From positions 1,054,001 to 1,118,000 of the forward strand of contig CAWUHX010000031.1 in NCBI GenBank assembly GCA_963922205.1: a stretch of 64,000 nucleotides of DNA. The letters run 5' to 3'. The notes beneath the pieces were generated by a model, which saw nothing but the letters and a program-made list of their open reading frames with translations, was not told the origin of the DNA and did no database searches. Each line of letters opens with the position of its first letter. Position 1 is the stretch's first letter. This document shows positions 1-64,000 of this stretch, in pieces. This DNA comes from Romanomermis culicivorax. Its lineage: Eukaryota; Nematoda; Enoplea; Mermithida; Mermithidae. The translations under genes were made by a program, and so were the position numbers.

Positions 1-1
1 C

Positions 2-762
2 CAAAAATCATGTGAAATCTGTTTCCGTAATAATCACAGTACATGTGATTGTAAAAGCCGATGCATCCACTGCTCCCAAACAGGACATAAATCAGATAAC
101 TGCCTTTCAAAACCCTACTCCAATTTTCAATGTTTCATATGCAAGCAGAGAGGTCATACAAGTAGGTACTGTCCACATAAACAAAGTCGTAATATTCAAA
201 ATTGCATTGAGTACAGGCAACCCCAACCCCTCATGGACATTGATGACCCCGCAATTTACTCAACATTACCCGCCATAACTAACCGCCCTCAGACTACTTT
301 AGGAACAATTATGCCCACTACCCACCACTGTAGTGACGAATACGTCCTTGACCTGGACTTACCCGATTGGTGCGCCATGTCACCACCCCCCATGCCTGAA
401 GCCCCAAAAATCGAAAAATCGCCGCCCACCATCCCCGTAGGCTACAAGATCCCCCGCAAGCAAGACACCAAGCCGCCCAACGCCCCCGAAACCCCATTGA
501 AAGCAGGCCACAACTTGTTCTCCCTTTTCCACGGCCTGACCCCCGAACCATACCAATTCTGCCCCCGCCAAACACTATTACCAACCCCCACAAGTAAGCA
601 AATCCAAACCCCATCCCATGACTCAAATTCCCAACTTTTACAGAATGTTCAGATTGCAAACCAGCCACCCCCTCAACCCAAAACAGAACAACACCAAAAG
701 CCGCCACGCCAAACCGGCCAGAAGGAAAATATACAGTACCCCGCCGCCTCCACTAAAACATT
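2..762 (+). pseudogene. Gag C-terminus: three zinc knuckles and proline-rich linker
   Basis: Read from base 2, this frame is open from the window edge to the stop at 1082-1084. Three perfect CX2CX4HX4C knuckles follow each other closely (about 14-55, 59-100 and 122-163); such arrays bind and package genomic RNA in retroviral Gag. After them come about 190 residues rich in Pro, Gln and Lys without a recognised domain, and the same frame then runs directly into a signal-peptide-like segment of the envelope-like protein. The capsid and matrix parts are off the window. No start codon is claimed, since the real start is upstream. It is classed as a pseudogene because the downstream frame is broken and the element is degenerate, though this stretch itself is undamaged. 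Confidence 0.85.
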
Positions 763-2657
763 CTATTGGCTGATGTTTTGTATTTTTCTTTGTATAATAA
801 TCCCCACATCGTGTAGTCCCCAATTTCAGATGTGTGGAACTTCATTGAGCGGTCACTCACTCAGCATACCAAAACTTGTATCATGCATGCCCCCTTCCAC
901 AGTAGACAAACCCTTACAGACATTGGGAAAAATCTATATCCCCTCCACTAAACCTCACATAACAGACACATACAAATGCAGTGTTCGCAAACACAAATTT
1001 TGTACTAATACAGGATTTTTTTGGCTCAAAAGGTATTGTCTTCGACCAAACCGAAATGCAAAATCTAACCCCGCATGTTTGTAAGGCAATCGTTATAGAC
1101 AAAAAACACAACAGGCAAAAATTATATGAAACCCAACCAGGATTTTGGTCAACAAATAACTCCCTCAGCGTAGAATATACATGGTGTTGTACAGACCATT
1201 GTACCTCGGTCACTAACGTCATCATAGAAATAGGACAAATAGCATCTTGGAATGGAAAATCTATGACAGGTACATTAGGTGACCTGGGGTCATGCAAACC
1301 GACATCAAGTCATTGTGTCACAGCTGACGGATCCATTATCTGGAATGAAACAGCATTTGAAAACTTATGCCCTTTCGAATACAAAAATACACATCCCATC
1401 AAACTCACGCAAACCCACATGATAATAGAAGAGCTACAAGGTGCATTCTCGGTTAAAAACACACTCTTTTCGAACCCCAATTGCCCAGAAATCCAAGACA
1501 GCATTCTAACCGAACAAGGCATTATTGTACAATTAGACAAAAGCACCCCACATCGCAATGCATTTTTAACCCCAAAAACCAACGAAACTCATACTACACT
1601 ATACGATTTTGATGATTTTGAACCCATTAATGTGAAACTAAACTATTTAACAGACAAAATCCAGGAATTTGAAATTCAAAATTTCAAAAACGTATGGAGT
1701 GAATTATGCAGACAGGCACAGGATCACCTTGATCTCGTATGGCAAATTTTGCGCCTTGATGCAACCCTTGGGGGGCGTGCATTCCTACAGCGAACCGACA
1801 TCATAGCAGAATTCACAGGAGAAGCCCTCACAGTCTGGCCCTGCAAGCAGGTAAATGCGTCTAAAATCTTCTACAACCATAAAATCAACCAAACATGCTA
1901 CAAACTTTTGCCCATTCTGGTAGGAACCGAACTTATGTTTTCGAATCCAGGAGGCAACGATTTGACCCCTTTCTCACAAACCATTGACTGCCATCACGTG
2001 CATGTAGCCCTCTACAAACAGAATAATACATGGGTCAGTGAAACAGGATCACCGCATGTCACAAATTTACCTTTAGAAATCGTCTGGAACCAAAATTTCT
2101 CCTTTTTCCATTTTAATACACCCACCATTTTCCATGATCAACTTGCAACTATTTCAACCAACCTACTCTTTTTGAAACAATACATTTACAAAACTCACAC
2201 ACTCGAAAATGTTGTTAAAAAACTCATCAATTACACTGCCCAAATGTCTCTCAATTCCGATACAGTTTACAACATGATCTCAGGCACTGGCCAAGCACTT
2301 GGAAATACCCTCTCTGGCGCCGGTCAAGGCATAGAACATGTAATAACCGGTACCACCCAAAGTCTCACGGACGGATTAAACAATTTACTCAAAGGACCCC
2401 TGCAAATCATTATCAATCTAGCCATTATTACTGTAGTTATTGCAGGCATCTTTTATTCTTTTCTCGTTCTCCAGAAATATTTCCCCTCTCCCAAGCATCA
2501 TGCCACAAACGAACATGTGTATGAAATACCATCAAACAACAGACATTTACATGAGACCATTCCCCCATCATTCGGCCATGCTCTCTTAGAATTAGCTAAT
2601 CGTCGTGGGGCACAAACGCAGCAGAAATATGTCCTTGTCCATATTGATACCCCCTGA
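763..2657 (+). pseudogene. Envelope-like membrane glycoprotein, frameshifted
   Basis: A hydrophobic signal-like segment at about 763-822 is followed by a Cys-rich ectodomain with many N-x-S/T sites, a Trp-Cys-Cys motif near 1180-1190, a Gly/Ser-rich stretch (about 2275-2390), one strong transmembrane helix (about 2397-2475) and a polar tail of about 55 residues ending at TGA 2655-2657. This is the layout of a type I viral fusion or envelope protein. The first part lies in the frame of Gag (stop 1082-1084) and the rest in the next frame (open from 963). The frames cross near a run of seven T at 1016-1022, the likeliest place for the indel. No furin-type site or family-specific signature was recognised, so the viral source (phlebovirus-, baculovirus- or rhabdo/chuvirus-like) is undecided. 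Confidence 0.7.
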
Positions 2658-5551
2658 ACTCCTGCAATTGAACTTATTAATCAAATTCACCAATCTGGAT
2701 CAAACAAGCCACCCCAAAATGTACCTGAGAAGCATACCCCTCATATTCCAATCACACTTAACTGCAAATTAATCACAAAAGGTATGATTGATACTTGTGC
2801 AGTCTACTCACTCATTGATTCACGGATCGCTCAAATTTTGCAGTTAGACATGAAACCCCCGCTAGTCCAAGCAAAAGCAGCAAATAATCCCCCAATTCAC
2901 TTTGTAGGGACCACTTTTGTCACAGTGACAGCCCAAACGATACAGCAAACAATAATGGTCCATGTCCAAAAAGATTGCACAGCAGACATCCTTCTAGGAA
3001 AAAACTTTCTCAGTCGATTTTCGGAATATTGTATCAACAATCAAAAATCTCAGCTCAAATTTGGCAACGTTATACTACCCTGCAATTGCCTAGAATATAG
3101 CCCTCTTTCGACTGGTGGTGGAACCTATCTAGACGAAAAATTAGAATTACCACCCCGTACAGTCACCAAATTTACTGTCCCCTTGCCCAAATCGTACCTA
3201 CAAGTTAAACAGCTTGAATTTACTCCGAAACCCAAGCAGAATCCCAAAGTCCATTTCGCAGCTTGTGTCTCTGAAAATCAAAACAGTCGCATACGCATAT
3301 CAGTCTTAAACACACAGGACACAGCCCAAACTCTTTACCCTGGAACATGCATTGGTACAGTCTCATGTTACATCCCAAAACAAAATGCTTCCGCTAAAGT
3401 AACCCCCTCCACGCAAAACCAGCCCAACCATTTTGATACATTCACATGGTTAAAAGAAAATGTTAATTTAACCTCCAGTGACCTCACAGAAACCGAGAAA
3501 ACGCAACTCCTACGCACCCTATCAAAGTATCCCACATTATATGCTCAATCCAAAATGGACGTAGGTAGAACCACCCTTGTTTCACATACAATTGACACCA
3601 ATGGCTCCCAACCTGTACGCACGCACCTTTATCGGACTTCCCCAAAAGAAAAGCAAATCATACAAGCAGAAGTTGAGCAACTCTCAACAGCAGGTGTCAT
3701 CAGCCAAAGCAATTCTCCATGGTGTACCGACACAGTTTTAGTCCCCAAAAAAGATGGAGGCCATCGTTTATGCATTGATTTTAGAGGTCTCAATAAAGTA
3801 ACCAAAAAAGATACCTACCCCTTGCCCCGTATAGACGAAATTCTAGACACCCTGCATCGAATGAAATATTTTATGTCCCGCAATCAATCCAATGCATATT
3901 ATTCCATTCCCATAGCACAAGCAGACAGAGAAAAAACAGCCTTTAATTGCTCAGCCGGCCAGTATCAATTCAACTACCTCCCCTTTGGTCTCACCAACGC
4001 CCCAGCTACATTCCAAAGGTTAATGGATGTTATCCTTTCGGGACTGCAATGGAACACATGCCTTGAATATCTCGACGATGTTTTGGTATTTGCAGACTCC
4101 CATGCCCAAATGCTGGAACATTTAGCCACTATTCTCGCCCGATTCTCACAAGCAGGCCTTAAACTAAACATACAAAAATGCAAATTGATTTCTCAGCAAG
4201 GCATTTCACCAGATCCCCATAAGGTACAGGCCATTTATGACATACCCACCCCCAAAAGCTCAAAAGAAGTTAAGTCATTCCTTGGCCTACCTTCTTATTA
4301 TCGTAGATTCATTCCGAACTGCTCCCAAATATCTAGCCCCCTAACAGCACTACTCAAAAAGAATTAGGAATTTTCCTGGGGCCCCGAACAGCAAAAGGCA
4401 TTCACCAAGCTAAAAGAGTTACTCATTCATGCCCCAATACTGCAGCATCCCGACTTCACAAAACCATTTATTCTGCAAACTGACAGCTCAAAACTCGGAA
4501 TCGGCGCCGTACTCAGTCAGCTAGATAGTAAAGGTCAGGATCGCCCCATTGCTTTTGGGAGCCGCACACTAAAACCCGCAGAACGCAACTACCTGATAAC
4601 TGAGTTGGAAACCCTCGCAGTAGTTGAGTTTGTCAAGTATTTCCGCCCCTGCCTTTTTCAGCAACATGTTATTGTACACACTGATCATACAGCAGTCCAG
4701 GCAGTCTTACAGAAAGAAAACCCGTCCCCTCGCATTGCCCGTTGAGGATTAGCCCTCTCTGGTATTCAGCTAGACATTCGACCTAAGAAAGGCACTGCTA
4801 ACCGCAACACAGATGCTGTTTCTCGATTCCCCTCACAGACAGCAAAGCAATCCTTTGATATTGAGCAATTAGAAACCCGCCCGGAAATATCCACTATCAA
4901 TTTGGTTTTGGAAGCTGGAGCAACTGAACAAGAAGAGCAACAGAAAAATTTTGCCGAACTCCAACGCACTGATCCAACTGTTAAAAGCATTTTAGCAAAA
5001 ATCGCCCAAAAACACCCCTTTACTCCGATCAAATTGGCAGTGCATCAAAACATCCTCTTTCGTATAGTCGACAAACAGGCAAAACTATACATTCCCAAGT
5101 CGCAAGTCCAGCATCTCATCGCCTCACATCATGACAGCAAATTCACAGGTCATTTTGCTGTCAGGAAAACTTTACACTTGCTCAGACAAAAATATTTTTG
5201 GCCCCAAATGAGCCGTGATATCAAACGTTACTGCAAAACTTGCCACCCATGTCAGACACAGAAAGCCCTCCGGCACAAAATACATGCAAATCTGGTACCA
5301 ATTCAGCCGACTGGCCCATTTGATAGAGTCAGTGTTGATTGCATGGGGCCGTTACCCCTCACTGAAGACGGCAACCTATTCATTGTCGTTTTCATCGACT
5401 ATTTCACAAAGTATGTAGAAGCATTTCCATCCCCTGACATTACTGCAGCCACTATTGCCAAGTTATTCGTAACCAAAATTGTTTGCCGTCATGGGTCCCC
5501 AAAAATCAGCCATTGTGATCATGGCTCCGATTTCATATCCGATCTCTTCTC
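2658..5551 (+). pseudogene. Degenerate Pol (protease-RT-RNase H-integrase)
   Basis: The frame is the same as the preceding envelope frame and is separated from it by a single TGA (2655-2657). The protease motif at 2790-2801 reads D-T-C-A instead of D-T-G-A. The RT core runs about 3640-4300 with the YLDD box intact at 4068-4079, but the first catalytic Asp (codon 3882-3884) is Asn. A TAG at 4365-4367 interrupts the RT/RNase H junction and a TGA at 4743-4745 replaces a conserved Trp. The RNase H T-D-S motif is at about 4480-4488. Integrase has its HHCC finger (about 5130-5260) and the first two catalytic Asp, but coding similarity ends near 5551, before the catalytic Glu. By domain order and motifs it is Ty3/gypsy. 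Incapable of encoding an active Pol. Confidence 0.9.
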
Positions 5552-6930
5552 ACGGGCCCAGAGCTCGGGGGAAACTCCTTTCTTTGGTTTTATGTGTAAT
5601 AACTGACCTCAAATTAGTATTCTCTGTATTTTTCCGAGTCGAACGAAGTAAAAAACTCGGTCTAAAGTCGAAAAATGACCGATTTAGCTACTTTACACCA
5701 CAAAGTGTAATTTTGCGTTGTGGTTTTCACACTAAAAAAATTTTAAGCATCGTATTCATCTCCTCCTCGTTTTTCCCATTCGAATGATATACAACACGGC
5801 CGGATTCGATTCATATTGAGCGATTTCGATTTTTTTGACGTCAGCAATTCTTACTGTAGCAATACGCAATGATAAATGCAAGACTTCACACTCCTATAAC
5901 TCCATGAGTTTTTGTGCTTGTGAAACTTATATATTCTGATAGATCGTAGTCTAGGCTTTTAAAAACAATCCTTAAATTGTCTCAAAAAATGAAGTGTAAA
6001 GAAAACGTAATGCCTAAAAATCGTCATTTCCAAAACTTTGGATTACTGTAGCTCCCAAACCGAGATTTCATTCGACATGAGACAGGTGTCAAAAGTCTTG
6101 TATTTCGATGCTCTACAACATATCAAAAAACAAAAAAATTTGTGTGTAAATCCTAAGAGATATTACACCACATGTTGAGCGATTTACACTGTGTTTACAC
6201 TGAATATTCAACTTTACACCACAAATAAAGTATCGATGAACTCGCCCCATCGAGTTGCATAAGATGCTAAAAGAATTTTGAAGCTAACATCAACAGTAAA
6301 AAAAATACAGCGTGGTGTAAACTGAGCCGAATCGAATTTTTCGATTTTTTGCCGTTTTGACCCTTTTAAGTCGGTTTTCAGTCTTTGTCGGTGTAATATT
6401 TCTTGATCAGCGTAAAAAACTACGTCGAATGGTATATTCCAATTGAACCTATCGCTAAAAAAACTTTTGACGTCTGCAAGATTTTGTTTTTTCGCTTTAA
6501 ATCGACGAATTTTGAGTTTACACCCGATTTTTTTACATCAATCGAAAGCTGGCAACATGGTCGACCTAATGTACATACTTATTTTTTAGATTAGAGCAAT
6601 TCTCGAGTAGCTACGGACGTTCCAAAATCACTTTACACTTTTTTTGAAGCGTGCCCCCGGATTTGATTACACCATTTTATAGGGCTTACTTGGGTACATC
6701 TTTACCCAAAGTATCATCAAAAAAGCTTCGGCGCGTCTGTGGTAGATTTGGGCCCAAAGTGAAAGTGTAAAGAAAAGTGTAAACTGAGTGTAAATTTGAG
6801 ACGGCCAAAAGTTGCCCCACATTTTGACTATTATTTTGATATATTATGTTACTATAGAAAAATCAAGTTTTTCCCTCTGATAATTGAGGTTTTAGGTGTT
6901 TAAACTGGGATTGTAAACTAACCGTAAGGT
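5552..6930. other. Non-coding segment interrupting integrase
   Basis: Pol similarity stops abruptly at about 5551, while the polypurine tract and LTR of the same element follow at 7093. The intervening DNA has no convincing frame. It is AT-rich with repeated GTGTAA/TTACAC words (for example near 5690, 6185, 6230, 6310, 6770 and 6790). It is either an insertion or a replacement of the 3' end of pol. No terminal repeats or target duplication were found; both borders are estimates, the right one particularly so. Confidence 0.45.
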
Positions 6931-7092
6931 GTACCAATGTACCCCAATGTTACACTTAAACACCCCCATAAGAATATCACATTTACCATACACGTAAAGG
7001 AGACAACCCCTTTCTACCCTCGGAAAGCAACTATCGAATCTACCCCCACACCACCTCACCCTCGAAAGCCTTGAACGAGGACGTTCAACTCC

Positions 7093-7105
7093 GGAAGGAG
7101 GGAAA
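7093..7105 (+). promoter_or_regulatory. Polypurine tract of the left LTR element
   Basis: A 13-base all-purine run (GGAAGGAGGGAAA) directly abuts the TG that opens the LTR. Such tracts prime plus-strand synthesis in LTR elements. Its position fixes the strand of the element as +. Confidence 0.8.
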
Positions 7106-8003
7106 TGTAACGTACCTGCTAAAGCAGTACTGTAAATATATAGCATACTGTATGTGATAAACATTTATTAAATATTATTCATTTTCGTATTCTATCGTCT
7201 CAAGGGTGTCTGGGATTCACACCCAAACATTCCTACAAAATTACGTGAAGTACTTTATTTTGATCCGTTCACACCTCGGTAGCCCAATTAAGATGCCCCA
7301 ATTAATTTGCACAAACGGCAGCTGGTCCCATAGAACCTACACTAAACTACACATTCCACAGCTACCTTAATCCCCCGTAAAAATTGTAAACAACACCTGC
7401 CCACAATAAAATATGTAGGAGCCCCGCCAGACAGTAGTCTCAAGTGTGACGGTAGCAGCGGCCCCACAAAACATGTGTATACAGAGAAACTGATACAGGA
7501 AGCATGCACAGAAGCACAGAGGTGTGGCCAAGCCCACCCTAGAAAGCAAGCGAAGCACGAAAAGCATACAGTATCAGGAAAGCATTAGAAAGGCGTAAGT
7601 AAGAAAGCATAAAAAGCATAGCAGGAAGCGACGATTGGCGGAAGAAGATGGACAGAAGCACGACCTCCCGGGACGCCCAGGGAGTGGCCAAAAACGTCGT
7701 ATAAAAGAAGAAGCAAAGCGTGATTTTATTATCATTGTAATTTTTCAATTTTCGACTTCCGCGCCCCGTATTTGCAAGCGTTTTTATACTGAGAGCGAGT
7801 CTCGTTTTTATTTGGAAGCAATTAAGCTGTGTGTACTCACCGCGTTTATCGTTTATCATTGTCGTATTGACGTCTCAAGCAGCCGTCGATCATTGTAGCC
7901 GTATTGCCCCGTAATAACGCCCGCGCGCCGTTCTGTTATAGCCGTTCCCGCCATAACGCCGTTGGTTAAAGTAAAGTGCTTCACACAAAATCTGGTCGTT
8001 ACA
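7106..8003 (+). repeat. 3' LTR (898 bp) of the left element
   Basis: It begins TGTAACG and ends CGTTACA, a perfect 7-bp inverted terminal repeat of TG...CA type, and is preceded immediately by a polypurine tract. A TATA box (TATAAAAG) lies at 7700-7707 and an AATAAA at about 7404. The partner LTR is outside the window, so the ends rest on the inverted termini and the PPT only. Confidence 0.8.
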
Positions 8004-9020
8004 CTATGCACTCAGGAATTTTCCTAGTGAAGTTTCTCAGAGGTATTTTTAATGACATTTTCAGAAATAGATTACCAGGTGGATTGGAAATATGTATTGT
8101 TCAATTTTATAAAATGTTTGTAAATTGAAAAGGGACAAAAAATGAACCGCCCTCAAAGTCGTTTAGACAAACCGTTTACTATAGAATTTTTGGCGTAAAA
8201 AAATCGTCAGGATCAGTTGAGCAGACTCTATGAATATTAGAAATATAAAATGATACTTGCTATTCCCTTTTTTATTTTCAAGCATTTCCAGAAAAAGAGG
8301 CAAAAGGTTCTTGTGATTACAAAATTTACAATTGAGATATGAGTGTGGAAAATTATTAATATGCAAAGTAGGTGTAAACACGTTTCCACGGCCTGAAATT
8401 GTCTTAGCAATAAGTCAAGTGCAATTAGCAGTTCCAAAAACGATAAAAAACAACAGTGCTTGCAAATTTTTCGCGAAAGTTTTCATTCAGCGAGCAAAAT
8501 CCGAAAGTAAAGAGCGGTACCTCGCGGTGAAGTATGACAGGGCTTTTACACAAAAAGTAGCCGCAACAAAGCGGTCGCGCCTAACCACAAACCCGTTGTT
8601 TTTCAAAAAATTGATTTATCCATTCGTAGTGCGAAGATCAAGGATCTTTTCATTACAGTTTGAACAAAACATGAAAACAGAAGTTGCATTAAAATTGGAA
8701 AAATAGTACGAAGTAACGAAAAATACGGAAAGAAAAAATATGCATAAAAATTCGGTATCTGAATAGAGTATACTTCTTTTCTGATATGTCATCAAAACCT
8801 ATTACTGGGTGATGTGTTCGAAAAATGTATCAACTAACAGGTTTGTGTTGCTGGAATAGTAAGTCAATAGAGAACGAAAGTTACTGTATAAAATCTGTCA
8901 CTATGATGAATTTGTTCATTATCATTTATCATCCCTATGAACTTATATTGAAATTTTTAACTTGTAAATTGTTATCAATTTTATTCTGTGTTACTAATTT
9001 TACAAGCCGCGATTGAAAGA
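8004..9020. other. Spacer between LTR and UBL7-like gene
   Basis: AT-rich DNA that presumably holds the promoter and 5' UTR of the UBL7-like gene. A 124-codon open frame at 8332-8706 matches nothing recognised and has no splice or start context favouring it. No promoter element could be called. Confidence 0.4.
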
Positions 9021-12000
9021 ATGGTGTTGGTAAAGCTTTTTAACACTTTGAGAAGTAGAGAAAGTTTCAGTGTTCCTTCGGATACGACGATGGACTATAT
9101 TAAAAAGTGTGCCGCTGAAAAGTTCGACTCACAATCCTCCGGGGTCGAGTTTAGTAAGCTATGAAACGCTCTCTTATAGTTTTATATATATAATTAGTAA
9201 TTTTATGGAGAATTGCGGTGGAATGAATATTAAAGCATCCCGTTAATGAGTCACCATCATCAACACAATCTTCTTGACGATGACATATGGTAAAGTGTGG
9301 GGACTCTGATCAACCGCTCTGACATGCCGTATTATCTTTTAGAATAATTTTTGTTGGGTATATGAGTATATTTGGAAAGATCAATCCTTTTCTAATGAAA
9401 CTGCACTAATATTTTTCTGTTTCGGCTGGATTTATTAGAAAATTTCTACTTTCAAGAACCTCCACTTTGCGATTAGAGTAACCCACACTGTGGGAGACTT
9501 TGATCGCCATAGTAACGTGATATTGAAGATCCATTTTTCGACACTTTTTCGTGATTCCCTAGATAACAAAACAATTTGGTGAGAAACGATCTTGATACGA
9601 CGTTATACAACCACTGATAGCTGACTGATCAAATTGTGAGAGCCAAACAATGATTTTTTCGATGAACAAAAATTTGTTCATGCAACCATTTATATGCGAC
9701 AAACTGTGTTTTTTTTGCCGGAGGCAAATGAAAATTTTTGGGGGCAAACGAAATTGAGGTAGTCATTTGTACAAACGGTTCTTACCCTATTAAGGGAAGA
9801 AAATTTTGGGGATCAGATCATACCTGTAAGACTTCCGACCAGTTGGGGGGGGGGGGTAGAAAAAAAGTCGAAATTTTTCTCAAAAAAGACCAAAAAACAT
9901 ACACTTTCTTGAAAATTTTTTTTAATTTTTTCCAAACTGGGGGGGGGGTTGGATGATGCATGGTTGGCCAAGTTGGGGGGGGGGATCCTCCAACCCCCTC
10001 CCCAAGTACAGGTATGGATCAGATACAGAAAAGACGCGTTTTGGTGCATAATCATTAATACGTATTACCCAGCTCAGTTGCGGCTCTCAGAATGTCTACC
10101 TTCACCTATCATTTAATGTATAATAGTTTTAATCATCCCAAACGTATTATCTCATGTTTTAAGTGGTAATCTTCAATATTTTATCTTGACATTTAATGAA
10201 GATTCACAGTTTTTCCTTGAAACATTTTTTGAGAAAGATCAATACGTCAACTCTCTAAACTTTTTAAAGCGATTATTCCTTTCTTAACGTAAAATCAATT
10301 CAGCACCTTTTTGGAAGTAGTTTTCGGAAATTTCCACACTAACACTCATCTTTTCGGCCGAGTTCATGAGACTTAACGAATAAATTATTGGTTTGAAAAT
10401 TTCTCAAATAAAATTCTAAAAATTATGACTTTTCAATTCATAATTTGAATCTAATTCTTGAAATAAATGTTTGGAAAATTTGTTGTTTGGAAAACAATAG
10501 AAAAAAAATTTTCCGGCACGAAGCGTCGGAAAGATTAACATCTTTTTTTGGCTCTCACTTCTCATATAGAGGACTTGGCCATCGATTTATTATCTAATGC
10601 AAATTCATTATGCTATTGGATAGTTTTCTAGAAAATTTGTTCCACAATGCTTGTAAATTAGACTTGAAACTCGAAAATTTCAATTTTTTGCTCAATTTCA
10701 ATGAATTTTTTTGGTAGTTCTAAATAAAATTTAAAAATTACACTGATTTGGCTACTAGTCTTTGGCCATGACGTAGAGGAACACAGGTTACTCATTTATA
10801 CCTATTTTTGTTATGTACAAATTGTACAAATGAAATATTGGCTGCCGTTTGTATATGTGCAAATGGTTAAAAAAGTACAAAATGTACAGAAAAACCCTGG
10901 CGACAAACATGTGTGTTACTTAGATCAACAACACGAAATAATTAATTAAGATCTTTGGTAATGAGTAGGATCATAGCCTAACATATTTTCCAACAGCCTC
11001 AAAATGGGTGACTTTGATCAACATGCAAATTTTTGGACACGTGATAATAAAAGTTGAAACAGATATAAGGCGTTAAAACAAACATAAAGTGACAGTAAAT
11101 CACTAAATCGACATTTTTCTGTAGTATATATATGCAGATATGTTTTTTTAAATCAAACAGCATTGAAGCTTCGAAATTCAACAAATCTTTCACTGAATGA
11201 GTAGACATTTAAAGAATGATATTATCATGCCTTTGTAACTTTATTTATGTCGATCGAGTGCTTTTAAGGCATAAAAAAACAATGAGATTATCGGAATGAT
11301 AGAAAAAGGATGTATACTAATTTAATCATCTCTTTGAGCAGGACAAATTTGGCAGATGAAATCAGCTTCATCATCTAAATCTTCCGTCAATCAATTTCCA
11401 CAAATCCATCCATCACACTTATCACATTGAGCCCAGTCGGCCTTAACTTCTTGTATTTCAACCACGCAATAAAGCGAATGTGACACTTATTGGCACTCGA
11501 CGCCTTTTTCGTTTTCCCGTTTCTTTCAGCTGATACATGACTTGAGGAGCTGTCAATGACTGACCAAAAGCATGATTGAGCTGCTTGCGTGATCTTTCTC
11601 CTTTGCTGCACAAAATTCTGCAACGATCAAGGTTAGTACTTAGGCCGGTTTCATCCACGTTCAAAATCGATTGAGGATGAATTTTCAAGCCCAAATTCAT
11701 CACGGTACTTTGAAACAAATCGAACTATTGATCGGCAACGTGTTTTGTCAATGCTTTTGCACGAACAGTTGGCAGGTTTTGTGGGATGCTTTCCGATAGG
11801 GAACTATGATGACGTTTCAAGAATTTTCGGAACCATTCTGGTACAACTGTCTCTGATTTTCCGCAAAAATTATAACAAAAATTATAATTTTCCGCAAAAA
11901 TTGTAACCCACTCCGGTCAAAGCAACCCACGAACCCCTAGTTTTACTGCAGCTCTTAGGTGCATTTTTGTGCAGAACCACTATGTTAGCCGTTTTCTCTA

Positions 12001-15000
12001 CTATCGTAAACCTCAGAACGGCTGAAAAAAGTAATCCTACGGTGAGTGGAACCCAAATTTTTTTCAGCACAAAAAAATAGCACTTCAAATTTCGACACTT
12101 TGAAAATTAATTACAGCAGTAGTTTTTTTGGTAAATGATTAAATTTTCTACAGTATGATAGCTCACAGCAGTGGTTCTCTACATAGCAAATATAACCTGC
12201 TCATCTCAAATATCATGTGCTATTCATTTAGCAAACTCTGATCAAAGTCGCCCCACTTTACCTTACCACCTTCTAAATTCAAAATTCGTTGGCGGATACC
12301 CGACTTATCTAAAATCCTCAGGGGGTTCAAAATTTACCTCAAAAACACGAAAAAACCAATTTATGACGAAAATTTTCCAAAAAAGGTCAAAAAAGACGCT
12401 TTTTGACATAATTTTTATGGTTATGTTATAGACGCAGGTAGGGATAGTATCGGATACTGGACTCGATCCGACTGAATTGGGGGATCCCCGAACTCTGGGT
12501 ATGACTCTTTATTATGCTTATTAATTTTTTAGATCTATTTTATTTGGGAAAACAGTTGCGCAATGATGGTCAAAAATTGAGCGATTACAAGTTATCGGAA
12601 AACTCCATAATTTTTGCTGCGCCGCAACCGACTACGAATTTTTTGAAGTCTGGTAGGTTTGTGCTAATCATAGTTCAGGGTGTTGCGCTCTAATCTGCTC
12701 CCTATGAAAAACCACTTCTGGTTAAGCTACAAAAATGTTATTCACATTGTTTTGTAGAGAATTTGACTCTGCGATTAACGGTTTTTATCAGACCGTTTCA
12801 GGTAAAGTATTGCATGGTCTTCTGAGAGTTGAAAGTGTGAACTTGATATTTTTCATTATATGTAGAAATTACTAGAAAAATTTGGTCCACTATACAGTTT
12901 GTTATGGAGGGATAGTGCATTCTCATGTTAGCGATTTATAAGTGAACGAATTCCCAATTGAGGGATTCCCAAACGAGCGATCGAGAATGTAATAATACAT
13001 TATTTTTATTCTCTTTCTTTATCTTAATTTTTTTTGTATTTATATCTTTTTTCTTTCGTTTTCTGTGTGTGTTGCTTATGTTTTCATTTATGTATGTTTT
13101 TACGTTTTCATCTTTTGCATCTGCTTTCTTTCATTTTCTGTCTTGTCATCCCTTTTCTTGCTTATGATAGAATACATCACAAGCTGTCATTTTAAATGAC
13201 CATATTCTCCCATATAATTCTTATACAGTTCGGTTCATTGTTGTAGGTGTGAAAATATTTATAAAAAACATAAACAAAAAAATGCTGGAGGAAGCAAAAG
13301 ATCAAGAGAAAGAAAACGTGAACAAGAATGAAGGCATTAAGAATAAAGTAAAATAGGTAGAAAGACAAACGAAGAAAATATGAAGAAATCTGACAAGAAA
13401 GGAAAAGCAACATAGAGAAAGCAGCAAGCAAGGAAGGACGAAGAAACATGATGTGAGAAAGAATGAAATGAAAGGAACAGAAGCATACATGTAATTGGGG
13501 GGAAGTGCTATGGGAACCCCCCCCCCCCCCAGAAATCGTCGACCATATGCTTTGACATGTATGCTAAAGTTGAAGCAAATCAGTAATAATGAATAGCGAA
13601 TATAATTGTAGGTTTTCTGAAAAAATCAATTGAAGTTGAAGTGCAGTTCTGGATACAATGAAAACTTTTAAACTTTTATCCAAATGGAACGTGAAGTTAG
13701 CGATTCCTGAAAGTATTACTGTCAAACTAGCTACTGAATATTCACTTGTCACCATCTAAACTTCAATTTTATTATAAATCAAGCTTGTTATACTATCAAA
13801 AATACTAGTTTTTTGTAATCTTGCTCCGAACCGGGGCAACCCTAGCCCCGGCCCGGGGCCAGGGCAGCTGCCCCGGTGCCGGGGTCGGGGCCTGGGACAA
13901 CCCTAGTAAAAACATGTATAAACAAAAACATGAGTAATACACACAGAAAACGAAAGAAAAAAGGAATACATAGAAAGAAAAATATAAGGTAAAGAAGGAA
14001 AATATGAGGAAAGTCTTTTTACATTCTCGATCGCTTGTTTGGAATCGCTGGCATGGGAATTGCTCAATTGGGAATCGTTCGCATGGGGATCGCTCAACTG
14101 GGAATTCGCTCACTTGGGATTCGCTCACATGAGAGTATCCTGTTAATGGATTGGGTCAGAGGTTCATGGCTCGGCCCATGATCCAACTCTGTGTTTTTAC
14201 TGTCTTTCCCGACGCGATGTTATGTGGCCCGAAAGTAACATTTCAAAGAAATGTGTTCTGAAATGTGATTTTTGTCATAAAATTACTTTGATTAAAATTT
14301 CGTTTTCCCTCCAGAAGCGCCCAGCGCTGGGGAAATTGACAATTTACTGGGAAGCTTGCAGGCAACGTTTTCCGATGCTGCTCACAGGCACATGGTGATT
14401 TTGAATTTTCGCTAGCTACGTCTTCATTATGAAAACATTTTTAGCTTATAAAAATTGTCAGCAATTCGGAAACTTTGAAAAATCTGATGGATTGTGTTCC
14501 AGGACTACGGAAAGATGCTAAAGCTCAAGGTTACAATTTCTGTTCGTTTGAACCGCTCGAAATTTTACGTTTTTTCTAATTTCAGCTGTTCTCAATGATC
14601 CTTACTTGCTTATTCATTGGTTCAACGTCGAAAATGCTTCTGAGTAAGTTTTTTAATTTAAATGTTTTGAAATTTGACGATAACTATTGAGTCAGTTTTT
14701 CTTGTCTTAGAAATTTTACCGCCCACCCCAGTTTGTTCGTCGCTTGCCAACAATTGGTCGAGCATATGCATGCCGAATTGGTCCGCCATCGTGGGATACC
14801 ACCCGCGCTTTTTGAGAGCGGAATAGGAGGTAATTTAAAGAGCTCCAAATAAAAACTTAATTGTTAGAATCTTGACAGTTGTGCAGTTTTCGACCATCTA
14901 AGGAACTAAAATTTTGCGTTTTGAGGTACAATTTGATGATTTTTCAAATTTTTCAGTAATTGCGTGTTCTGACTTTTCTGGATTACACGATGTTCTATTT

Positions 15001-16862
15001 TTCAATTTGAAGGTTATAAAGATGAAACTTCGAATTCATTTTTTGAATGTCGAAAGCTTGATGAGATTTTCCTGCTGGGTAAAGCTCTCGTCTGTTTTTG
15101 ATGTGTAGAAGTACAAGTTGAACATCATTGTTTAGTACATCACTGTCGTAACTTTAATATTTTTCTCTTTGATTGCGTGAGCCAGAGGTCCTCAAGGTCA
15201 GATTTTCATGTAGGGGTATTTAAAATATTGCGGAAGTAGTGTAGCTAAATTCCCACTAAAAAGGCCATTTTTAAAAGGATAAGGCACCCAGTGAATTTAT
15301 AGGGGTTAAGATAAGGGTAACACCCCCCACATACCCCTCCATGGGGCTCTCTGGCGTGTATATTTCTTCCTCACCGGGTTTGGAAATTCAAAATATTGAT
15401 GAAGAACTCCAAAACCTCTTCTCACAGGTATGGATGGATATTCGTCGGCAGAAGACGAAGATGATGAAAATGCGCCTGGACGTACCCAGGTAAAAATGTT
15501 GTTTATTGTCACAGGATGTAGTAAAGCAACTATGAGTTCCAAACTTCTGACTCCGTCAGAATTTAAAAAAACATTTAGTATAGAAAGCGATAGAATTCCT
15601 CGGTTGTTTACTATGTACGACTTTTTGAAAATTAGCCCAATGCTAGCCTATCGAATCAAACTCCACGAATTCATATTACGCCGGAATATTTGGCAGCGGC
15701 CTTAGCAGCGGCTACGGCTAGTAAGTTGTTTATTAATTTTAGTTGTCTCAGATTATTTCTAAATGTTTTTATGACTGTAATTGATTCGTTAACTTAAAAT
15801 TTTATAATCAAATTTTGTCTCGTTGAACGTCGCAAATAATTTTCTCTCTGAGTGGTCTGCGTTATCTTTTTTCATTTCCCAGCAAGCCCGAGAAACGCCG
15901 CGGCTTCCACATCGCAAACCAGCGCACCTTCGACTGTGGTTCCTATCGCCAACGTCGCACCGACTTGGACGCCAAGGCCAGCTGCGGCTGCACCCGCTGG
16001 TAATATTTTAACGACCGAAATGTTACGGCAAGCTATGCAACAAGCTTTGGCTGCCGCCGCGGCAAACGCACCGACGCCTCCGGCTGCAGCAGCAGTTCAG
16101 CAGGAGCAAAATTATGAGGTTTGTGTTTAAGATTGAAACCCCACGACTCATAGTTGACACATTAACATAAGGTAAGAGTGGTAAGCAATCAGTCTCGAGC
16201 AAACATGCACGGCAAGAATTTTCCAGGGGGGAGGGTCCATGGACTTTTTTCCCTGGCGGGTAGGGGAGGGGTGGGTGAGCAAAAAAACAAAAAAAGTTCT
16301 GCAAGCCTGTTTTTCATACAAAAGATGCACAAAAATCATGAAAAAAGCTGTCTTGGAAAAAGTTCAGGTAGGAGTGTTTGACGATTTTTTTGGCCAGGGT
16401 CTCAGGTATGGGGGTTTACCCCATCTTACCCCCCTATGTGCATGTATGGTCTCGAAGATATTTTTCAGAAAAGTAATATCAAAACTTAGTATTGATGGAT
16501 AATTCTATAAAAATATTTTTATTACAGTCATCCAATTCAAAAGGCAAAAGAAAATGATTATGTTAGCTTGGCTCTCTAAATTCTGGCAATAAAGCATAAT
16601 CGTAATGAATTGAGTGAAATTTTTCTCGTATGAGCGACAAAAATCACAGCTGATAATAAACTCATCAAATTGAACCTACCTCTTCGGTAAAATTATTTGA
16701 ATTTTATTTTAGATGCAATTTTCTGAACTAGAATCGATGGGATTTAATAATCGCGAAGAAAATTTAAGGGCATTACGTAATTCTAACGGCGATGTGTATG
16801 GAGCCTTGGAATTTATCATCAACGAAAGAGAGAGGGTAGAATCAAGCATGGGTCTCGACTGA
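9021..16862 (+). CDS. UBL7: Ubiquitin-like protein 7 (UBL7) orthologue, 10 exons
   Basis: Coding exons: 9021-9153, 12533-12652, 14315-14394, 14445-14529, 14586-14643, 14711-14829, 15428-15489, 15636-15720, 15883-16118, 16713-16862. All joins keep frame at GT-AG borders and give 1128 nt, 375 aa, close to the 380 aa of human UBL7. Exons 1-2 form an N-terminal ubiquitin-like domain (LFYLGKQLRNDGQKLSDYKL). Exons 4-6 carry the central block around PGLRKDAKAQ and HPSLF. Exon 7 is an acidic patch (SSAEDEDDENAPG). Exons 8-9 have the two Leu/Ala-rich helices. Exon 10 is a C-terminal UBA domain (LESMGFNNREENLRAL, then NGDVYGALEFII). UBL-UBA proteins of this kind bind ubiquitin chains and act as adaptors near the proteasome; UBL7's own role is poorly defined. 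Introns 1, 2, 6 and 9 contain transposons. The ATG at 9021 was chosen because the ubiquitin fold starts there at once. Confidence 0.93.
9819..10016 (+). mobile_element. hAT-like MITE, family A (G-run type)
   Basis: Ends are CATACCTGTA and TACAGGTATG (perfect 10-bp inverted repeats). It is flanked by a perfect 8-bp target duplication GATCAGAT (9811-9818 and 10017-10024). The interior contains three runs of 9-10 G. It lies in intron 1 of the UBL7-like gene. Confidence 0.88.
10025..10660. repeat. Interspersed repeat R, copy 1
   Basis: A several-hundred-base segment with diverged copies near 22440-22870, 40980-41220 and 50085-50640. Shared blocks include a TGCATTTTGGTGCATTTTAG-like start and AGCATGTCTACCTTCA. 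A GC hairpin lies near 10512-10530. No coding potential; possibly the inside of a larger non-autonomous DNA element. Confidence 0.6.
11338..11870 (-). pseudogene. Tigger/pogo-type transposase relic
   Basis: On the minus strand, a helical block with a W-F-x-K-F-L-K-R-H motif (about 11850-11810) leads to ILNVDETGLST (about 11660), the second-Asp signature of pogo/Tigger DDE transposases. A PHD-like C-terminal finger follows (QCDKCDGWICGN, then FICQICPAQRD, about 11445-11338). Reading it needs at least one frame change, and stops occur at about 11727 and inside the finger, so it is dead. It sits antisense in intron 1 of the UBL7-like gene. No terminal repeats were found. Confidence 0.8.
12955..14052. 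repeat. Foldback repeat with arms of about 150 bp
   Basis: The left arm (about 12955-13110) and the right arm (about 13905-14052) are inverted copies. Both contain GCGATCGAGAATGTAA, a pyrimidine/purine tract and TTTCTTTCGTTTTCTGTGTG (or complement). The middle holds purine-rich simple sequence with no gene. It lies in intron 2 of the UBL7-like gene. Target duplications were not found. Confidence 0.75.
13831..13906. repeat. GC-rich repeat remnant
   Basis: About 76 bp of near-pure GC sequence made of CCGGGGC and GCCCCGG blocks with CAACCCTAG at two places, embedded in AT-rich DNA. The CAACCCTAG ends resemble hAT-type termini, but no paired end or target duplication is present. Confidence 0.4.
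14038..14131. repeat. Tandem repeat, six units of about 15 bp
   Basis: Six imperfect units of the form TGGGAATCGCTCAnn follow one another. Two or three units recur inverted at the outer edge of the left foldback arm (about 12940-12975), so the array belongs to the ends of that element. Confidence 0.7.
15183..15353 (+). mobile_element. hAT-like MITE, family D, copy 1
   Basis: Ends CAGAGGTCC and GGGGCTCTCTG match the ends of copies at 59115-60129 and 45325-45696. The flanks GCGTGAGC and GCGTGTAT agree at 5 of 8 positions, consistent with an old duplication. It lies in intron 6 of the UBL7-like gene. Confidence 0.65.
16200..16448 (+). mobile_element. hAT-like MITE, family B, copy 1
   Basis: Ends CAAACATGCAC and GTGCATGTATG. 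Target duplication GTCTCGAG/GTCTCGAA (7 of 8). It lies in intron 9 of the UBL7-like gene and shares its whole length with the copy at 17958-18208. Confidence 0.85.
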
Positions 16863-16908
16863 TTGTATGAATTTTATACGCATAAATAATCGCGTAATCT
16901 AAAACTGT

Positions 16909-16914
16909 AATAAA
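16909..16914 (+). promoter_or_regulatory. Poly(A) signal of the UBL7-like gene
   Basis: AATAAA lies 47 bases after the stop codon. Cleavage 10-30 bases downstream would put the 3' end inside or very near the end of the convergent SYAP1-like coding region (stop at 16934). Confidence 0.7.
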
Positions 16915-16933
16915 CTGTTTTTTGGAATACAAG

Positions 16934-19393
16934 TTAATTTGAAGTTATATGCTTTAAATTGAAATCATTTTTCAATAAATCATCGATTTCCTCTTCCCAA
17001 TCGTTATTTTCTTTCTGTTGCTGTATTTGATTGACGTTTGATCCGTTGTTAATCAACTCGTAATCGTTCAATTCGGACAATAAATCATTTTCCCAATTTT
17101 GTTTACTGTTATCCGATTTTCGTTCCATCGGAGGCGAGCCTAATCAACAGGAAACATCAATCTTAGAAATGTTGATTGGATGAGTTTTTCAAAAAATTTG
17201 TACGCGTGTTTGACTAGGGGAATACCGTATCGAAAGATCCAGTTTAAAAAATTTTCATCATTTTCAGTGACTTGGTTGATTTTTTGTTGCCCCAGAAATT
17301 CTACCGTTCAACTTTGTTCCTAACGATAGTTAATGCATTCAATTCAATAACTGAAAAATTACCAACTTCGATCCTGACAGTATTAAAATTATTGACTGAC
17401 TTTCAGCACTCAAGATTCCTAGCTCTTGTCTGGCGGTCACCAAATCTGGGTCATTGTCGGGCACACTGGTCACATCGCTTATAAATTCCACTGTACTGGG
17501 TGACAATAAATTGTCGACTCTATCGTTCAATGTTTTAGTTCCTGGTTCATCTTCGTTTAGTTGGGAGTCGACTTTCATCGACGTCGACGAAGATGGTAGA
17601 ATTTCTTCACCACCAGGAGAAGCGGAGTCTGAAGTTTCATAAATGAAAGTTGCATTCGAAAAGATAAGTAGGAAAGGAACAAATATATAACCTTTGTGTT
17701 CTCGATCTACCATGCTTTTCAAAGCGATACTTTGCTTGATAAGGGAGATACGATAGAAATAATTACGCCAAAATCTAGCTTCCGAAATTCTATAAATAAA
17801 AAATATAGCATAGGTGGTACAAATATTTTTTTGGTATGAAGATTATCGCCGAAACTAGGAAATTCATCATCGGCAATGCCAATTTAACCATGGAGCACTG
17901 GAAAAAGCAGGATAAACTGGGTTTTTACAATCCCTGTAGAAAGAACTGCATTTGTATCAGACATGCACGGCAAGAATTATCCAGAGGGAATAGTCCTTGA
18001 GCTTTTTATTCAGGGGGTTGGGGGTGGGTGAGCAAAAAACAAAAAAAGTTCTGAAGGCTCGTTTTTCATACAAAATATGCACAAAAATCATCAAAAAAGC
18101 TGTATTAAAAAAAGTTCAGGGGTGTGTTTCACGATTTTTTTAGGCCAGAGGGGGTGGCCAGGGTCTCAGGTATGGGGGTTTACCCCTACCCCCCTATGTG
18201 CATGTATGATTTGTATACCTGTGCTTTCTGATGAGTGTCTAAGTTTGGGTTTTATATTGACCTTTTAAAACTCGGACGATGCAACACCTATGTATGGGTA
18301 GAAGTAGTGTAAAATCAGTGACAAAGCATCCAGACGCCCATTTCAAAACCAGGATGCAAGCCGAATTATGTCCCAAGAAAGTAAATTTTTCTCGCCATTT
18401 TTTGATTTGAGAATAAATAAATTTGAAATGAAAACTCTATCATTATCATACTAGTTTACATTGCACGTTAAAAATTTGCATTATTTTCGAGCGATAAAGC
18501 TCGAATGACTATAACTTGATTGAATGTATCCAACCCGATAACTGTTTCATTTCTGGAATCAGCACATCAAACTCTATCAGAGAACTTCTAATGCACAGGT
18601 GCAACGTTGAGAAACATCCTTAGTTTTTCTTATATTGAAAAAATCCACAAATTATCTCAACCTACATTTTAGGCACAAGTTGGAATCGCATTTTACGCAA
18701 ATTCGGATCTTCGTTCAACATTATCATTGCCAAATTAACGTTCACATCGTAATCGAATTGAAAATCCAACTGTTCGGGCGGGGGATCGCTCAAGAAATTT
18801 CTCGAATCAAACGATAAACTTAAAATTTGTTTTTTAACCAACGTTTCTTCGGTACATCCGCGCCAAGCTGGTTCGCTTGTTGTTGTTAAAATAGTTGAAG
18901 ATGCTTGATTTTGTCGAATAGTTGATTCTTCAGCGGCAAACTTTTCGTTTTCTTCCTCTAATTCTTTCAACATTTGCTATATCGAAGATAACTAATATTT
19001 AATCATGTTTCAAAATAGACGTTTCAAACTAGATTACTTTCGCATCGAAGAAGTGTTTCAGATCTTCAGGTTTGGCATGGACAATCTTACTAGCTAGAGA
19101 ATTGACGGAATCTTCAAAACAAAAAGTTCCCTTTGACCTTGAACATTCAATTTAAATAGAGAGACCTTACCTACAAATTTATTCGCGTAATTTCGCGATT
19201 TAATGAAGTCAAATATTTTGGTGACGTTTTTGTCGTCACCTTCGAGCTTAGCTTCGTTACTTTTTTCATTTTCGATACTGTCATTTGTACCTTCAAAATT
19301 TATATTCTTCTGATCTTCTTTAGCAGCAGCACTCGGCAATGGGGAAGCAAGTTGTTGCGATATTGACGAAAACCAGCCATTTATATGATTCAT
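16934..19393 (-). CDS. SYAP1: Synapse-associated protein 1 (SYAP1) orthologue, BSD domain
   Basis: Minus-strand coding exons: 19393-19171, 19111-19038, 18976-18666, 17789-17692, 17628-17401, 17139-16934. The joins keep frame and total 1140 nt, 379 aa (human SYAP1 is 352 aa). The BSD domain spans exons 3-4: a helix with QILSLSFDSRNFLSDPP, then LAMIMLNEDPNLRKMRF, then the diagnostic FWRNYFYRISLIKQS. Exon 5 has the conserved VEFISDV motif, and exon 6 ends in two acidic W-E repeats (NWENDLLSELNDYEL and NDWEEEIDDLL) as in SYAP1. In mammals and flies this cytosolic, Golgi- and synapse-associated protein is linked to Akt/TORC2 signalling. The ATG follows an acceptor site (AG at 19398-19397), so a 5' non-coding exon probably lies upstream. 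A family-B MITE sits in intron 3. Confidence 0.93.
17958..18208 (+). mobile_element. hAT-like MITE, family B, copy 2
   Basis: Ends CAGACATGCACGG and TATGTGCATGTATG. A perfect 8-bp target duplication ATTTGTAT lies at 17950-17957 and 18209-18216. It is inside intron 3 of the SYAP1-like gene, opposite to the direction of transcription. Confidence 0.92.
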
Positions 19394-19421
19394 TTCCTGG
19401 AAGGAAAGAAAACAATCAAAA

Positions 19422-19667
19422 CATGCATGCAATCGGGGAGGGGAGTGCCATAGGAGGAACTCCAAACAGAAATTGTCGGCCGTTCGTAAATACACTTTTT
19501 TACTATTTGTAGATAAATTTTACAATTTTTTGAACTATTTTTCGGACTTTTTGGTGAAAAAATCAATTTTTCCCCTCAAAGAGCACCTAAAATTTTGGGA
19601 AATCGATGACCCTTCGTCCCAAAAACGTTGTTTGGCCCTAAGACCTTGGGACTCCGTTACATAAAAA
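19422..19667 (+). mobile_element. Degenerate family-C MITE upstream of SYAP1
   Basis: The left end (CATGCATGCAATCGGGG), the AGAAAT and CCAAAATTTT-type interior and the right end (CTCCGTTACAT) follow the intact family-C copies. The terminal bases and the target duplication have decayed. It lies immediately 5' of the first coding exon of the SYAP1-like gene. Confidence 0.55.
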
Positions 19668-22150
19668 GTACCAAAAACGAGTAACAGTAAGATTAAATTG
19701 ACCCAGTCAACTCGAGTATGTTTTATTCGTTGCATAATGAAGAATAGTGCTTGATTTCGCAAGCCATCTTTTATCTCTACATGGCCTTCTGTATCAACTT
19801 GCAGACAAATTACTCTTAAACGATTAGAGCGATTCGAAAGCTAATTATTTATCCTGCAAAAGTCATAACTTAAATTTATGTGAATATGAGGTAAAATATG
19901 GTAACTCTATAATTTCAAAATGCAACTTATTTTTATAATGCTCTAAATTGTCATCTCGCTAAATAAAATTAGCAGCATTTTCATGTTATCCCTGTAGCTA
20001 AGGTTTGTTGCATCATGTTGGCTGAATTATTCAGAGATGAGGCGCTAGAGTTGAGCAGCGTTTCTGTGCTCGCATATTTGTGCATATTGGCACAAGAAGC
20101 CAAAAAATTAAAAATTGTTCGCATCTGCCATAAATTTGATAGAGTTGCATATAGCGCACTGATCTTGAGGTAACAAAAAGTGTCTGAGAAAACGGTCTGC
20201 ACTTTATATACAAACACAATGTTGAAAAAATTCAATGATCTCTAGAGACTATTTTATGAAGTTTATATTCTCCTACCATTTCCCATCACGAATTTTATTT
20301 TGAAAGAGATAAGAAAGAACATGTCCAGAATGAGTTACTTTCAACGAAGACACGGTAGAAAGTTGCATATATTTTCGGTCGAAAAATTATATCACCCAAG
20401 CTAACAGGCAACAATGTCAATGTTTTGATTTCAATAAATATCAAATCTTTAAAAAAATAATTTCATTTACCCCCCAACTCAAAAAAACGGAGGAGTCCAA
20501 AAATTGCATTCATTTATCAGTGACAATTTGTAAATTTGCTTCAATAATACAAACAGACTATTCCACGTGAACTTGTTCGCGTTTGGGCCAGATAAGAGTA
20601 GATCATGTTTCATGTTTAGTTCATTTCGGCGCTGTACGAGGCGTCAAGAAAATTTGACGTTTTCAGTCTCTAAAATGTAGAAAAATCAATGAAATTCAAT
20701 TTCCCACTGGTTAAAAATCAAATGCCAATTGTCACAAGCGGCCAATTTTATTTGTGCCAAAAAACATGCTTTTGGCACCGTTGTTTTTTTGGTAGAGAAG
20801 AAAAATTAGAAAAACGATTAGAAGTAGTTTCCTTGAACTGAATTTAACAGTTTTGAAGAAAAATAGTGAAAAGACTGACAGGACTGACGTGTTCGGCCGC
20901 TAGAAAAAAATTTAAATTTTAACGCTTCTAGAACATCGAAAAATGCATTCTTCAGCTTATTCTTGTACACACATCGACGATCGTCATTTTTCCGCCGTTT
21001 GGCGAAAAAAGTCCAACATTTTTTTGGCTCAAAAATGTCGATAGATTATTTATTCATGTTTTTTGAGCTTGGTTGAACATTCTAACTAAAAATCTAAAAA
21101 TTTACAAATCATAATTATAACATCAAAATAGATTGTTTTCAAATGATCTAGAGCAGAAAACAGGGTGGCAGATATTTTATCTTGGCGTCCAATACCGTTA
21201 ATTCCAGCGCGCGCCTAGAAAATTTTTCGGATTTCGATCTTCTAGAACACTGGAAAATGAACCTTCACAATATTTATTTCCTGGACGAAATTTCTAAATT
21301 TTCAGTGGATCCGATGAGTTGGTCAAAATGTAAAAATCATGTGGGAAACATGTAACTTCAATTGAAAAATTAGGTGAGCAACCAAGAATTTGTAGTCTAC
21401 AACCAGCAAAAACTTCTGTTATTGACCTTATGCTGATGATGTTTAAATCATTTTCCAAATGCAAAAAAATTGTTCCCGAAAGTCAAAAATATTTAGAGAC
21501 TGCAGGAGGATTTTGTGAAAGTAATCGAGAAAAATTTTGATATTCAATAAATACATCTAAAAACAATACAAGATCAAAACTTTATCCAGGATATGATTTT
21601 TAAAGCTTGAGCATATAAGTTAGGACGGCACTTGCTAACCGGGAATTAGAAATAATACCAAGAATCGTACATCGTTTGCAATCCCATGTAAAGCGCTGGA
21701 AAATCTCAAGTATTTTTCATTCAAGCTGCATAAAAATACATCCACGGACAGGAAATCCTATAGCTTAATCAAAACAGCCGTCAGGCTCTTGGTTGCACTA
21801 TGCTGGCATGGGCCAACTATACTTCGCCGTACGGCGCGTAAGTATAGCAGCTACTTATCATTTTCATTTACTTATTATCATTTACCACCGTACGGCGTGG
21901 CAGCCACTCATCAGGCGCCCTACCGCACACATGAGACGAAACATACTTAGTGGCTAGATGATGACAATTATGTATGTAAATGTAAACTAGAAACTGAAGT
22001 AGACACGCCTGAGTTGAATTATAGAAATATAATTATTACAGTAGCAGATCTAGCTCACTGACGTACGGCCATGATACATATGAGGAAAAATATCTCTTTG
22101 ATCCTACAGCAAAGTGTACTGTACCAAAGATGTAAGCTACTCTGAAAGGA
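19668..22150. other. Intergenic repeats, no gene assigned
   Basis: Mostly AT-rich repeat debris. A possible exon-like open frame occurs at 19976-20173 on + (after AG, starting HFHVIPVAKVCC), but the opposite strand is also open there and no family was recognised. A small palindrome CGCCGTACGGCG occurs near 21829. GTGCCAA-type repeat words occur near 20750. Confidence 0.4.
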
Positions 22151-22340
22151 CATACCTGTAAGAGGCCCGACCAGTTGGGGGGACAGAAAGCCAAAATTTC
22201 GGGATGGAGGTCCCAAATTTCTAAAACTTTGGCGGCGGGGTCGCAAAAATCACAAGAAAGTCGAAAAATTTCCCAAACAAAGCCAAAAAACTATTTTTTT
22301 CCTCATTTTTCCGATTTTCAAAAATTTTGGTTGCTCACTC
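22151..22340 (+). mobile_element. Truncated family-A MITE
   Basis: The left end CATACCTGTAAGAGGCCCGA and a short G run match family A. The interior diverges and no right terminus is found. A related CTGCACAGTGCA repeat (compare 61379-61633) follows at about 22350. Confidence 0.5.
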
Positions 22341-22349
22341 CACGTTTTT

Positions 22350-22900
22350 TTTTCTGCACAGTGCAAACTTTTTAGGCTTCGTGCAGAATTTTTTTTTGTG
22401 ATTTTTGCACTAGTGCAGAATTTTTTGAGTCATGTGTTTGATCACATCGGATACAGAAAAAATGCATTTTGGTGCATTTTAGAAGGTCATAATCTCAAGA
22501 TTTTCCGGCGCTTTGCACCGGTTTTAACTTTAATAAGCATTATTATGTATTTCCTAGCTCAGACCCGGCTTCTAGCATGTCTACCTTCACTTATCATTTA
22601 ATCTTTAATAGTTTTCATCATCTTAAGCGTATTATCTCATGTTTTAATTGGTAATCTTCAATATTTTCTCTTGATATTTAATGAAGATTCGCATTATTTT
22701 CTTGACACATTTTTTGAGAAGGATCACTGCGTCTGTAAACTTTTTGAAGCGATTATTCCTTTCTAATGTAAAATCAATCCAAAAGCTTCATGGAAGTAGT
22801 TTTCGGAAATTTTTACTCTTCTTGCTCATGTCTTTTCGGCCAAGTTCGTGAGAGTGCTGTGAGGTTGTCTACACAGCAAAAATGATCTGCTGATCTCGAA
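22350..22900. repeat. Interspersed repeat R, copy 2, with CTGCAC repeat
   Basis: 22350-22440 resembles the left part of the element at 61379-61633 (TTTCTGCACAGTGCA). 22450-22870 is a diverged copy of the repeat at 10025-10660, including a GC hairpin at 22505-22521. No coding potential. Confidence 0.6.
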
Positions 22901-22910
22901 TAGTTATCAA

Positions 22911-23627
22911 CAGGGTTTTTTATTTTTGCACACAGCAACCAAATTTCATGCTGTGCAACCAATTTTTTCAGGCAAAGTTGCACAATGCAACCTGGAGCCT
23001 GACGGCCCTTATGACTACGTTATAGAGTTTCCTGTCTGAAAATACGTTTCAAAGTGGGAAATACTGAAAAATTTCCTGCACTTCACGCTGAATTTCAGAT
23101 AATTCATACTTTCATTATTTCTAATGCGTGGTTAGAATCCGAGATGAAATATTGTGCTTTTATGTTTTATATCATTCAAGAACAATTTCTTTTTATTCAA
23201 AATCATTATTGGTAAAATGGTGGACGGTCAAATGTTAAACCTCTTTTCCAAATATTGAAAACACCACAATCGATATTCGATAGTTGCAAAAGAATAAGAT
23301 GGAAAAAGAAACTTTCTGGCTTTTTAGAAATCTCCAAATTTAAATTGTTTAGCGCTCTGCACTGAACAAGTTATTATGGTCAGTTTTTTCATATTTTACC
23401 TCTAGAACTAGGTAATTCAGTTTTGTATGATTTTTATATAGTTTTATGTGCATAACTGACACGAATTAAATGCAACAGAAATATACTTGATTTTCATCGT
23501 TTTTCGGATAGAAGCAGAGGAATTTGTATCAATTTCTGAGTAAGCAACCAAAAAATTTATCGTGCAACCGAACTTTTGCCAAAAATTGCACATTGCAACC
23601 TATCCTGTGCAAAAATAAAAAAGCCTG
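22911..23627. mobile_element. hAT-like non-autonomous element, family F (717 bp)
   Basis: It begins CAGGGTTTTTTATTTTTGCA and ends TGCAAAAATAAAAAAGCCTG (inverted repeats of about 20 bp). A perfect 8-bp target duplication GTTATCAA lies at 22903-22910 and 23628-23635. It split an older repeat whose uninterrupted relative is near 12180-12260. No coding frame inside. Confidence 0.9.
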
Positions 23628-23684
23628 GTTATCAAATGCCATGCTTTGATCAAAGTCGCCCCTTCACCTTTTGTACTTATGTAT

Positions 23685-23920
23685 CATACCCGTACTTGGA
23701 GGGGGGTTGGGGGGGACCCCCCCCCCCAACTTGGCCAACCCTGTACCCAAAATCATTTCCCCCCAAACCCCCTCCCCAGTTGGGAAAAAATTAAAAAAAT
23801 TTTCAAAAAAGTGCATGTTTTTTGGCCTTTTTTGGGAGAAATTTCGACTTTTTCCTCCCCCCCCCCAAAATGTCGGATTTACCCCCCCCCCCCCCACTGG
23901 ACGGAGGTCTTACAGGTATG
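23685..23920 (-). mobile_element. hAT-like MITE, family A, inverted copy
   Basis: Same family as 9819-10016, in opposite orientation; ends CATACCCGTACTTGG and TACAGGTATG. Target duplication TTATGTAT/TTAAGTAT (7 of 8). It contains C runs up to 15 bases, which produce long spurious proline/glycine frames. Confidence 0.85.
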
Positions 23921-24708
23921 TTAAGTATATTTAAGAACAACCTAAGGACTAGAGAAAATAAAGTAGAAAATTATGTAAATTTTCGATCGAAACATTGTAC
24001 CATTATCAACGATATCGGTTTTTCTATTTGAATCAATTAAACAAAAAAGTAAGAATTCCAGTCTGACTGAATTAGCAGAGAATATTCAGAATTTCTTTTC
24101 ACTCACCAGTCTTGAAAGCCTATAAAGTTTGCTGCAACAATACTAATTCACTGTTCGGAGAGGAATCATTCGCGTTCGGGTCAAATGTACGAATAGGAAA
24201 TATTATTCATTGACTCGGCGCGAAGCGCCGAAAATTTTTTACATTTTCAGCCCCTAAAACGTCTAAAAATCAAGGAAATTTTATGTTTGACCCGCCAAAA
24301 TTTTTGTGCCAACTGGCAAAAACGCTCAAAATATTTTGTGCTATTCTAAATTTTTTTGTGCCAAAAACCATGTTTTGGAACAAAAAACACTCTTAGCATG
24401 CCCCATATAAAGAATAGTGCTTTTTTTGGCAGAGATTTCGAGTTGCCATGCTTTGGACCAATTGAAAATTTGATCAAGATCATTTTGAAGAATTTTACAG
24501 TGTGTGGAGGTGTCGAAAATTTTGACATCATCATTAAAAAGATAAACATCAGATTTTATTTAGTGTATCTGGATTCTGGAAGGTCGCGTGTTGGACCTCC
24601 TTACACCAAAATGCATCTTTTCAATATGAAAACCCCAAATTTTTCTTCCACATTTGTGGAAAGACCTCAAAATTTTTTTTCACATTCCAGATTTTTTTCC
24701 ACATTCAT

Positions 24709-24947
24709 CATACCTGTAAGACCTCCGACCAGTTGGGGGGGGGGGGGGTAAATCCGAAATTTTGGGGGGGGGGGGTAGGAAAAAGTCGAAATTTTTCCCA
24801 AAAAAGGCCAAAAAACATACACTTTTTGGCAAATTTTTTTAATTTTTTCCCAACTGGGGGGGGGGTTGGGGGGGGAAATGATTTTGGGTATAGGGTTGGC
24901 CGAGTTGGGGGGGTCCCCCCCCCAACCCCATCCCAAGTACAGGTATG
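24709..24947 (+). mobile_element. hAT-like MITE, family A, copy 3
   Basis: Perfect termini CATACCTGTA/TACAGGTATG. Target duplication ACATTCAT/ACATTCGT (7 of 8). Four G runs of 8-12 bases. It lies about 450 bp upstream of the pinin-like gene. Confidence 0.88.
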
Positions 24948-25392
24948 ACATTCGTAGCGCAAATGTGGAAAAAAACAGTGCGCGAAAGAGCTTTTCTTTT
25001 CATCCGGATGTTTTATACAGTAGTACTGGTTTCGAGTTCGACTAAAGCTGTGACTGTAATTACTTACAGAACTGACAAAATTCACCTTGACGCAGATCGT
25101 TTTCTACATACCATAATTACATACATTCTGTAAAATCACCGAAGCTTCGTCTTTCCTGACATCTAACTGAGGAAATATTCTTGATTTCTTTCCTTATCTA
25201 TTTGATCTGTTGTACTTGTAGATCATAAGTATAGGACGAGACATGAATTGTTACTGTATTCGTCGAAAAACTGATGCATTTTTTCTTGCCTCACTCTGTC
25301 AGAATTTTTAAGTTATTTGAATTTAACCACTCATAACAGAATTCGGATCCCTGATATCACCTTGGATTCGTTTCTTGGTATATCCTTCGAGT

Positions 25393-26676
25393 ATGACTGA
25401 AATAATAATCTCCAACGGAGGTTTGAGCGCCAAATTGGACGAAGATTTGATTAAAGCTCGAGAATCGCTACGCTCAATCGAAGAAGGCATTCGTTCGTTG
25501 AATGGTCGTCCGGAATTCAACAACAATTTCAGTAATAATTATAATAATAACCAAATGATGAGTTCCACTCGCTATCGACAATCGACAAATCTACCCATTA
25601 AACGTCGGTTAGGTTCGTCAAATTTTAACAACGTCGGCGACGATTATTTCCAAAATTCTTTCGACCTACCACCCGCCGCCAAACAAAAATTCGTCGACGA
25701 TTCATTTTCGGACTTTAAGCCGTCTATAGCCTCGAGCGTCAACGTTACCGTCAAAGAAGTGAAAAGTCGCGAAAGAGCCATTGCCGAACTCAAGGAGACG
25801 GAGAAAACGGACAATCGTACGCGTAATCGACGCATGTTCGGACTTTTGTTAGGAACGTTGGAAAAATTTAAAAAGGAGGAGGACGGTAAACAACATTTCC
25901 GCGATCAGGAACGTCGCCAAAAAGAGATCGATCAGAAATTAGAGGACGCTAAACGTAAAGATCAAATGGATTTACGGCGGGAAAGGGAAAAATTGATAGA
26001 AAAGAAACGTAAGCAGCAACAAGAATTGCGACTTTTACAACGAAAAAAGGCCGTCATCAGCGCAACCGAAAATCAAATCCAACTCCTACATCGTTTTCAA
26101 AATTTTATTCAAACGCAGACTAAACCGCCGATATTTTTCATGCCCGCCAAGCACACTATTCGTACAATCGAATTGCAGAAAAAGTCGCAAAAACGTCTCG
26201 AAGAAATGATAAAGCGTAAAAAAGAAGAATTGGAGCAAGAATTGAAGTCGATAGATAGTAATTTACGCAATGAATCGGGTGACGAAAACGACGAGAATTT
26301 GGATGACGTCGACGAAATTTTAGTCAATCGAAATTTAAAATCTACGATTAACGACCCCAGTAAAGGAATCAAAGGAGATACTTCGCGCAAAAACGGCGAA
26401 AATGTCGATGACGATAAAGATAAGTTATTCGCCGAAGCTCATAAAGAACTTTTAACCGAGGCGGCTAAAATCGACGACGTTTTAAATTTGATGCCCGGCG
26501 GTGGCGACGATGACGACGTGGAGGACGAATTGGACGGAAAGAAAGTTGAAAAAGGTGAGATTACGATGATGACGACGAATGAAACAAAATCCGAGAAAAA
26601 TATCGCAGCGGAGGCCAGTCAAGAAGTTGTCGAAAAACCAAAGTCGATAACTGAAGAAGAGCAAGTTGAAGGTTAA
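25393..26676 (+). CDS. PNN: Pinin (PNN) orthologue, single coding exon
   Basis: The 427-aa product starts with the pinin N-terminal coiled-coil motif (ARESLRSIEEGIRSLNGR, residues 22-39). It then has the pinin/SDK/memA core (RNRRMFGLLLGTLEKFK at 144-160), a long charged coiled coil (about 160-225), the conserved TQTKPPIFFMPAKH segment (231-244) and an acidic C-terminus. Vertebrate pinin is a nuclear speckle protein of the exon-junction/ASAP-PSAP splicing network and also occurs at desmosomes. The copy is shorter than the vertebrate protein, lacking the RS-rich tail. The ATG at 25393 was preferred over upstream non-ATG codons because the family motif begins just after. It has no intron within the CDS; an acceptor-like CAG at 25338-25340 suggests a 5' UTR intron. 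A functional gene is favoured over a retrocopy because the frame is intact and no poly(A) tract follows. Confidence 0.93.
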   Translation: MTEIIISNGGLSAKLDEDLIKARESLRSIEEGIRSLNGRPEFNNNFSNNYNNNQMMSSTRYRQSTNLPIKRRLGSSNFNNVGDDYFQNSFDLPPAAKQKFVDDSFSDFKPSIASSVNVTVKEVKSRERAIAELKETEKTDNRTRNRRMFGLLLGTLEKFKKEEDGKQHFRDQERRQKEIDQKLEDAKRKDQMDLRREREKLIEKKRKQQQELRLLQRKKAVISATENQIQLLHRFQNFIQTQTKPPIFFMPAKHTIRTIELQKKSQKRLEEMIKRKKEELEQELKSIDSNLRNESGDENDENLDDVDEILVNRNLKSTINDPSKGIKGDTSRKNGENVDDDKDKLFAEAHKELLTEAAKIDDVLNLMPGGGDDDDVEDELDGKKVEKGEITMMTTNETKSEKNIAAEASQEVVEKPKSITEEEQVEG

Positions 26677-26768
26677 AAGCCTATTTTCATTATTGTTTCC
26701 GAATGAAGTTTTCAAAAACTACAAAAATTGTTGTAAATTTTTTTGTCCGACCTGTGTTTTTACTCTTT

Positions 26769-26774
26769 AATAAA
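26769..26774 (+). promoter_or_regulatory. Poly(A) signal of the pinin-like gene
   Basis: AATAAA lies about 95 bases after the stop codon, the first such hexamer downstream. Confidence 0.6.
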
Positions 26775-27033
26775 TTTTTTGAAAAAAAGAATTCTGCGTC
26801 CTGGAAAGCCTGGTTACGTTGTCACTTTTTTCAGGGATCTTCCTTGTGTTTTTGTTTATTCACTTTCACTTCTCATATGCATTTGGAACAAAAATGTTAT
26901 TCTGTGGTTATTTAATTTATCTAGAGTTTGCGAAACCCCGGGGCGCGGCTTCCCACTCACGTGTACATTTTTAGTTTTGTTGAAAAATTTCGACGCATCC
27001 AATATTGTCGCATAAGAAAGTCTCTGTCCTCGA

Positions 27034-27275
27034 CCATATATTTACATAGGAGTTAGGAGCTAAACCCTCTTACCTGTGACCCCGGACACCCCACTGGCCC
27101 GAAAAAGAGCGTCAAACACTCCCTGAACTTTTTTCAAGACAGTTTTTTCATGGTTAGTTTGTCTTTAAAAAATGCTCGTGGAGTTCTGTTTCGTTTTTTT
27201 TGCTGACCCACCACCATTACCCTCGATAAAAATTTCCAGGACTCCATACTGGAAAATTTTTGCAGTGCATGTCCG
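27034..27275 (-). mobile_element. hAT-like MITE, family B, old inverted copy
   Basis: It shares the family-B blocks (CTGTGACCCCGG, CAAACACTCCCTGAAC, GTGCATGTCCG) in inverted orientation. The target duplication is no longer clear, so the ends are approximate. Confidence 0.6.
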
Positions 27276-27531
27276 TCTCCTACGTATTTTATACATTTTC
27301 AACAGCGAACAGATGAAGGCAAGTTCAATTCAAAAAAATTTGTAGGCTTATTTCCGTGATCAATAATAATTTTCTCCAATAACCTTGTCGAATTCACCTC
27401 ACATGTCGACGCAGATCAATCCAAGTCAGATTATGCCTGATTTTTTCATTTAGATTCGATGTTGATGTGCTAGGAATTTTGGAATGAAGACATCTGTCTT
27501 CTTTCGAGTATGATGGACTACGTGCCCCCAT

Positions 27532-27761
27532 TGTACATGCACATTAAGGGGTGTAAACCCTCCTACCTGAGACCGTGGCCCGAAAAAAATCGTCAAACAC
27601 CCCCCCCCCTGAAATTTTTACATGACTTGATGATTTTTATGCATCATTTTGCCTGAAAAACATGCTTACGGGACTTTTTTTGTTTTTTTTTCACTCGACC
27701 ACCCCCTTGATAAAAAGTCTGAGGAGCCTCCCCTCTGGAAAATTCTTGCCGTGCATGTATG
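27532..27761 (-). mobile_element. hAT-like MITE, family B, inverted copy
   Basis: Ends TGTACATGCACATTAAGG and GCCGTGCATGTATG. Target duplication GCCCCCAT/GTCCCCAT (7 of 8). Confidence 0.8.
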
Positions 27762-28094
27762 GTCCCCATTATGACCAGGACTATGATTCCCCAAAAGAGC
27801 GATTTTCAATGAACAAAATTTGATAGCATGGTGTCTAAAAAGCAAGTACTTGGAACGGTGCAAAAATTTTTTGACTGATGTTATTGTTTTTGCCTTCTAT
27901 TTCGTTTCTATGTCTCTTTCTCATTGTTTCCTTTCCACTCCTGTTTTTACAGTCTTCTCGTTGTTTGCTTTTTTTGATTTTTAATCTATTAGTTTCCATT
28001 TTACTTCCTTTTTCCCCAGTTCGTATTCTCGTCTTTTCGCCTCATCGTTATTTGATTGCCTCTATCAGCAGTGGAGGACTTGTGGTGTCGTTAT

Positions 28095-28347
28095 CGGACA
28101 TATACGGCGAGAATTTTCCAGGGGAAAGGTTCCTCGCATTTTTTATCGGGGGGGGGGGGGGGGTGAGGGGTGGTTGAGCAAAAAAACAATAAAAGGGGTT
28201 CCACGAGCATGTTTTTCATACAAAATATGCAAAAAAATTATCACAAAAGTCTTTGAAAAAGTTCAGGGGTAGTGTTGGACGACTTTTTTAAGGTCATTGG
28301 GTGTCAAGGTCTCCAGTAGGAGGGTTACCCACGTATTTGCATGTATG
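28095..28347 (+). mobile_element. hAT-like MITE, family B, copy 5
   Basis: It starts CGGACATATACGGCGAG, has a 15-base G run near 28149, and ends TTTGCATGTATG. The target duplication is not clear. It sits 42 bp from the edge of the large LTR retrotransposon. Confidence 0.7.
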
Positions 28348-28389
28348 GTTATTGTACATGGCTCGGAACATGACGACTCTCGGGGCTAT

Positions 28390-28977
28390 TGTCGTGCGTG
28401 AGAAAGTAGAAGCGTAGACGACGGAACGCAGATGAGAATTTAAGCTGTATAGCTCAACGATTTATCGCGCGTTTTAGAAGAGACGTACGGAACGTAGAAG
28501 AGCGTGCGGAACGCTGTAGACGAAACACTCGGAGTGTTTTACGGAATTAATGCAACGATAGTCAAACGCAGGAGATTGACGGGCTCGTAGAGAGCGCTGT
28601 GTCAATTTTATCCAGGGATCTTCGCTCAGGTCGTCAAAGGTTTTCGGATGCCGAAAACTCGCGCCGTATATTCGTAACCGCTTAGGAGTTTCACTCGCTC
28701 ACTCAAACTATTTTCCAAATAGTTTGACTCAACTTAAAACACACTTTTCACACAATTTACTAATGTACAAAGCCGCCACACACTTTTTCAGACAAACGCC
28801 AAAACACAACCGTTTGGCTACAGTACAACGCAAGAACTAGTGAAAACACTTTCATAATTTCTTCACGTTATAGCCACGCCTCTTCAGTGGTCTCGTCGCG
28901 ATCTTTCCAATTCAAACTTGCCGATCTTTTTCGCAAACGACACGAGCTTTACAAATACATCAAATCGCTCCACAACA
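28390..28977 (-). repeat. 3' LTR of the large retrotransposon (588 bp)
   Basis: It starts TGTCGTGCGTGAG and ends CGCTCCACAACA on the + strand, with TGT/ACA termini. It pairs base for base with 40039-40626 apart from about 11 substitutions and no indels. Confidence 0.96.
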
Positions 28978-28991
28978 CTCCTCCCCCTTTC
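28978..28991 (-). promoter_or_regulatory. Polypurine tract
   Basis: On the minus strand GAAAGGGGGAGGAG directly precedes the 3' LTR. This is the expected plus-strand primer site and confirms the direction of the element. Confidence 0.88.
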
Positions 28992-29324
28992 GATCTAAAT
29001 CGCCTCAAGCGATTTCGACGTGTCGTGGTGAATTGGCGTATTGATCGAATGAGAGCATTTAGCTCGTTTTGGGCAAGTTTCTTTCGACGGTTTGTCATTC
29101 TCGCTTTTCTACTCTGCGGCACATACTACACAAACAAAGAAAATTTAAACAATGTTATCACAAAAAATGTTACGGCACAAAGTGATGAGCAAATGAAAAC
29201 TAGTATTTAGCACCGAGAAATTTAAAATTTTTAGAGATTTCAAAGAAAAGATTCTAGTGGAAAAAGAATAAACTAGTGAAAGGAAATGAGATGCGTTAGC
29301 ATCGTGATACTTATCCATTTTGAC
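28992..29324 (-). other. 3' untranslated segment of the retrotransposon
   Basis: Between the end of the last accessory ORF and the PPT. It has no conserved frame on the minus strand; the + strand frame here runs across the LTR edge and is not a gene. Confidence 0.5.
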
Positions 29325-30344
29325 TCATTTCGGCGGAAATCCGCGACCTTTAGGCAAAACTTTGACCGGGGTTTTGCTCGCTTTCAGAATACCCGGCGGA
29401 GGCATCTGTATCGATTGACTCGTGGTCGGTGCTCGCGGGGCCAAAGCTCGCTGCGCGGCTCCAAGCGAGGTTCTCACTCCAACCATCGACGGTTGAGTTG
29501 TCGCTGTCATTGCCATAGTGATGATCGGGGCCGGTGTCATTTGGTACTTTGGCGGTACGGCCGCTTTTGCCATGGCTTGGGCGTCTTTCTTTTTCTTTTC
29601 TTCGGCTCGCTTGTCCATTTCGATTTGATACTCGCGATGTATATCTCGGATGATACCCTTTCTTTCTTCAGTTGCCGGATAATTCGGGGCTCGCGTGTCG
29701 GTGAGGCATTGCAAGATGTAGCGTAGAGCCATCGAATACGAATTATCGGTAGTTTTGTAGTCGTAGGCTTGTCTGGCGTGGAAGAGGAACAGCGTGAGCT
29801 GTGTTATCACGATTGCGTTTTCAGCGCCGTAATACTTATAGTAATCGCACATCCAACTTAGAAGAACTGCAGTGAGTTCTTCTGTGCAATGCGGATCTCG
29901 TCGCAAATATCGCGCTTGAAAATAGTCAGGAAAGTCCTGAGCTATTTGTTGCGAAGCCGCGGTGGCTTGACGTAAAATTACGGAATCGAAATCCAAATGG
30001 GCTCGATTGAAGTAATTAATGATAATTACGTCATTGGTCGTTCTCGGTTGGATTTGAGCCGTAATAGGTGCTGTAGGTACGCTAGGGTACCGTTCTTCCG
30101 GCGGTGTACAATGTCTACCGTGTCGTCGATGTGCAACTTTGTATTCTCGGACGGTTCGTTGTGACTTTTGTTGTTCGCTGGCCGTTTCCGCTTGCTGCGA
30201 CGTTGTTGGTTCGTCGATCATTGGTTCGGAGCCAGCCGTCGGAGGCTGTTGGCTCTCTAACTGTTCTTTTTGCAATTGATCGCGTTTCAAGGCGCTAGCC
30301 CATTCAATTCTTTTTTGTGGATCTTTTGATTCGCTAGGATGTTC
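29325..30344 (-). CDS. Accessory ORF C: helical core with basic, Ala/Pro-rich tail
   Basis: About 339 codons that continue the frame of the ORF upstream after its TGA (30347-30345); the first residues after that codon (EHPSESKDPQKRIEWASAL) look like ordinary coding sequence. The N-terminal third is Gln/Glu/Ser-rich. The middle (from NDVIIINYFNRAHLDFD, about 200 residues) is predicted helical with several conserved-looking Trp, Tyr and Cys. The tail is Lys/Glu-rich and then Pro/Ala-rich. No domain was recognised. A separate start codon is not evident (the first in-frame ATG is internal), so it is read either as the C-terminus of a longer protein with the preceding ORF or as a product of stop readthrough. 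It ends 334 bp before the PPT. Confidence 0.6.
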   Translation of the reverse strand, partial: EHPSESKDPQKRIEWASALKRDQLQKEQLESQQPPTAGSEPMIDEPTTSQQAETASEQQKSQRTVREYKVAHRRHGRHCTPPEERYPSVPTAPITAQIQPRTTNDVIIINYFNRAHLDFDSVILRQATAASQQIAQDFPDYFQARYLRRDPHCTEELTAVLLSWMCDYYKYYGAENAIVITQLTLFLFHARQAYDYKTTDNSYSMALRYILQCLTDTRAPNYPATEERKGIIRDIHREYQIEMDKRAEEKKKKDAQAMAKAAVPPKYQMTPAPIITMAMTATTQPSMVGVRTSLGAAQRALAPRAPTTSQSIQMPPPGILKASKTPVKVLPKGRGFPPK

Positions 30345-31898
30345 TCATCTATAATCGCGATCTCGGTGAAATTTTCTAGGACGCTCGTTCGACGCGTATT
30401 CACCATGTCGATATTTTCGACTGTCATAATCATCGCTTTCCTTGCGAGCAGTAGACCGCGAGGGTCGTTCTCGTGACCGTGATCCGGTTTCTTTTCGTTC
30501 TCTACTACGAGTGTCTTCTCGTGATTCGCGACGTTTTTTGGATGGAGGCACGTAATTAGGATCTTCTGGGTGCGTGTCCAGATAATCCTGTATTGTGCGC
30601 AGCTGTTTATCGATAGCATTTCGTCTGCGAAACAGTGAAAACTGATACGCTCTGACGTTGCGAATGGGTACGCCGTGTTCATCGCACAATCGGTCGTCTT
30701 TTACCTCCAAAACTGGAGTGGCTGTTTCGGTACTGATCGGAGTAGAGGTGTCTTCCTCGTTTTTCTTTTGTATTCGATATCGCGTAGGTATGATTTTCGG
30801 AGGTACCATTTTCGTTTCGTCTTCCTCTACGTCTTCCATTCGCGAAACATCATACATCGATGAGGTTTTTACCAACGAGGCTACCTCTTGTATGTTTCGT
30901 TTCTTTATTTCCTCCGATTCCAATTCGAATGTACTGCTCGACAGGTTTTTGGATAGCGGAGTGAACGAGGACGTTGTTTTAGTCATCGTTATAGGTGCAG
31001 TAGTATCAGCTGTGGATACGTCTTCTTCTTCGCTTTCGAGTTGTATGACGTCGGATTCGGACGGTAGTTCCCTTTTTACCGTGAACGATTCTTTGGCGGT
31101 TTGTTTGAGCAACGAATCGACGGCCATTGCCGTTTCCGCATCGAATTCGGTATCCGCGGTGGATTGTGTAGGAGCCTGTGTAGGCGTTTTTGTGGGACTT
31201 TCTCCCGACAATATGGCGGTCGGTATTACGGGCAAATTCGAACTCATTGTTAGAGTATGAATCGGCGGAAAGCAAATGAGTTGTTCGCATTTTCTCGACG
31301 TTAAAATCGGCGAATTGTAAGAAAAGTAGTAATAGGGGTTTTCCCTATACTTCTTTTTCGTTACTAGATCGGTTTCGTTGGAGACAGGAAAACTGTCGTT
31401 TTTGAATATGATTTGTCGCATAAAATATTGATTCGCGTATATCGGTCGTTTACTGTCGCTGCGATTCTTTTCGTTGTAGGGCAAGCGACTAGTCCATTCC
31501 ATTAGTTCGAATTCGAACGTGCCGTCTCGTTTCACCCAATTTTGCTCGCAAATAAGATCTATGTCGATACTGTCACTTTTCGATAACAGTTTCGAGATCT
31601 CATTTTTGAGAATGGCTCGCAATTCCATTTCGGAATGTGGGGAGCAGACGTGAGCGACTAGCGGCATAGTTCCGCGAACAGCATTCATCCATTGATGATG
31701 GTTCGGAACCGAGTAGAGCGGCGTTAGAGCCGGCTTTTCGGCGATCTGATGGTCGCATTTTATTTCGTAGATAGGCCACGTTTCGGGAGGACCGTAGGTA
31801 GTGAACGGATCGTTTACGACTAGTTCGAAATTTATTTGTTTCGCTTCGTCGCTCGTCACCATGTTTTGGTCTATTTCGGAAAGAAATAGCAAAGACAT
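30345..31898 (-). CDS. Accessory ORF B: acidic to RS/RE-rich protein
   Basis: 517 codons from ATG 31898 to TGA 30345. An in-frame TAG just upstream supports this ATG as a real start, unless a frameshift from the overlapping exonuclease frame feeds into it. Residues 1-220 are globular and rich in aromatic residues. Residues 230-370 are Ser/Thr/Glu-rich and low in complexity. The last 80 residues are a basic Arg-Glu-Ser/Arg-Ser run ([19 protein letters not shown]) resembling RS domains or RNA-binding tails. No known domain was found. It overlaps the exonuclease frame by 299 bases in a +1 relation. The TGA end is followed by continuing sense sequence in the same frame. RNA binding or nuclear targeting is inference from composition only. 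Confidence 0.7.
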
Positions 31899-33494
31899 CG
31901 TGATGGATGCTAACTACGTCATTGGAGCGTAAAGCTCGCTCTATAACTCTGGCGAATTCAGCGGCGTCGTCATACGGTTCAGTTTTTCCGTCGTCGGTCA
32001 ATGAGGACGTGTTGTTCTTGCTACCTTTTATCGTCGGTAGTTTTGTCGGATGCATTTTCAATCCGAGCGGTTTAGTGGAGTGCTCCACGTTTACGTGATT
32101 ATACGTACAGTATCGCATGTTCGGGACGTTATAGTCGTAGTATATGATTCGATTTAACGCCAGGATTTCGTCGCGCATGATCGCATGCAGCATACTTTTC
32201 GAGAGCGTCGGATCTACGACACCGAAAGCGCCCTTTTCGTCGCCTTCGCGATCGACGTTTGCGTTATCATACAAATTTTGCGTAGCGATGTGTATGTATT
32301 CGGGCGGCAAGAAATCGTGCGGGAAGATTTCTATACTATCGTAGACGCTGTCTACGAAGCCGTAGCGCCCGTACGCTAAAAACATTAGTATCGGATAGTA
32401 CGCGTCCAGAATCGAATACGTCAACACTTGATCGTCGGGTTTGCCTGCTTGGGCGATGCGATCGTTCGCTTGCGGAAAATACAACGTGTAGCGTTCTACG
32501 TCTAGCGCGAACGCGTCGGCAACGATTCCTTTCAATTTTTTATTTTCGGGGCACAAGCCGATCAGACGAGCTCCCACTTTTCGGGTGAGCGTTCGATATT
32601 TTCTAGTATAATCTGGACGTCGACCAGTATACTAGGCGCGAGCACGTTAGAGTGCGTTTTTCGAGCGTCGGATGAGTAAAACTCTCGTCCGTGCATGTCT
32701 TTGAGACATTTCCAATCGTCGGCTTGATCGAATCCGATTACGATCGTTTTAGGGGCCGACACGAACTCGTAGAAGGCCGTCCAATCCTCGGGTGTCGCCG
32801 CTAAGGCGTCGAACATTATAGTGTATCCAGTGGGAAAACCCAGCTGGACAAACCCAGCGACGTGGGTCGCGTTCTGGTTCACTATATTCATCTTCGTTTT
32901 CTTGTGTATGTATAGCTGAGTAGTCAAGATTTTTTCGACGTCAAATCCGACTAGCACGTGGCCGCGGAAGTTCGGTTTTGCGTATGCCGATAGGGCGCCT
33001 TTCAACTCTCCACTCTCAACGTATTGAGGGTCGCGTAGCACGTTGAGCGGTCTTGCATATACCGTCTCGAACCAACGTTCGAATTCCGTGATTCGGATCA
33101 TTCTTTTGATATTGTATTCTAAAAAATATCATAAAATTTCGATTAATTTCTGTGAGATTTAGTTTCGCATGGAAACGTCACTCATTCGAATCGCGGCGTG
33201 CAAATCTTCTAGCGAAGTTACCGCGACTCCCATTTTCTTATCGACGGATCGATACTTTACTCTTCTCAGGGGAAGTGAAACCCGGAGTTTCTTTTTAGAG
33301 ACTTTAGTCTATATGGCAGTGCAGAACTTACCATCAGCAAAGAAAAATCTGTCGTCTTGACGGTACTGCTTTTTCTGATACGCCACGTATCGGTCTTGGT
33401 TGTTAAAAGCTTTTCGAAATATCGGCGGCGGATTTATTAGCGACGTTGATATCGCCGATTCTTGCGACGTCATTGCCTCCGATTCACTCGCCAT
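31899..33494 (-). CDS. Accessory gene A: DEDDy 3'-5' exonuclease-like, spliced
   Basis: Exon 1 is 33494-33332 (ATG, 54 codons plus one base). A consensus donor GTAAGT at 33331 and acceptor TTTTTTAG at 33120-33119 define a 213-bp intron. Exon 2 starts at 33118 and is open to 32562. The domain then continues in the -1 frame, open from about 32580 to 31600; its sense content ends near 31899. Exonuclease motifs: Exo I GFDVEK (catalytic D and E codons at 32942 and 32936); Exo [13 protein letters not shown] (D near 32720); Exo III YSILDA (Tyr 32418, Asp 32406), the Y-x3-D spacing of DEDDy enzymes such as WRN and EXD proteins. These use two metals to remove 3' nucleotides. The switch of frame inside the fold, at an A4 run near 32582, is either a one-base loss in this copy or programmed slippage. 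Confidence 0.8.
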
Positions 33495-33984
33495 CGCTTT
33501 TCTGTATCAACTTTGATTTTGAACAATTTCAAATTCGATGCGACCGTTCTCTATCGTTTCAATTTTGCGAAATGAAAAATATAAGCCAAACTATCTTGCT
33601 AAAAGATGAAGGTGTAAAGTGGAAAGTTGTTAAACCACGAATTTAAATTTTCATGCACATGGCGAAAATTGTAAAGTTCAGATTGGGTGGGACCAGAGGA
33701 AGATTTTCCTACAGCGCGCGCTTTCTATTCAATCTCTCTTCTGCGCAACTACTTATGGAAGGTCAATTTATTCGAAATGGACGTGAATAAGTACAAAATC
33801 ACATAATAATATCACACGCATTCCTTTCATTCATTCCACATAGAATCTGTATGAGCGCGTTTTGCGCGTTTTTAAATATTCGAAAATTTGTACTCATCGC
33901 TTTGCTCAAAATTATTAAATAGTTAGACTTTATTTAACAAAATTAAAAATTAGTGTTAGTTGAAATATATCAAAATTATTAATT
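33495..33984 (-). other. Untranslated gap between pol and the accessory genes
   Basis: 490 bp without a sustained minus-strand frame between the Pol stop and the ATG of accessory gene A. It would hold a promoter or the acceptor of a spliced subgenomic RNA. A polypyrimidine-AG candidate was not singled out. Confidence 0.4.
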
Positions 33985-36900
33985 TTAATGTTTACAAATT
34001 TTTGGAGGACCGTTGTCTTCCGTTTCTAAGATTGCCGATGCCGTGCGAGGCATGTATGGCTTTACGCGAGAAAGTGAGACTTTCTGGGATTGTCCGGGAC
34101 AATCTAAACTATCGATCGTTACGACGTTTTTCGAAATTTCAGAGTTTTCGACCACTATGAAGGGTCCGATATAGTCTTTTTCGATTTTAGTCGCTTTTTT
34201 GTTGTTAACCAACAGTATGAGATCGTTTAGATCGTATTTCTGCGCTTTCGCTTTCTTATCGAAATATCGTTTATGTGATTCGGACGCGTTTTTTAAGTTT
34301 TCGAAAACTTCGTTATATAGTGTTAGTTGCGCTTGCGTGAAGATATACTGATACGCATCGTAGTTTAGCGGTAACGTTAGACTTTTCGCGCAGTCGAAAT
34401 CTATAGCGATTCTAGGTTCATACCCTCGCAACAGTCGAAATGGAGAAAAGTGAGTAGCTGTGTGAGGAACAGCGTTATAGGCGAATGTCGCGAAAGGTAG
34501 ATATCGTTCCCAATTGTCGGGATCTTCAGCGGTGAATTTTTTTAGTTGCGAAATCAACGTTTGATTGAATCTTTCGACCATTCCATTACATTGCGGATGA
34601 TACGCAGTGGTATTGATTTTCTGAACTTTTAGAAGCTTCGCGATGTCTTTCATCAAGTTTGAAGTGAATCCTGAACCCTGATCTGATAGAAGATGTTTCA
34701 GGCTGCCATGAACCAAAACTACGTTGTTTACGAAACTTTCAACTATTGTGGCTGCTTTTTGATCTGGAATCAAATGAGCGCTTACCCATTTCGTGAAGTA
34801 GTCTTGAAATACGATGACGTATGATCTTTTCTCACCCAAAGGGGATATGTTTACTATGTCGGTCGCGACGATTTCAAATGGGTATTTCGGTTGAATCGGC
34901 ATCAAAGGAGGAGGTTTCGGCAACTGAGAAGTTGTTTGTTGACATGTTTTACATGTTTTGATCCACTTTATTATCGATTCTTCCATTTTCGGCCACCAGA
35001 AATGCTGACGAATCATCGCTGTAGTGCGTCTGTGACCTTGATGGCTTAAAATCTTTGCGCCGTGAAATTGATACAAAACACTTTCAATCAGAGTAGTTGG
35101 AACTACTATCGCGGAAGCTGTGTTAGCTTGTTTCGATGTTCGGTACACTATCTCGTTTTCGGTATGGAAAGCAGATGAAATCGTAGAGATTTGGTTTTGT
35201 TCTAAGACTTTTATCAACTTTGCGATGTACGGATCTTTTCTTTGAGCTTCTCTGATTTCTTCCGGCGATTCTATAGTTACTAGCCGTTTCTCAGGCTGTT
35301 GGAAATCTTCTTCAAACTTCGGCACTTTATTTCTTTCTTCTTTTTGCGTCATTGACCTTGTTATAGCTGCAGCGACAGTCTTTTTTCCTTCACGAAACGT
35401 CGGTCTGAATATTTCATTTGTTACTTCTTCGCTAGTCTTTGGCTTTACTTTAGCGCGAGGTTCATTTCGTGATAGAAAATCAGCGCAAGCATTTTCTTTA
35501 CCTTTCACATATTCAACGCGATAGTCGTAGTCTTGCAATTTTATTGCGAAGTTCTGAAGTCGCGAATTTCGATGTTTTTCTTCTTTGATCCATTGCAAAG
35601 GTTTATGATCAGTTCTGACCGTTACTTTTTGTCCATAGACATAGTGTCTGTACCACCGGAAAGCTTCTACGATTGCTAAGCATTCGCGCTCAGTCGTACT
35701 GTATCGGGTTTCTACGTCAGACAGAACTCTACTATTATACGCGATGACCCATTGATCAGTTTCGTTTTCTTGATACAAAATCGCACCAATAGCAGTTGTG
35801 CTAGCATCAGTTTGAATGATGAATTTCGATTTTTCGTCGTTATAGACGGGATATCGTAAAAAAGGAGTCGAGGTTAGAGATGTTTTAATCTCGTTAAACG
35901 CTGTACGATGTTCTTCGCTTATCTCATATTTCGCATTTTTTCGTAGAAGTTGATAGAGCGGTCGCGAGAGAGTGGCAAGATTCGGTATGAATCGTCTACA
36001 CCATTGGACTAGGCCCAAAAAACTTTGAAGATCTTTGACTGTTGTTGGCATTTCATAGTTTACGATTGCAGAGACCTTTTCGGGATCAGGCGAGATTCCA
36101 TTTTCGCTTAGCAAGTGACCAAGAAACTTTACTTGTTTCGGTACGAAATCGCATTTATCTGGTCTTAGCGTTAAATTCGCGTCACGGAGAGCATCAAAGA
36201 TCAGTTGGATATGTGCTAGATGATCGTTATACGTTTGCGAAAAGACTATGATATCGTCGATATAGACCAAACAGATTTTCCAGATGTATGGATGCAGGAT
36301 CCGTTCCATTAATCTTTGAAATTCAGCGGGAGCATTTTTCAAACCAAAAGGTAGAACTTTGAATCGAAATAAGCCTTCTTGACTGACGAAAGTAGTTTTA
36401 TCGCGTGAAGCGATGTCTAAAGGGATTTGCCAATACCCTGCTTTCAAGTCTAGAGTTGAGAAAAATCTTGCGTTGCCTAGAGCATCTAGATAGTCATCGA
36501 TTCTCGGGATCGGAAACTTATCGCTAGGAGTAACTTCATTTATACCTCTATAGTCGACTACGGGTCGCCAACTTCCATCTTTTTTTGTTACCAGAAACAT
36601 AGGCGCAGCCCACGGTGATCGCGAAGGTTCGATGAGGCCTTTTTCCAGCATTTCTTGGATTTTCTGACGAACCATTGGTCTTTGCTCAATCGGCCCGCGA
36701 TAGTAGTGTTTCGCGACTAGTTTTGCATCACCGGTGTCTATAGAGACCGTTAACTCGTGAGTGAGAGTAGGTTGATCTCCAGGGAGACTGAAAACATCAC
36801 GATATTGCTTGAAGACTTCGATAGCGATTTTTCTATCTTCATCGTCGATATTCGACTTTTCCGTCATTTTTTCGAGAGCGAGTTGAAGTTTTTCTTCTTC

Positions 36901-38334
36901 CGACATAGTTGACTGATCTTTAATCAACGTGGCTGGCTCATAGTCTTCTTCATGATGGCTTAGCGACGCGACGGTCATTTTCGATTCTTCGAGTTTGAAT
37001 TTAACTTCAGCGATGAGCTGGTTAGGTTCTAGATGGATGCCATTCGCACTATTATTTACGAATAATAGTGGACATTTGCCCTCAGTTATGTTGATTATCG
37101 CAAGTTCGATCGGATATTCGCAGTTTTCTTTTCCGAAGTTCACGGGTTGAACTATGACGCTTTTGAAGCTTTCGTTTGTGAAAGGGAAGACTTTCCCGTT
37201 TACCCAAGTCTGACAATTCGGTTCTACGTAGCATGACGAGATATTCAAAATCGGTAGTGATCTGTCGATTTTTACGATTTGCGTTTGACTTTGTCCCGTA
37301 GAAGTATTTGAAAATACTTCGTCATAGGGCGCTTTTTCGATCGGTTTCAAAACTAGGTTTAGTTCTTGCTGAACGTCTCCGATTCTGATGAAATTTTCGC
37401 GAAAGTTTATTACGGCTCGAACGCTCGGATGCACTAGGAAATCGGTTCCTAGAAGGCATTGCTCTCCTGTAGTAGGCAGTATCCAGCATCGTACTAGATG
37501 CGTTCCGAAAGATGAACTGATTTTGAAGATTATCGGACCTCTGGCATCGACGATAGCACTGTCGGCTACTTTTATCTGCGCGGATGTTTCCAAAGTATCA
37601 TAGTCAATCCCCAAAGAGCGTTGAGCTAGACATGAGGAAATGACTGAACACTGAGCACCGGTATCGATTAAGGCTTTCGTTTTGGTTTTTCCGATTTCGG
37701 CATCGATATGAAAAGCACGAGTAGGAGCGTATAAGCTCAGAAGTTTGATATCTTTTTGCGAACATTCTTCGATTCGACACACGCTAGATCTCGCGATCCA
37801 CGGTTCAGTAGGTTTTTCGATTGTGAAATCAGTGATTCCGGGAGCGACGAAGAAGTTTGTAGCTTTAGAAGCTTCTGTCGGTTCAAGCATATTAGCTGTA
37901 CTAGTCGTCGGTTTCATCGGAACGAAAGGTTTAGGTGAGTTGGACACCGTTTTGGTTTCTGATAGCAAAACTTGTTGCAAAGATTTCGGAGGAGTTAGCT
38001 GAGTCTGTATAGACTGTGAGTTGTTCATCGGATAGTAGTAGTGCTTTTTGATTATCTTTTCTTGTCGGGATTCGGAATCGCAGAGAGAAATGTTTGCAAC
38101 ATCTCTCTGATAGTTTCGATTATCCCGATTGAAAAATCGGTTATTTCGGTCAAAATTTTGATTCTGATTGAGCGTGTAGTTACGCGTATTTTGTTGAAAA
38201 CGAGGACGCCAATTATGGTTATTTTGCCATTGATGATTCGGTTGCTGTTGCCGAGGCTGAGAAGCCTGTGGTTTCAATTGATAGCATTCGGAGCTGTCGT
38301 GTTTACATTGACCATGATAGGTGCAATATTTCAC
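33985..38334 (-). CDS. pol: Pol polyprotein, intact (zinc knuckle, PR, RT, RNase H, IN)
   Basis: 1449 codons without interruption. From the N-terminus: a Cys/His knuckle ([14 protein letters not shown], residues 4-17), an Asn/Gln/Arg-rich linker, aspartic protease with DTGA at 224-227, reverse transcriptase with STLDLKAGY (Asp 629) and YIDD (691-694), RNase H with TDAS at 842-845, and integrase. The integrase has an HHCC finger (His 1091-1101, Cys 1128/1131) and a DD35E triad (Asp 1159, Asp 1218, Glu 1254). All expected catalytic residues are present, so this copy may be active. The frame is the same as that of Gag; the reading frame is open from the TGA at 38358-38356, and the listed start is simply the first possible start codon (GTG). 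Expression therefore probably needs readthrough, unless the TGA is a mutation of an Arg codon. Confidence 0.96.
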
Positions 38335-38355
38335 GGGTCGTTCACGTGACTGATT

Positions 38356-39963
38356 TCATTGGAAATTTCGATTCTGAGAGAAATCCCGTATAGGAATGTT
38401 TTCTCTATTCCGAAAGTTCGGAATTGTACCGCGATCGAATCGCGATCTTCGATTTTCGAAATTATTAGCGTTTTGCGAATTTTCTCGGATTCCGAACTTT
38501 TCTAGGACTCGTTTTATGCTTTCTTCCAATTCTTTCGTTTTCGTTAGAGTCGAATTTTCTTGAAACCTCACGCTGTTTCGCTGTCTAGAGTCGTCTCTGT
38601 TTCGGGGTTGAGAGTTATCTCTGAAACGAGGTTTCGAATCATCTCTGAAGCGCGATTGAGCTGGTTGCTCTTCCGACCGATTTTCGAGTGTATTAACCAG
38701 TATAGGTTGTTCTACTCTAACAGTTGACTGTTTATTCGCTCGCTGAATTTTCTGGACTTTCGCGACGGCTATAGCTAAGTCAGTGATCGTTTCTAGAGTA
38801 CTCGCGTCAATCGAGACTCTGTAATTTTCCGGCATTTTCCAAAGAAAAGTTGTGATAACCTTTCTATGGCGATACTGAGCGCTTCTGTCATAGTACAGTA
38901 GATGTACGTAGGTACTGATTCGATTTAAGAAAGCTGACGGATCTTCGGTTTCATAAGGAGCGATAGACTGGAGCTCGCATTGGAGCGTATCTTGGTCACA
39001 ATTCGGTGCATTCATACACATCAAAATCTGTTTCGCTTCATCGTAGGATCGGACATCTCTTATGGTGTTCAGGGCACCATCGCAAGTCAAGCGACGCAAA
39101 GTGTGAAGTTTCACATACTCAGACGCATCAAGGCCGAACTCGTTTTCGAGTGCAATGAAGAATTTCAAAACTTGTTGATTTCGGGTCGAATTATCTAGTT
39201 TTTGCGGCGCTATCTTTTTACAGATAGTTTTAATTCTCGTTTCGTCATCGGCGAAAGATCTATGCACCTGAGTTGGTGGGATAGACGGAAAGTTTATCTG
39301 AGAGTTTAGCGCGTTTAGCGCGTTAGAGCGATCAAACATTTGCGTTGGGATGATCAGATCATCGTCATCGTCGATTATACTACGAAAACTAAGTTGACTT
39401 TTTCGATCGCTAGTGACGTTTTTCAGTTTAGTCGATTTCTGAGACTGAGCGTAAGAGCTTGTAGGTCTCGCGATATTTTCGATTTCGGGAACGTTCGGTT
39501 TCAATAGCTCTTCTTTTTGAGCTCGCATCGCTTCGATTTCGGTTTTAAACTCATCGAGAAGTTTTCGCTGTTGAGTCGCGATAGTTACGATTTCGCTTAA
39601 CGCGTTAGTAGCGTCGCCACGAAAATTTATCATTTCGGCATCGCATTTTTGCATTACGTCGATATACGCGTCATTATCGAAGATTTTTCGAGGATCGGTA
39701 TCCTTCGGTTTCGGTTTTAGAAAGTTGAATTTTCGATGTTCGACGATTTTCGGAGATAGAGATCGCGAGGTTTTTCGCGTTTTTAGCGGAGCGGACGTTT
39801 CTGGTAGATCGAAATTACGCTTATCTGCTTTGTAGAGAAGCGGTAGATTCGCGTTTTCGCAGTCGAATTTTTCGATTTCTAGATTATCAGGATTCGCTAG
39901 TTTCTTGTAGAAACCTTTTTCGTAACCGAGCGCAGTAGAGCGACGCGTGCGGTTTTCTTCCAT
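38356..39963 (-). CDS. gag: Gag polyprotein
   Basis: 535 codons from ATG 39963, ending in TGA. It has a charged N-terminus, a coiled-coil-like segment around residues 110-155, a capsid-like helical region at about 240-420 (with FFIALENEFG and FLNRISTYVHLL), then an Arg/Asp/Asn-rich nucleocapsid-like stretch with short RFRDDSKP-type repeats. The Cys/His knuckle that would complete nucleocapsid is just beyond the TGA, at the start of the Pol frame. That placement argues that Gag and Pol were, or still are, joined by translation through this codon. The 5' leader from the PBS is about 50 bases. Confidence 0.9.
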   Translation of the reverse strand: MEENRTRRSTALGYEKGFYKKLANPDNLEIEKFDCENANLPLLYKADKRNFDLPETSAPLKTRKTSRSLSPKIVEHRKFNFLKPKPKDTDPRKIFDNDAYIDVMQKCDAEMINFRGDATNALSEIVTIATQQRKLLDEFKTEIEAMRAQKEELLKPNVPEIENIARPTSSYAQSQKSTKLKNVTSDRKSQLSFRSIIDDDDDLIIPTQMFDRSNALNALNSQINFPSIPPTQVHRSFADDETRIKTICKKIAPQKLDNSTRNQQVLKFFIALENEFGLDASEYVKLHTLRRLTCDGALNTIRDVRSYDEAKQILMCMNAPNCDQDTLQCELQSIAPYETEDPSAFLNRISTYVHLLYYDRSAQYRHRKVITTFLWKMPENYRVSIDASTLETITDLAIAVAKVQKIQRANKQSTVRVEQPILVNTLENRSEEQPAQSRFRDDSKPRFRDNSQPRNRDDSRQRNSVRFQENSTLTKTKELEESIKRVLEKFGIRENSQNANNFENRRSRFDRGTIPNFRNRENIPIRDFSQNRNFQ

Positions 39964-40015
39964 TTTTCGGATTTTCGAATTTTCGCAAATTTCGGCGTTT
40001 CCTCAACCTTTAGAC

Positions 40016-40033
40016 GAGCTGGTACGGTCACCA
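40016..40033 (-). promoter_or_regulatory. Primer binding site
   Basis: Five bases inside the 5' LTR, the minus strand reads TGGTGACCGTACCAGCTC. It starts with TGG, complementary to a tRNA CCA end. The tRNA was not identified. Confidence 0.7.
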
Positions 40034-40038
40034 AATTA

Positions 40039-40626
40039 TGTCGTGCGTGAGAAAGTAGAAGCGTAGACGACGGAACACAGATGAGAATTTAAGCTGTGTA
40101 GCTCGACGATTTATCGCGCGTTTTAGAAGAGACGTACGGAACGTAGAAGAGCGTGCGGAATGCTGTAGACGAAACACTCGGAGTGTTTTACGGAATTAAC
40201 GCAACGATAGTCGAACGCAGGAGATTGACGGGCTCGTAGAGAGCGCTGTGTCAATTTTATCCAGGGATCTTCGCTCAGGTCGTCAAAGGTTTTTGGATGC
40301 CGAAAACTCGCGCCATATATTCGTAACCGCTTAGGAGTTTCACTCGCTCACTCAAACTATTTTCCAAATAGTTTGACTCAACTTAAAACACACTTTTCAC
40401 ACAATTTACTAATGTACAAAGCCGCCACACACTTTTTCAGACAAACGCCAAAACACAACCGTTTGGCTACAGTACAACGCAAGAACTAGTGAAAACACTT
40501 TCATAATTTCTTCACGTTATAGCCACGCCTCTTCGGTGGTCTCGTCGCGATCTTTCCAATTCAAACTTGCCGATCTTTTTCGCAAACGACACGAGCTGTA
40601 CAAATACGTCAAATCGCTCCACAACA
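40039..40626 (-). repeat. 5' LTR of the large retrotransposon (588 bp)
   Basis: Same length as the copy at 28390-28977, with about 11 single-base differences. It drives transcription toward lower coordinates; a TATA-like GAATATATGG occurs on the minus strand near 40315. Confidence 0.96.
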
Positions 40627-40630
40627 CTAT

Positions 40631-43321
40631 TACTTCTGCATGGCTTTTTACAGCTTCAAGAATTATGTCAAAAATTTAGGAATTTTGACATAATTCTGGA
40701 CGCTGTACGGACAGAGCGTAAGTAGAAGTTTATTGAGATGAACTGAGGTGAGGTAATCCGGCTGTTTAAAGGCATAGAAGTAGAAATGTGATATCAAGTA
40801 TATAAATTTCAAGCATTTGCAAAATCGGACCAGTGGTTACTGTCAATATTGCGGTCGAATTTGGACGGGTTTTTTGCCCACCTTTTTTCTTCATGTGGTA
40901 AAAAAATCTGGTAGGTGGAAAAAATTTTTCAGGTCTTTCTACAAATGTGGAAGACAAATTTGGGGTTTTCATATTGAAAAGATGCATTTTGGTGCATTTT
41001 AGGAGGTCCAAATCTCAAGCTCAGGCGCGGCTTTTAGCATGTCTATGTCTAGCTTCACTATCAGTATCATTTAATCAGTTTCCCCATCATCTTAAACGTA
41101 TTATTTCATGTTTAATTGGCAATATTGAATATTATATCTTTATATTTAATGACGATATCCGCATTTTTTTCCTTCATAGATTTTTAGAGAAAAAGATCAA
41201 CACGTCAACATGTCTGTAACCAGTGTTTTTTTGTGCCAAAACGTGGTTTTTGGCACAAAAAAAAATTGGAATTGCACAAAAACTTTTGATCGTTTGTGCC
41301 GATTGGCACAAAATTTTTGGCTGGTCAAACATTAAATTTCCTTTTATCCATCAAACTTTTTGCCCGAAACCTTTCCATAGTTTTCAGTATGTTCCTAGTA
41401 GAACAAAAAATTTTGTACCATAGACACAAATTTCTTGGATTCTTGTGCCAATTGGCACAAATGTCCTTGTACAAAAAAACGCTGTTTCTCTGTCAGATTA
41501 CGATAAAGATTTATAAAAATTTATAGTCACAAAAAAGTTGACAAAAAGCCAAAGCGACGAAAACTTAAATGGCACATAAATCCAATGGCTGACATATGTG
41601 CTCTTTCCCAAAATGAAGAATCATAGACTGCCATATAAAGCATTTTCCCTCTGGCGCGAAGCGTCGGGAAAGTTTTCGGATCCCAATTCTAGAATGTTGA
41701 AACATAAATCTTTTAAAGACTGATTTCGTGATTTCAAATTTGTTTTTTCCAGCCTAATGAATGCTTGAACAATGTGAGGATGTTTTCAACCTGCTAACCA
41801 GCTAAAAAATCAGCTTGAAGTCAACAATGTCTCATAAATTTGAGAGAAACAACCAAATTCGTAAATTGACTTCTGGATCCGCCGAAAATTTCGTCTTGTT
41901 TTTTTGATACTAGAATTAATTTTTTCGTGACATTTATTTCTTTGATCAGTGGTCTAATTTTGCATTCAATTCAGTTATTATTCATAGTTGGACAAAATGC
42001 AAAAAATCATATTGAAGGCATGCCACTTAATCTGTAAAATCAGGAAAGCAACCAAAAATTTGGATTGTTAAGCTAGCAGTATCTGTCACTGTCCCAAGTT
42101 TAGGTTTTATGGTTTTGTTGAGTTTTTTCTGGGTTTTATCCGGGTTTTTCAAATTTCACAACCGTGGATGTGAACCAAGTAAAAACAAAGCAAATGAAAC
42201 ATCACTTGAGTTTAATTCTCCATAAAGCAAAACATTTTCAGGTCATTTTACCTGATTTTAAAACGAAAATACACAAATAGCTCATCATGACAGATAAAAT
42301 CATCCACCGCTACACCGTCGACAAAATTGTTGGCATTAATTTTTTTCTATTCTAGTATTGATTTCTAGTTTTTCGACCGATGCAGATGACAATCGATGAC
42401 ACAGCTTGGTGTGAACAAAGCAAATGTTGAGTCATCATGCGTGAGAAAGAAATTATTGCTTTTTAAGGCTTGTACTCTTTCTCTAAACAAGTCAGGATTC
42501 AGGATGTCTTTCTCTGAACAACTCATGATTTATTTTAAATATTTAAGCATGAATTTCCAATGAAAATCAAAGAAAAATGTAAAAAATTAAAATTAGAATA
42601 ATGATAATGGAACGTATATTGCCACCTACCATCGAAAGCCGTCAGCAGCAGTGGCATGGTGTCGAGAAAATAATGTTTCAGTGAATACTAATTTCACGTC
42701 ACTCGTATTTGCCTTCTATAATGCTGTAAATTTTAAAATTAATTTAATATATACTTATCTACAAAAGCTTACTATTTGACTCAAAAGTCAAAGCAGCAAA
42801 AAATTCTTCAATTGTGGGTGGATAAATTTTTTACCTAGAGGCCCAAATCCGAACCCTGAAGTTTTTCATTGTGAATGGTTAATCTCATCTTTCCCGAAAT
42901 AGCAACTGGTGGAAAAAACGGGTGGGGTAGGTAATAACTGTAATGAGCCAAAAAACAATTCAAACATAAGTTAAATTTTTTGAATATGAATCTTTAACTT
43001 TTAGGTTAGTAACTCAACTCAACAAAACAGCCATATGACGAACCAAATCGTATAGCCCTGAATTGATAATTCATGAAGCATTTGATTTGTTTGTTGTGTT
43101 GTCTAATCTCAAAGAAGTGACTGCATTACAGTAATACAATTAGCTCAACTCTCAATTTATTGTTAGATCACATGGAAATTTGTATTCTTGAGTTGAGAAC
43201 AAAATGGAAAAAATGAATTTTGTTTTCTTAAAAAAACGAAAAATGCCCAATTTTCGCACCCATGAAAATCCATCAACTCAAAAACGCAATGCCCGCCAAT
43301 TCTGTAACCCAAACTGGTAGT
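40631..43321. other. Intergenic repeat-rich DNA, no gene
   Basis: It contains a copy of interspersed repeat R (about 40980-41220). A GTGCCAA/TTGGCAC repeat (about 41227-41482, including the palindrome TTGTGCCAATTGGCACAA) starts CAGTGTTTTTTTGTGCC and ends GTACAAAAAAACGCTG without a matching target duplication. A GC hairpin lies at 41652-41667. The rest is unstructured AT-rich sequence. No exon could be supported. Confidence 0.5.
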
Positions 43322-43329
43322 GTTTCAAT

Positions 43330-44408
43330 CAGGCTTTTTTTTAGTCATTTTAGGGGCCTGGACCCCTAAAAGTTCGGAAATGGCTCCTAAAATTTTAGGT
43401 CTAGGAGCCATTTTTGCTCCTAAAATTTTGACATATTCATTTATATTATAGTGAATTGTAGCTGTTTTCATTCAATTTTAGATTTGAAGTGTTTTACAGG
43501 CTCTAAAATCATAAAACATCGAAAATTTTCCGGCGCTTCGTGCCGGATCTTATTATATAATTTTTTTAATTCGTCTATTCACTGTTTCTCTACAAATCAA
43601 ACTTTCTGGGAAAAAATTCTCGACGAAGGGAAAAAACATGGGGGTTCGACATGGAAAAGATGTATTTTGGTGCATTTGGTGCAAAAGAATTCTGGTGATC
43701 AAAATCTCAATTTTTCCATTTTTGTTACTATTATTTTAAATATGGAGCCGAGTTTGAATTCATGATTATAATGGAGGTGATTTTCATAAATTTCAAGTTT
43801 AATTTGAGCTTGTCAAACTTATGAAAGTATGAACATATTTTTTAGTTTGTAAAATGATATAATACATGTTTTCGAACCTTGTATGTTTATCGAATAAGTT
43901 ATCCTTAAATTGATTTTCCAGCATTTAGAGTGTCAAAATCTGAAAAAATTGTTGCATAGCGCCGGAAAGATATAGGAAACAACAGAACAATGAGAACAGA
44001 AGCTGCAATTTCAAAACCCTATACTTTTGAGTCGGAAGGAAATGAACTCAAGTGCAATCTTGGATGAAGATTTGTGCAAAATTAAACGAAATATCGCGTT
44101 TTTTGCATAAAAAATGTTCTTTGCACAAAGATTTCTCGGCCGATGTTTGTACGTGTGGAAAGATGCCGGTAACTGAAAACGCTGGGTCGAAATCAAATTT
44201 TGAATAGTGATTTTTTAAAACTCGTATCAACTGATTGAATATCTACATAATTTAATTATGTATATAGTACGTTCTACAGTGTGTTACAAGCACGTTTTTC
44301 AATATTCTTCAATTAAAAATTTTTTGCTCCCAAAATTTTAATTTGGCCCCTAAAAATTTAGGCCTAGGAGCCATTTGGCTCCTGGTTTTCAAACCAAAAA
44401 AAAGCCTG
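43330..44408. mobile_element. hAT-like non-autonomous element, family E (1079 bp)
   Basis: It starts CAGGCTTTTTTTTAG and ends AAAAAAAAGCCTG. A perfect 8-bp target duplication GTTTCAAT lies at 43322-43329 and 44409-44416. Subterminal inverted blocks (GGAGCCATTT / AAATGGCTCC type) are present, with no transposase frame. A fragment of the same family is near 56150-56260. Confidence 0.9.
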
Positions 44409-44416
44409 GTTTCAAT

Positions 44417-45316
44417 CATTTGCCAAATGCTTGTCCAAAAACAAAGTTCAAAAATTTGTAAGGCCCGCTGAAAATTTTTTTGAAAAAATTGAAAAAATCT
44501 TTATTTTAGGTAAATACTAAGACGCAATATCAAAGATGAACTGATTAAACCACGAGATGAGACATTCTAGATAGTAACAACTATTGAATGCTAACTAGTA
44601 AGTAAAGTATACATGCTTACGGTCGTCCTCGAGCTGTATTGTAGCAAGCAATTATCAAAATAATCTTTACCGGCATGAAGTGCCGTAAAATTTTTGAGTT
44701 TTGACCTCCTAAAATGTACCAGAATACATCTTCCCGACTTTAAAATTCTAAAAAGTTTTTCGCCATTCAGCGAAAGCACCCAAATTTTTTTCACATTTCC
44801 AGTTTTTTTCCGCCAGAATCACTGATTTGGCGAGAAAAAACAGTGTGTCCCCTTTACCGGTTTTTTCCTCAAATGGTATCTTTAGATTAAAAAATTGGAA
44901 ATGAGGAAAAATTTTTGGGCATTCTGTAAAATAATAAAGACATGCTTTTTAAGTGAAACTTTGAACCTCATGTATGTTTATTGAATATATGTTATTCTTA
45001 AATTGATTTTCCAACACTTTAAAATAATAAAACTTAAAAAATTTACGCGCTGGAAAGATACGAGACAACGCATAGAATAAGAGCAGAAACTGTGTTTTTC
45101 AATACACAGTAGTTTTGTGCCATATATGAAGGAAATGAACTCAAGTGCTACTGAGAAGGTTTGTGCAAAAATACACAAAAAATTGTGTTTTTTGTGTAAA
45201 AAAAATTTTCTTCGTACAGAGATTTTTTGCTTGATGTTTAGAGGCTTGTAACAAAAAACTGGTTGAAAAGTACGTTTTGAACAATCGTTTTTTAAACTCG
45301 TATCAACTGATTGAAT
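44417..45316. other. Spacer, no gene seen
   Basis: AT-rich. A GC hairpin lies at 44670-44686. The stretch from about 44940 to 45325 is a diverged direct repeat of about 43850-44240 inside element E, so it is probably another fragment of that family. Confidence 0.5.
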
Positions 45317-45324
45317 ATCCGTAT

Positions 45325-45696
45325 CATACTGCCGCATAGGGAGGGGTATGAGGGGGATATTAACCACCGTTTTTTTAACGCGGCGCTAACAAAATATCGG
45401 CCGCGCTAATGAAACTTTTCGGTTTTATTTCAGTTATTTACTACGATGAAAATATCATATATTTTTTGCCAATAAAATTTTTTGGTGCAAATGGAGTCAA
45501 ACTGCCATTAGCAGCACCGCTAATGGGTGTGCGGCTGAAAAAACTCTGGTATTACCTCTACCTAAAGTCCTTAAAATTGATCACTGTTTGCCTAATTTTG
45601 AGACAAAGTGAGGTCTTTAGTGGACATTTAGATTCTCTACCCCCACGAATTTTGAACTTTACCCCTACCTAAAAGATCTGACCTTGGGTACCTCTG
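45325..45696 (+). mobile_element. hAT-like MITE, family D, copy 3
   Basis: It ends GGGTACCTCTG like the other family-D copies, and is flanked by a perfect 8-bp duplication ATCCGTAT (45317-45324 and 45697-45704). The left end (CATACTGCCGCATAGG) has diverged. Confidence 0.82.
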
Positions 45697-45782
45697 ATCC
45701 GTATAATTTTATTACATTCAACAATGCCTTAGAAGCCTATATACTTCAATATTCTTCAATTACAGATTAGGAGCCATTTGGC

Positions 45783-46030
45783 CATATGTGCACATGGGGG
45801 GGGTCAGGGGAGGTAAACCTTCCTAACTGAAACCCTGCACACCCCTCCTTGGCCTGAAGAAATCTTCAAACACCACTCCCTGAACTTTTTTGAACCGAGT
45901 TTTTCTGATGATTTTTGTGTGGAAAACATGCTTGCAGAGCTTTTTTGTTTTTTTTGCTCACCCACCCCATTCTCCTCGATGAAACGTCTGAGGACCCTCT
46001 CCCCTGGAAAGTTCTTGCCGTGTATGTCTG
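45783..46030 (-). mobile_element. hAT-like MITE, family B, inverted copy
   Basis: Ends CATATGTGCACATGGGG and CTTGCCGTGTATGTCTG. A perfect 8-bp duplication CATTTGGC lies at 45775-45782 and 46031-46038. Confidence 0.9.
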
Positions 46031-46038
46031 CATTTGGC

Positions 46039-47360
46039 TCATGATTTTCAAACCAAGAAAAGTCTGTTGACCAGTGAATCATTCTTACCAGAGTTGTAAA
46101 TGAATTTCCAAACCTAAGACCCGGATAATATCCCATACTCCCCTATAGGTGTGCTCTGTTTCGATTTGAATTGAGTCATTTTTTAAAGCTCAATTCGCAC
46201 GTGCTTTCATCTTCTGCATGAGCCTCTCTTCACTATTCGTATTTACTCTTGTTTTTCGCTATTAATAAATTTCTTTGTTTTTTCTTTCTACAAACGCAAA
46301 TATTCACGTTGAAAATGTTTGAAAAATCTCAAGCTAGTGAGAGAAAAAAGTGAAAGGATTGATTAAAAATCTCTATTGTTGGTAATGCCATTGATCTAAA
46401 TGTTGAAAGTTAATTAGTTAGTGGAAGTAGATATTCTAATAGCCGCGCCTGATAAAAAAAATAATGACTATTAGTGAACATTTTTAAGATTTAGTCTTTG
46501 CCCTTTTAAAGTTGACCAAAATGTTTATTATGAACTTTTTTCCTCAATGAGAATTGTGTTCAAAAATTTGTTCCTCATTTCCAAATATTTCCCCCAAAGA
46601 CGCCATTTGAGGAAGAAAACGACGATGTTCACGACACTTTTTTTGCATGGATATTTTCACAATGTTCGTCAAATCGTTTTTTCATTTAAAAGTACGCACA
46701 GAGGCTTCATTTATGCTCTTTGAAACATTCTCATGCTTCTGCAGTCATCAAAAATAAAGAACAAAATTTTTGAATTTTAGGTCAGATCATTGTTTCTTTT
46801 TTCGCCAAAGCCTTGCTTTTGGCGAAAAAATCTGAAAATGCAAAGAAGATCTTGGTATCTTCCGCCAATTAGCGCAAAATTTTTTGAATATTTGAATTTA
46901 TTTGCATTTTGGCGCATTTTAAAGGGATTTTAAAAGTTCTTGTTGATTGTAGAATCCAAATTTTCGGTTGCTTACCTGATTATTGAATTTTAGTTGAATA
47001 TTTTTAATATGACACTGCTCGATTAGGGAAAATGATTGAGCTGACTTGAAGATTAGACATTTTATCCAGTAAATAAAGGTTAGATTCATTTTTCAGCATT
47101 CTAGAATATTAATATTTAAAGAATATTTTCATTCTCCTCGCCGGCATTAACAATATACAAATCCAAGAAAAGATACAATCACAACAAAAATATCTTGCGA
47201 TTGAATTTTTTTCCAATTGGCTATATTTTCATGCATTAGATCATTCGAATAACATCTTTTTTGATATTATTCGAATGATTATCCGACGGTCTAGTACTCC
47301 AAAAATTTAATTTTTCCTATTCTTTGGGAAAATTTGGCAAATTATTTCAACAGTCTCAGA
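46039..47360. other. Intergenic AT-rich DNA
   Basis: Repeat debris (TTTTGGCGAAAAA words near 46800, GCATTTTGGCGCATTTTA near 46910). No gene or bounded element could be defined. Confidence 0.4.
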
Positions 47361-47369
47361 AATAAAGAA

Positions 47370-47860
47370 AGAAAGAAATTTATTAAATGCAAAAAAACAC
47401 CAGAGTAAATAGGAGTAATACAGAAAAGCTCATCGACATCATGAAATTACGTGGGAATTGAGATTCAAAAATGGATCAATGTAAATCGAAAGCTGGTCAT
47501 AATGTTTGAACAAATGATCTCATCAGGTAAAGAATTCCAAACATTAATATTTTGCAAGCAAGGCTCATGTTTTAGAGCATTAGAAAGAAACTTGGATTTC
47601 TAAAATTTAAATGTGAAAAAAGTGAAAAATAAACCGGGAGGAATAACTTCAAATTTCAAAAGTAAAAACATATACGATAAGTCAATACATGTGGATCTTA
47701 ATGCGAGGTCATCAAGGCCATATTTGTTAAGGCTCTCCTCACAGCCTAAATGATTACAACCAAAAAGTCTTTTTGTAAACCTTGTTGAACTTTCTCTACC
47801 ATTTTAGTATCCCCAACAAGACAAGGATTCCAGAATGATGAATCATATTCCAAAATAGGA
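47370..47860 (-). pseudogene. 3' end of a non-LTR retrotransposon (Jockey/CR1-like)
   Basis: The minus strand encodes the C-terminal RT tail seen in Jockey/CR1-like LINEs: WNP near 47830, then MVEKVQQ, FTKRLFG, YGLDDLALRS, and finally NVWNSLPDEI (about 47530). It needs a frame change and has stops, so it is inactive. The 3' end carries AATAAA and a TTTC microsatellite (about 47360-47385), as expected at a LINE terminus. Confidence 0.75.
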
Positions 47861-48789
47861 AGAAAAAACATTTTAAAATCATATTAGCCACTCTAAATGC
47901 CTAAAAACCACCCTAGATGCTTAAAAAGCATAAATATTAAAGAAGCTGTGGATATTTTTGTGCAATAAAAAAGACTTGGCGAAAATGGTGAAAAAATATT
48001 GACCCCTCTCGCCAATTGACGAAATAGCCCATGTGAAAAAAGAAAACAGTTGCTCAGATAATGATGATATTCTTCCGACGCGATCGCGAACCCAAAAATT
48101 TTTTTGAATTTCTTTACTCTATAACGCTGGAAAAGGAATCTTTTCAAGGGTTATTCCGTGATTCAAGGTTTAATTTTTCTGTCAAAAATGATGTTCAGAC
48201 TTGAGCAAAGAGCTGATGTTTTCAATCAGCTAACTAGCTAGAAGATAATCTTGAAGTCAACGATGTTTCGTACATTCAAATGAAACAGATGTTTGTGAAA
48301 ACGATCATTGAATAAGTCCTGATTCTTTACAAAATGCATCAGTTGAAATTTTTAGGACAAAGAATTCAAATCTCAAGTTTTGTTGATCCTTGGCACCGAA
48401 ATGATAATTATCTTCTTATCACTGCTTAGAGTACCTAAAATATTTGCTTATCCTTGTTTTTGTTGTACTGAGTAGACTACAATGCAAAAATTCACAATTT
48501 ATCCTCACTTTCTATTATTATTCTCTTTAAACGCAGCATTATTTCTGAATAAGCCCAAAACTGCTTGAAGAAAGCATCTGCATGCATTTCAAACTGAAAA
48601 AATAAACTTAAGAATGATTGGAAAATTTTTTTTCTAATCATTTTGGTGAAATCAGCATGAAAAAAAGAACGCTGAATACTATCATTTTCTCCTAACTATT
48701 TATCCTTCCAACCAATCAGCTCAGGCTTCATATAAAGTCAGAAATTGAGAGACAATGTCTGAAAGAATTCAACTTCTTATACACAGAGT
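47861..48789. other. Intergenic AT-rich DNA, no gene seen
   Basis: Short repeat fragments only (for example a TTGGCGAAAATGGTGAAAAA block near 47977). No exon or element boundaries could be supported. Confidence 0.4.
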
Positions 48790-48898
48790 TGTGATAAGTA
48801 AAGAATTAACCCTACCTGAAAATCGCATATTTGATGTGACTTGATGCACTAGGAACGAAAATGATATTTATTTCCTCTGAAAATCAAAACTCGCATAG

Positions 48899-48955
48899 CT
48901 ACAGTAAGACGAAAGTTGGACAAAAGTACAGTAAGACGAAAGTTGGACGAAAGTT
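48899..48955. repeat. Tandem duplication, two units of about 26 bp
   Basis: TACAGTAAGACGAAAGTTGG is repeated twice in the left arm; the matching place in the right arm (about 53245-53275) has one diverged unit. The duplication is therefore recent and local. Confidence 0.7.
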
Positions 48956-49259
48956 TTCGATTTTTGACATACACTTCTTTTAACTTTAGCAAGTTTAGGT
49001 ACGTCATTGTTTTCTGAAAATTTACCCAATATTAAGCCAATGGATGGGCCACAATTTACTGTAAAATTCACTTGTGTAAAGTGCTTATCATTAATACAGT
49101 GGTGCTTGAAGCATCAAATTTTGAGAGCAAACGTTGTCATTTTTCACAAAAATCACTATGTATACTGCTAAAGCTCAGAAGGACCAAAACTTCCCTATAC
49201 AATAGATAGCTTAGAATGTCTTCTACCGGCTGACAAAAAATTACGGAAATTCATGTACT

Positions 49260-51452
49260 CAGGGTTCATAGTGACCGGGAAAATACCGGGAACTTTTAGT
49301 TGAACCGGGAAAAAGCCGGGAACTTCTTGCAGGAAACCTGGGAAAGTCAGGGGATTTTTCGGACAATGTCGGGGGATTTTTCGGACAATGTCGTTTTTCG
49401 GACAATGTCGGAGAAACATGTCAGAAAAGTGTGTTCTGGTCCTTTTTAGAAGGTCGAAACCCAAAAATTTTCCGCCGCTTTGCGGCGGTAATGAATAGTT
49501 TGATCATTGCTTGCTATAATCATGCTTGAGGGCGACCATAAGCATATCTATTTTACTTACTAGTTTGCATTCAATAGTTGTTGTTACCACTTAGAATGTC
49601 TCACAAATTGTCCATGCATGATCATCATTAGGCCGGAAAAATCAAATTCAAAATCACGAAATGATTCATATACAATCTATCATTCTTCATTTTAGCCAAG
49701 CATAGATATGTCAGCCATCGAATTTTTATGCAATTTAGGTTTTCCTCGCTTTGGTTAGTTTTACCATAATCTGAAGCAAAAATGAAAATTTTTTGTTTTC
49801 TCTTCATTTTTAATAAATTACGAACTGAAAAAACATGAATTTGTTCAGAAAAGCTCAAAAATGCATAAATAAAGCATATTGTGGCATTTTAAGTGGAAAA
49901 AACGATATGGCGAAATTGGCGAAAAAATGTTAACTTCTTTCCCGAATTAGCAACAGGGTGTCTGCGAAAAAAACAGTGCTGGCGACCCTATGTGACCTTT
50001 AAAGTATAGTATGATAGTTACAGGTTATTAAACTGTGGGCTCATTCCCCATTTGGCGAAAAAAATTTTGGGGATCGGATACAAAAAACATGCATTTTGGT
50101 GCATTTTAGAAAATCATAATCTAGAAATTCTATTCATGACTTTAATAATCATTATGATGTATTACCTAGCTCAGGCGCGGCTTTTAGCATGTCTACCTTC
50201 ACTTATCATTCAATCTATAATAGTTTTCATCATCTTAAACGTATTATCTCATGTTTTCATAAGGTAATCTTCAACGTTAATCTTGATATTTAATGAAGAT
50301 TCACATTTTTCCACGACACATTTTTTGAGAAAAATCAATACGTCAATTCTCTAAACTTTTTAAAGTGATTATTCTAATTTAGAATCAATTCAAAAGCTTC
50401 ATGGAATTAGTTTTTGGAAATTTATTCTCCACTTGATCATATCTTTTTGGCCAAGTTTATGAGAGTTTGGGAATGAATTACTGGTTTTGAAATTCTTCAA
50501 ATAATAAAATTCTAGAAATTACGACTTTTGAACACAAAATTCGAATCCAGTTCTTGCAATAAATGTTCGGAAAATTGATTTTCTAGCATCGCAGAATGTC
50601 AATACCCCAAAAAATTTTCCGGCGCTCCGCGCTACTCTCACTTGTCATCATAGAGGACTTAACCGTCGATTTCTCATGCAATTCAAAATCATTATGCTCT
50701 GGCATAATTTGTTGGAAAATTCGTTCCACAATGCTTGCAGATAAGAATCCGATCAAACTCAAAAATTTCAATTTTTTCCTCAATTTTAATAAATTAACTT
50801 CTCTTAAACACAGAGAAGGTTTGAAAAAGTTCAAAAATTCATAAGTAAAGCGTCTATGAGCATTTTTTAGTGAAAAGAACGACTTCGAGAAAATAGAGAA
50901 ACAAATTTCGACCCCTTTCCCCATTTGGGGAAAAGGCCCGGGGAAAAAACAGCGGTAACAGGAGAAAACTGCAGTGCAGAAACTTTTATTGAATGATTTA
51001 GACGTCATGACTCAAATGTGTTCAAAGTCGGGAACATGTTCGAAGTCCGTGGTTTTACCCCGATTTACCTGCTTTTGTTTTCATTAATTTCATTTTGTGA
51101 TTTCAAGCACCTTGTTTTTGGCTTTCAATGGTCATTTTTTACTGTTTAAATCTTTAGGAATCTGGAAAGTCAAAAAGTTCCCCGTTTCTAGGATGCTTTC
51201 ATTGATTGATTGAAAGCAACGACTGTTACAAGACTGTTTTTTACTATGCTCTAAACCTCTATTTTGCCATTTTAAATGGGTATGTAAAGTTTGAACTGTT
51301 CTTCTTTGATTCTTTTTTTGAATCTAAAATTTTTACGTATCTGTTATACTGAAAAACTATGTCAAAAACCTACCATGAAAAAGTGTTTTCACCTACCGGG
51401 GAAACCAGGAAAAAGCTGGGAATTTTGTTTTTGGAAATTGCGATGAACCCTG
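49260..51452. mobile_element. Nested 2.2-kb CAGGG-type DNA element
   Basis: It begins CAGGGTTCATAGTGACCGG and ends GCGATGAACCCTG. TGTACT is duplicated at 49254-49259 and 51453-51458. The uninterrupted arm at about 52920-52935 (CTAGCAGTACATGAATTTCC, inverted) proves the empty site. CCGGGAA-type blocks recur near both ends. It contains a copy of repeat R (about 50085-50640) and GC hairpins, but no transposase frame. The CAGGG ends suggest hAT, although only 6 bp are duplicated exactly. Confidence 0.85.
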
Positions 51453-51795
51453 TGTACTGCTAGAGGGTCGCACAACCTGAAGTTCTAACACTATCTTATA
51501 ATTGTATTTTCTGGAAGTTCCGATCTCCACTGTCGAACTATTAGAGCTTGATAAATTTTAAAAATAAGACAGTAATACAAGTTTTGTATGGTGAATATTA
51601 ATATAATTCCCAAACTCATAAAAAAATTAAATTCGCGGGGCTACAGGATCCCAAAGTTCGAATTTTCGCATTTTTTAGCATTTTTCTGTCTATTTACATG
51701 ACTTAAGATATATCGGCCTAGGCATTTAGTAATTTTATTATTGACTGTGTATTTGACACAGAATTCAATGTTCTATAATGTGGTATGAAAGTGGT

Positions 51796-52594
51796 GGTGA
51801 AGTGGGAAGTTTGGCCGTTCGTAAATCAAAATAATAAATAGCTTTCTACGCTGCAAATGGAACAAATATTGTAGAAGATGGGCACTCAAAAGTCAGAGAA
51901 GATATAAAATGCTCACAGCAAAGCAGAAGCAGTTTCTACTGAGCAAGTTTGATGAAGGAATCCATCTCAAACAAGTTTTATGCTGAAATGATATCCAGGC
52001 TGATGCACAAAAATGGACAGTTTTCCAAGGATGAATTTCTAACAGGCCAACAAATTTAAAGCTTCTGGTCACAGTCGCTGTTGTGAAGACCAAGCAACAT
52101 ACTGTGATCCTGCTGAAGCAGACAGTTTGTGTGAAGAAGATGAAGCTGAAGCTATGAACAACCCAGCAGTAAATGACTTGAATTTGCCGATGGAATGTGA
52201 ATTGCTCCAAACTGATTGCTTTGAAAGCTTCTGATGCTTTGTTTTTTTACTTGTGTTCAAACTTCCAATAATTCCCTATTATCTCAACTGGAACATGAAA
52301 TTTCAAGAAAAGTAAACATTTATTGATCAAAAATTAAAAATTAAAATTCATCAACTGTAGTAGATTTTTGCAGATTTAACACCCTAGCAGTACACAAACT
52401 TTGGAATTTTTTTGTATGCAACTAGCAGACATCGCAATATATCCACTGTATAGGGAAATTTTGGCTGCTTTTGGCTTTAGCAGTACATATTGTCATTTTC
52501 GTGAGGAGAAACTTGCATTTTCACCATTTTTACGGTCTGATTTTTGACATTTTAAAACTTCCTAAAAAGTGTAAAATGCACAATGCGGAAAACA
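51796..52594. other. Centre of the foldback element
   Basis: On the + strand 51930-52090 shows fragments of a former reading frame (LLSKFDEGIHLKQVL, then EMISRLMHKNGQFSKDEFLT, then QQI and SFWSQS). These resemble the C-terminal part of a transposon protein but need frame changes. No intact gene. Confidence 0.4.
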
Positions 52595-53441
52595 TTTTCA
52601 TACCACATCACAGAGCATTGTATTCTGTATCAAATAGACAGTCAATAATAAAATTACTATATGCCTAGGCCGATATATCTCAAGTCACGTTAATAGACAG
52701 AAAAATGCTAAAAAATGCGAAAATTCAAAAGTTTGGGATACTGTAGCCCGGCGAATTTTATTTTTTTATGAGTTTGGGAATTATATTAATATTCACCATA
52801 CAAAACTTGTATTACTTTCCCATTTTTAAAATTTATCAAGTTTTAGTAGTTCCACAGTGGAGGTTGGAACTCAAATTCAGTTATAAGATCTATCGAACTT
52901 CAGGTTGTGCGACCCTCTAGCAGTACATGAATTTCCGTAATTTTTGTCGGCAGGTAGAAGACATTGGAAGCTATCTATTGTATAGGGAATTTTTTGTTCC
53001 TTCTGGGCTTTAGCAGTATATATGGTGACTTTTGTGGAAGAATGACAATTTTTGCTCTCAAAATTTGATATTCTAAGCACCACTGTATTCTTGATAAGCA
53101 CTTTACACTAATGAATCCTACAGTAAATTGTGGCCCATCCATTGGCCTAATATTGGGTAAATTTTCAGAACACGATGTCTGATATACGGGAACTTGCAAA
53201 AGTTAAAAGAAGTGTATGTCAAAAATCGAAAAAATCGAAAATTTTCAACTTTCGTCTTACTGTAACTATGCGAGTTTTGATTTTCAGACGAAATGAATAT
53301 CATTTTCGTTCCTAGCGCATCAAGTTACACCAATATGTGGTTTTCAGGTAGGATTAATTCTTTACTTATAACAACAAAGCTGAATCCTCTCAGAAATCGT
53401 GTCTTATTGTGTATTGTGTATAATCTTCAATCTTATAGAAT

Positions 53442-56400
53442 ATGGATCCTACATCCGCTGACGTTGATGATGATCATTGCAATCAAAAGCGTGCCCAAAA
53501 ATTGCTCATTTCGGCTAAAGAAAGCGCCGACCCTTCGGCCGTTTTATCTTCATTTCGAAAATTGCGTTACTGTTTGACCGACGAACAATCGTGCTCCAAT
53601 TTTCGTTTAAACGACGGCTTATCAAATTTGATGGTTCTATTGAAGAAATTTACGCGCGAATTCGTATCAATTTTAAATAAAAAGATGAGAAACGAAGAAA
53701 AAGGGGAAACGTCGGAATCAAACGAGGTAAATCTATCGAAATCTATATCGGAAATATTGGGGTTATTGGCCAACTGTAGTTATATGGACAACGGAGCGAA
53801 AATTGTTTTGACAACGATTACGACGTTATCTTCGATTTGTAAGTTCGCATAAATAACATGTTCCTTCGCGAAAAATATTAACATATTTACCTACAATTAA
53901 AACGTATAGTTTTCTGTGAATGACAAAGCAAAAAAGCTTTTTTCTAATCTCATATCGACTTTCCTAATACTATTTTTTTCGTCAAAAATTCAATCATTTG
54001 TTGTTTACATATAGTTTTTATTTTTTCATCCAGCATCATTGCTTCAACTGGAAAATCTCCCGCTCTCAATCGTTGCTCCAATTTTTCGATTTTTGGGAAA
54101 TGTTACGGATCAAAATGAATGTGCGAAATCAATTATTACTTCTAAATTGATTCCGTTCGTTATTCGCTGGATGAACAAATTAACGACCTTTCCGGACAAC
54201 GATGATAAATCATTGAAAAACGAACGTTATTCCAATTTTAAGACGTTGTCCTTAATTTTACGTTTTTTCAATCGTCTGTCTTCGATTTCGACATCTACCG
54301 GTTATTATTTGATAAAAGAAGATTTGGCTTATCACCTAGCCAAATTTTTGAACCCCCAAGAAAAGTTTTATCAAGCGAATTTGGAAGTGGTGAAGATTAT
54401 TCTTGATATATTATTGAAATTACTTCCGGCCGACTATTGCAATTTTCCTGAACAGCTAATCAGGGCTCAGGCGTGTGAAGAAATTTTGGTAATCGCAACG
54501 CGTAAGATAGATGTCAATGTTGAAGAAGATTATAGCTTAAAAAATAAAGTGAAAAAGTCGGCGCAAGATTTATTATTTTCTTGTATACGGGAACATAGCG
54601 ATTTGAGAATAGATCTGTCGAAATTCGGCGTCGTAGAATATTTAAGAGATGTCGTCTCATCTAAATGCACGAAATTATCCGAAACTTGTTTCTTACTTCT
54701 GTGCAAGTTTTGCTCCGACGGATTTATTCGCGTGAAGTTACGATCTTCGGACACTCTAAGGGTTTTATTGGACTTTTTTCGTAATTTGATAATTTTGGAG
54801 GAGCCGTCGTCGGAAACATTTCGCATTGACTTGATCGGTGAATTAATCAACGCCTTTTCTTCATTTTCGTACGACGAGAACGGTTTAGAATGTATTTTAA
54901 AATGGCGATATGATAATACGGACGACAATTTATTGAGTTTATACGCTAAAATTTTAGAAAAATTTACGGAAGAAAATCTTTGTCCGGCTTCGCATACATC
55001 AGAAAACGATGAAAAAAATGACAATTTGAAACGGGTTAAAAGTTGCGATTCTTTAAGTAATAAGAAGCACACACATTTTCGTAAAAATTTTGCCAACGAA
55101 GACATGAATTTTTACAAAAGCCAAGCTGGTATAAGAACCAGTTATTCGTTCTCCTCTCCCTCGGGCGGTTATAGTCCACCGGCGCCTGGGTCCGCTTACG
55201 CTTCGCCGTGCTATAGTCCGCCGGCGGTCGGATTATCATGGGCGCCGAATAACGGGGGTGTCAATCAATACCCGTCCTATATATCACCAAACCGAGCCAG
55301 CCCTCCGGGTAATAGCAATTTCGTGTGGAGTCCCAGTCCGTGCCATAATCTGGAACTTTGTTGGAGTCCGACTTATTCGGCCGCCGGGGCCAGGTCGCCC
55401 GCCACCTGTTCTGATACGCCATTAACCTACGATCGTTATAGTGAGTTCCTTTGGAATCTCTGCGTTTAAAAAAATCAGCTCGTACAATCTAAGTATGTGT
55501 CCAAATCATGAAATCAGCATCAGTTATCGTAGATAAAAAACTAGAAAAATTCTCATGACCGGAACAAAATATTGTCACACTCATGAATCCTTTAGTGCAT
55601 ACATGTAATGGGGCCCGACGTCTGGAGGCGGGGTCAGTGTCCCTAAATTTTAGGGGGAAGCGTCCCTGAAGAAAAAGAAATTTGATTTTTTCACAAAAAA
55701 ATACCGTAAAAATGTATTTTTTGGCGCCAAGCGCCGAGAAAATTGACGTTTTGGGCCGTTTTTTGTTCGAAAATTGACATGTTTCATTATTTTTCCTACA
55801 AAAAGTATGGGGGCCCCTACGACTATCATATTACTAGCCATGTGATTGGAAAATCCTGGGAGTTGTTCAATGTCTAGCCATATGGTCGGCAATTTCTGGG
55901 GGGGGTTCCTATCGCACTTCCCCCCCCCCCAATTACGTGTATGCTTTTGTGAAAAATTTCCAGTAAACAGACTCGATATGTTTGTATTTGTTCTTATTTT
56001 GTATATACTAAAAAAAGTTTAGTTCTAACTGGAATACATAAACTTTCTAGAAAACATGCTTATAGTCGCAAAACTGCAAAACAAATGTTTCCAAATTAAC
56101 TCAAAAAATTAAAGTTATAAAAGAATGAAAAATTATATATTAGGTGCAAGCTTTTTTTGCTTTGAAAATCGTGAGCCAAATGGCTCCTAGGCCTAAATTT
56201 TTAGGAGCTAAATTTAAATTTTGAGGCCAAAAATTTATAATAGAAGAATATCGAAAAATAGGTTTAGAATCCGTAGTTCTTGCTCAACTGAAGCTCCAAA
56301 TCGTGATACTGGGCCACAAAAATTAAGAAAAAAGGACACGTCCTGTAAATTTCAAGTTTAAAATTCCCAAGCTGTCTTCTTTTCTACGTGTTTCCATGAT

Positions 56401-59400
56401 TATTCCATTATGAATATTGACTACAATAATCAGACAAATATAATAGAACAAGACAAAGATAAGATATGAAAAACTAAATAAATGGAACTGGAAACAGGGA
56501 CAAAAGCAGAAAGAAGATAATAATAAGAAAATACATAAAGATAAATAAAGATGAATAAGATATAGTATAGGAAAGAAAACGACAGGGTGAAGGCGTAGAA
56601 AACAAAAATACAAGCAACGTAAGATTCAAAGTAAAAGTATGAAATTAAATTGAGGCTGTAATGGAAAGAAAAACATTAGAATAAAGAGACAAATGAAGAA
56701 ATCAAAAAAGAGAGAAGAGGAAAAAGAATGAGGATAAGAAAGCGAAAGAAGAGAAGAAAGAATGGTAGCAGAAAAAAATTAAATAAAATAGAAAAAAGTG
56801 TACAAAGAAAAATAGGCAGAAACTAGATAAAAAAAAGTCCTCATGACAAAATAATCTTTTCTAGAATGTCAGTATAAGCTCATATGACACAGCAGATCAA
56901 TAGGGAATTAATGGAGCTGCCGCCTACGAAGTAAGCGTGTGAAAGCTACGTTTCTGTACCACTATTGCAGTACCAAACTGTTTTTCTTTCTTTTTAGTTT
57001 TTTGCTTCTTTCTTGATCTTTTCTCCTTTTTATCCAATATTTTTCTTTATGTTTCTTTTTTCTTTCATTTTTTGTCCTATTTCAGTCTAAGTGTCAACCG
57101 AATGAAAATCGAGCAGTATGTTGGTGGTCAGCAACCATTTATTGACAAACGAAGGTATCGAGACTGTGCACAGTGAATTTTGTCCTGACTCGGAAAGGAC
57201 CAAATGCTTATTGATTATCTAAGATGCTAAGTCCACAATGTAATATTTTTGAGTATTTTTCAATGAAAAAATATAGTATGTGTGAAAATTTATTTGGAGA
57301 TCGATCGTTGGGAATATTTTGTTTGGGGATCACATGTTCGGGATATTTTGTTGAAAACGGCATGTGTTGGAGACATTTTGCAGGGGGACATTTTCTTTGG
57401 AGACATCATGTTAGAGATATTTTGTGTGGAGATCATATGTTGGAGATATTTTGTTCGAGACATTTTGTCGTAGATCCCAGAAACGCCCCGCCTAAAAGCC
57501 GTGTTGTACCCTAGCTTTTAAACCGAGATTGTTTGGTCTGTGGTCGTAGCTGTGCAAACTGCATTGGTTGATATAGTTTGCAATATCCAAGAAGTTGAGT
57601 TGATTGGTGCATTGGTTCTCCGGTTGCTTGGTTCCTTGGAGTGTGCCTGCCTTGGTTCGTCAATTGTATCCCTTGGTTTTTATGATATATGATACTAGAG
57701 TAATTTTTCTATCGAACACAAGAAAAACCGGTACCTACTCTAGGTCACTGATTACTGAACACTTTTAGGTGGACCGTTCCCGCCTTTCTAGAATTTCGAT
57801 TCCGTCTCCTAGGCCTGTGTTGTTTTTCATTCCTATTATCTCCATTATTTCGTTGTTGAAGGTGATGTCGTAGATGACGACGATGGCAATACTCTTACCG
57901 AATTTGAAAACAGCGAATGGTTTTCCGACTTAGCTTTCGCCAAAAACGTTAAAGTTTTGCAAGCCAAACGACTCTGTCAATGTACCACTTATTCTAGCGA
58001 TAGTAACGGCACCGTCGCAACCAAAACTGACGATCAACAGAAAAATGTTGCGATCGCTTTAGAAGCTACGGTCAACAAAATTATTTATTTCTTATCGGTT
58101 TTGTCGCATAGCGAAAAACTCGACGAAAATTTGTCGCAGGAGAAACGGGTGATTTCAGCTATTTTAGAATATTTGTCGCAGACGTGCAGGCCTCAACCTA
58201 GGTAAATTTCAATTTTAGAGAACTGCAGACATTGTGATCGCAAAAATAGCTCAATGAAGTTTTTGGGTCCGAAGTTTCGGATGTCAGCTTTTTTTGATCT
58301 CTTAAATCAAAAATTTCGTGAAATGTCAAGTGTTGATTTTCCGATGGTTTATAAAGCTTTGGTTACATAAAATTGGTTTTATATTTTTCAAGAGCTGGAA
58401 GACTTCTCAAACGATTAGCCCGAGAAAGGAGATTGACGGAAAGTCTTTTAAATTTGGAATTCCACAAGTTCGTTAGACGCTACTTGTGCACTTATAAATG
58501 CCTCAGCGATCCGATCTGTTCGCATTGTCGCAAGTTATGCCGAATTGGATGCGATATAATGTTATCTTTCAGGTTAATTTTTTATACTTTACTGTCTCAA
58601 ATTCCGGGGTAATAAAAATTTTCTTTTTAGAATGCAAGTCGACGCAGATTTCGGTTCCGGCATTCTTGCTCATAAAATTTTAAACGATTCGGGTCAAGAT
58701 GATTCTTTGAAATTTGTGTTTGCCATCCCGTATTTGATTAAGTATGCTTCGAGTCCTTATTTCCAAAATATGTAATTTATTCTCTTTATTTTCGTCTAAA
58801 ATCTCGTATTTTAGAAATCGCGCCAGAAGGAAGAAATTTTTGCTCGAATATAATTGCCTAGAGCGAATTATCGAACTTTTGTTGACAAAGTCGGATCAAA
58901 ATGTTCAGAGTGACGCATTCGATAGCTTAAAAGAACTCATCTCCTTGAGTAAGTGATTTTTCGTCTTGAAATAAGTTCCATTTTTGTTTGTGTGTGAGGC
59001 GTCCAACGGTTTGTTTTACTACATATATTTGAAGAACATGAACTCTAGAACTTCCAAAAATTCAGAGAAAAATACTGATTCACATTAATAACGATATATC
59101 GTATAAGATTGGAACAGAGCACCCCATGGGGGGGGGTATTACCCCCGTCTTAGATTTGGAAATTCATTTACTACCCCCATAAAAACAGCTCACTATAGCA
59201 AAAAATTTTGGTAGACCTCATCCTCTCTCCAGTAGGTTATAGTAATTCGAGAAAAATTGCAAATGTGTGATTGTGAGGAATTATTCACTACTCTTTTTGA
59301 CACATTTACTGAGCAAATCATAATTGGAAAGTATGAAACTTCTGTGCCATATAGCAATTTTTAGGAAAGGATATCAGCACATTAATATATACTACTTGTA

Positions 59401-60470
59401 GGAAATCATTATATATATAATTGGGAGATGAAATAATGACTTATGTATATGTGATTTATCAAAAAATCGCCTCTTGGGAAGAAAAACATTATGTTCTTAA
59501 AATTCTTTCTCTTCATGCTCTCCTTTCCTTTTTCCCGCTTCTGCGTTGGGTCTTCTGTGCGCATATGGTTACCCAAGCTGTGGCATACTTTCCTGCTATG
59601 AGTTGAGACATGTGAGGTCTGTTGACATGGATCAGGAGTGGTACTTGGTTTCAAACTCGTAGTTCATAATGTAATGGGATTAATAATACTAAAGCCGCAT
59701 TCAGCATCAGGACTTTCAATTGGAAGCACTGTTCGAAGCCTTAGCAGGGATGGAATAAGCCCATACTGCTGCAGATGCTGGTTCAAATAATGTTTCCAAA
59801 AGTATGTTGTGTCCGATTCTTGAAATGTGCAGGAATCAGTTGGCTTGACAATCTTCGAAGTGTGACTATTCTGTACATATAATTAGTGCATTGAAGTGGC
59901 ACCATTGGGAGCTGGAAAAGGGAGTTGAAATAATAAATGTTTTTTGCCTGTAAAAACATAAACTAGGGGCATTATTGATTTTTGTAAGTTGTATGTGGTT
60001 AGAGTACTGCAACTCCCCCCCTCTGCAAAAAAGCTGGGAGCAAAAAAAAAGGTCACGGCATATTTCAAGTACTACCCTCAAAATTTACGATTTTACCCCT
60101 ACCTGAATTTTCGACCTTGGGGACCTCTGGATTGGAAATTTGAGAGCATACTGGCCTAACCTTTAACAATTTTTTGAGTGAAAAATTTCAGGGTGAGAGC
60201 TCTATGTAAACGACTTTGACGACAGTACTGATTTGTGTCACTTTTCTTTTTGGAAGCATTTTGTAAAAAATTGACTATAAATGTCTGTTTTACTTACTCA
60301 ATTCAAATTTCATTCTAGCCGAAATTTCTGCTTCAACTTGCCGAGTACAAATCACTTTTTTTCTTTTTTTAGACGGCTCTCCGTTTTTACTAAAATGTAA
60401 GCTGGCGCTTTTGTCATGTACTTGTGGACTGCAGTTGGCGCACGTTCCATGGCCGTTAGAGCAGATTTGA
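53442..60470 (+). CDS. ARMC5: ARMC5-like armadillo-repeat protein, 7 exons
   Basis: Coding exons: 53442-53838, 54034-55440, 57862-58201, 58393-58572, 58631-58741, 58815-58948, 60373-60470. All borders are GT-AG and in phase: 2667 nt, 888 aa. Exons 1-2 are leucine-rich helical repeats of armadillo type. Exon 2 ends in a Ser/Pro/Tyr-rich linker with repeated SPP and W(S/A)P motifs. Exons 4-6 match the second helical part of ARMC5 (GRLLKRLARERR; DFGSGILAHKILNDSGQDDS; KKFLLEYNCLERIIELL). Human ARMC5 is a CUL3 substrate adaptor regulating RNA polymerase II and SREBF turnover and is a tumour suppressor of adrenal cortex. The BTB domain that follows in vertebrates is not seen: exon 7 stops after 33 codons. 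A good donor at 60403 (T|GTAAGC) offers another exon 7 end with a continuation I could not find. Introns 2 and 6 carry transposons. Confidence 0.82.
55598..55943 (+). mobile_element. hAT-like MITE, family C, copy 1
   Basis: Ends CATACATGTAATGGGG and CCAATTACGTGTATG. Target duplication CTTTAGTG/CTTTTGTG (7 of 8). It lies in intron 2 of the ARMC5-like gene and has a GC hairpin at 55722-55737. Confidence 0.85.
55944..57861. other. Rest of ARMC5 intron 2
   Basis: It holds a family-E fragment (about 56150-56260), long purine-rich simple sequence (about 56440-56850) facing a pyrimidine-rich stretch (about 56980-57080), and a minisatellite (57295-57475). No exon was recognised. Confidence 0.5.
57295..57475. 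repeat. Minisatellite of GGAGATATTTTGT-type units
   Basis: Imperfect tandem copies of GGAGA(T/C)ATTTTGT and TGGAGATCATATGT alternate at spacings of about 21-35 bp. The open frames here encode only the repeat and are not genes. Confidence 0.75.
59115..60129 (+). mobile_element. hAT-like element, family D, long copy (1015 bp)
   Basis: It begins CAGAGCACCCCATGGGGG and ends CCTTGGGGACCTCTG. A perfect 8-bp duplication GATTGGAA lies at 59107-59114 and 60130-60137. It is inside intron 6 of the ARMC5-like gene. No transposase frame was recognised. Confidence 0.9.
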
Positions 60471-60484
60471 CATATCGACTGTGT

Positions 60485-60718
60485 CAGACTTGCACGACAT
60501 GAATTTTCCAGGGGTGGGTCCTTGAACTTTTAATCCAGAGGGGTGAGTGAGAAAAAACTAAAGAGCAGTTTATCATACGTAATATGCATAAAAACAATCA
60601 AAAAAATGTATTTGAAAATAGTTCAAGGGGTGTTTGAGCATTTTCTGCTGGTCAGTAAGACGTTTCCAAGGTCTCAGGTAGGAGGGTTTACCCCATATTC
60701 TCGATATGTGCAAGTATG
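60485..60718 (+). mobile_element. hAT-like MITE, family B, copy 7
   Basis: Starts CAGACTTGCACGACATGAAT and ends TATGTGCAAGTATG. Internal blocks match the other family-B copies; the target duplication has decayed. It begins 14 bases after the ARMC5-like stop codon. Confidence 0.7.
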
Positions 60719-60826
60719 GACCTAGCGTTTACGCGACTTCTTCGTCTAATCGGGCCTTATCGCTCATTTTTGGCACCATAAGAATTATGGTCAATAATTT
60801 CGCATTTTTGAAAGATATATTGGAGT

Positions 60827-61253
60827 CATACATGTAACACAGCCCCGAGGTCTGGGGGGAGGGTCGGACGACTTTTTTGAGTCGGGGGTCAGTAATTCCC
60901 AAAATTTTGGGGAGAAGGGTCTCTCAAGAAAAAAAATATTTTTTTACGAAAAAAGTCCAAAAAATGGTTCAAAAAACAGTAATTTTTGTCTAAAAAGACC
61001 GAAAAATCTATTCATGGCGCGAAGCGCTCAGGAAATTCATATTTTTGACCATTTTTTGTTCAAAAATTGACATTTTTCATCCAAAAATTAACATTTTTCA
61101 GTATTTTTCCGACCAAAAGTATGGGGGTCCCAACGGCTACCATATGGCTAGCCATTGGATTGGAAAATCCTGGAGGGTGGTCGCCCAATGGCTGGCCATA
61201 TGGTCGACGATTTCTGGGGGTTCCCATAGCACTTCCTCCCAATTACGTGTATG
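60827..61253 (+). mobile_element. hAT-like MITE, family C, copy 2
   Basis: Ends CATACATGTAAC and CAATTACGTGTATG. A perfect 8-bp duplication ATTGGAGT lies at 60819-60826 and 61254-61261. A GC hairpin lies at 61015-61029. Confidence 0.92.
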
Positions 61254-61378
61254 ATTGGAGTCAATCTCACAGACCAAAGACAATAGGCAGTGTCGTGCCA
61301 ATGCACGAATTTTTATGTATTGGATATCACATTAAACGAAAGCGAATTCGAAATTGTGGAAAAACCCAGTATATCTAC

Positions 61379-61633
61379 CACTGTTTTTTTTTCTGCACAG
61401 TGCAGACTTTTTAGGCTCGGTGCAGAACTTTTTTTGGCGATTTCTGCACTGGTGCAGATTTTTTTGAGTCATGTGTTTGACCACACTTATTCTTCTTACA
61501 CATTTAATTTGATGTTTTTCTTATATTCAGTATTCACTATTATTTTATTGTAACAGGAGAAAAAAGCAGTGCAGAAAATTTTTTTTGGATTTTCTGCACC
61601 GTGCAGAAAGCCAGGTGCAGAAAAAAAACACTG
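61379..61633. mobile_element. hAT-like MITE, family G (CTGCAC repeats)
   Basis: It starts CACTGTTTTTTTTTCTGCAC and ends GTGCAGAAAAAAAACACTG. A perfect 8-bp duplication ATATCTAC lies at 61371-61378 and 61634-61641. CTGCAC/GTGCAG pairs recur inside and can fold. A partial relative is at about 22350-22440. Confidence 0.9.
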
Positions 61634-61659
61634 ATATCTACAAAAAACTGTAATTAGAC

Positions 61660-61803
61660 AAAAATTGCTATTTGTTGAACCGTTTTTCGAAAAAAAAATT
61701 TTTCAATTATCTTTTCCCTTAAAATTTTGGACAGTTGGCAACTCAACCCCTCAAAAAAGCTGTTTTACCCTCAGACCTCGGAGCTCCGTTACATGTATAG
61801 TAC
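61660..61803 (-). mobile_element. Family-C MITE fragment
   Basis: The terminal half only: CCTTAAAATTTTGG, CAGACCTCGGAG and the end CCGTTACATGTAT match the right half of the copy at 62671-63058. Confidence 0.6.
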
Positions 61804-62395
61804 AATCTATCACCCCAATTTCGCTATCTCCCCCCTCCCTCTTGACGGGCTCTGTTACATGTATGCTGTCAGTAGATATATACGCAAACCCAGTGATGGA
61901 CAATGGCGGAAGTCCTATCAGGTTAAAAATTCGATTTATCGGTTGGTTCCTTGATTTTTGAATTTTTCAGCTTGAAATTGATATAACTTGGTGTATTTTT
62001 AAAAAAGTCTGTCTGGTTTACGACACTATCTACCCGATTTAAAATAGTAGCATATCAGCACAGTGCTCAGCTCTGCTAATTTTTTACACTTTTTTGATTC
62101 AAAAATTTACATTTTATCTTGCTTTTAAGAGCTGCTCTGAGTTTAGGTGTCTTGCTGGTCATTCTAGAGGGGGAGTCGCGAATATCATGGTATGTGATGA
62201 CTCTTGGTTTGAGACCGTTCTCACAACCCTTCTTAACCCCAGATAAAATAACGATATGCAAATTGAGTATGGTGAAAGTTACGATTGATTCCAACAGAAT
62301 CCCAGACTGTGTAAACATGTTTTTATTTTTGATTTTTCGAAAACTTAAATCTAAAAGATATTTCACAAATAAAATTAGATACATCAGGCCGCTCT
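61804..62395. other. Spacer, no gene seen
   Basis: AT-rich with open frames on both strands over 62076-62448 that overlap each other and match nothing recognised. Confidence 0.4.
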
Positions 62396-62397
62396 TA

Positions 62398-62622
62398 AGG
62401 CTCATTTATACTTGCCTTTTCCAACAGAATGGATCGTCAACAGCTTGAAACGTTCAGCGTGGTAATCCACTTTCGGACGGAAAGGTTAACTGCAATTTTG
62501 CGGAAAATGACCGACGGTAACTTCGAACCAAATCGAACGAAAATTTTTCTTTCGTTCGATTACGTTCCGTCGATTGCCTTCCGTTCCTTTCCGTCGGAAA
62601 AGGCAAGTGTATAAATGAACCC
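62398..62622. mobile_element. MITE with TA duplication
   Basis: The left end AGGCTCATTTATACTTGCC and the inverted right end GGGTTCATTTATACACTTGCC are followed by CTTTTCC on both sides. It is flanked by TA (62396-62397 and 62623-62624). Inner inverted blocks (ACGGAAAGG / CCTTTCCGT) also pair. The TA duplication points to a Tc1/mariner-type element. A 61-codon frame across its interior is not a gene. Confidence 0.8.
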
Positions 62623-62670
62623 TACATCAAACTGCAGCAGTCTTAGTTTTGGAAACTATAAAAATGTAAC

Positions 62671-63058
62671 CATACATATGATTGGGCGGGGGAGAGATGC
62701 TATAGGAATCCCCCACCCCCAGAAATCTTCGGCAATGTGGCTAGCTATGAGACGACCTCGCCAGGATTTTCCAATCCTGTGGCTGGCCATATGGTAGTCA
62801 TAGGGACCCCCCATGCTTTTGGTCCGAAAAATACTGAAAAATGATTCATTTTTGATGAAAATTGTGAATTTTTGAACAAAAAGAGACAGTAATTGACATA
62901 AAGTTCTATTTTTTGAACCGTTTCCGGACTTTCTTGGTGAAAAAATCTATTTTTTCTTTCAGATACCCCTCCCCCTAAAATTTTGGCAATCAGTGACCCC
63001 GGCCTTGAAAAATTCGACCGACCAGCTCCCCAGACCTCGGGGCCCCGTTACATGTATG
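62671..63058 (-). mobile_element. hAT-like MITE, family C, copy 3
   Basis: Ends CATACATATGATTGGG and CCGTTACATGTATG. A perfect 8-bp duplication AATGTAAC lies at 62663-62670 and 63059-63066. Relative to 60827-61253 it is inverted. Confidence 0.92.
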
Positions 63059-63066
63059 AATGTAAC

Positions 63067-63832
63067 CGTTTACCAATCCAAGTTACTATAATATCACTTG
63101 TAAGATTGACCATTTTTCATGAATCATCTGGAAACAAAAGTGATCCTTTATAACTGAAATACCTTCAGAAAAAGGCAGTAAACATTTACTTTAGTTTTTA
63201 CTTCAATTAAAAAGTCAAAATAATGAAATCTGAAAATTCATGCAATGATAAAAGTTTTTGAAGTGAGCAGCACCATTTCCTCCTTTCTTCAAGTACGGCA
63301 GATGATTGATAAATGAAGCCATCAAAGCCACATCTTTTGCATCCCGAAACATTCCATGAAAAGGTACAAGAAATAGATTATCATCCATTTATTTGGGTAA
63401 TGCAAGATAATTTCCAAATCCGAAAAGCATTGCAAATTGATGAAAACTTACAACTCTGTAGCTTTGTGACCAGTCTGTCCGTATGACTGTGACATAATTT
63501 ACAATACTGAACGTTTTTGTCTAGCTTATATGGTCTTCATGCTCATTTGCAAATGACGCATGCGAAAAATGGCGCCATTGTCAATGGCGCATACGGAACA
63601 TTGCGCAATTGGCAAAAGCACAAATGAAAAAGACACAATCGGCAAAAAATAAAATCTGGTGGCAGTTATTTTTACAGAAAATCAGATTCTCATTTTTCTG
63701 CAAGTTACATTCCAGAACCAAAATTTCGGCCAAATTCATCCCTAATTCGATCTTCAAATTATTGAAAAATGATTTATAATAGTTGCAGCAATTAGCATAA
63801 ACCTTGGCAAATCTATTGTCAAGAATGCCACG
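63067..63832. other. Spacer downstream of the terminal minus-strand gene
   Basis: AT-rich. ATGGCGCCATTGTCAATGGCGCAT, near 63570, is a small inverted-repeat motif. It presumably holds the 3' UTR of the gene at 63833; only a weak TATAAA variant on the minus strand near 63779 could serve as a poly(A) signal. Confidence 0.4.
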
Positions 63833-63989
63833 CTAGTTGTGATAGTTCATTCTATTTTTCGATTCGATTAAGTTTTGTAAATCCCAATGTTCTAATAGAG
63901 TCCCGCAACCGAAACGTCGTCTAATATCGTCTTTATTTAGAATTCGAGAATTAAAAAAATTGTCTCGGCTTATTGATCTTTCAATACGA
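63833..63989 (-). CDS. Last coding exon of an unidentified gene
   Basis: On the minus strand a good acceptor (TCATTTCCCAG, ending at 63990) is followed by 157 nt. The first base completes a split codon, then 51 codons are open to TAG 63835-63833; the other two frames are closed early. The peptide starts RIERSISRDNFF and contains DDIRRRFGCGTLLEHWD. It is charged, with one Cys and one Trp, and was not matched to a family. The rest of the gene is beyond the right edge. It would converge on the ARMC5-like gene. Confidence 0.6.
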
Positions 63990-64000
63990 CTGGGAAATGA

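Follow-up and report, generated by a model that had tools for sequence, protein, structure and literature searches.

A Ty3/gypsy-type LTR retrotransposon lineage of the nematode Romanomermis culicivorax with a putatively spliced, exonuclease-like third gene behind pol

The DNA examined in this study is a stretch of 64,000 nucleotides from Romanomermis culicivorax, hereafter the window, and it contains a retrotransposon of which we are highly confident that it represents a Ty3/gypsy LTR lineage whose third gene, putatively spliced, takes the position usual for env. As judged from a chain of homology leading from the family of the window (family A) through a second family of the same genome (family C) to the Pfam model PF01612, the front part of this third gene, ORF3, is a relative of the DEDDy 3'-5' exonucleases. 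As to its function, we tentatively favor the reading that ORF3 faces the host, trimming RNA 3' ends and thereby blunting Dicer-siRNA silencing, and we regard this as a fair possibility that falls short of an even chance. R. culicivorax belongs to the mermithid nematodes (order Mermithida) and parasitizes mosquito larvae; its v2 assembly comprises 359.1 Mb in 595 scaffolds (PMC10879605).

The element and the structure of ORF3

The whole element is 12.2 kb long, lies on the minus strand, to which all of its coordinates refer, and holds gag, pol and the putatively spliced ORF3 in this order. Its two LTRs were delimited by alignment to each other and by direct reading: the 5' LTR in the sense of the element, with TG..CA ends, occupies 40039-40626, and the 3' LTR occupies 28390-28977. 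Each is 588 bp long, and in an alignment of 590 bp they are 98.1% identical, with 11 differences (K2P 0.019). The flanks carry a target-site duplication, ATAG, at 40627-40630 on the 5' side and 28386-28389 on the 3' side. A candidate primer binding site, TGGTGACCG, which starts with TGG, is located just inside the 5' LTR (40025-40033), and a polypurine tract, GAAAGGGGGAGGAG, stands directly before the 3' LTR (28978-28991).

The gag frame (38359-40002) encodes 548 aa and is cut by a TGA at 38358-38356. That is, the TGA separates gag from pol in the window copy, while in many other copies the two form a single frame of about 2005 aa. The pol frame (33985-38355) matched the Pfam models gag-asp_proteas, RVT_1, RT_RNaseH, Integrase_H2C2 and rve, giving the order protease, RT, RNase H and integrase. 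This domain order and these models assign the element to the LTR retrotransposons of Ty3/gypsy type. The first-pass annotation of this DNA had proposed such an element and had placed the exonuclease motifs between its two LTRs after pol; the LTR pair, the ATAG duplication and the pol frame bear out both proposals.

Elsewhere in the genome, at G000:C36:280459 and G000:C36:292113, two matches lie 11654 bases apart, compared to a spacing of 11649 from LTR to LTR in the window. This pair is possibly two tandem internal regions with one common LTR.

ORF3 begins about 490 bp behind pol. Its exon 1 (33332-33494) consists of 54 codons plus 1 nt and begins with MASESEAM. The intron (33119-33331) is of phase 1 and runs from GTAAGT to TTTTTTAG, so that the acceptor AG is at 33120-33119 and the first base of exon 2 is 33118. 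Exon 2 extends over 29325-33118, and in open copies it measures 1273 aa from stop to stop. When the window copy and 43 other copies were aligned, the donor GT was found in all 44 sequences, and 43 of them have the acceptor AG. In pairs of copies, moreover, the third codon positions of both exons were several times more diverged than the first and second positions. These features suggest that ORF3 is spliced in vivo.

In the window copy, exon 2 is broken by two frame changes and one stop. Its first piece ends at 32562, before the motif YSILDA, which is read in the frame 32631-31600; the second frame change and the stop, a TGA at 30347-30345, come after this frame. The first-pass annotation had taken 32406-33118 as the gene. 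The motifs that it read there are real, but the frame changes before YSILDA and ORF3 is far larger, extending over 33494-33332 and 33118-29325. Among the matches listed for ORF3, 150 of 2786 candidate copies were scored. A stop-free frame of at least 1270 aa was present in 30 of these 150 and missing from the other 120.

The predicted product has roughly 1327 aa. A short leader from exon 1 is followed by a DEDDy exonuclease-like domain and another conserved domain, and then by a stretch that looks disordered and a basic, RS-like region. In the related family B, the C terminus is RGG-rich. The position of ORF3 after pol and its two exons resemble those of an env gene, so we considered whether it encodes a membrane or entry protein. 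In exon 2 of family A, the mean Kyte-Doolittle value of no 19-residue window reached 1.6 (maximum 1.42), the N-terminus is polar, and the homology is with exonucleases. The tail of family B does contain two 19-residue windows above 1.6, with a maximum of 1.79. Taken comprehensively, we consider an env equivalent very improbable. Because family A has no membrane-like segment and has an RS-like region, and because family B has an RGG-rich tail, ORF3 probably works on RNA.

Pieces of ORF3 are also present in protein databases. A protein search with the first part of ORF3 (query A1) gave 49 matches, P0002-P0050, and all 49 are labelled R. culicivorax; a search with query A8 gave five, four from R. 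culicivorax and one ENA record. No match was returned in the protein search with full ORF3. Two of the matched proteins are named '3'-5' exonuclease domain-containing protein' in UniProt and one 'NurA domain-containing protein'. The last 283 residues of the UniRef entry P0002 are identical to the open L042 frame. Thus, pieces of a transposon are apparently listed as host proteins in these 49 entries, of which P0002 is the one whose place in the genome was checked (it is L042).

The exonuclease-like domain and its relatives in the genome

The domain lies approximately at 32350-32985. In family A numbering, Exo I is formed by D63 (32942-32940) and E65 (32936-32934) within GFDVEK (32934-32942), Exo II by D138 (32715-32717), the second D of ADDWKCL, which was placed by alignment with the Exo II aspartate of the other groups, and Exo III by Y239 (32418-32416) and D243 (32406-32404) within YSILDA (32404-32418). 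The order is therefore D-x-E, D and Y-x3-D, and the three motifs occur on the minus strand in the succession that had been noticed at first. Of 45 family A copies, 41 retain all five residues; D138 is replaced by N in four of the 45. Inside family A, conservation at the catalytic residues does not exceed that of much of the domain, in which 82 of 206 columns are fully conserved.

We searched the genome with PF01612 and obtained 119 matches at E <=10, many of them in multicopy frames. The 24 places that were fetched were grouped by reading into families B (9; L053 and kin) and C (5; L070 and kin) and group D (10; L051, L052 and kin). In an alignment of 12 sequences from groups A-D, the near-invariant columns were D59, E61, G95, D131, L196 and D240 (L053 numbering). 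That is, they were the four acids D-E-D-D plus one G and one L, and Exo I and the D243 of Exo III belong to them. In an alignment of 14 sequences, three of the four acids were nearly invariant and the Exo II aspartate fell below 90%.

The chain of homology consists of the following comparisons. Family A and family B are 27% identical over 294 aa (E 2e-29; hhalign E 7e-18), family A and family C are 21% identical over 238 aa (E 1e-10), and families B and C match with E 1.8e-14. For each of these three pairs, none of 1000 shuffles gave a match as good. The family C protein L070 matched PF01612 with 33.3 bits against a cut-off of 23.6, and this was its only Pfam match. Family C pieces of L067 and L071 scored 19.2 and 21.0 bits, which is under the cut-off, and another piece of L071 had no Pfam match. 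Family B was also under the cut-off (19.7 bits, E 8e-4). Two group D proteins scored 43.7 and 52.3 bits, but the profile comparison of A with D was not significant (probability 1.4%), that of B with D was weak (35%), and BLAST of A against D found nothing real. We therefore left group D out of the chain.

For the window family itself, direct searches were negative. PF01612 was matched neither by the window pieces nor by three open copies or ten UniRef relatives; weak, unrelated models such as MoaC (0.07-0.13) appeared instead. A PDB search with family A gave no match. The profile of A and B had Psb28 as its sole PDB match (0.0015-0.0023), which we took as spurious, and the profile of A, B and C found two unrelated chains (0.47-0.53) and no DEDDy chain. 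The profile of groups A-D found 13 PDB sequences at E <=10, headed by a mut-7 homolog (5.8e-6) and WRN (1.6e-4) and including EXD2 (0.014). A group D protein alone found the mut-7 homolog (8e-4) and WRN (0.0035). Since the profiles without group D found no DEDDy structure, it is group D that drives the PDB matches. The idea of a DEDDy exonuclease gene, as first proposed, thus holds by way of family C, while a direct Pfam or PDB match for the window family is missing.

The AlphaFold (AF2) model of the domain was poor (pLDDT 41.8, pTM 0.35), and Foldseek with this low-confidence model returned nothing at E <=0.001. Among the best 50 of its 138 rows, none of them significant, 30 were EXD2 (8), WRN (4), Egalitarian (4) and family A DNA polymerases (14). 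All of these proteins contain the exonuclease fold.

The four Egalitarian rows, which concern Egalitarian-BicD, have a bearing on another possibility. The exonuclease fold of ORF3 might bind RNA without cutting it, as in Egalitarian or EXD1, and the large tail might assemble or localize the RNP of the element. The RS-like region of family A and the RGG-rich tail of family B would suit such an adaptor, and inactive relatives, EXD1 and Maelstrom, are known from the discussion of the rotifer report PMC5408684. An adaptor would not explain well why the five catalytic residues are kept in most family A copies, or why the acidic quartet is nearly invariant over groups A-D in the 12-sequence alignment (three of the four in the 14-sequence alignment). 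We therefore think that a purely non-catalytic role is unlikely, and that ORF3 may act as an exonuclease.

Pol sequences were also found upstream of the related exonuclease frames. Upstream of the family B exonuclease L053 there are RNase H and integrase sequences 42-48% identical to the window pol, and upstream of the family C exonuclease L070 there are RT and integrase pieces (L082) 34-50% identical to it. An ORF3 with a DEDDy-type domain thus follows pol in each of the families A, B and C. Pol pieces (L083) of 35-38% identity precede a further PF01612 match, at C20:529620. The frame upstream of the group D frame L052 contains CCHC and RNase H, with an H2C2 match just under the cut-off, and its identity to the window pol is 24%. 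In the piece L055 (G000:C69:274000-277600), which lies ahead of an exonuclease frame of group D, there is an open frame with a CCHC knuckle and RNase H, with H2C2 just under the Pfam cut-off and no RT match in the piece read; it is possibly a derived or non-autonomous element family.

In family B, exon 1 ends in ..RQNNRYFLVDG before the donor GTAAGC, and the acceptor TTTTTTAG is followed by ACCACAATATCC. The position and phase of this intron are the same as in family A. The two families also have a middle domain in common (E 2e-6, 23% over 222 columns). Barring exchange between families, the common splice position and phase and the middle domain indicate that ORF3 predates the split of A and B. 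At least two pol lineages of the genome probably inherited ORF3 from a common ancestor.

Purifying selection on ORF3 and a subfamily that lacks it

In order to clarify whether ORF3 is maintained, we considered the omega values between copies. With copy L031 as the common partner, omega was 0.08-0.15 in 19 of 20 comparisons (19 copies and the window), which are not independent because all of them share L031. In the remaining comparison, L031-L041, the synonymous sites were saturated and omega was undefined. For the exonuclease part, eight listed comparisons with L031 gave an omega of 0.04-0.14, and in two more, with L041 and L042, saturation left omega undefined; five pairs that do not involve L031 gave 0.05-0.30. 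Several dead copies are included and raise omega, so the constraint on live copies may if anything be stronger. An omega of about 0.1 indicates that ORF3 is a maintained accessory gene and not a one-off capture.

Decay at CpG was examined as a source of the low omega and was rejected: when CpG-prone sites were removed, the L031-L043 pair still differed at 56 of 177 four-fold sites as compared to 46 of 814 zero-fold sites. Over the whole of exon 2 in copies L031-L050, CpG-prone four-fold sites were more divergent than other four-fold sites (in L031-L038, 35 of 266 vs 12 of 272). Such faster divergence is expected if copies of the element are DNA-methylated in R. culicivorax.

The intron (33119-33331) and the noncoding stretch 33495-33984 showed fewer differences between copies than the third codon positions did; in L031-L043 the intron differed at 20 of 194 positions, and the third positions of exon 2 at 43%. 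This low divergence may reflect regulatory constraint or a lower CpG content.

If ORF3 were a host fragment that had been captured once and carried along neutrally, broken copies such as that of the window and the 120 scored copies that are not open would be no surprise. Against this, omega is about 0.1 at dS values up to more than 1 and is robust to CpG, the splice position is common with family B at 27% identity, and 30 scored copies are still open. A neutral passenger is hardly credible on this evidence. We thus rejected the one-off capture and the neutral passenger by selection, unless the codon alignment is wrong, and the env equivalent by hydropathy and homology. The motifs noticed at first are accordingly more than chance readings: matches occur in the 150 scored copies, other copies of the genome conserve the catalytic residues, and the constraint is strong. 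The word 'passenger', which the first-pass annotation had used, undersells a gene with a conserved two-exon structure, a product of this size, purifying selection and a place behind pol in three families.

We also asked which elements carry ORF3, starting from the pol ends. In this search 150 of 5623 candidates were scored; since this list and that of ORF3 hold 150 candidates each (for ORF3, of 2786), a missing listed match is no proof of absence. An exonuclease match is listed 1.2-1.6 kb downstream of 101 of the 107 listed pol ends with at least 90% identity. One of the six others, C102, was fetched, and ORF3 was present there in a frame-broken form. Among the 43 listed pol ends with 84-89% identity, 14 have a listed exonuclease match no more than 3.5 kb away, the distance being 1.2-1.6 kb in 12 cases. 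From the 29 unpaired ends we fetched three, and all three lacked an ORF3 match between pol and the LTR. In these elements, pol is followed by about 0.74-0.77 kb, a polypurine tract, which thus precedes the LTR here too, and an LTR 93% like that of the window. Their gag-pol frames are open, with about 2008 aa. According to the first-pass annotation, copies lacking the frame would point to a one-off capture or an assembly artefact; elements with close pol ends do carry ORF3, but this sister subfamily lacks it. As family B has ORF3, loss in the sister subfamily is the simpler reading.

These relatives with an open gag-pol suggest that ORF3 is seemingly not needed in cis. This bears on the possibility that ORF3 serves replication, either by trimming genomic RNA, the primer remnant or cDNA 3' ends before integration, or by proofreading reverse transcription. 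DEDDy enzymes process the 3' ends of RNA and single-stranded DNA, as described in PMC5408684, ORF3 is found behind pol in three families, and the strong purifying selection is explained by a replication nuclease as well as by action on host silencing. A replication nuclease accounts less well for the subfamily without ORF3, although supply in trans is possible, and we regard it as a possible but doubtful explanation. A host-facing function that acts in trans fits the sister subfamily better than an essential step of replication does, since attack on siRNAs would act in trans and let relatives without ORF3 persist.

Possible function of ORF3 and comparison with known systems

We speculate that the host-facing action named at the outset may proceed as follows. 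A spliced subgenomic RNA would encode the ORF3 protein, which would be held on RNA by its tail. The exonuclease would then shorten host silencing RNAs, or their precursor RNA, from the 3' end. Such trimming might blunt the RdRP-Dicer siRNAs and DNA methylation that are proposed to replace piRNAs in the defence of clade I nematodes. The exonuclease probably helps the element, and its substrate may be small RNA, as proposed here, or RNA or cDNA of the element.

The background of the host is compatible with this proposal. According to PMC4323106, R. culicivorax is without PRG-1/Piwi and shows neither piRNAs nor triphosphorylated small RNAs of the 22G type, HENN-1 is absent from clades other than V, an RRF-3-type RdRP is retained in clade I, and the DNA-methylation machinery is present in R. 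culicivorax; the Dicer siRNAs against transposons and the methylated LTR elements described there were shown in Trichinella and not in R. culicivorax. The 3' ends of siRNAs are thus probably unprotected in R. culicivorax, and a 3'-5' exonuclease could attack them. As a distant parallel, an arenavirus exonuclease counters host immunity (PMC7968707).

In a wider form, the proposal would be that, in gypsy lineages of clade I nematodes, the env position came to hold a suppressor dedicated to Dicer-siRNA silencing. This suppressor would be a spliced, RNA-binding 3'-5' exonuclease kept under selection and exploited in trans by sisters without ORF3, in hosts that no longer have piRNAs or 2'-O-methylated small-RNA 3' ends. 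We consider this general form rather doubtful. The system has many copies, strong selection, families at 27% identity, a natural control without ORF3 and a host without piRNAs, and these together make a nuclease-based escape from silencing testable.

Exonuclease genes of this kind have been described in other elements. The first-pass annotation knew of no described element with such a passenger, which does not stand, because DEDDy ORF3s were reported in the Juno and Vesta LTR elements and the Athena Terminons of bdelloid rotifers (Rodriguez, Kenefick and Arkhipova 2017, PMC5408684). As stated there, these were acquired at least twice, and a role in 3'-end processing or silencing was suggested; the report left open whether the exonuclease ORFs benefit the retrotransposons. 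In PMC6338049 and PMC6431247, DEDDy ORF3 is counted among the accessory domains of LTR elements. By the published description, Juno and Vesta resemble the present element in that an LTR element carries gag, pol and then a DEDDy-type ORF3, in that ORF3 is present in some lineages and absent from relatives, and in that the domain is common to several retroelement groups of one genome. The R. culicivorax elements belong to another phylum, and their ORF3 differs in its two exons, its length of about 1327 aa and its further conserved domains.

Compared to MUT-7/EXD3, WRN, EXD2 and RNase D, which PF01612 represents, ORF3 shares Exo I, II and III with Y-x3-D. It is much diverged from them, family A alone being below detection, and it has a long, element-specific C-terminal part. 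Gypsy-type elements of Drosophila have a spliced env as the third gene after pol. ORF3 is similar to it in being a third gene after pol with what seems to be a spliced message, but ORF3 is nuclease-like and has no clear membrane segment, whereas the Drosophila product is a membrane glycoprotein. In the open-licence PMC literature searched, we recognized no report of a DEDDy ORF in an LTR element of a nematode. As far as that literature goes, the nematode host, the spliced two-exon gene of about 1.3 kaa, the evidence of selection and the sister subfamily without ORF3 are new.

Two further features were observed in the window. On the plus strand, 25327-26676 is a frame of 449 aa, which we take to read like pinin and which is probably part of a host gene. 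At 23756-24877 there is an inverted repeat, the arms of which are 111 nt long, 93% complementary and 900 nt apart, with runs of C or G in them.
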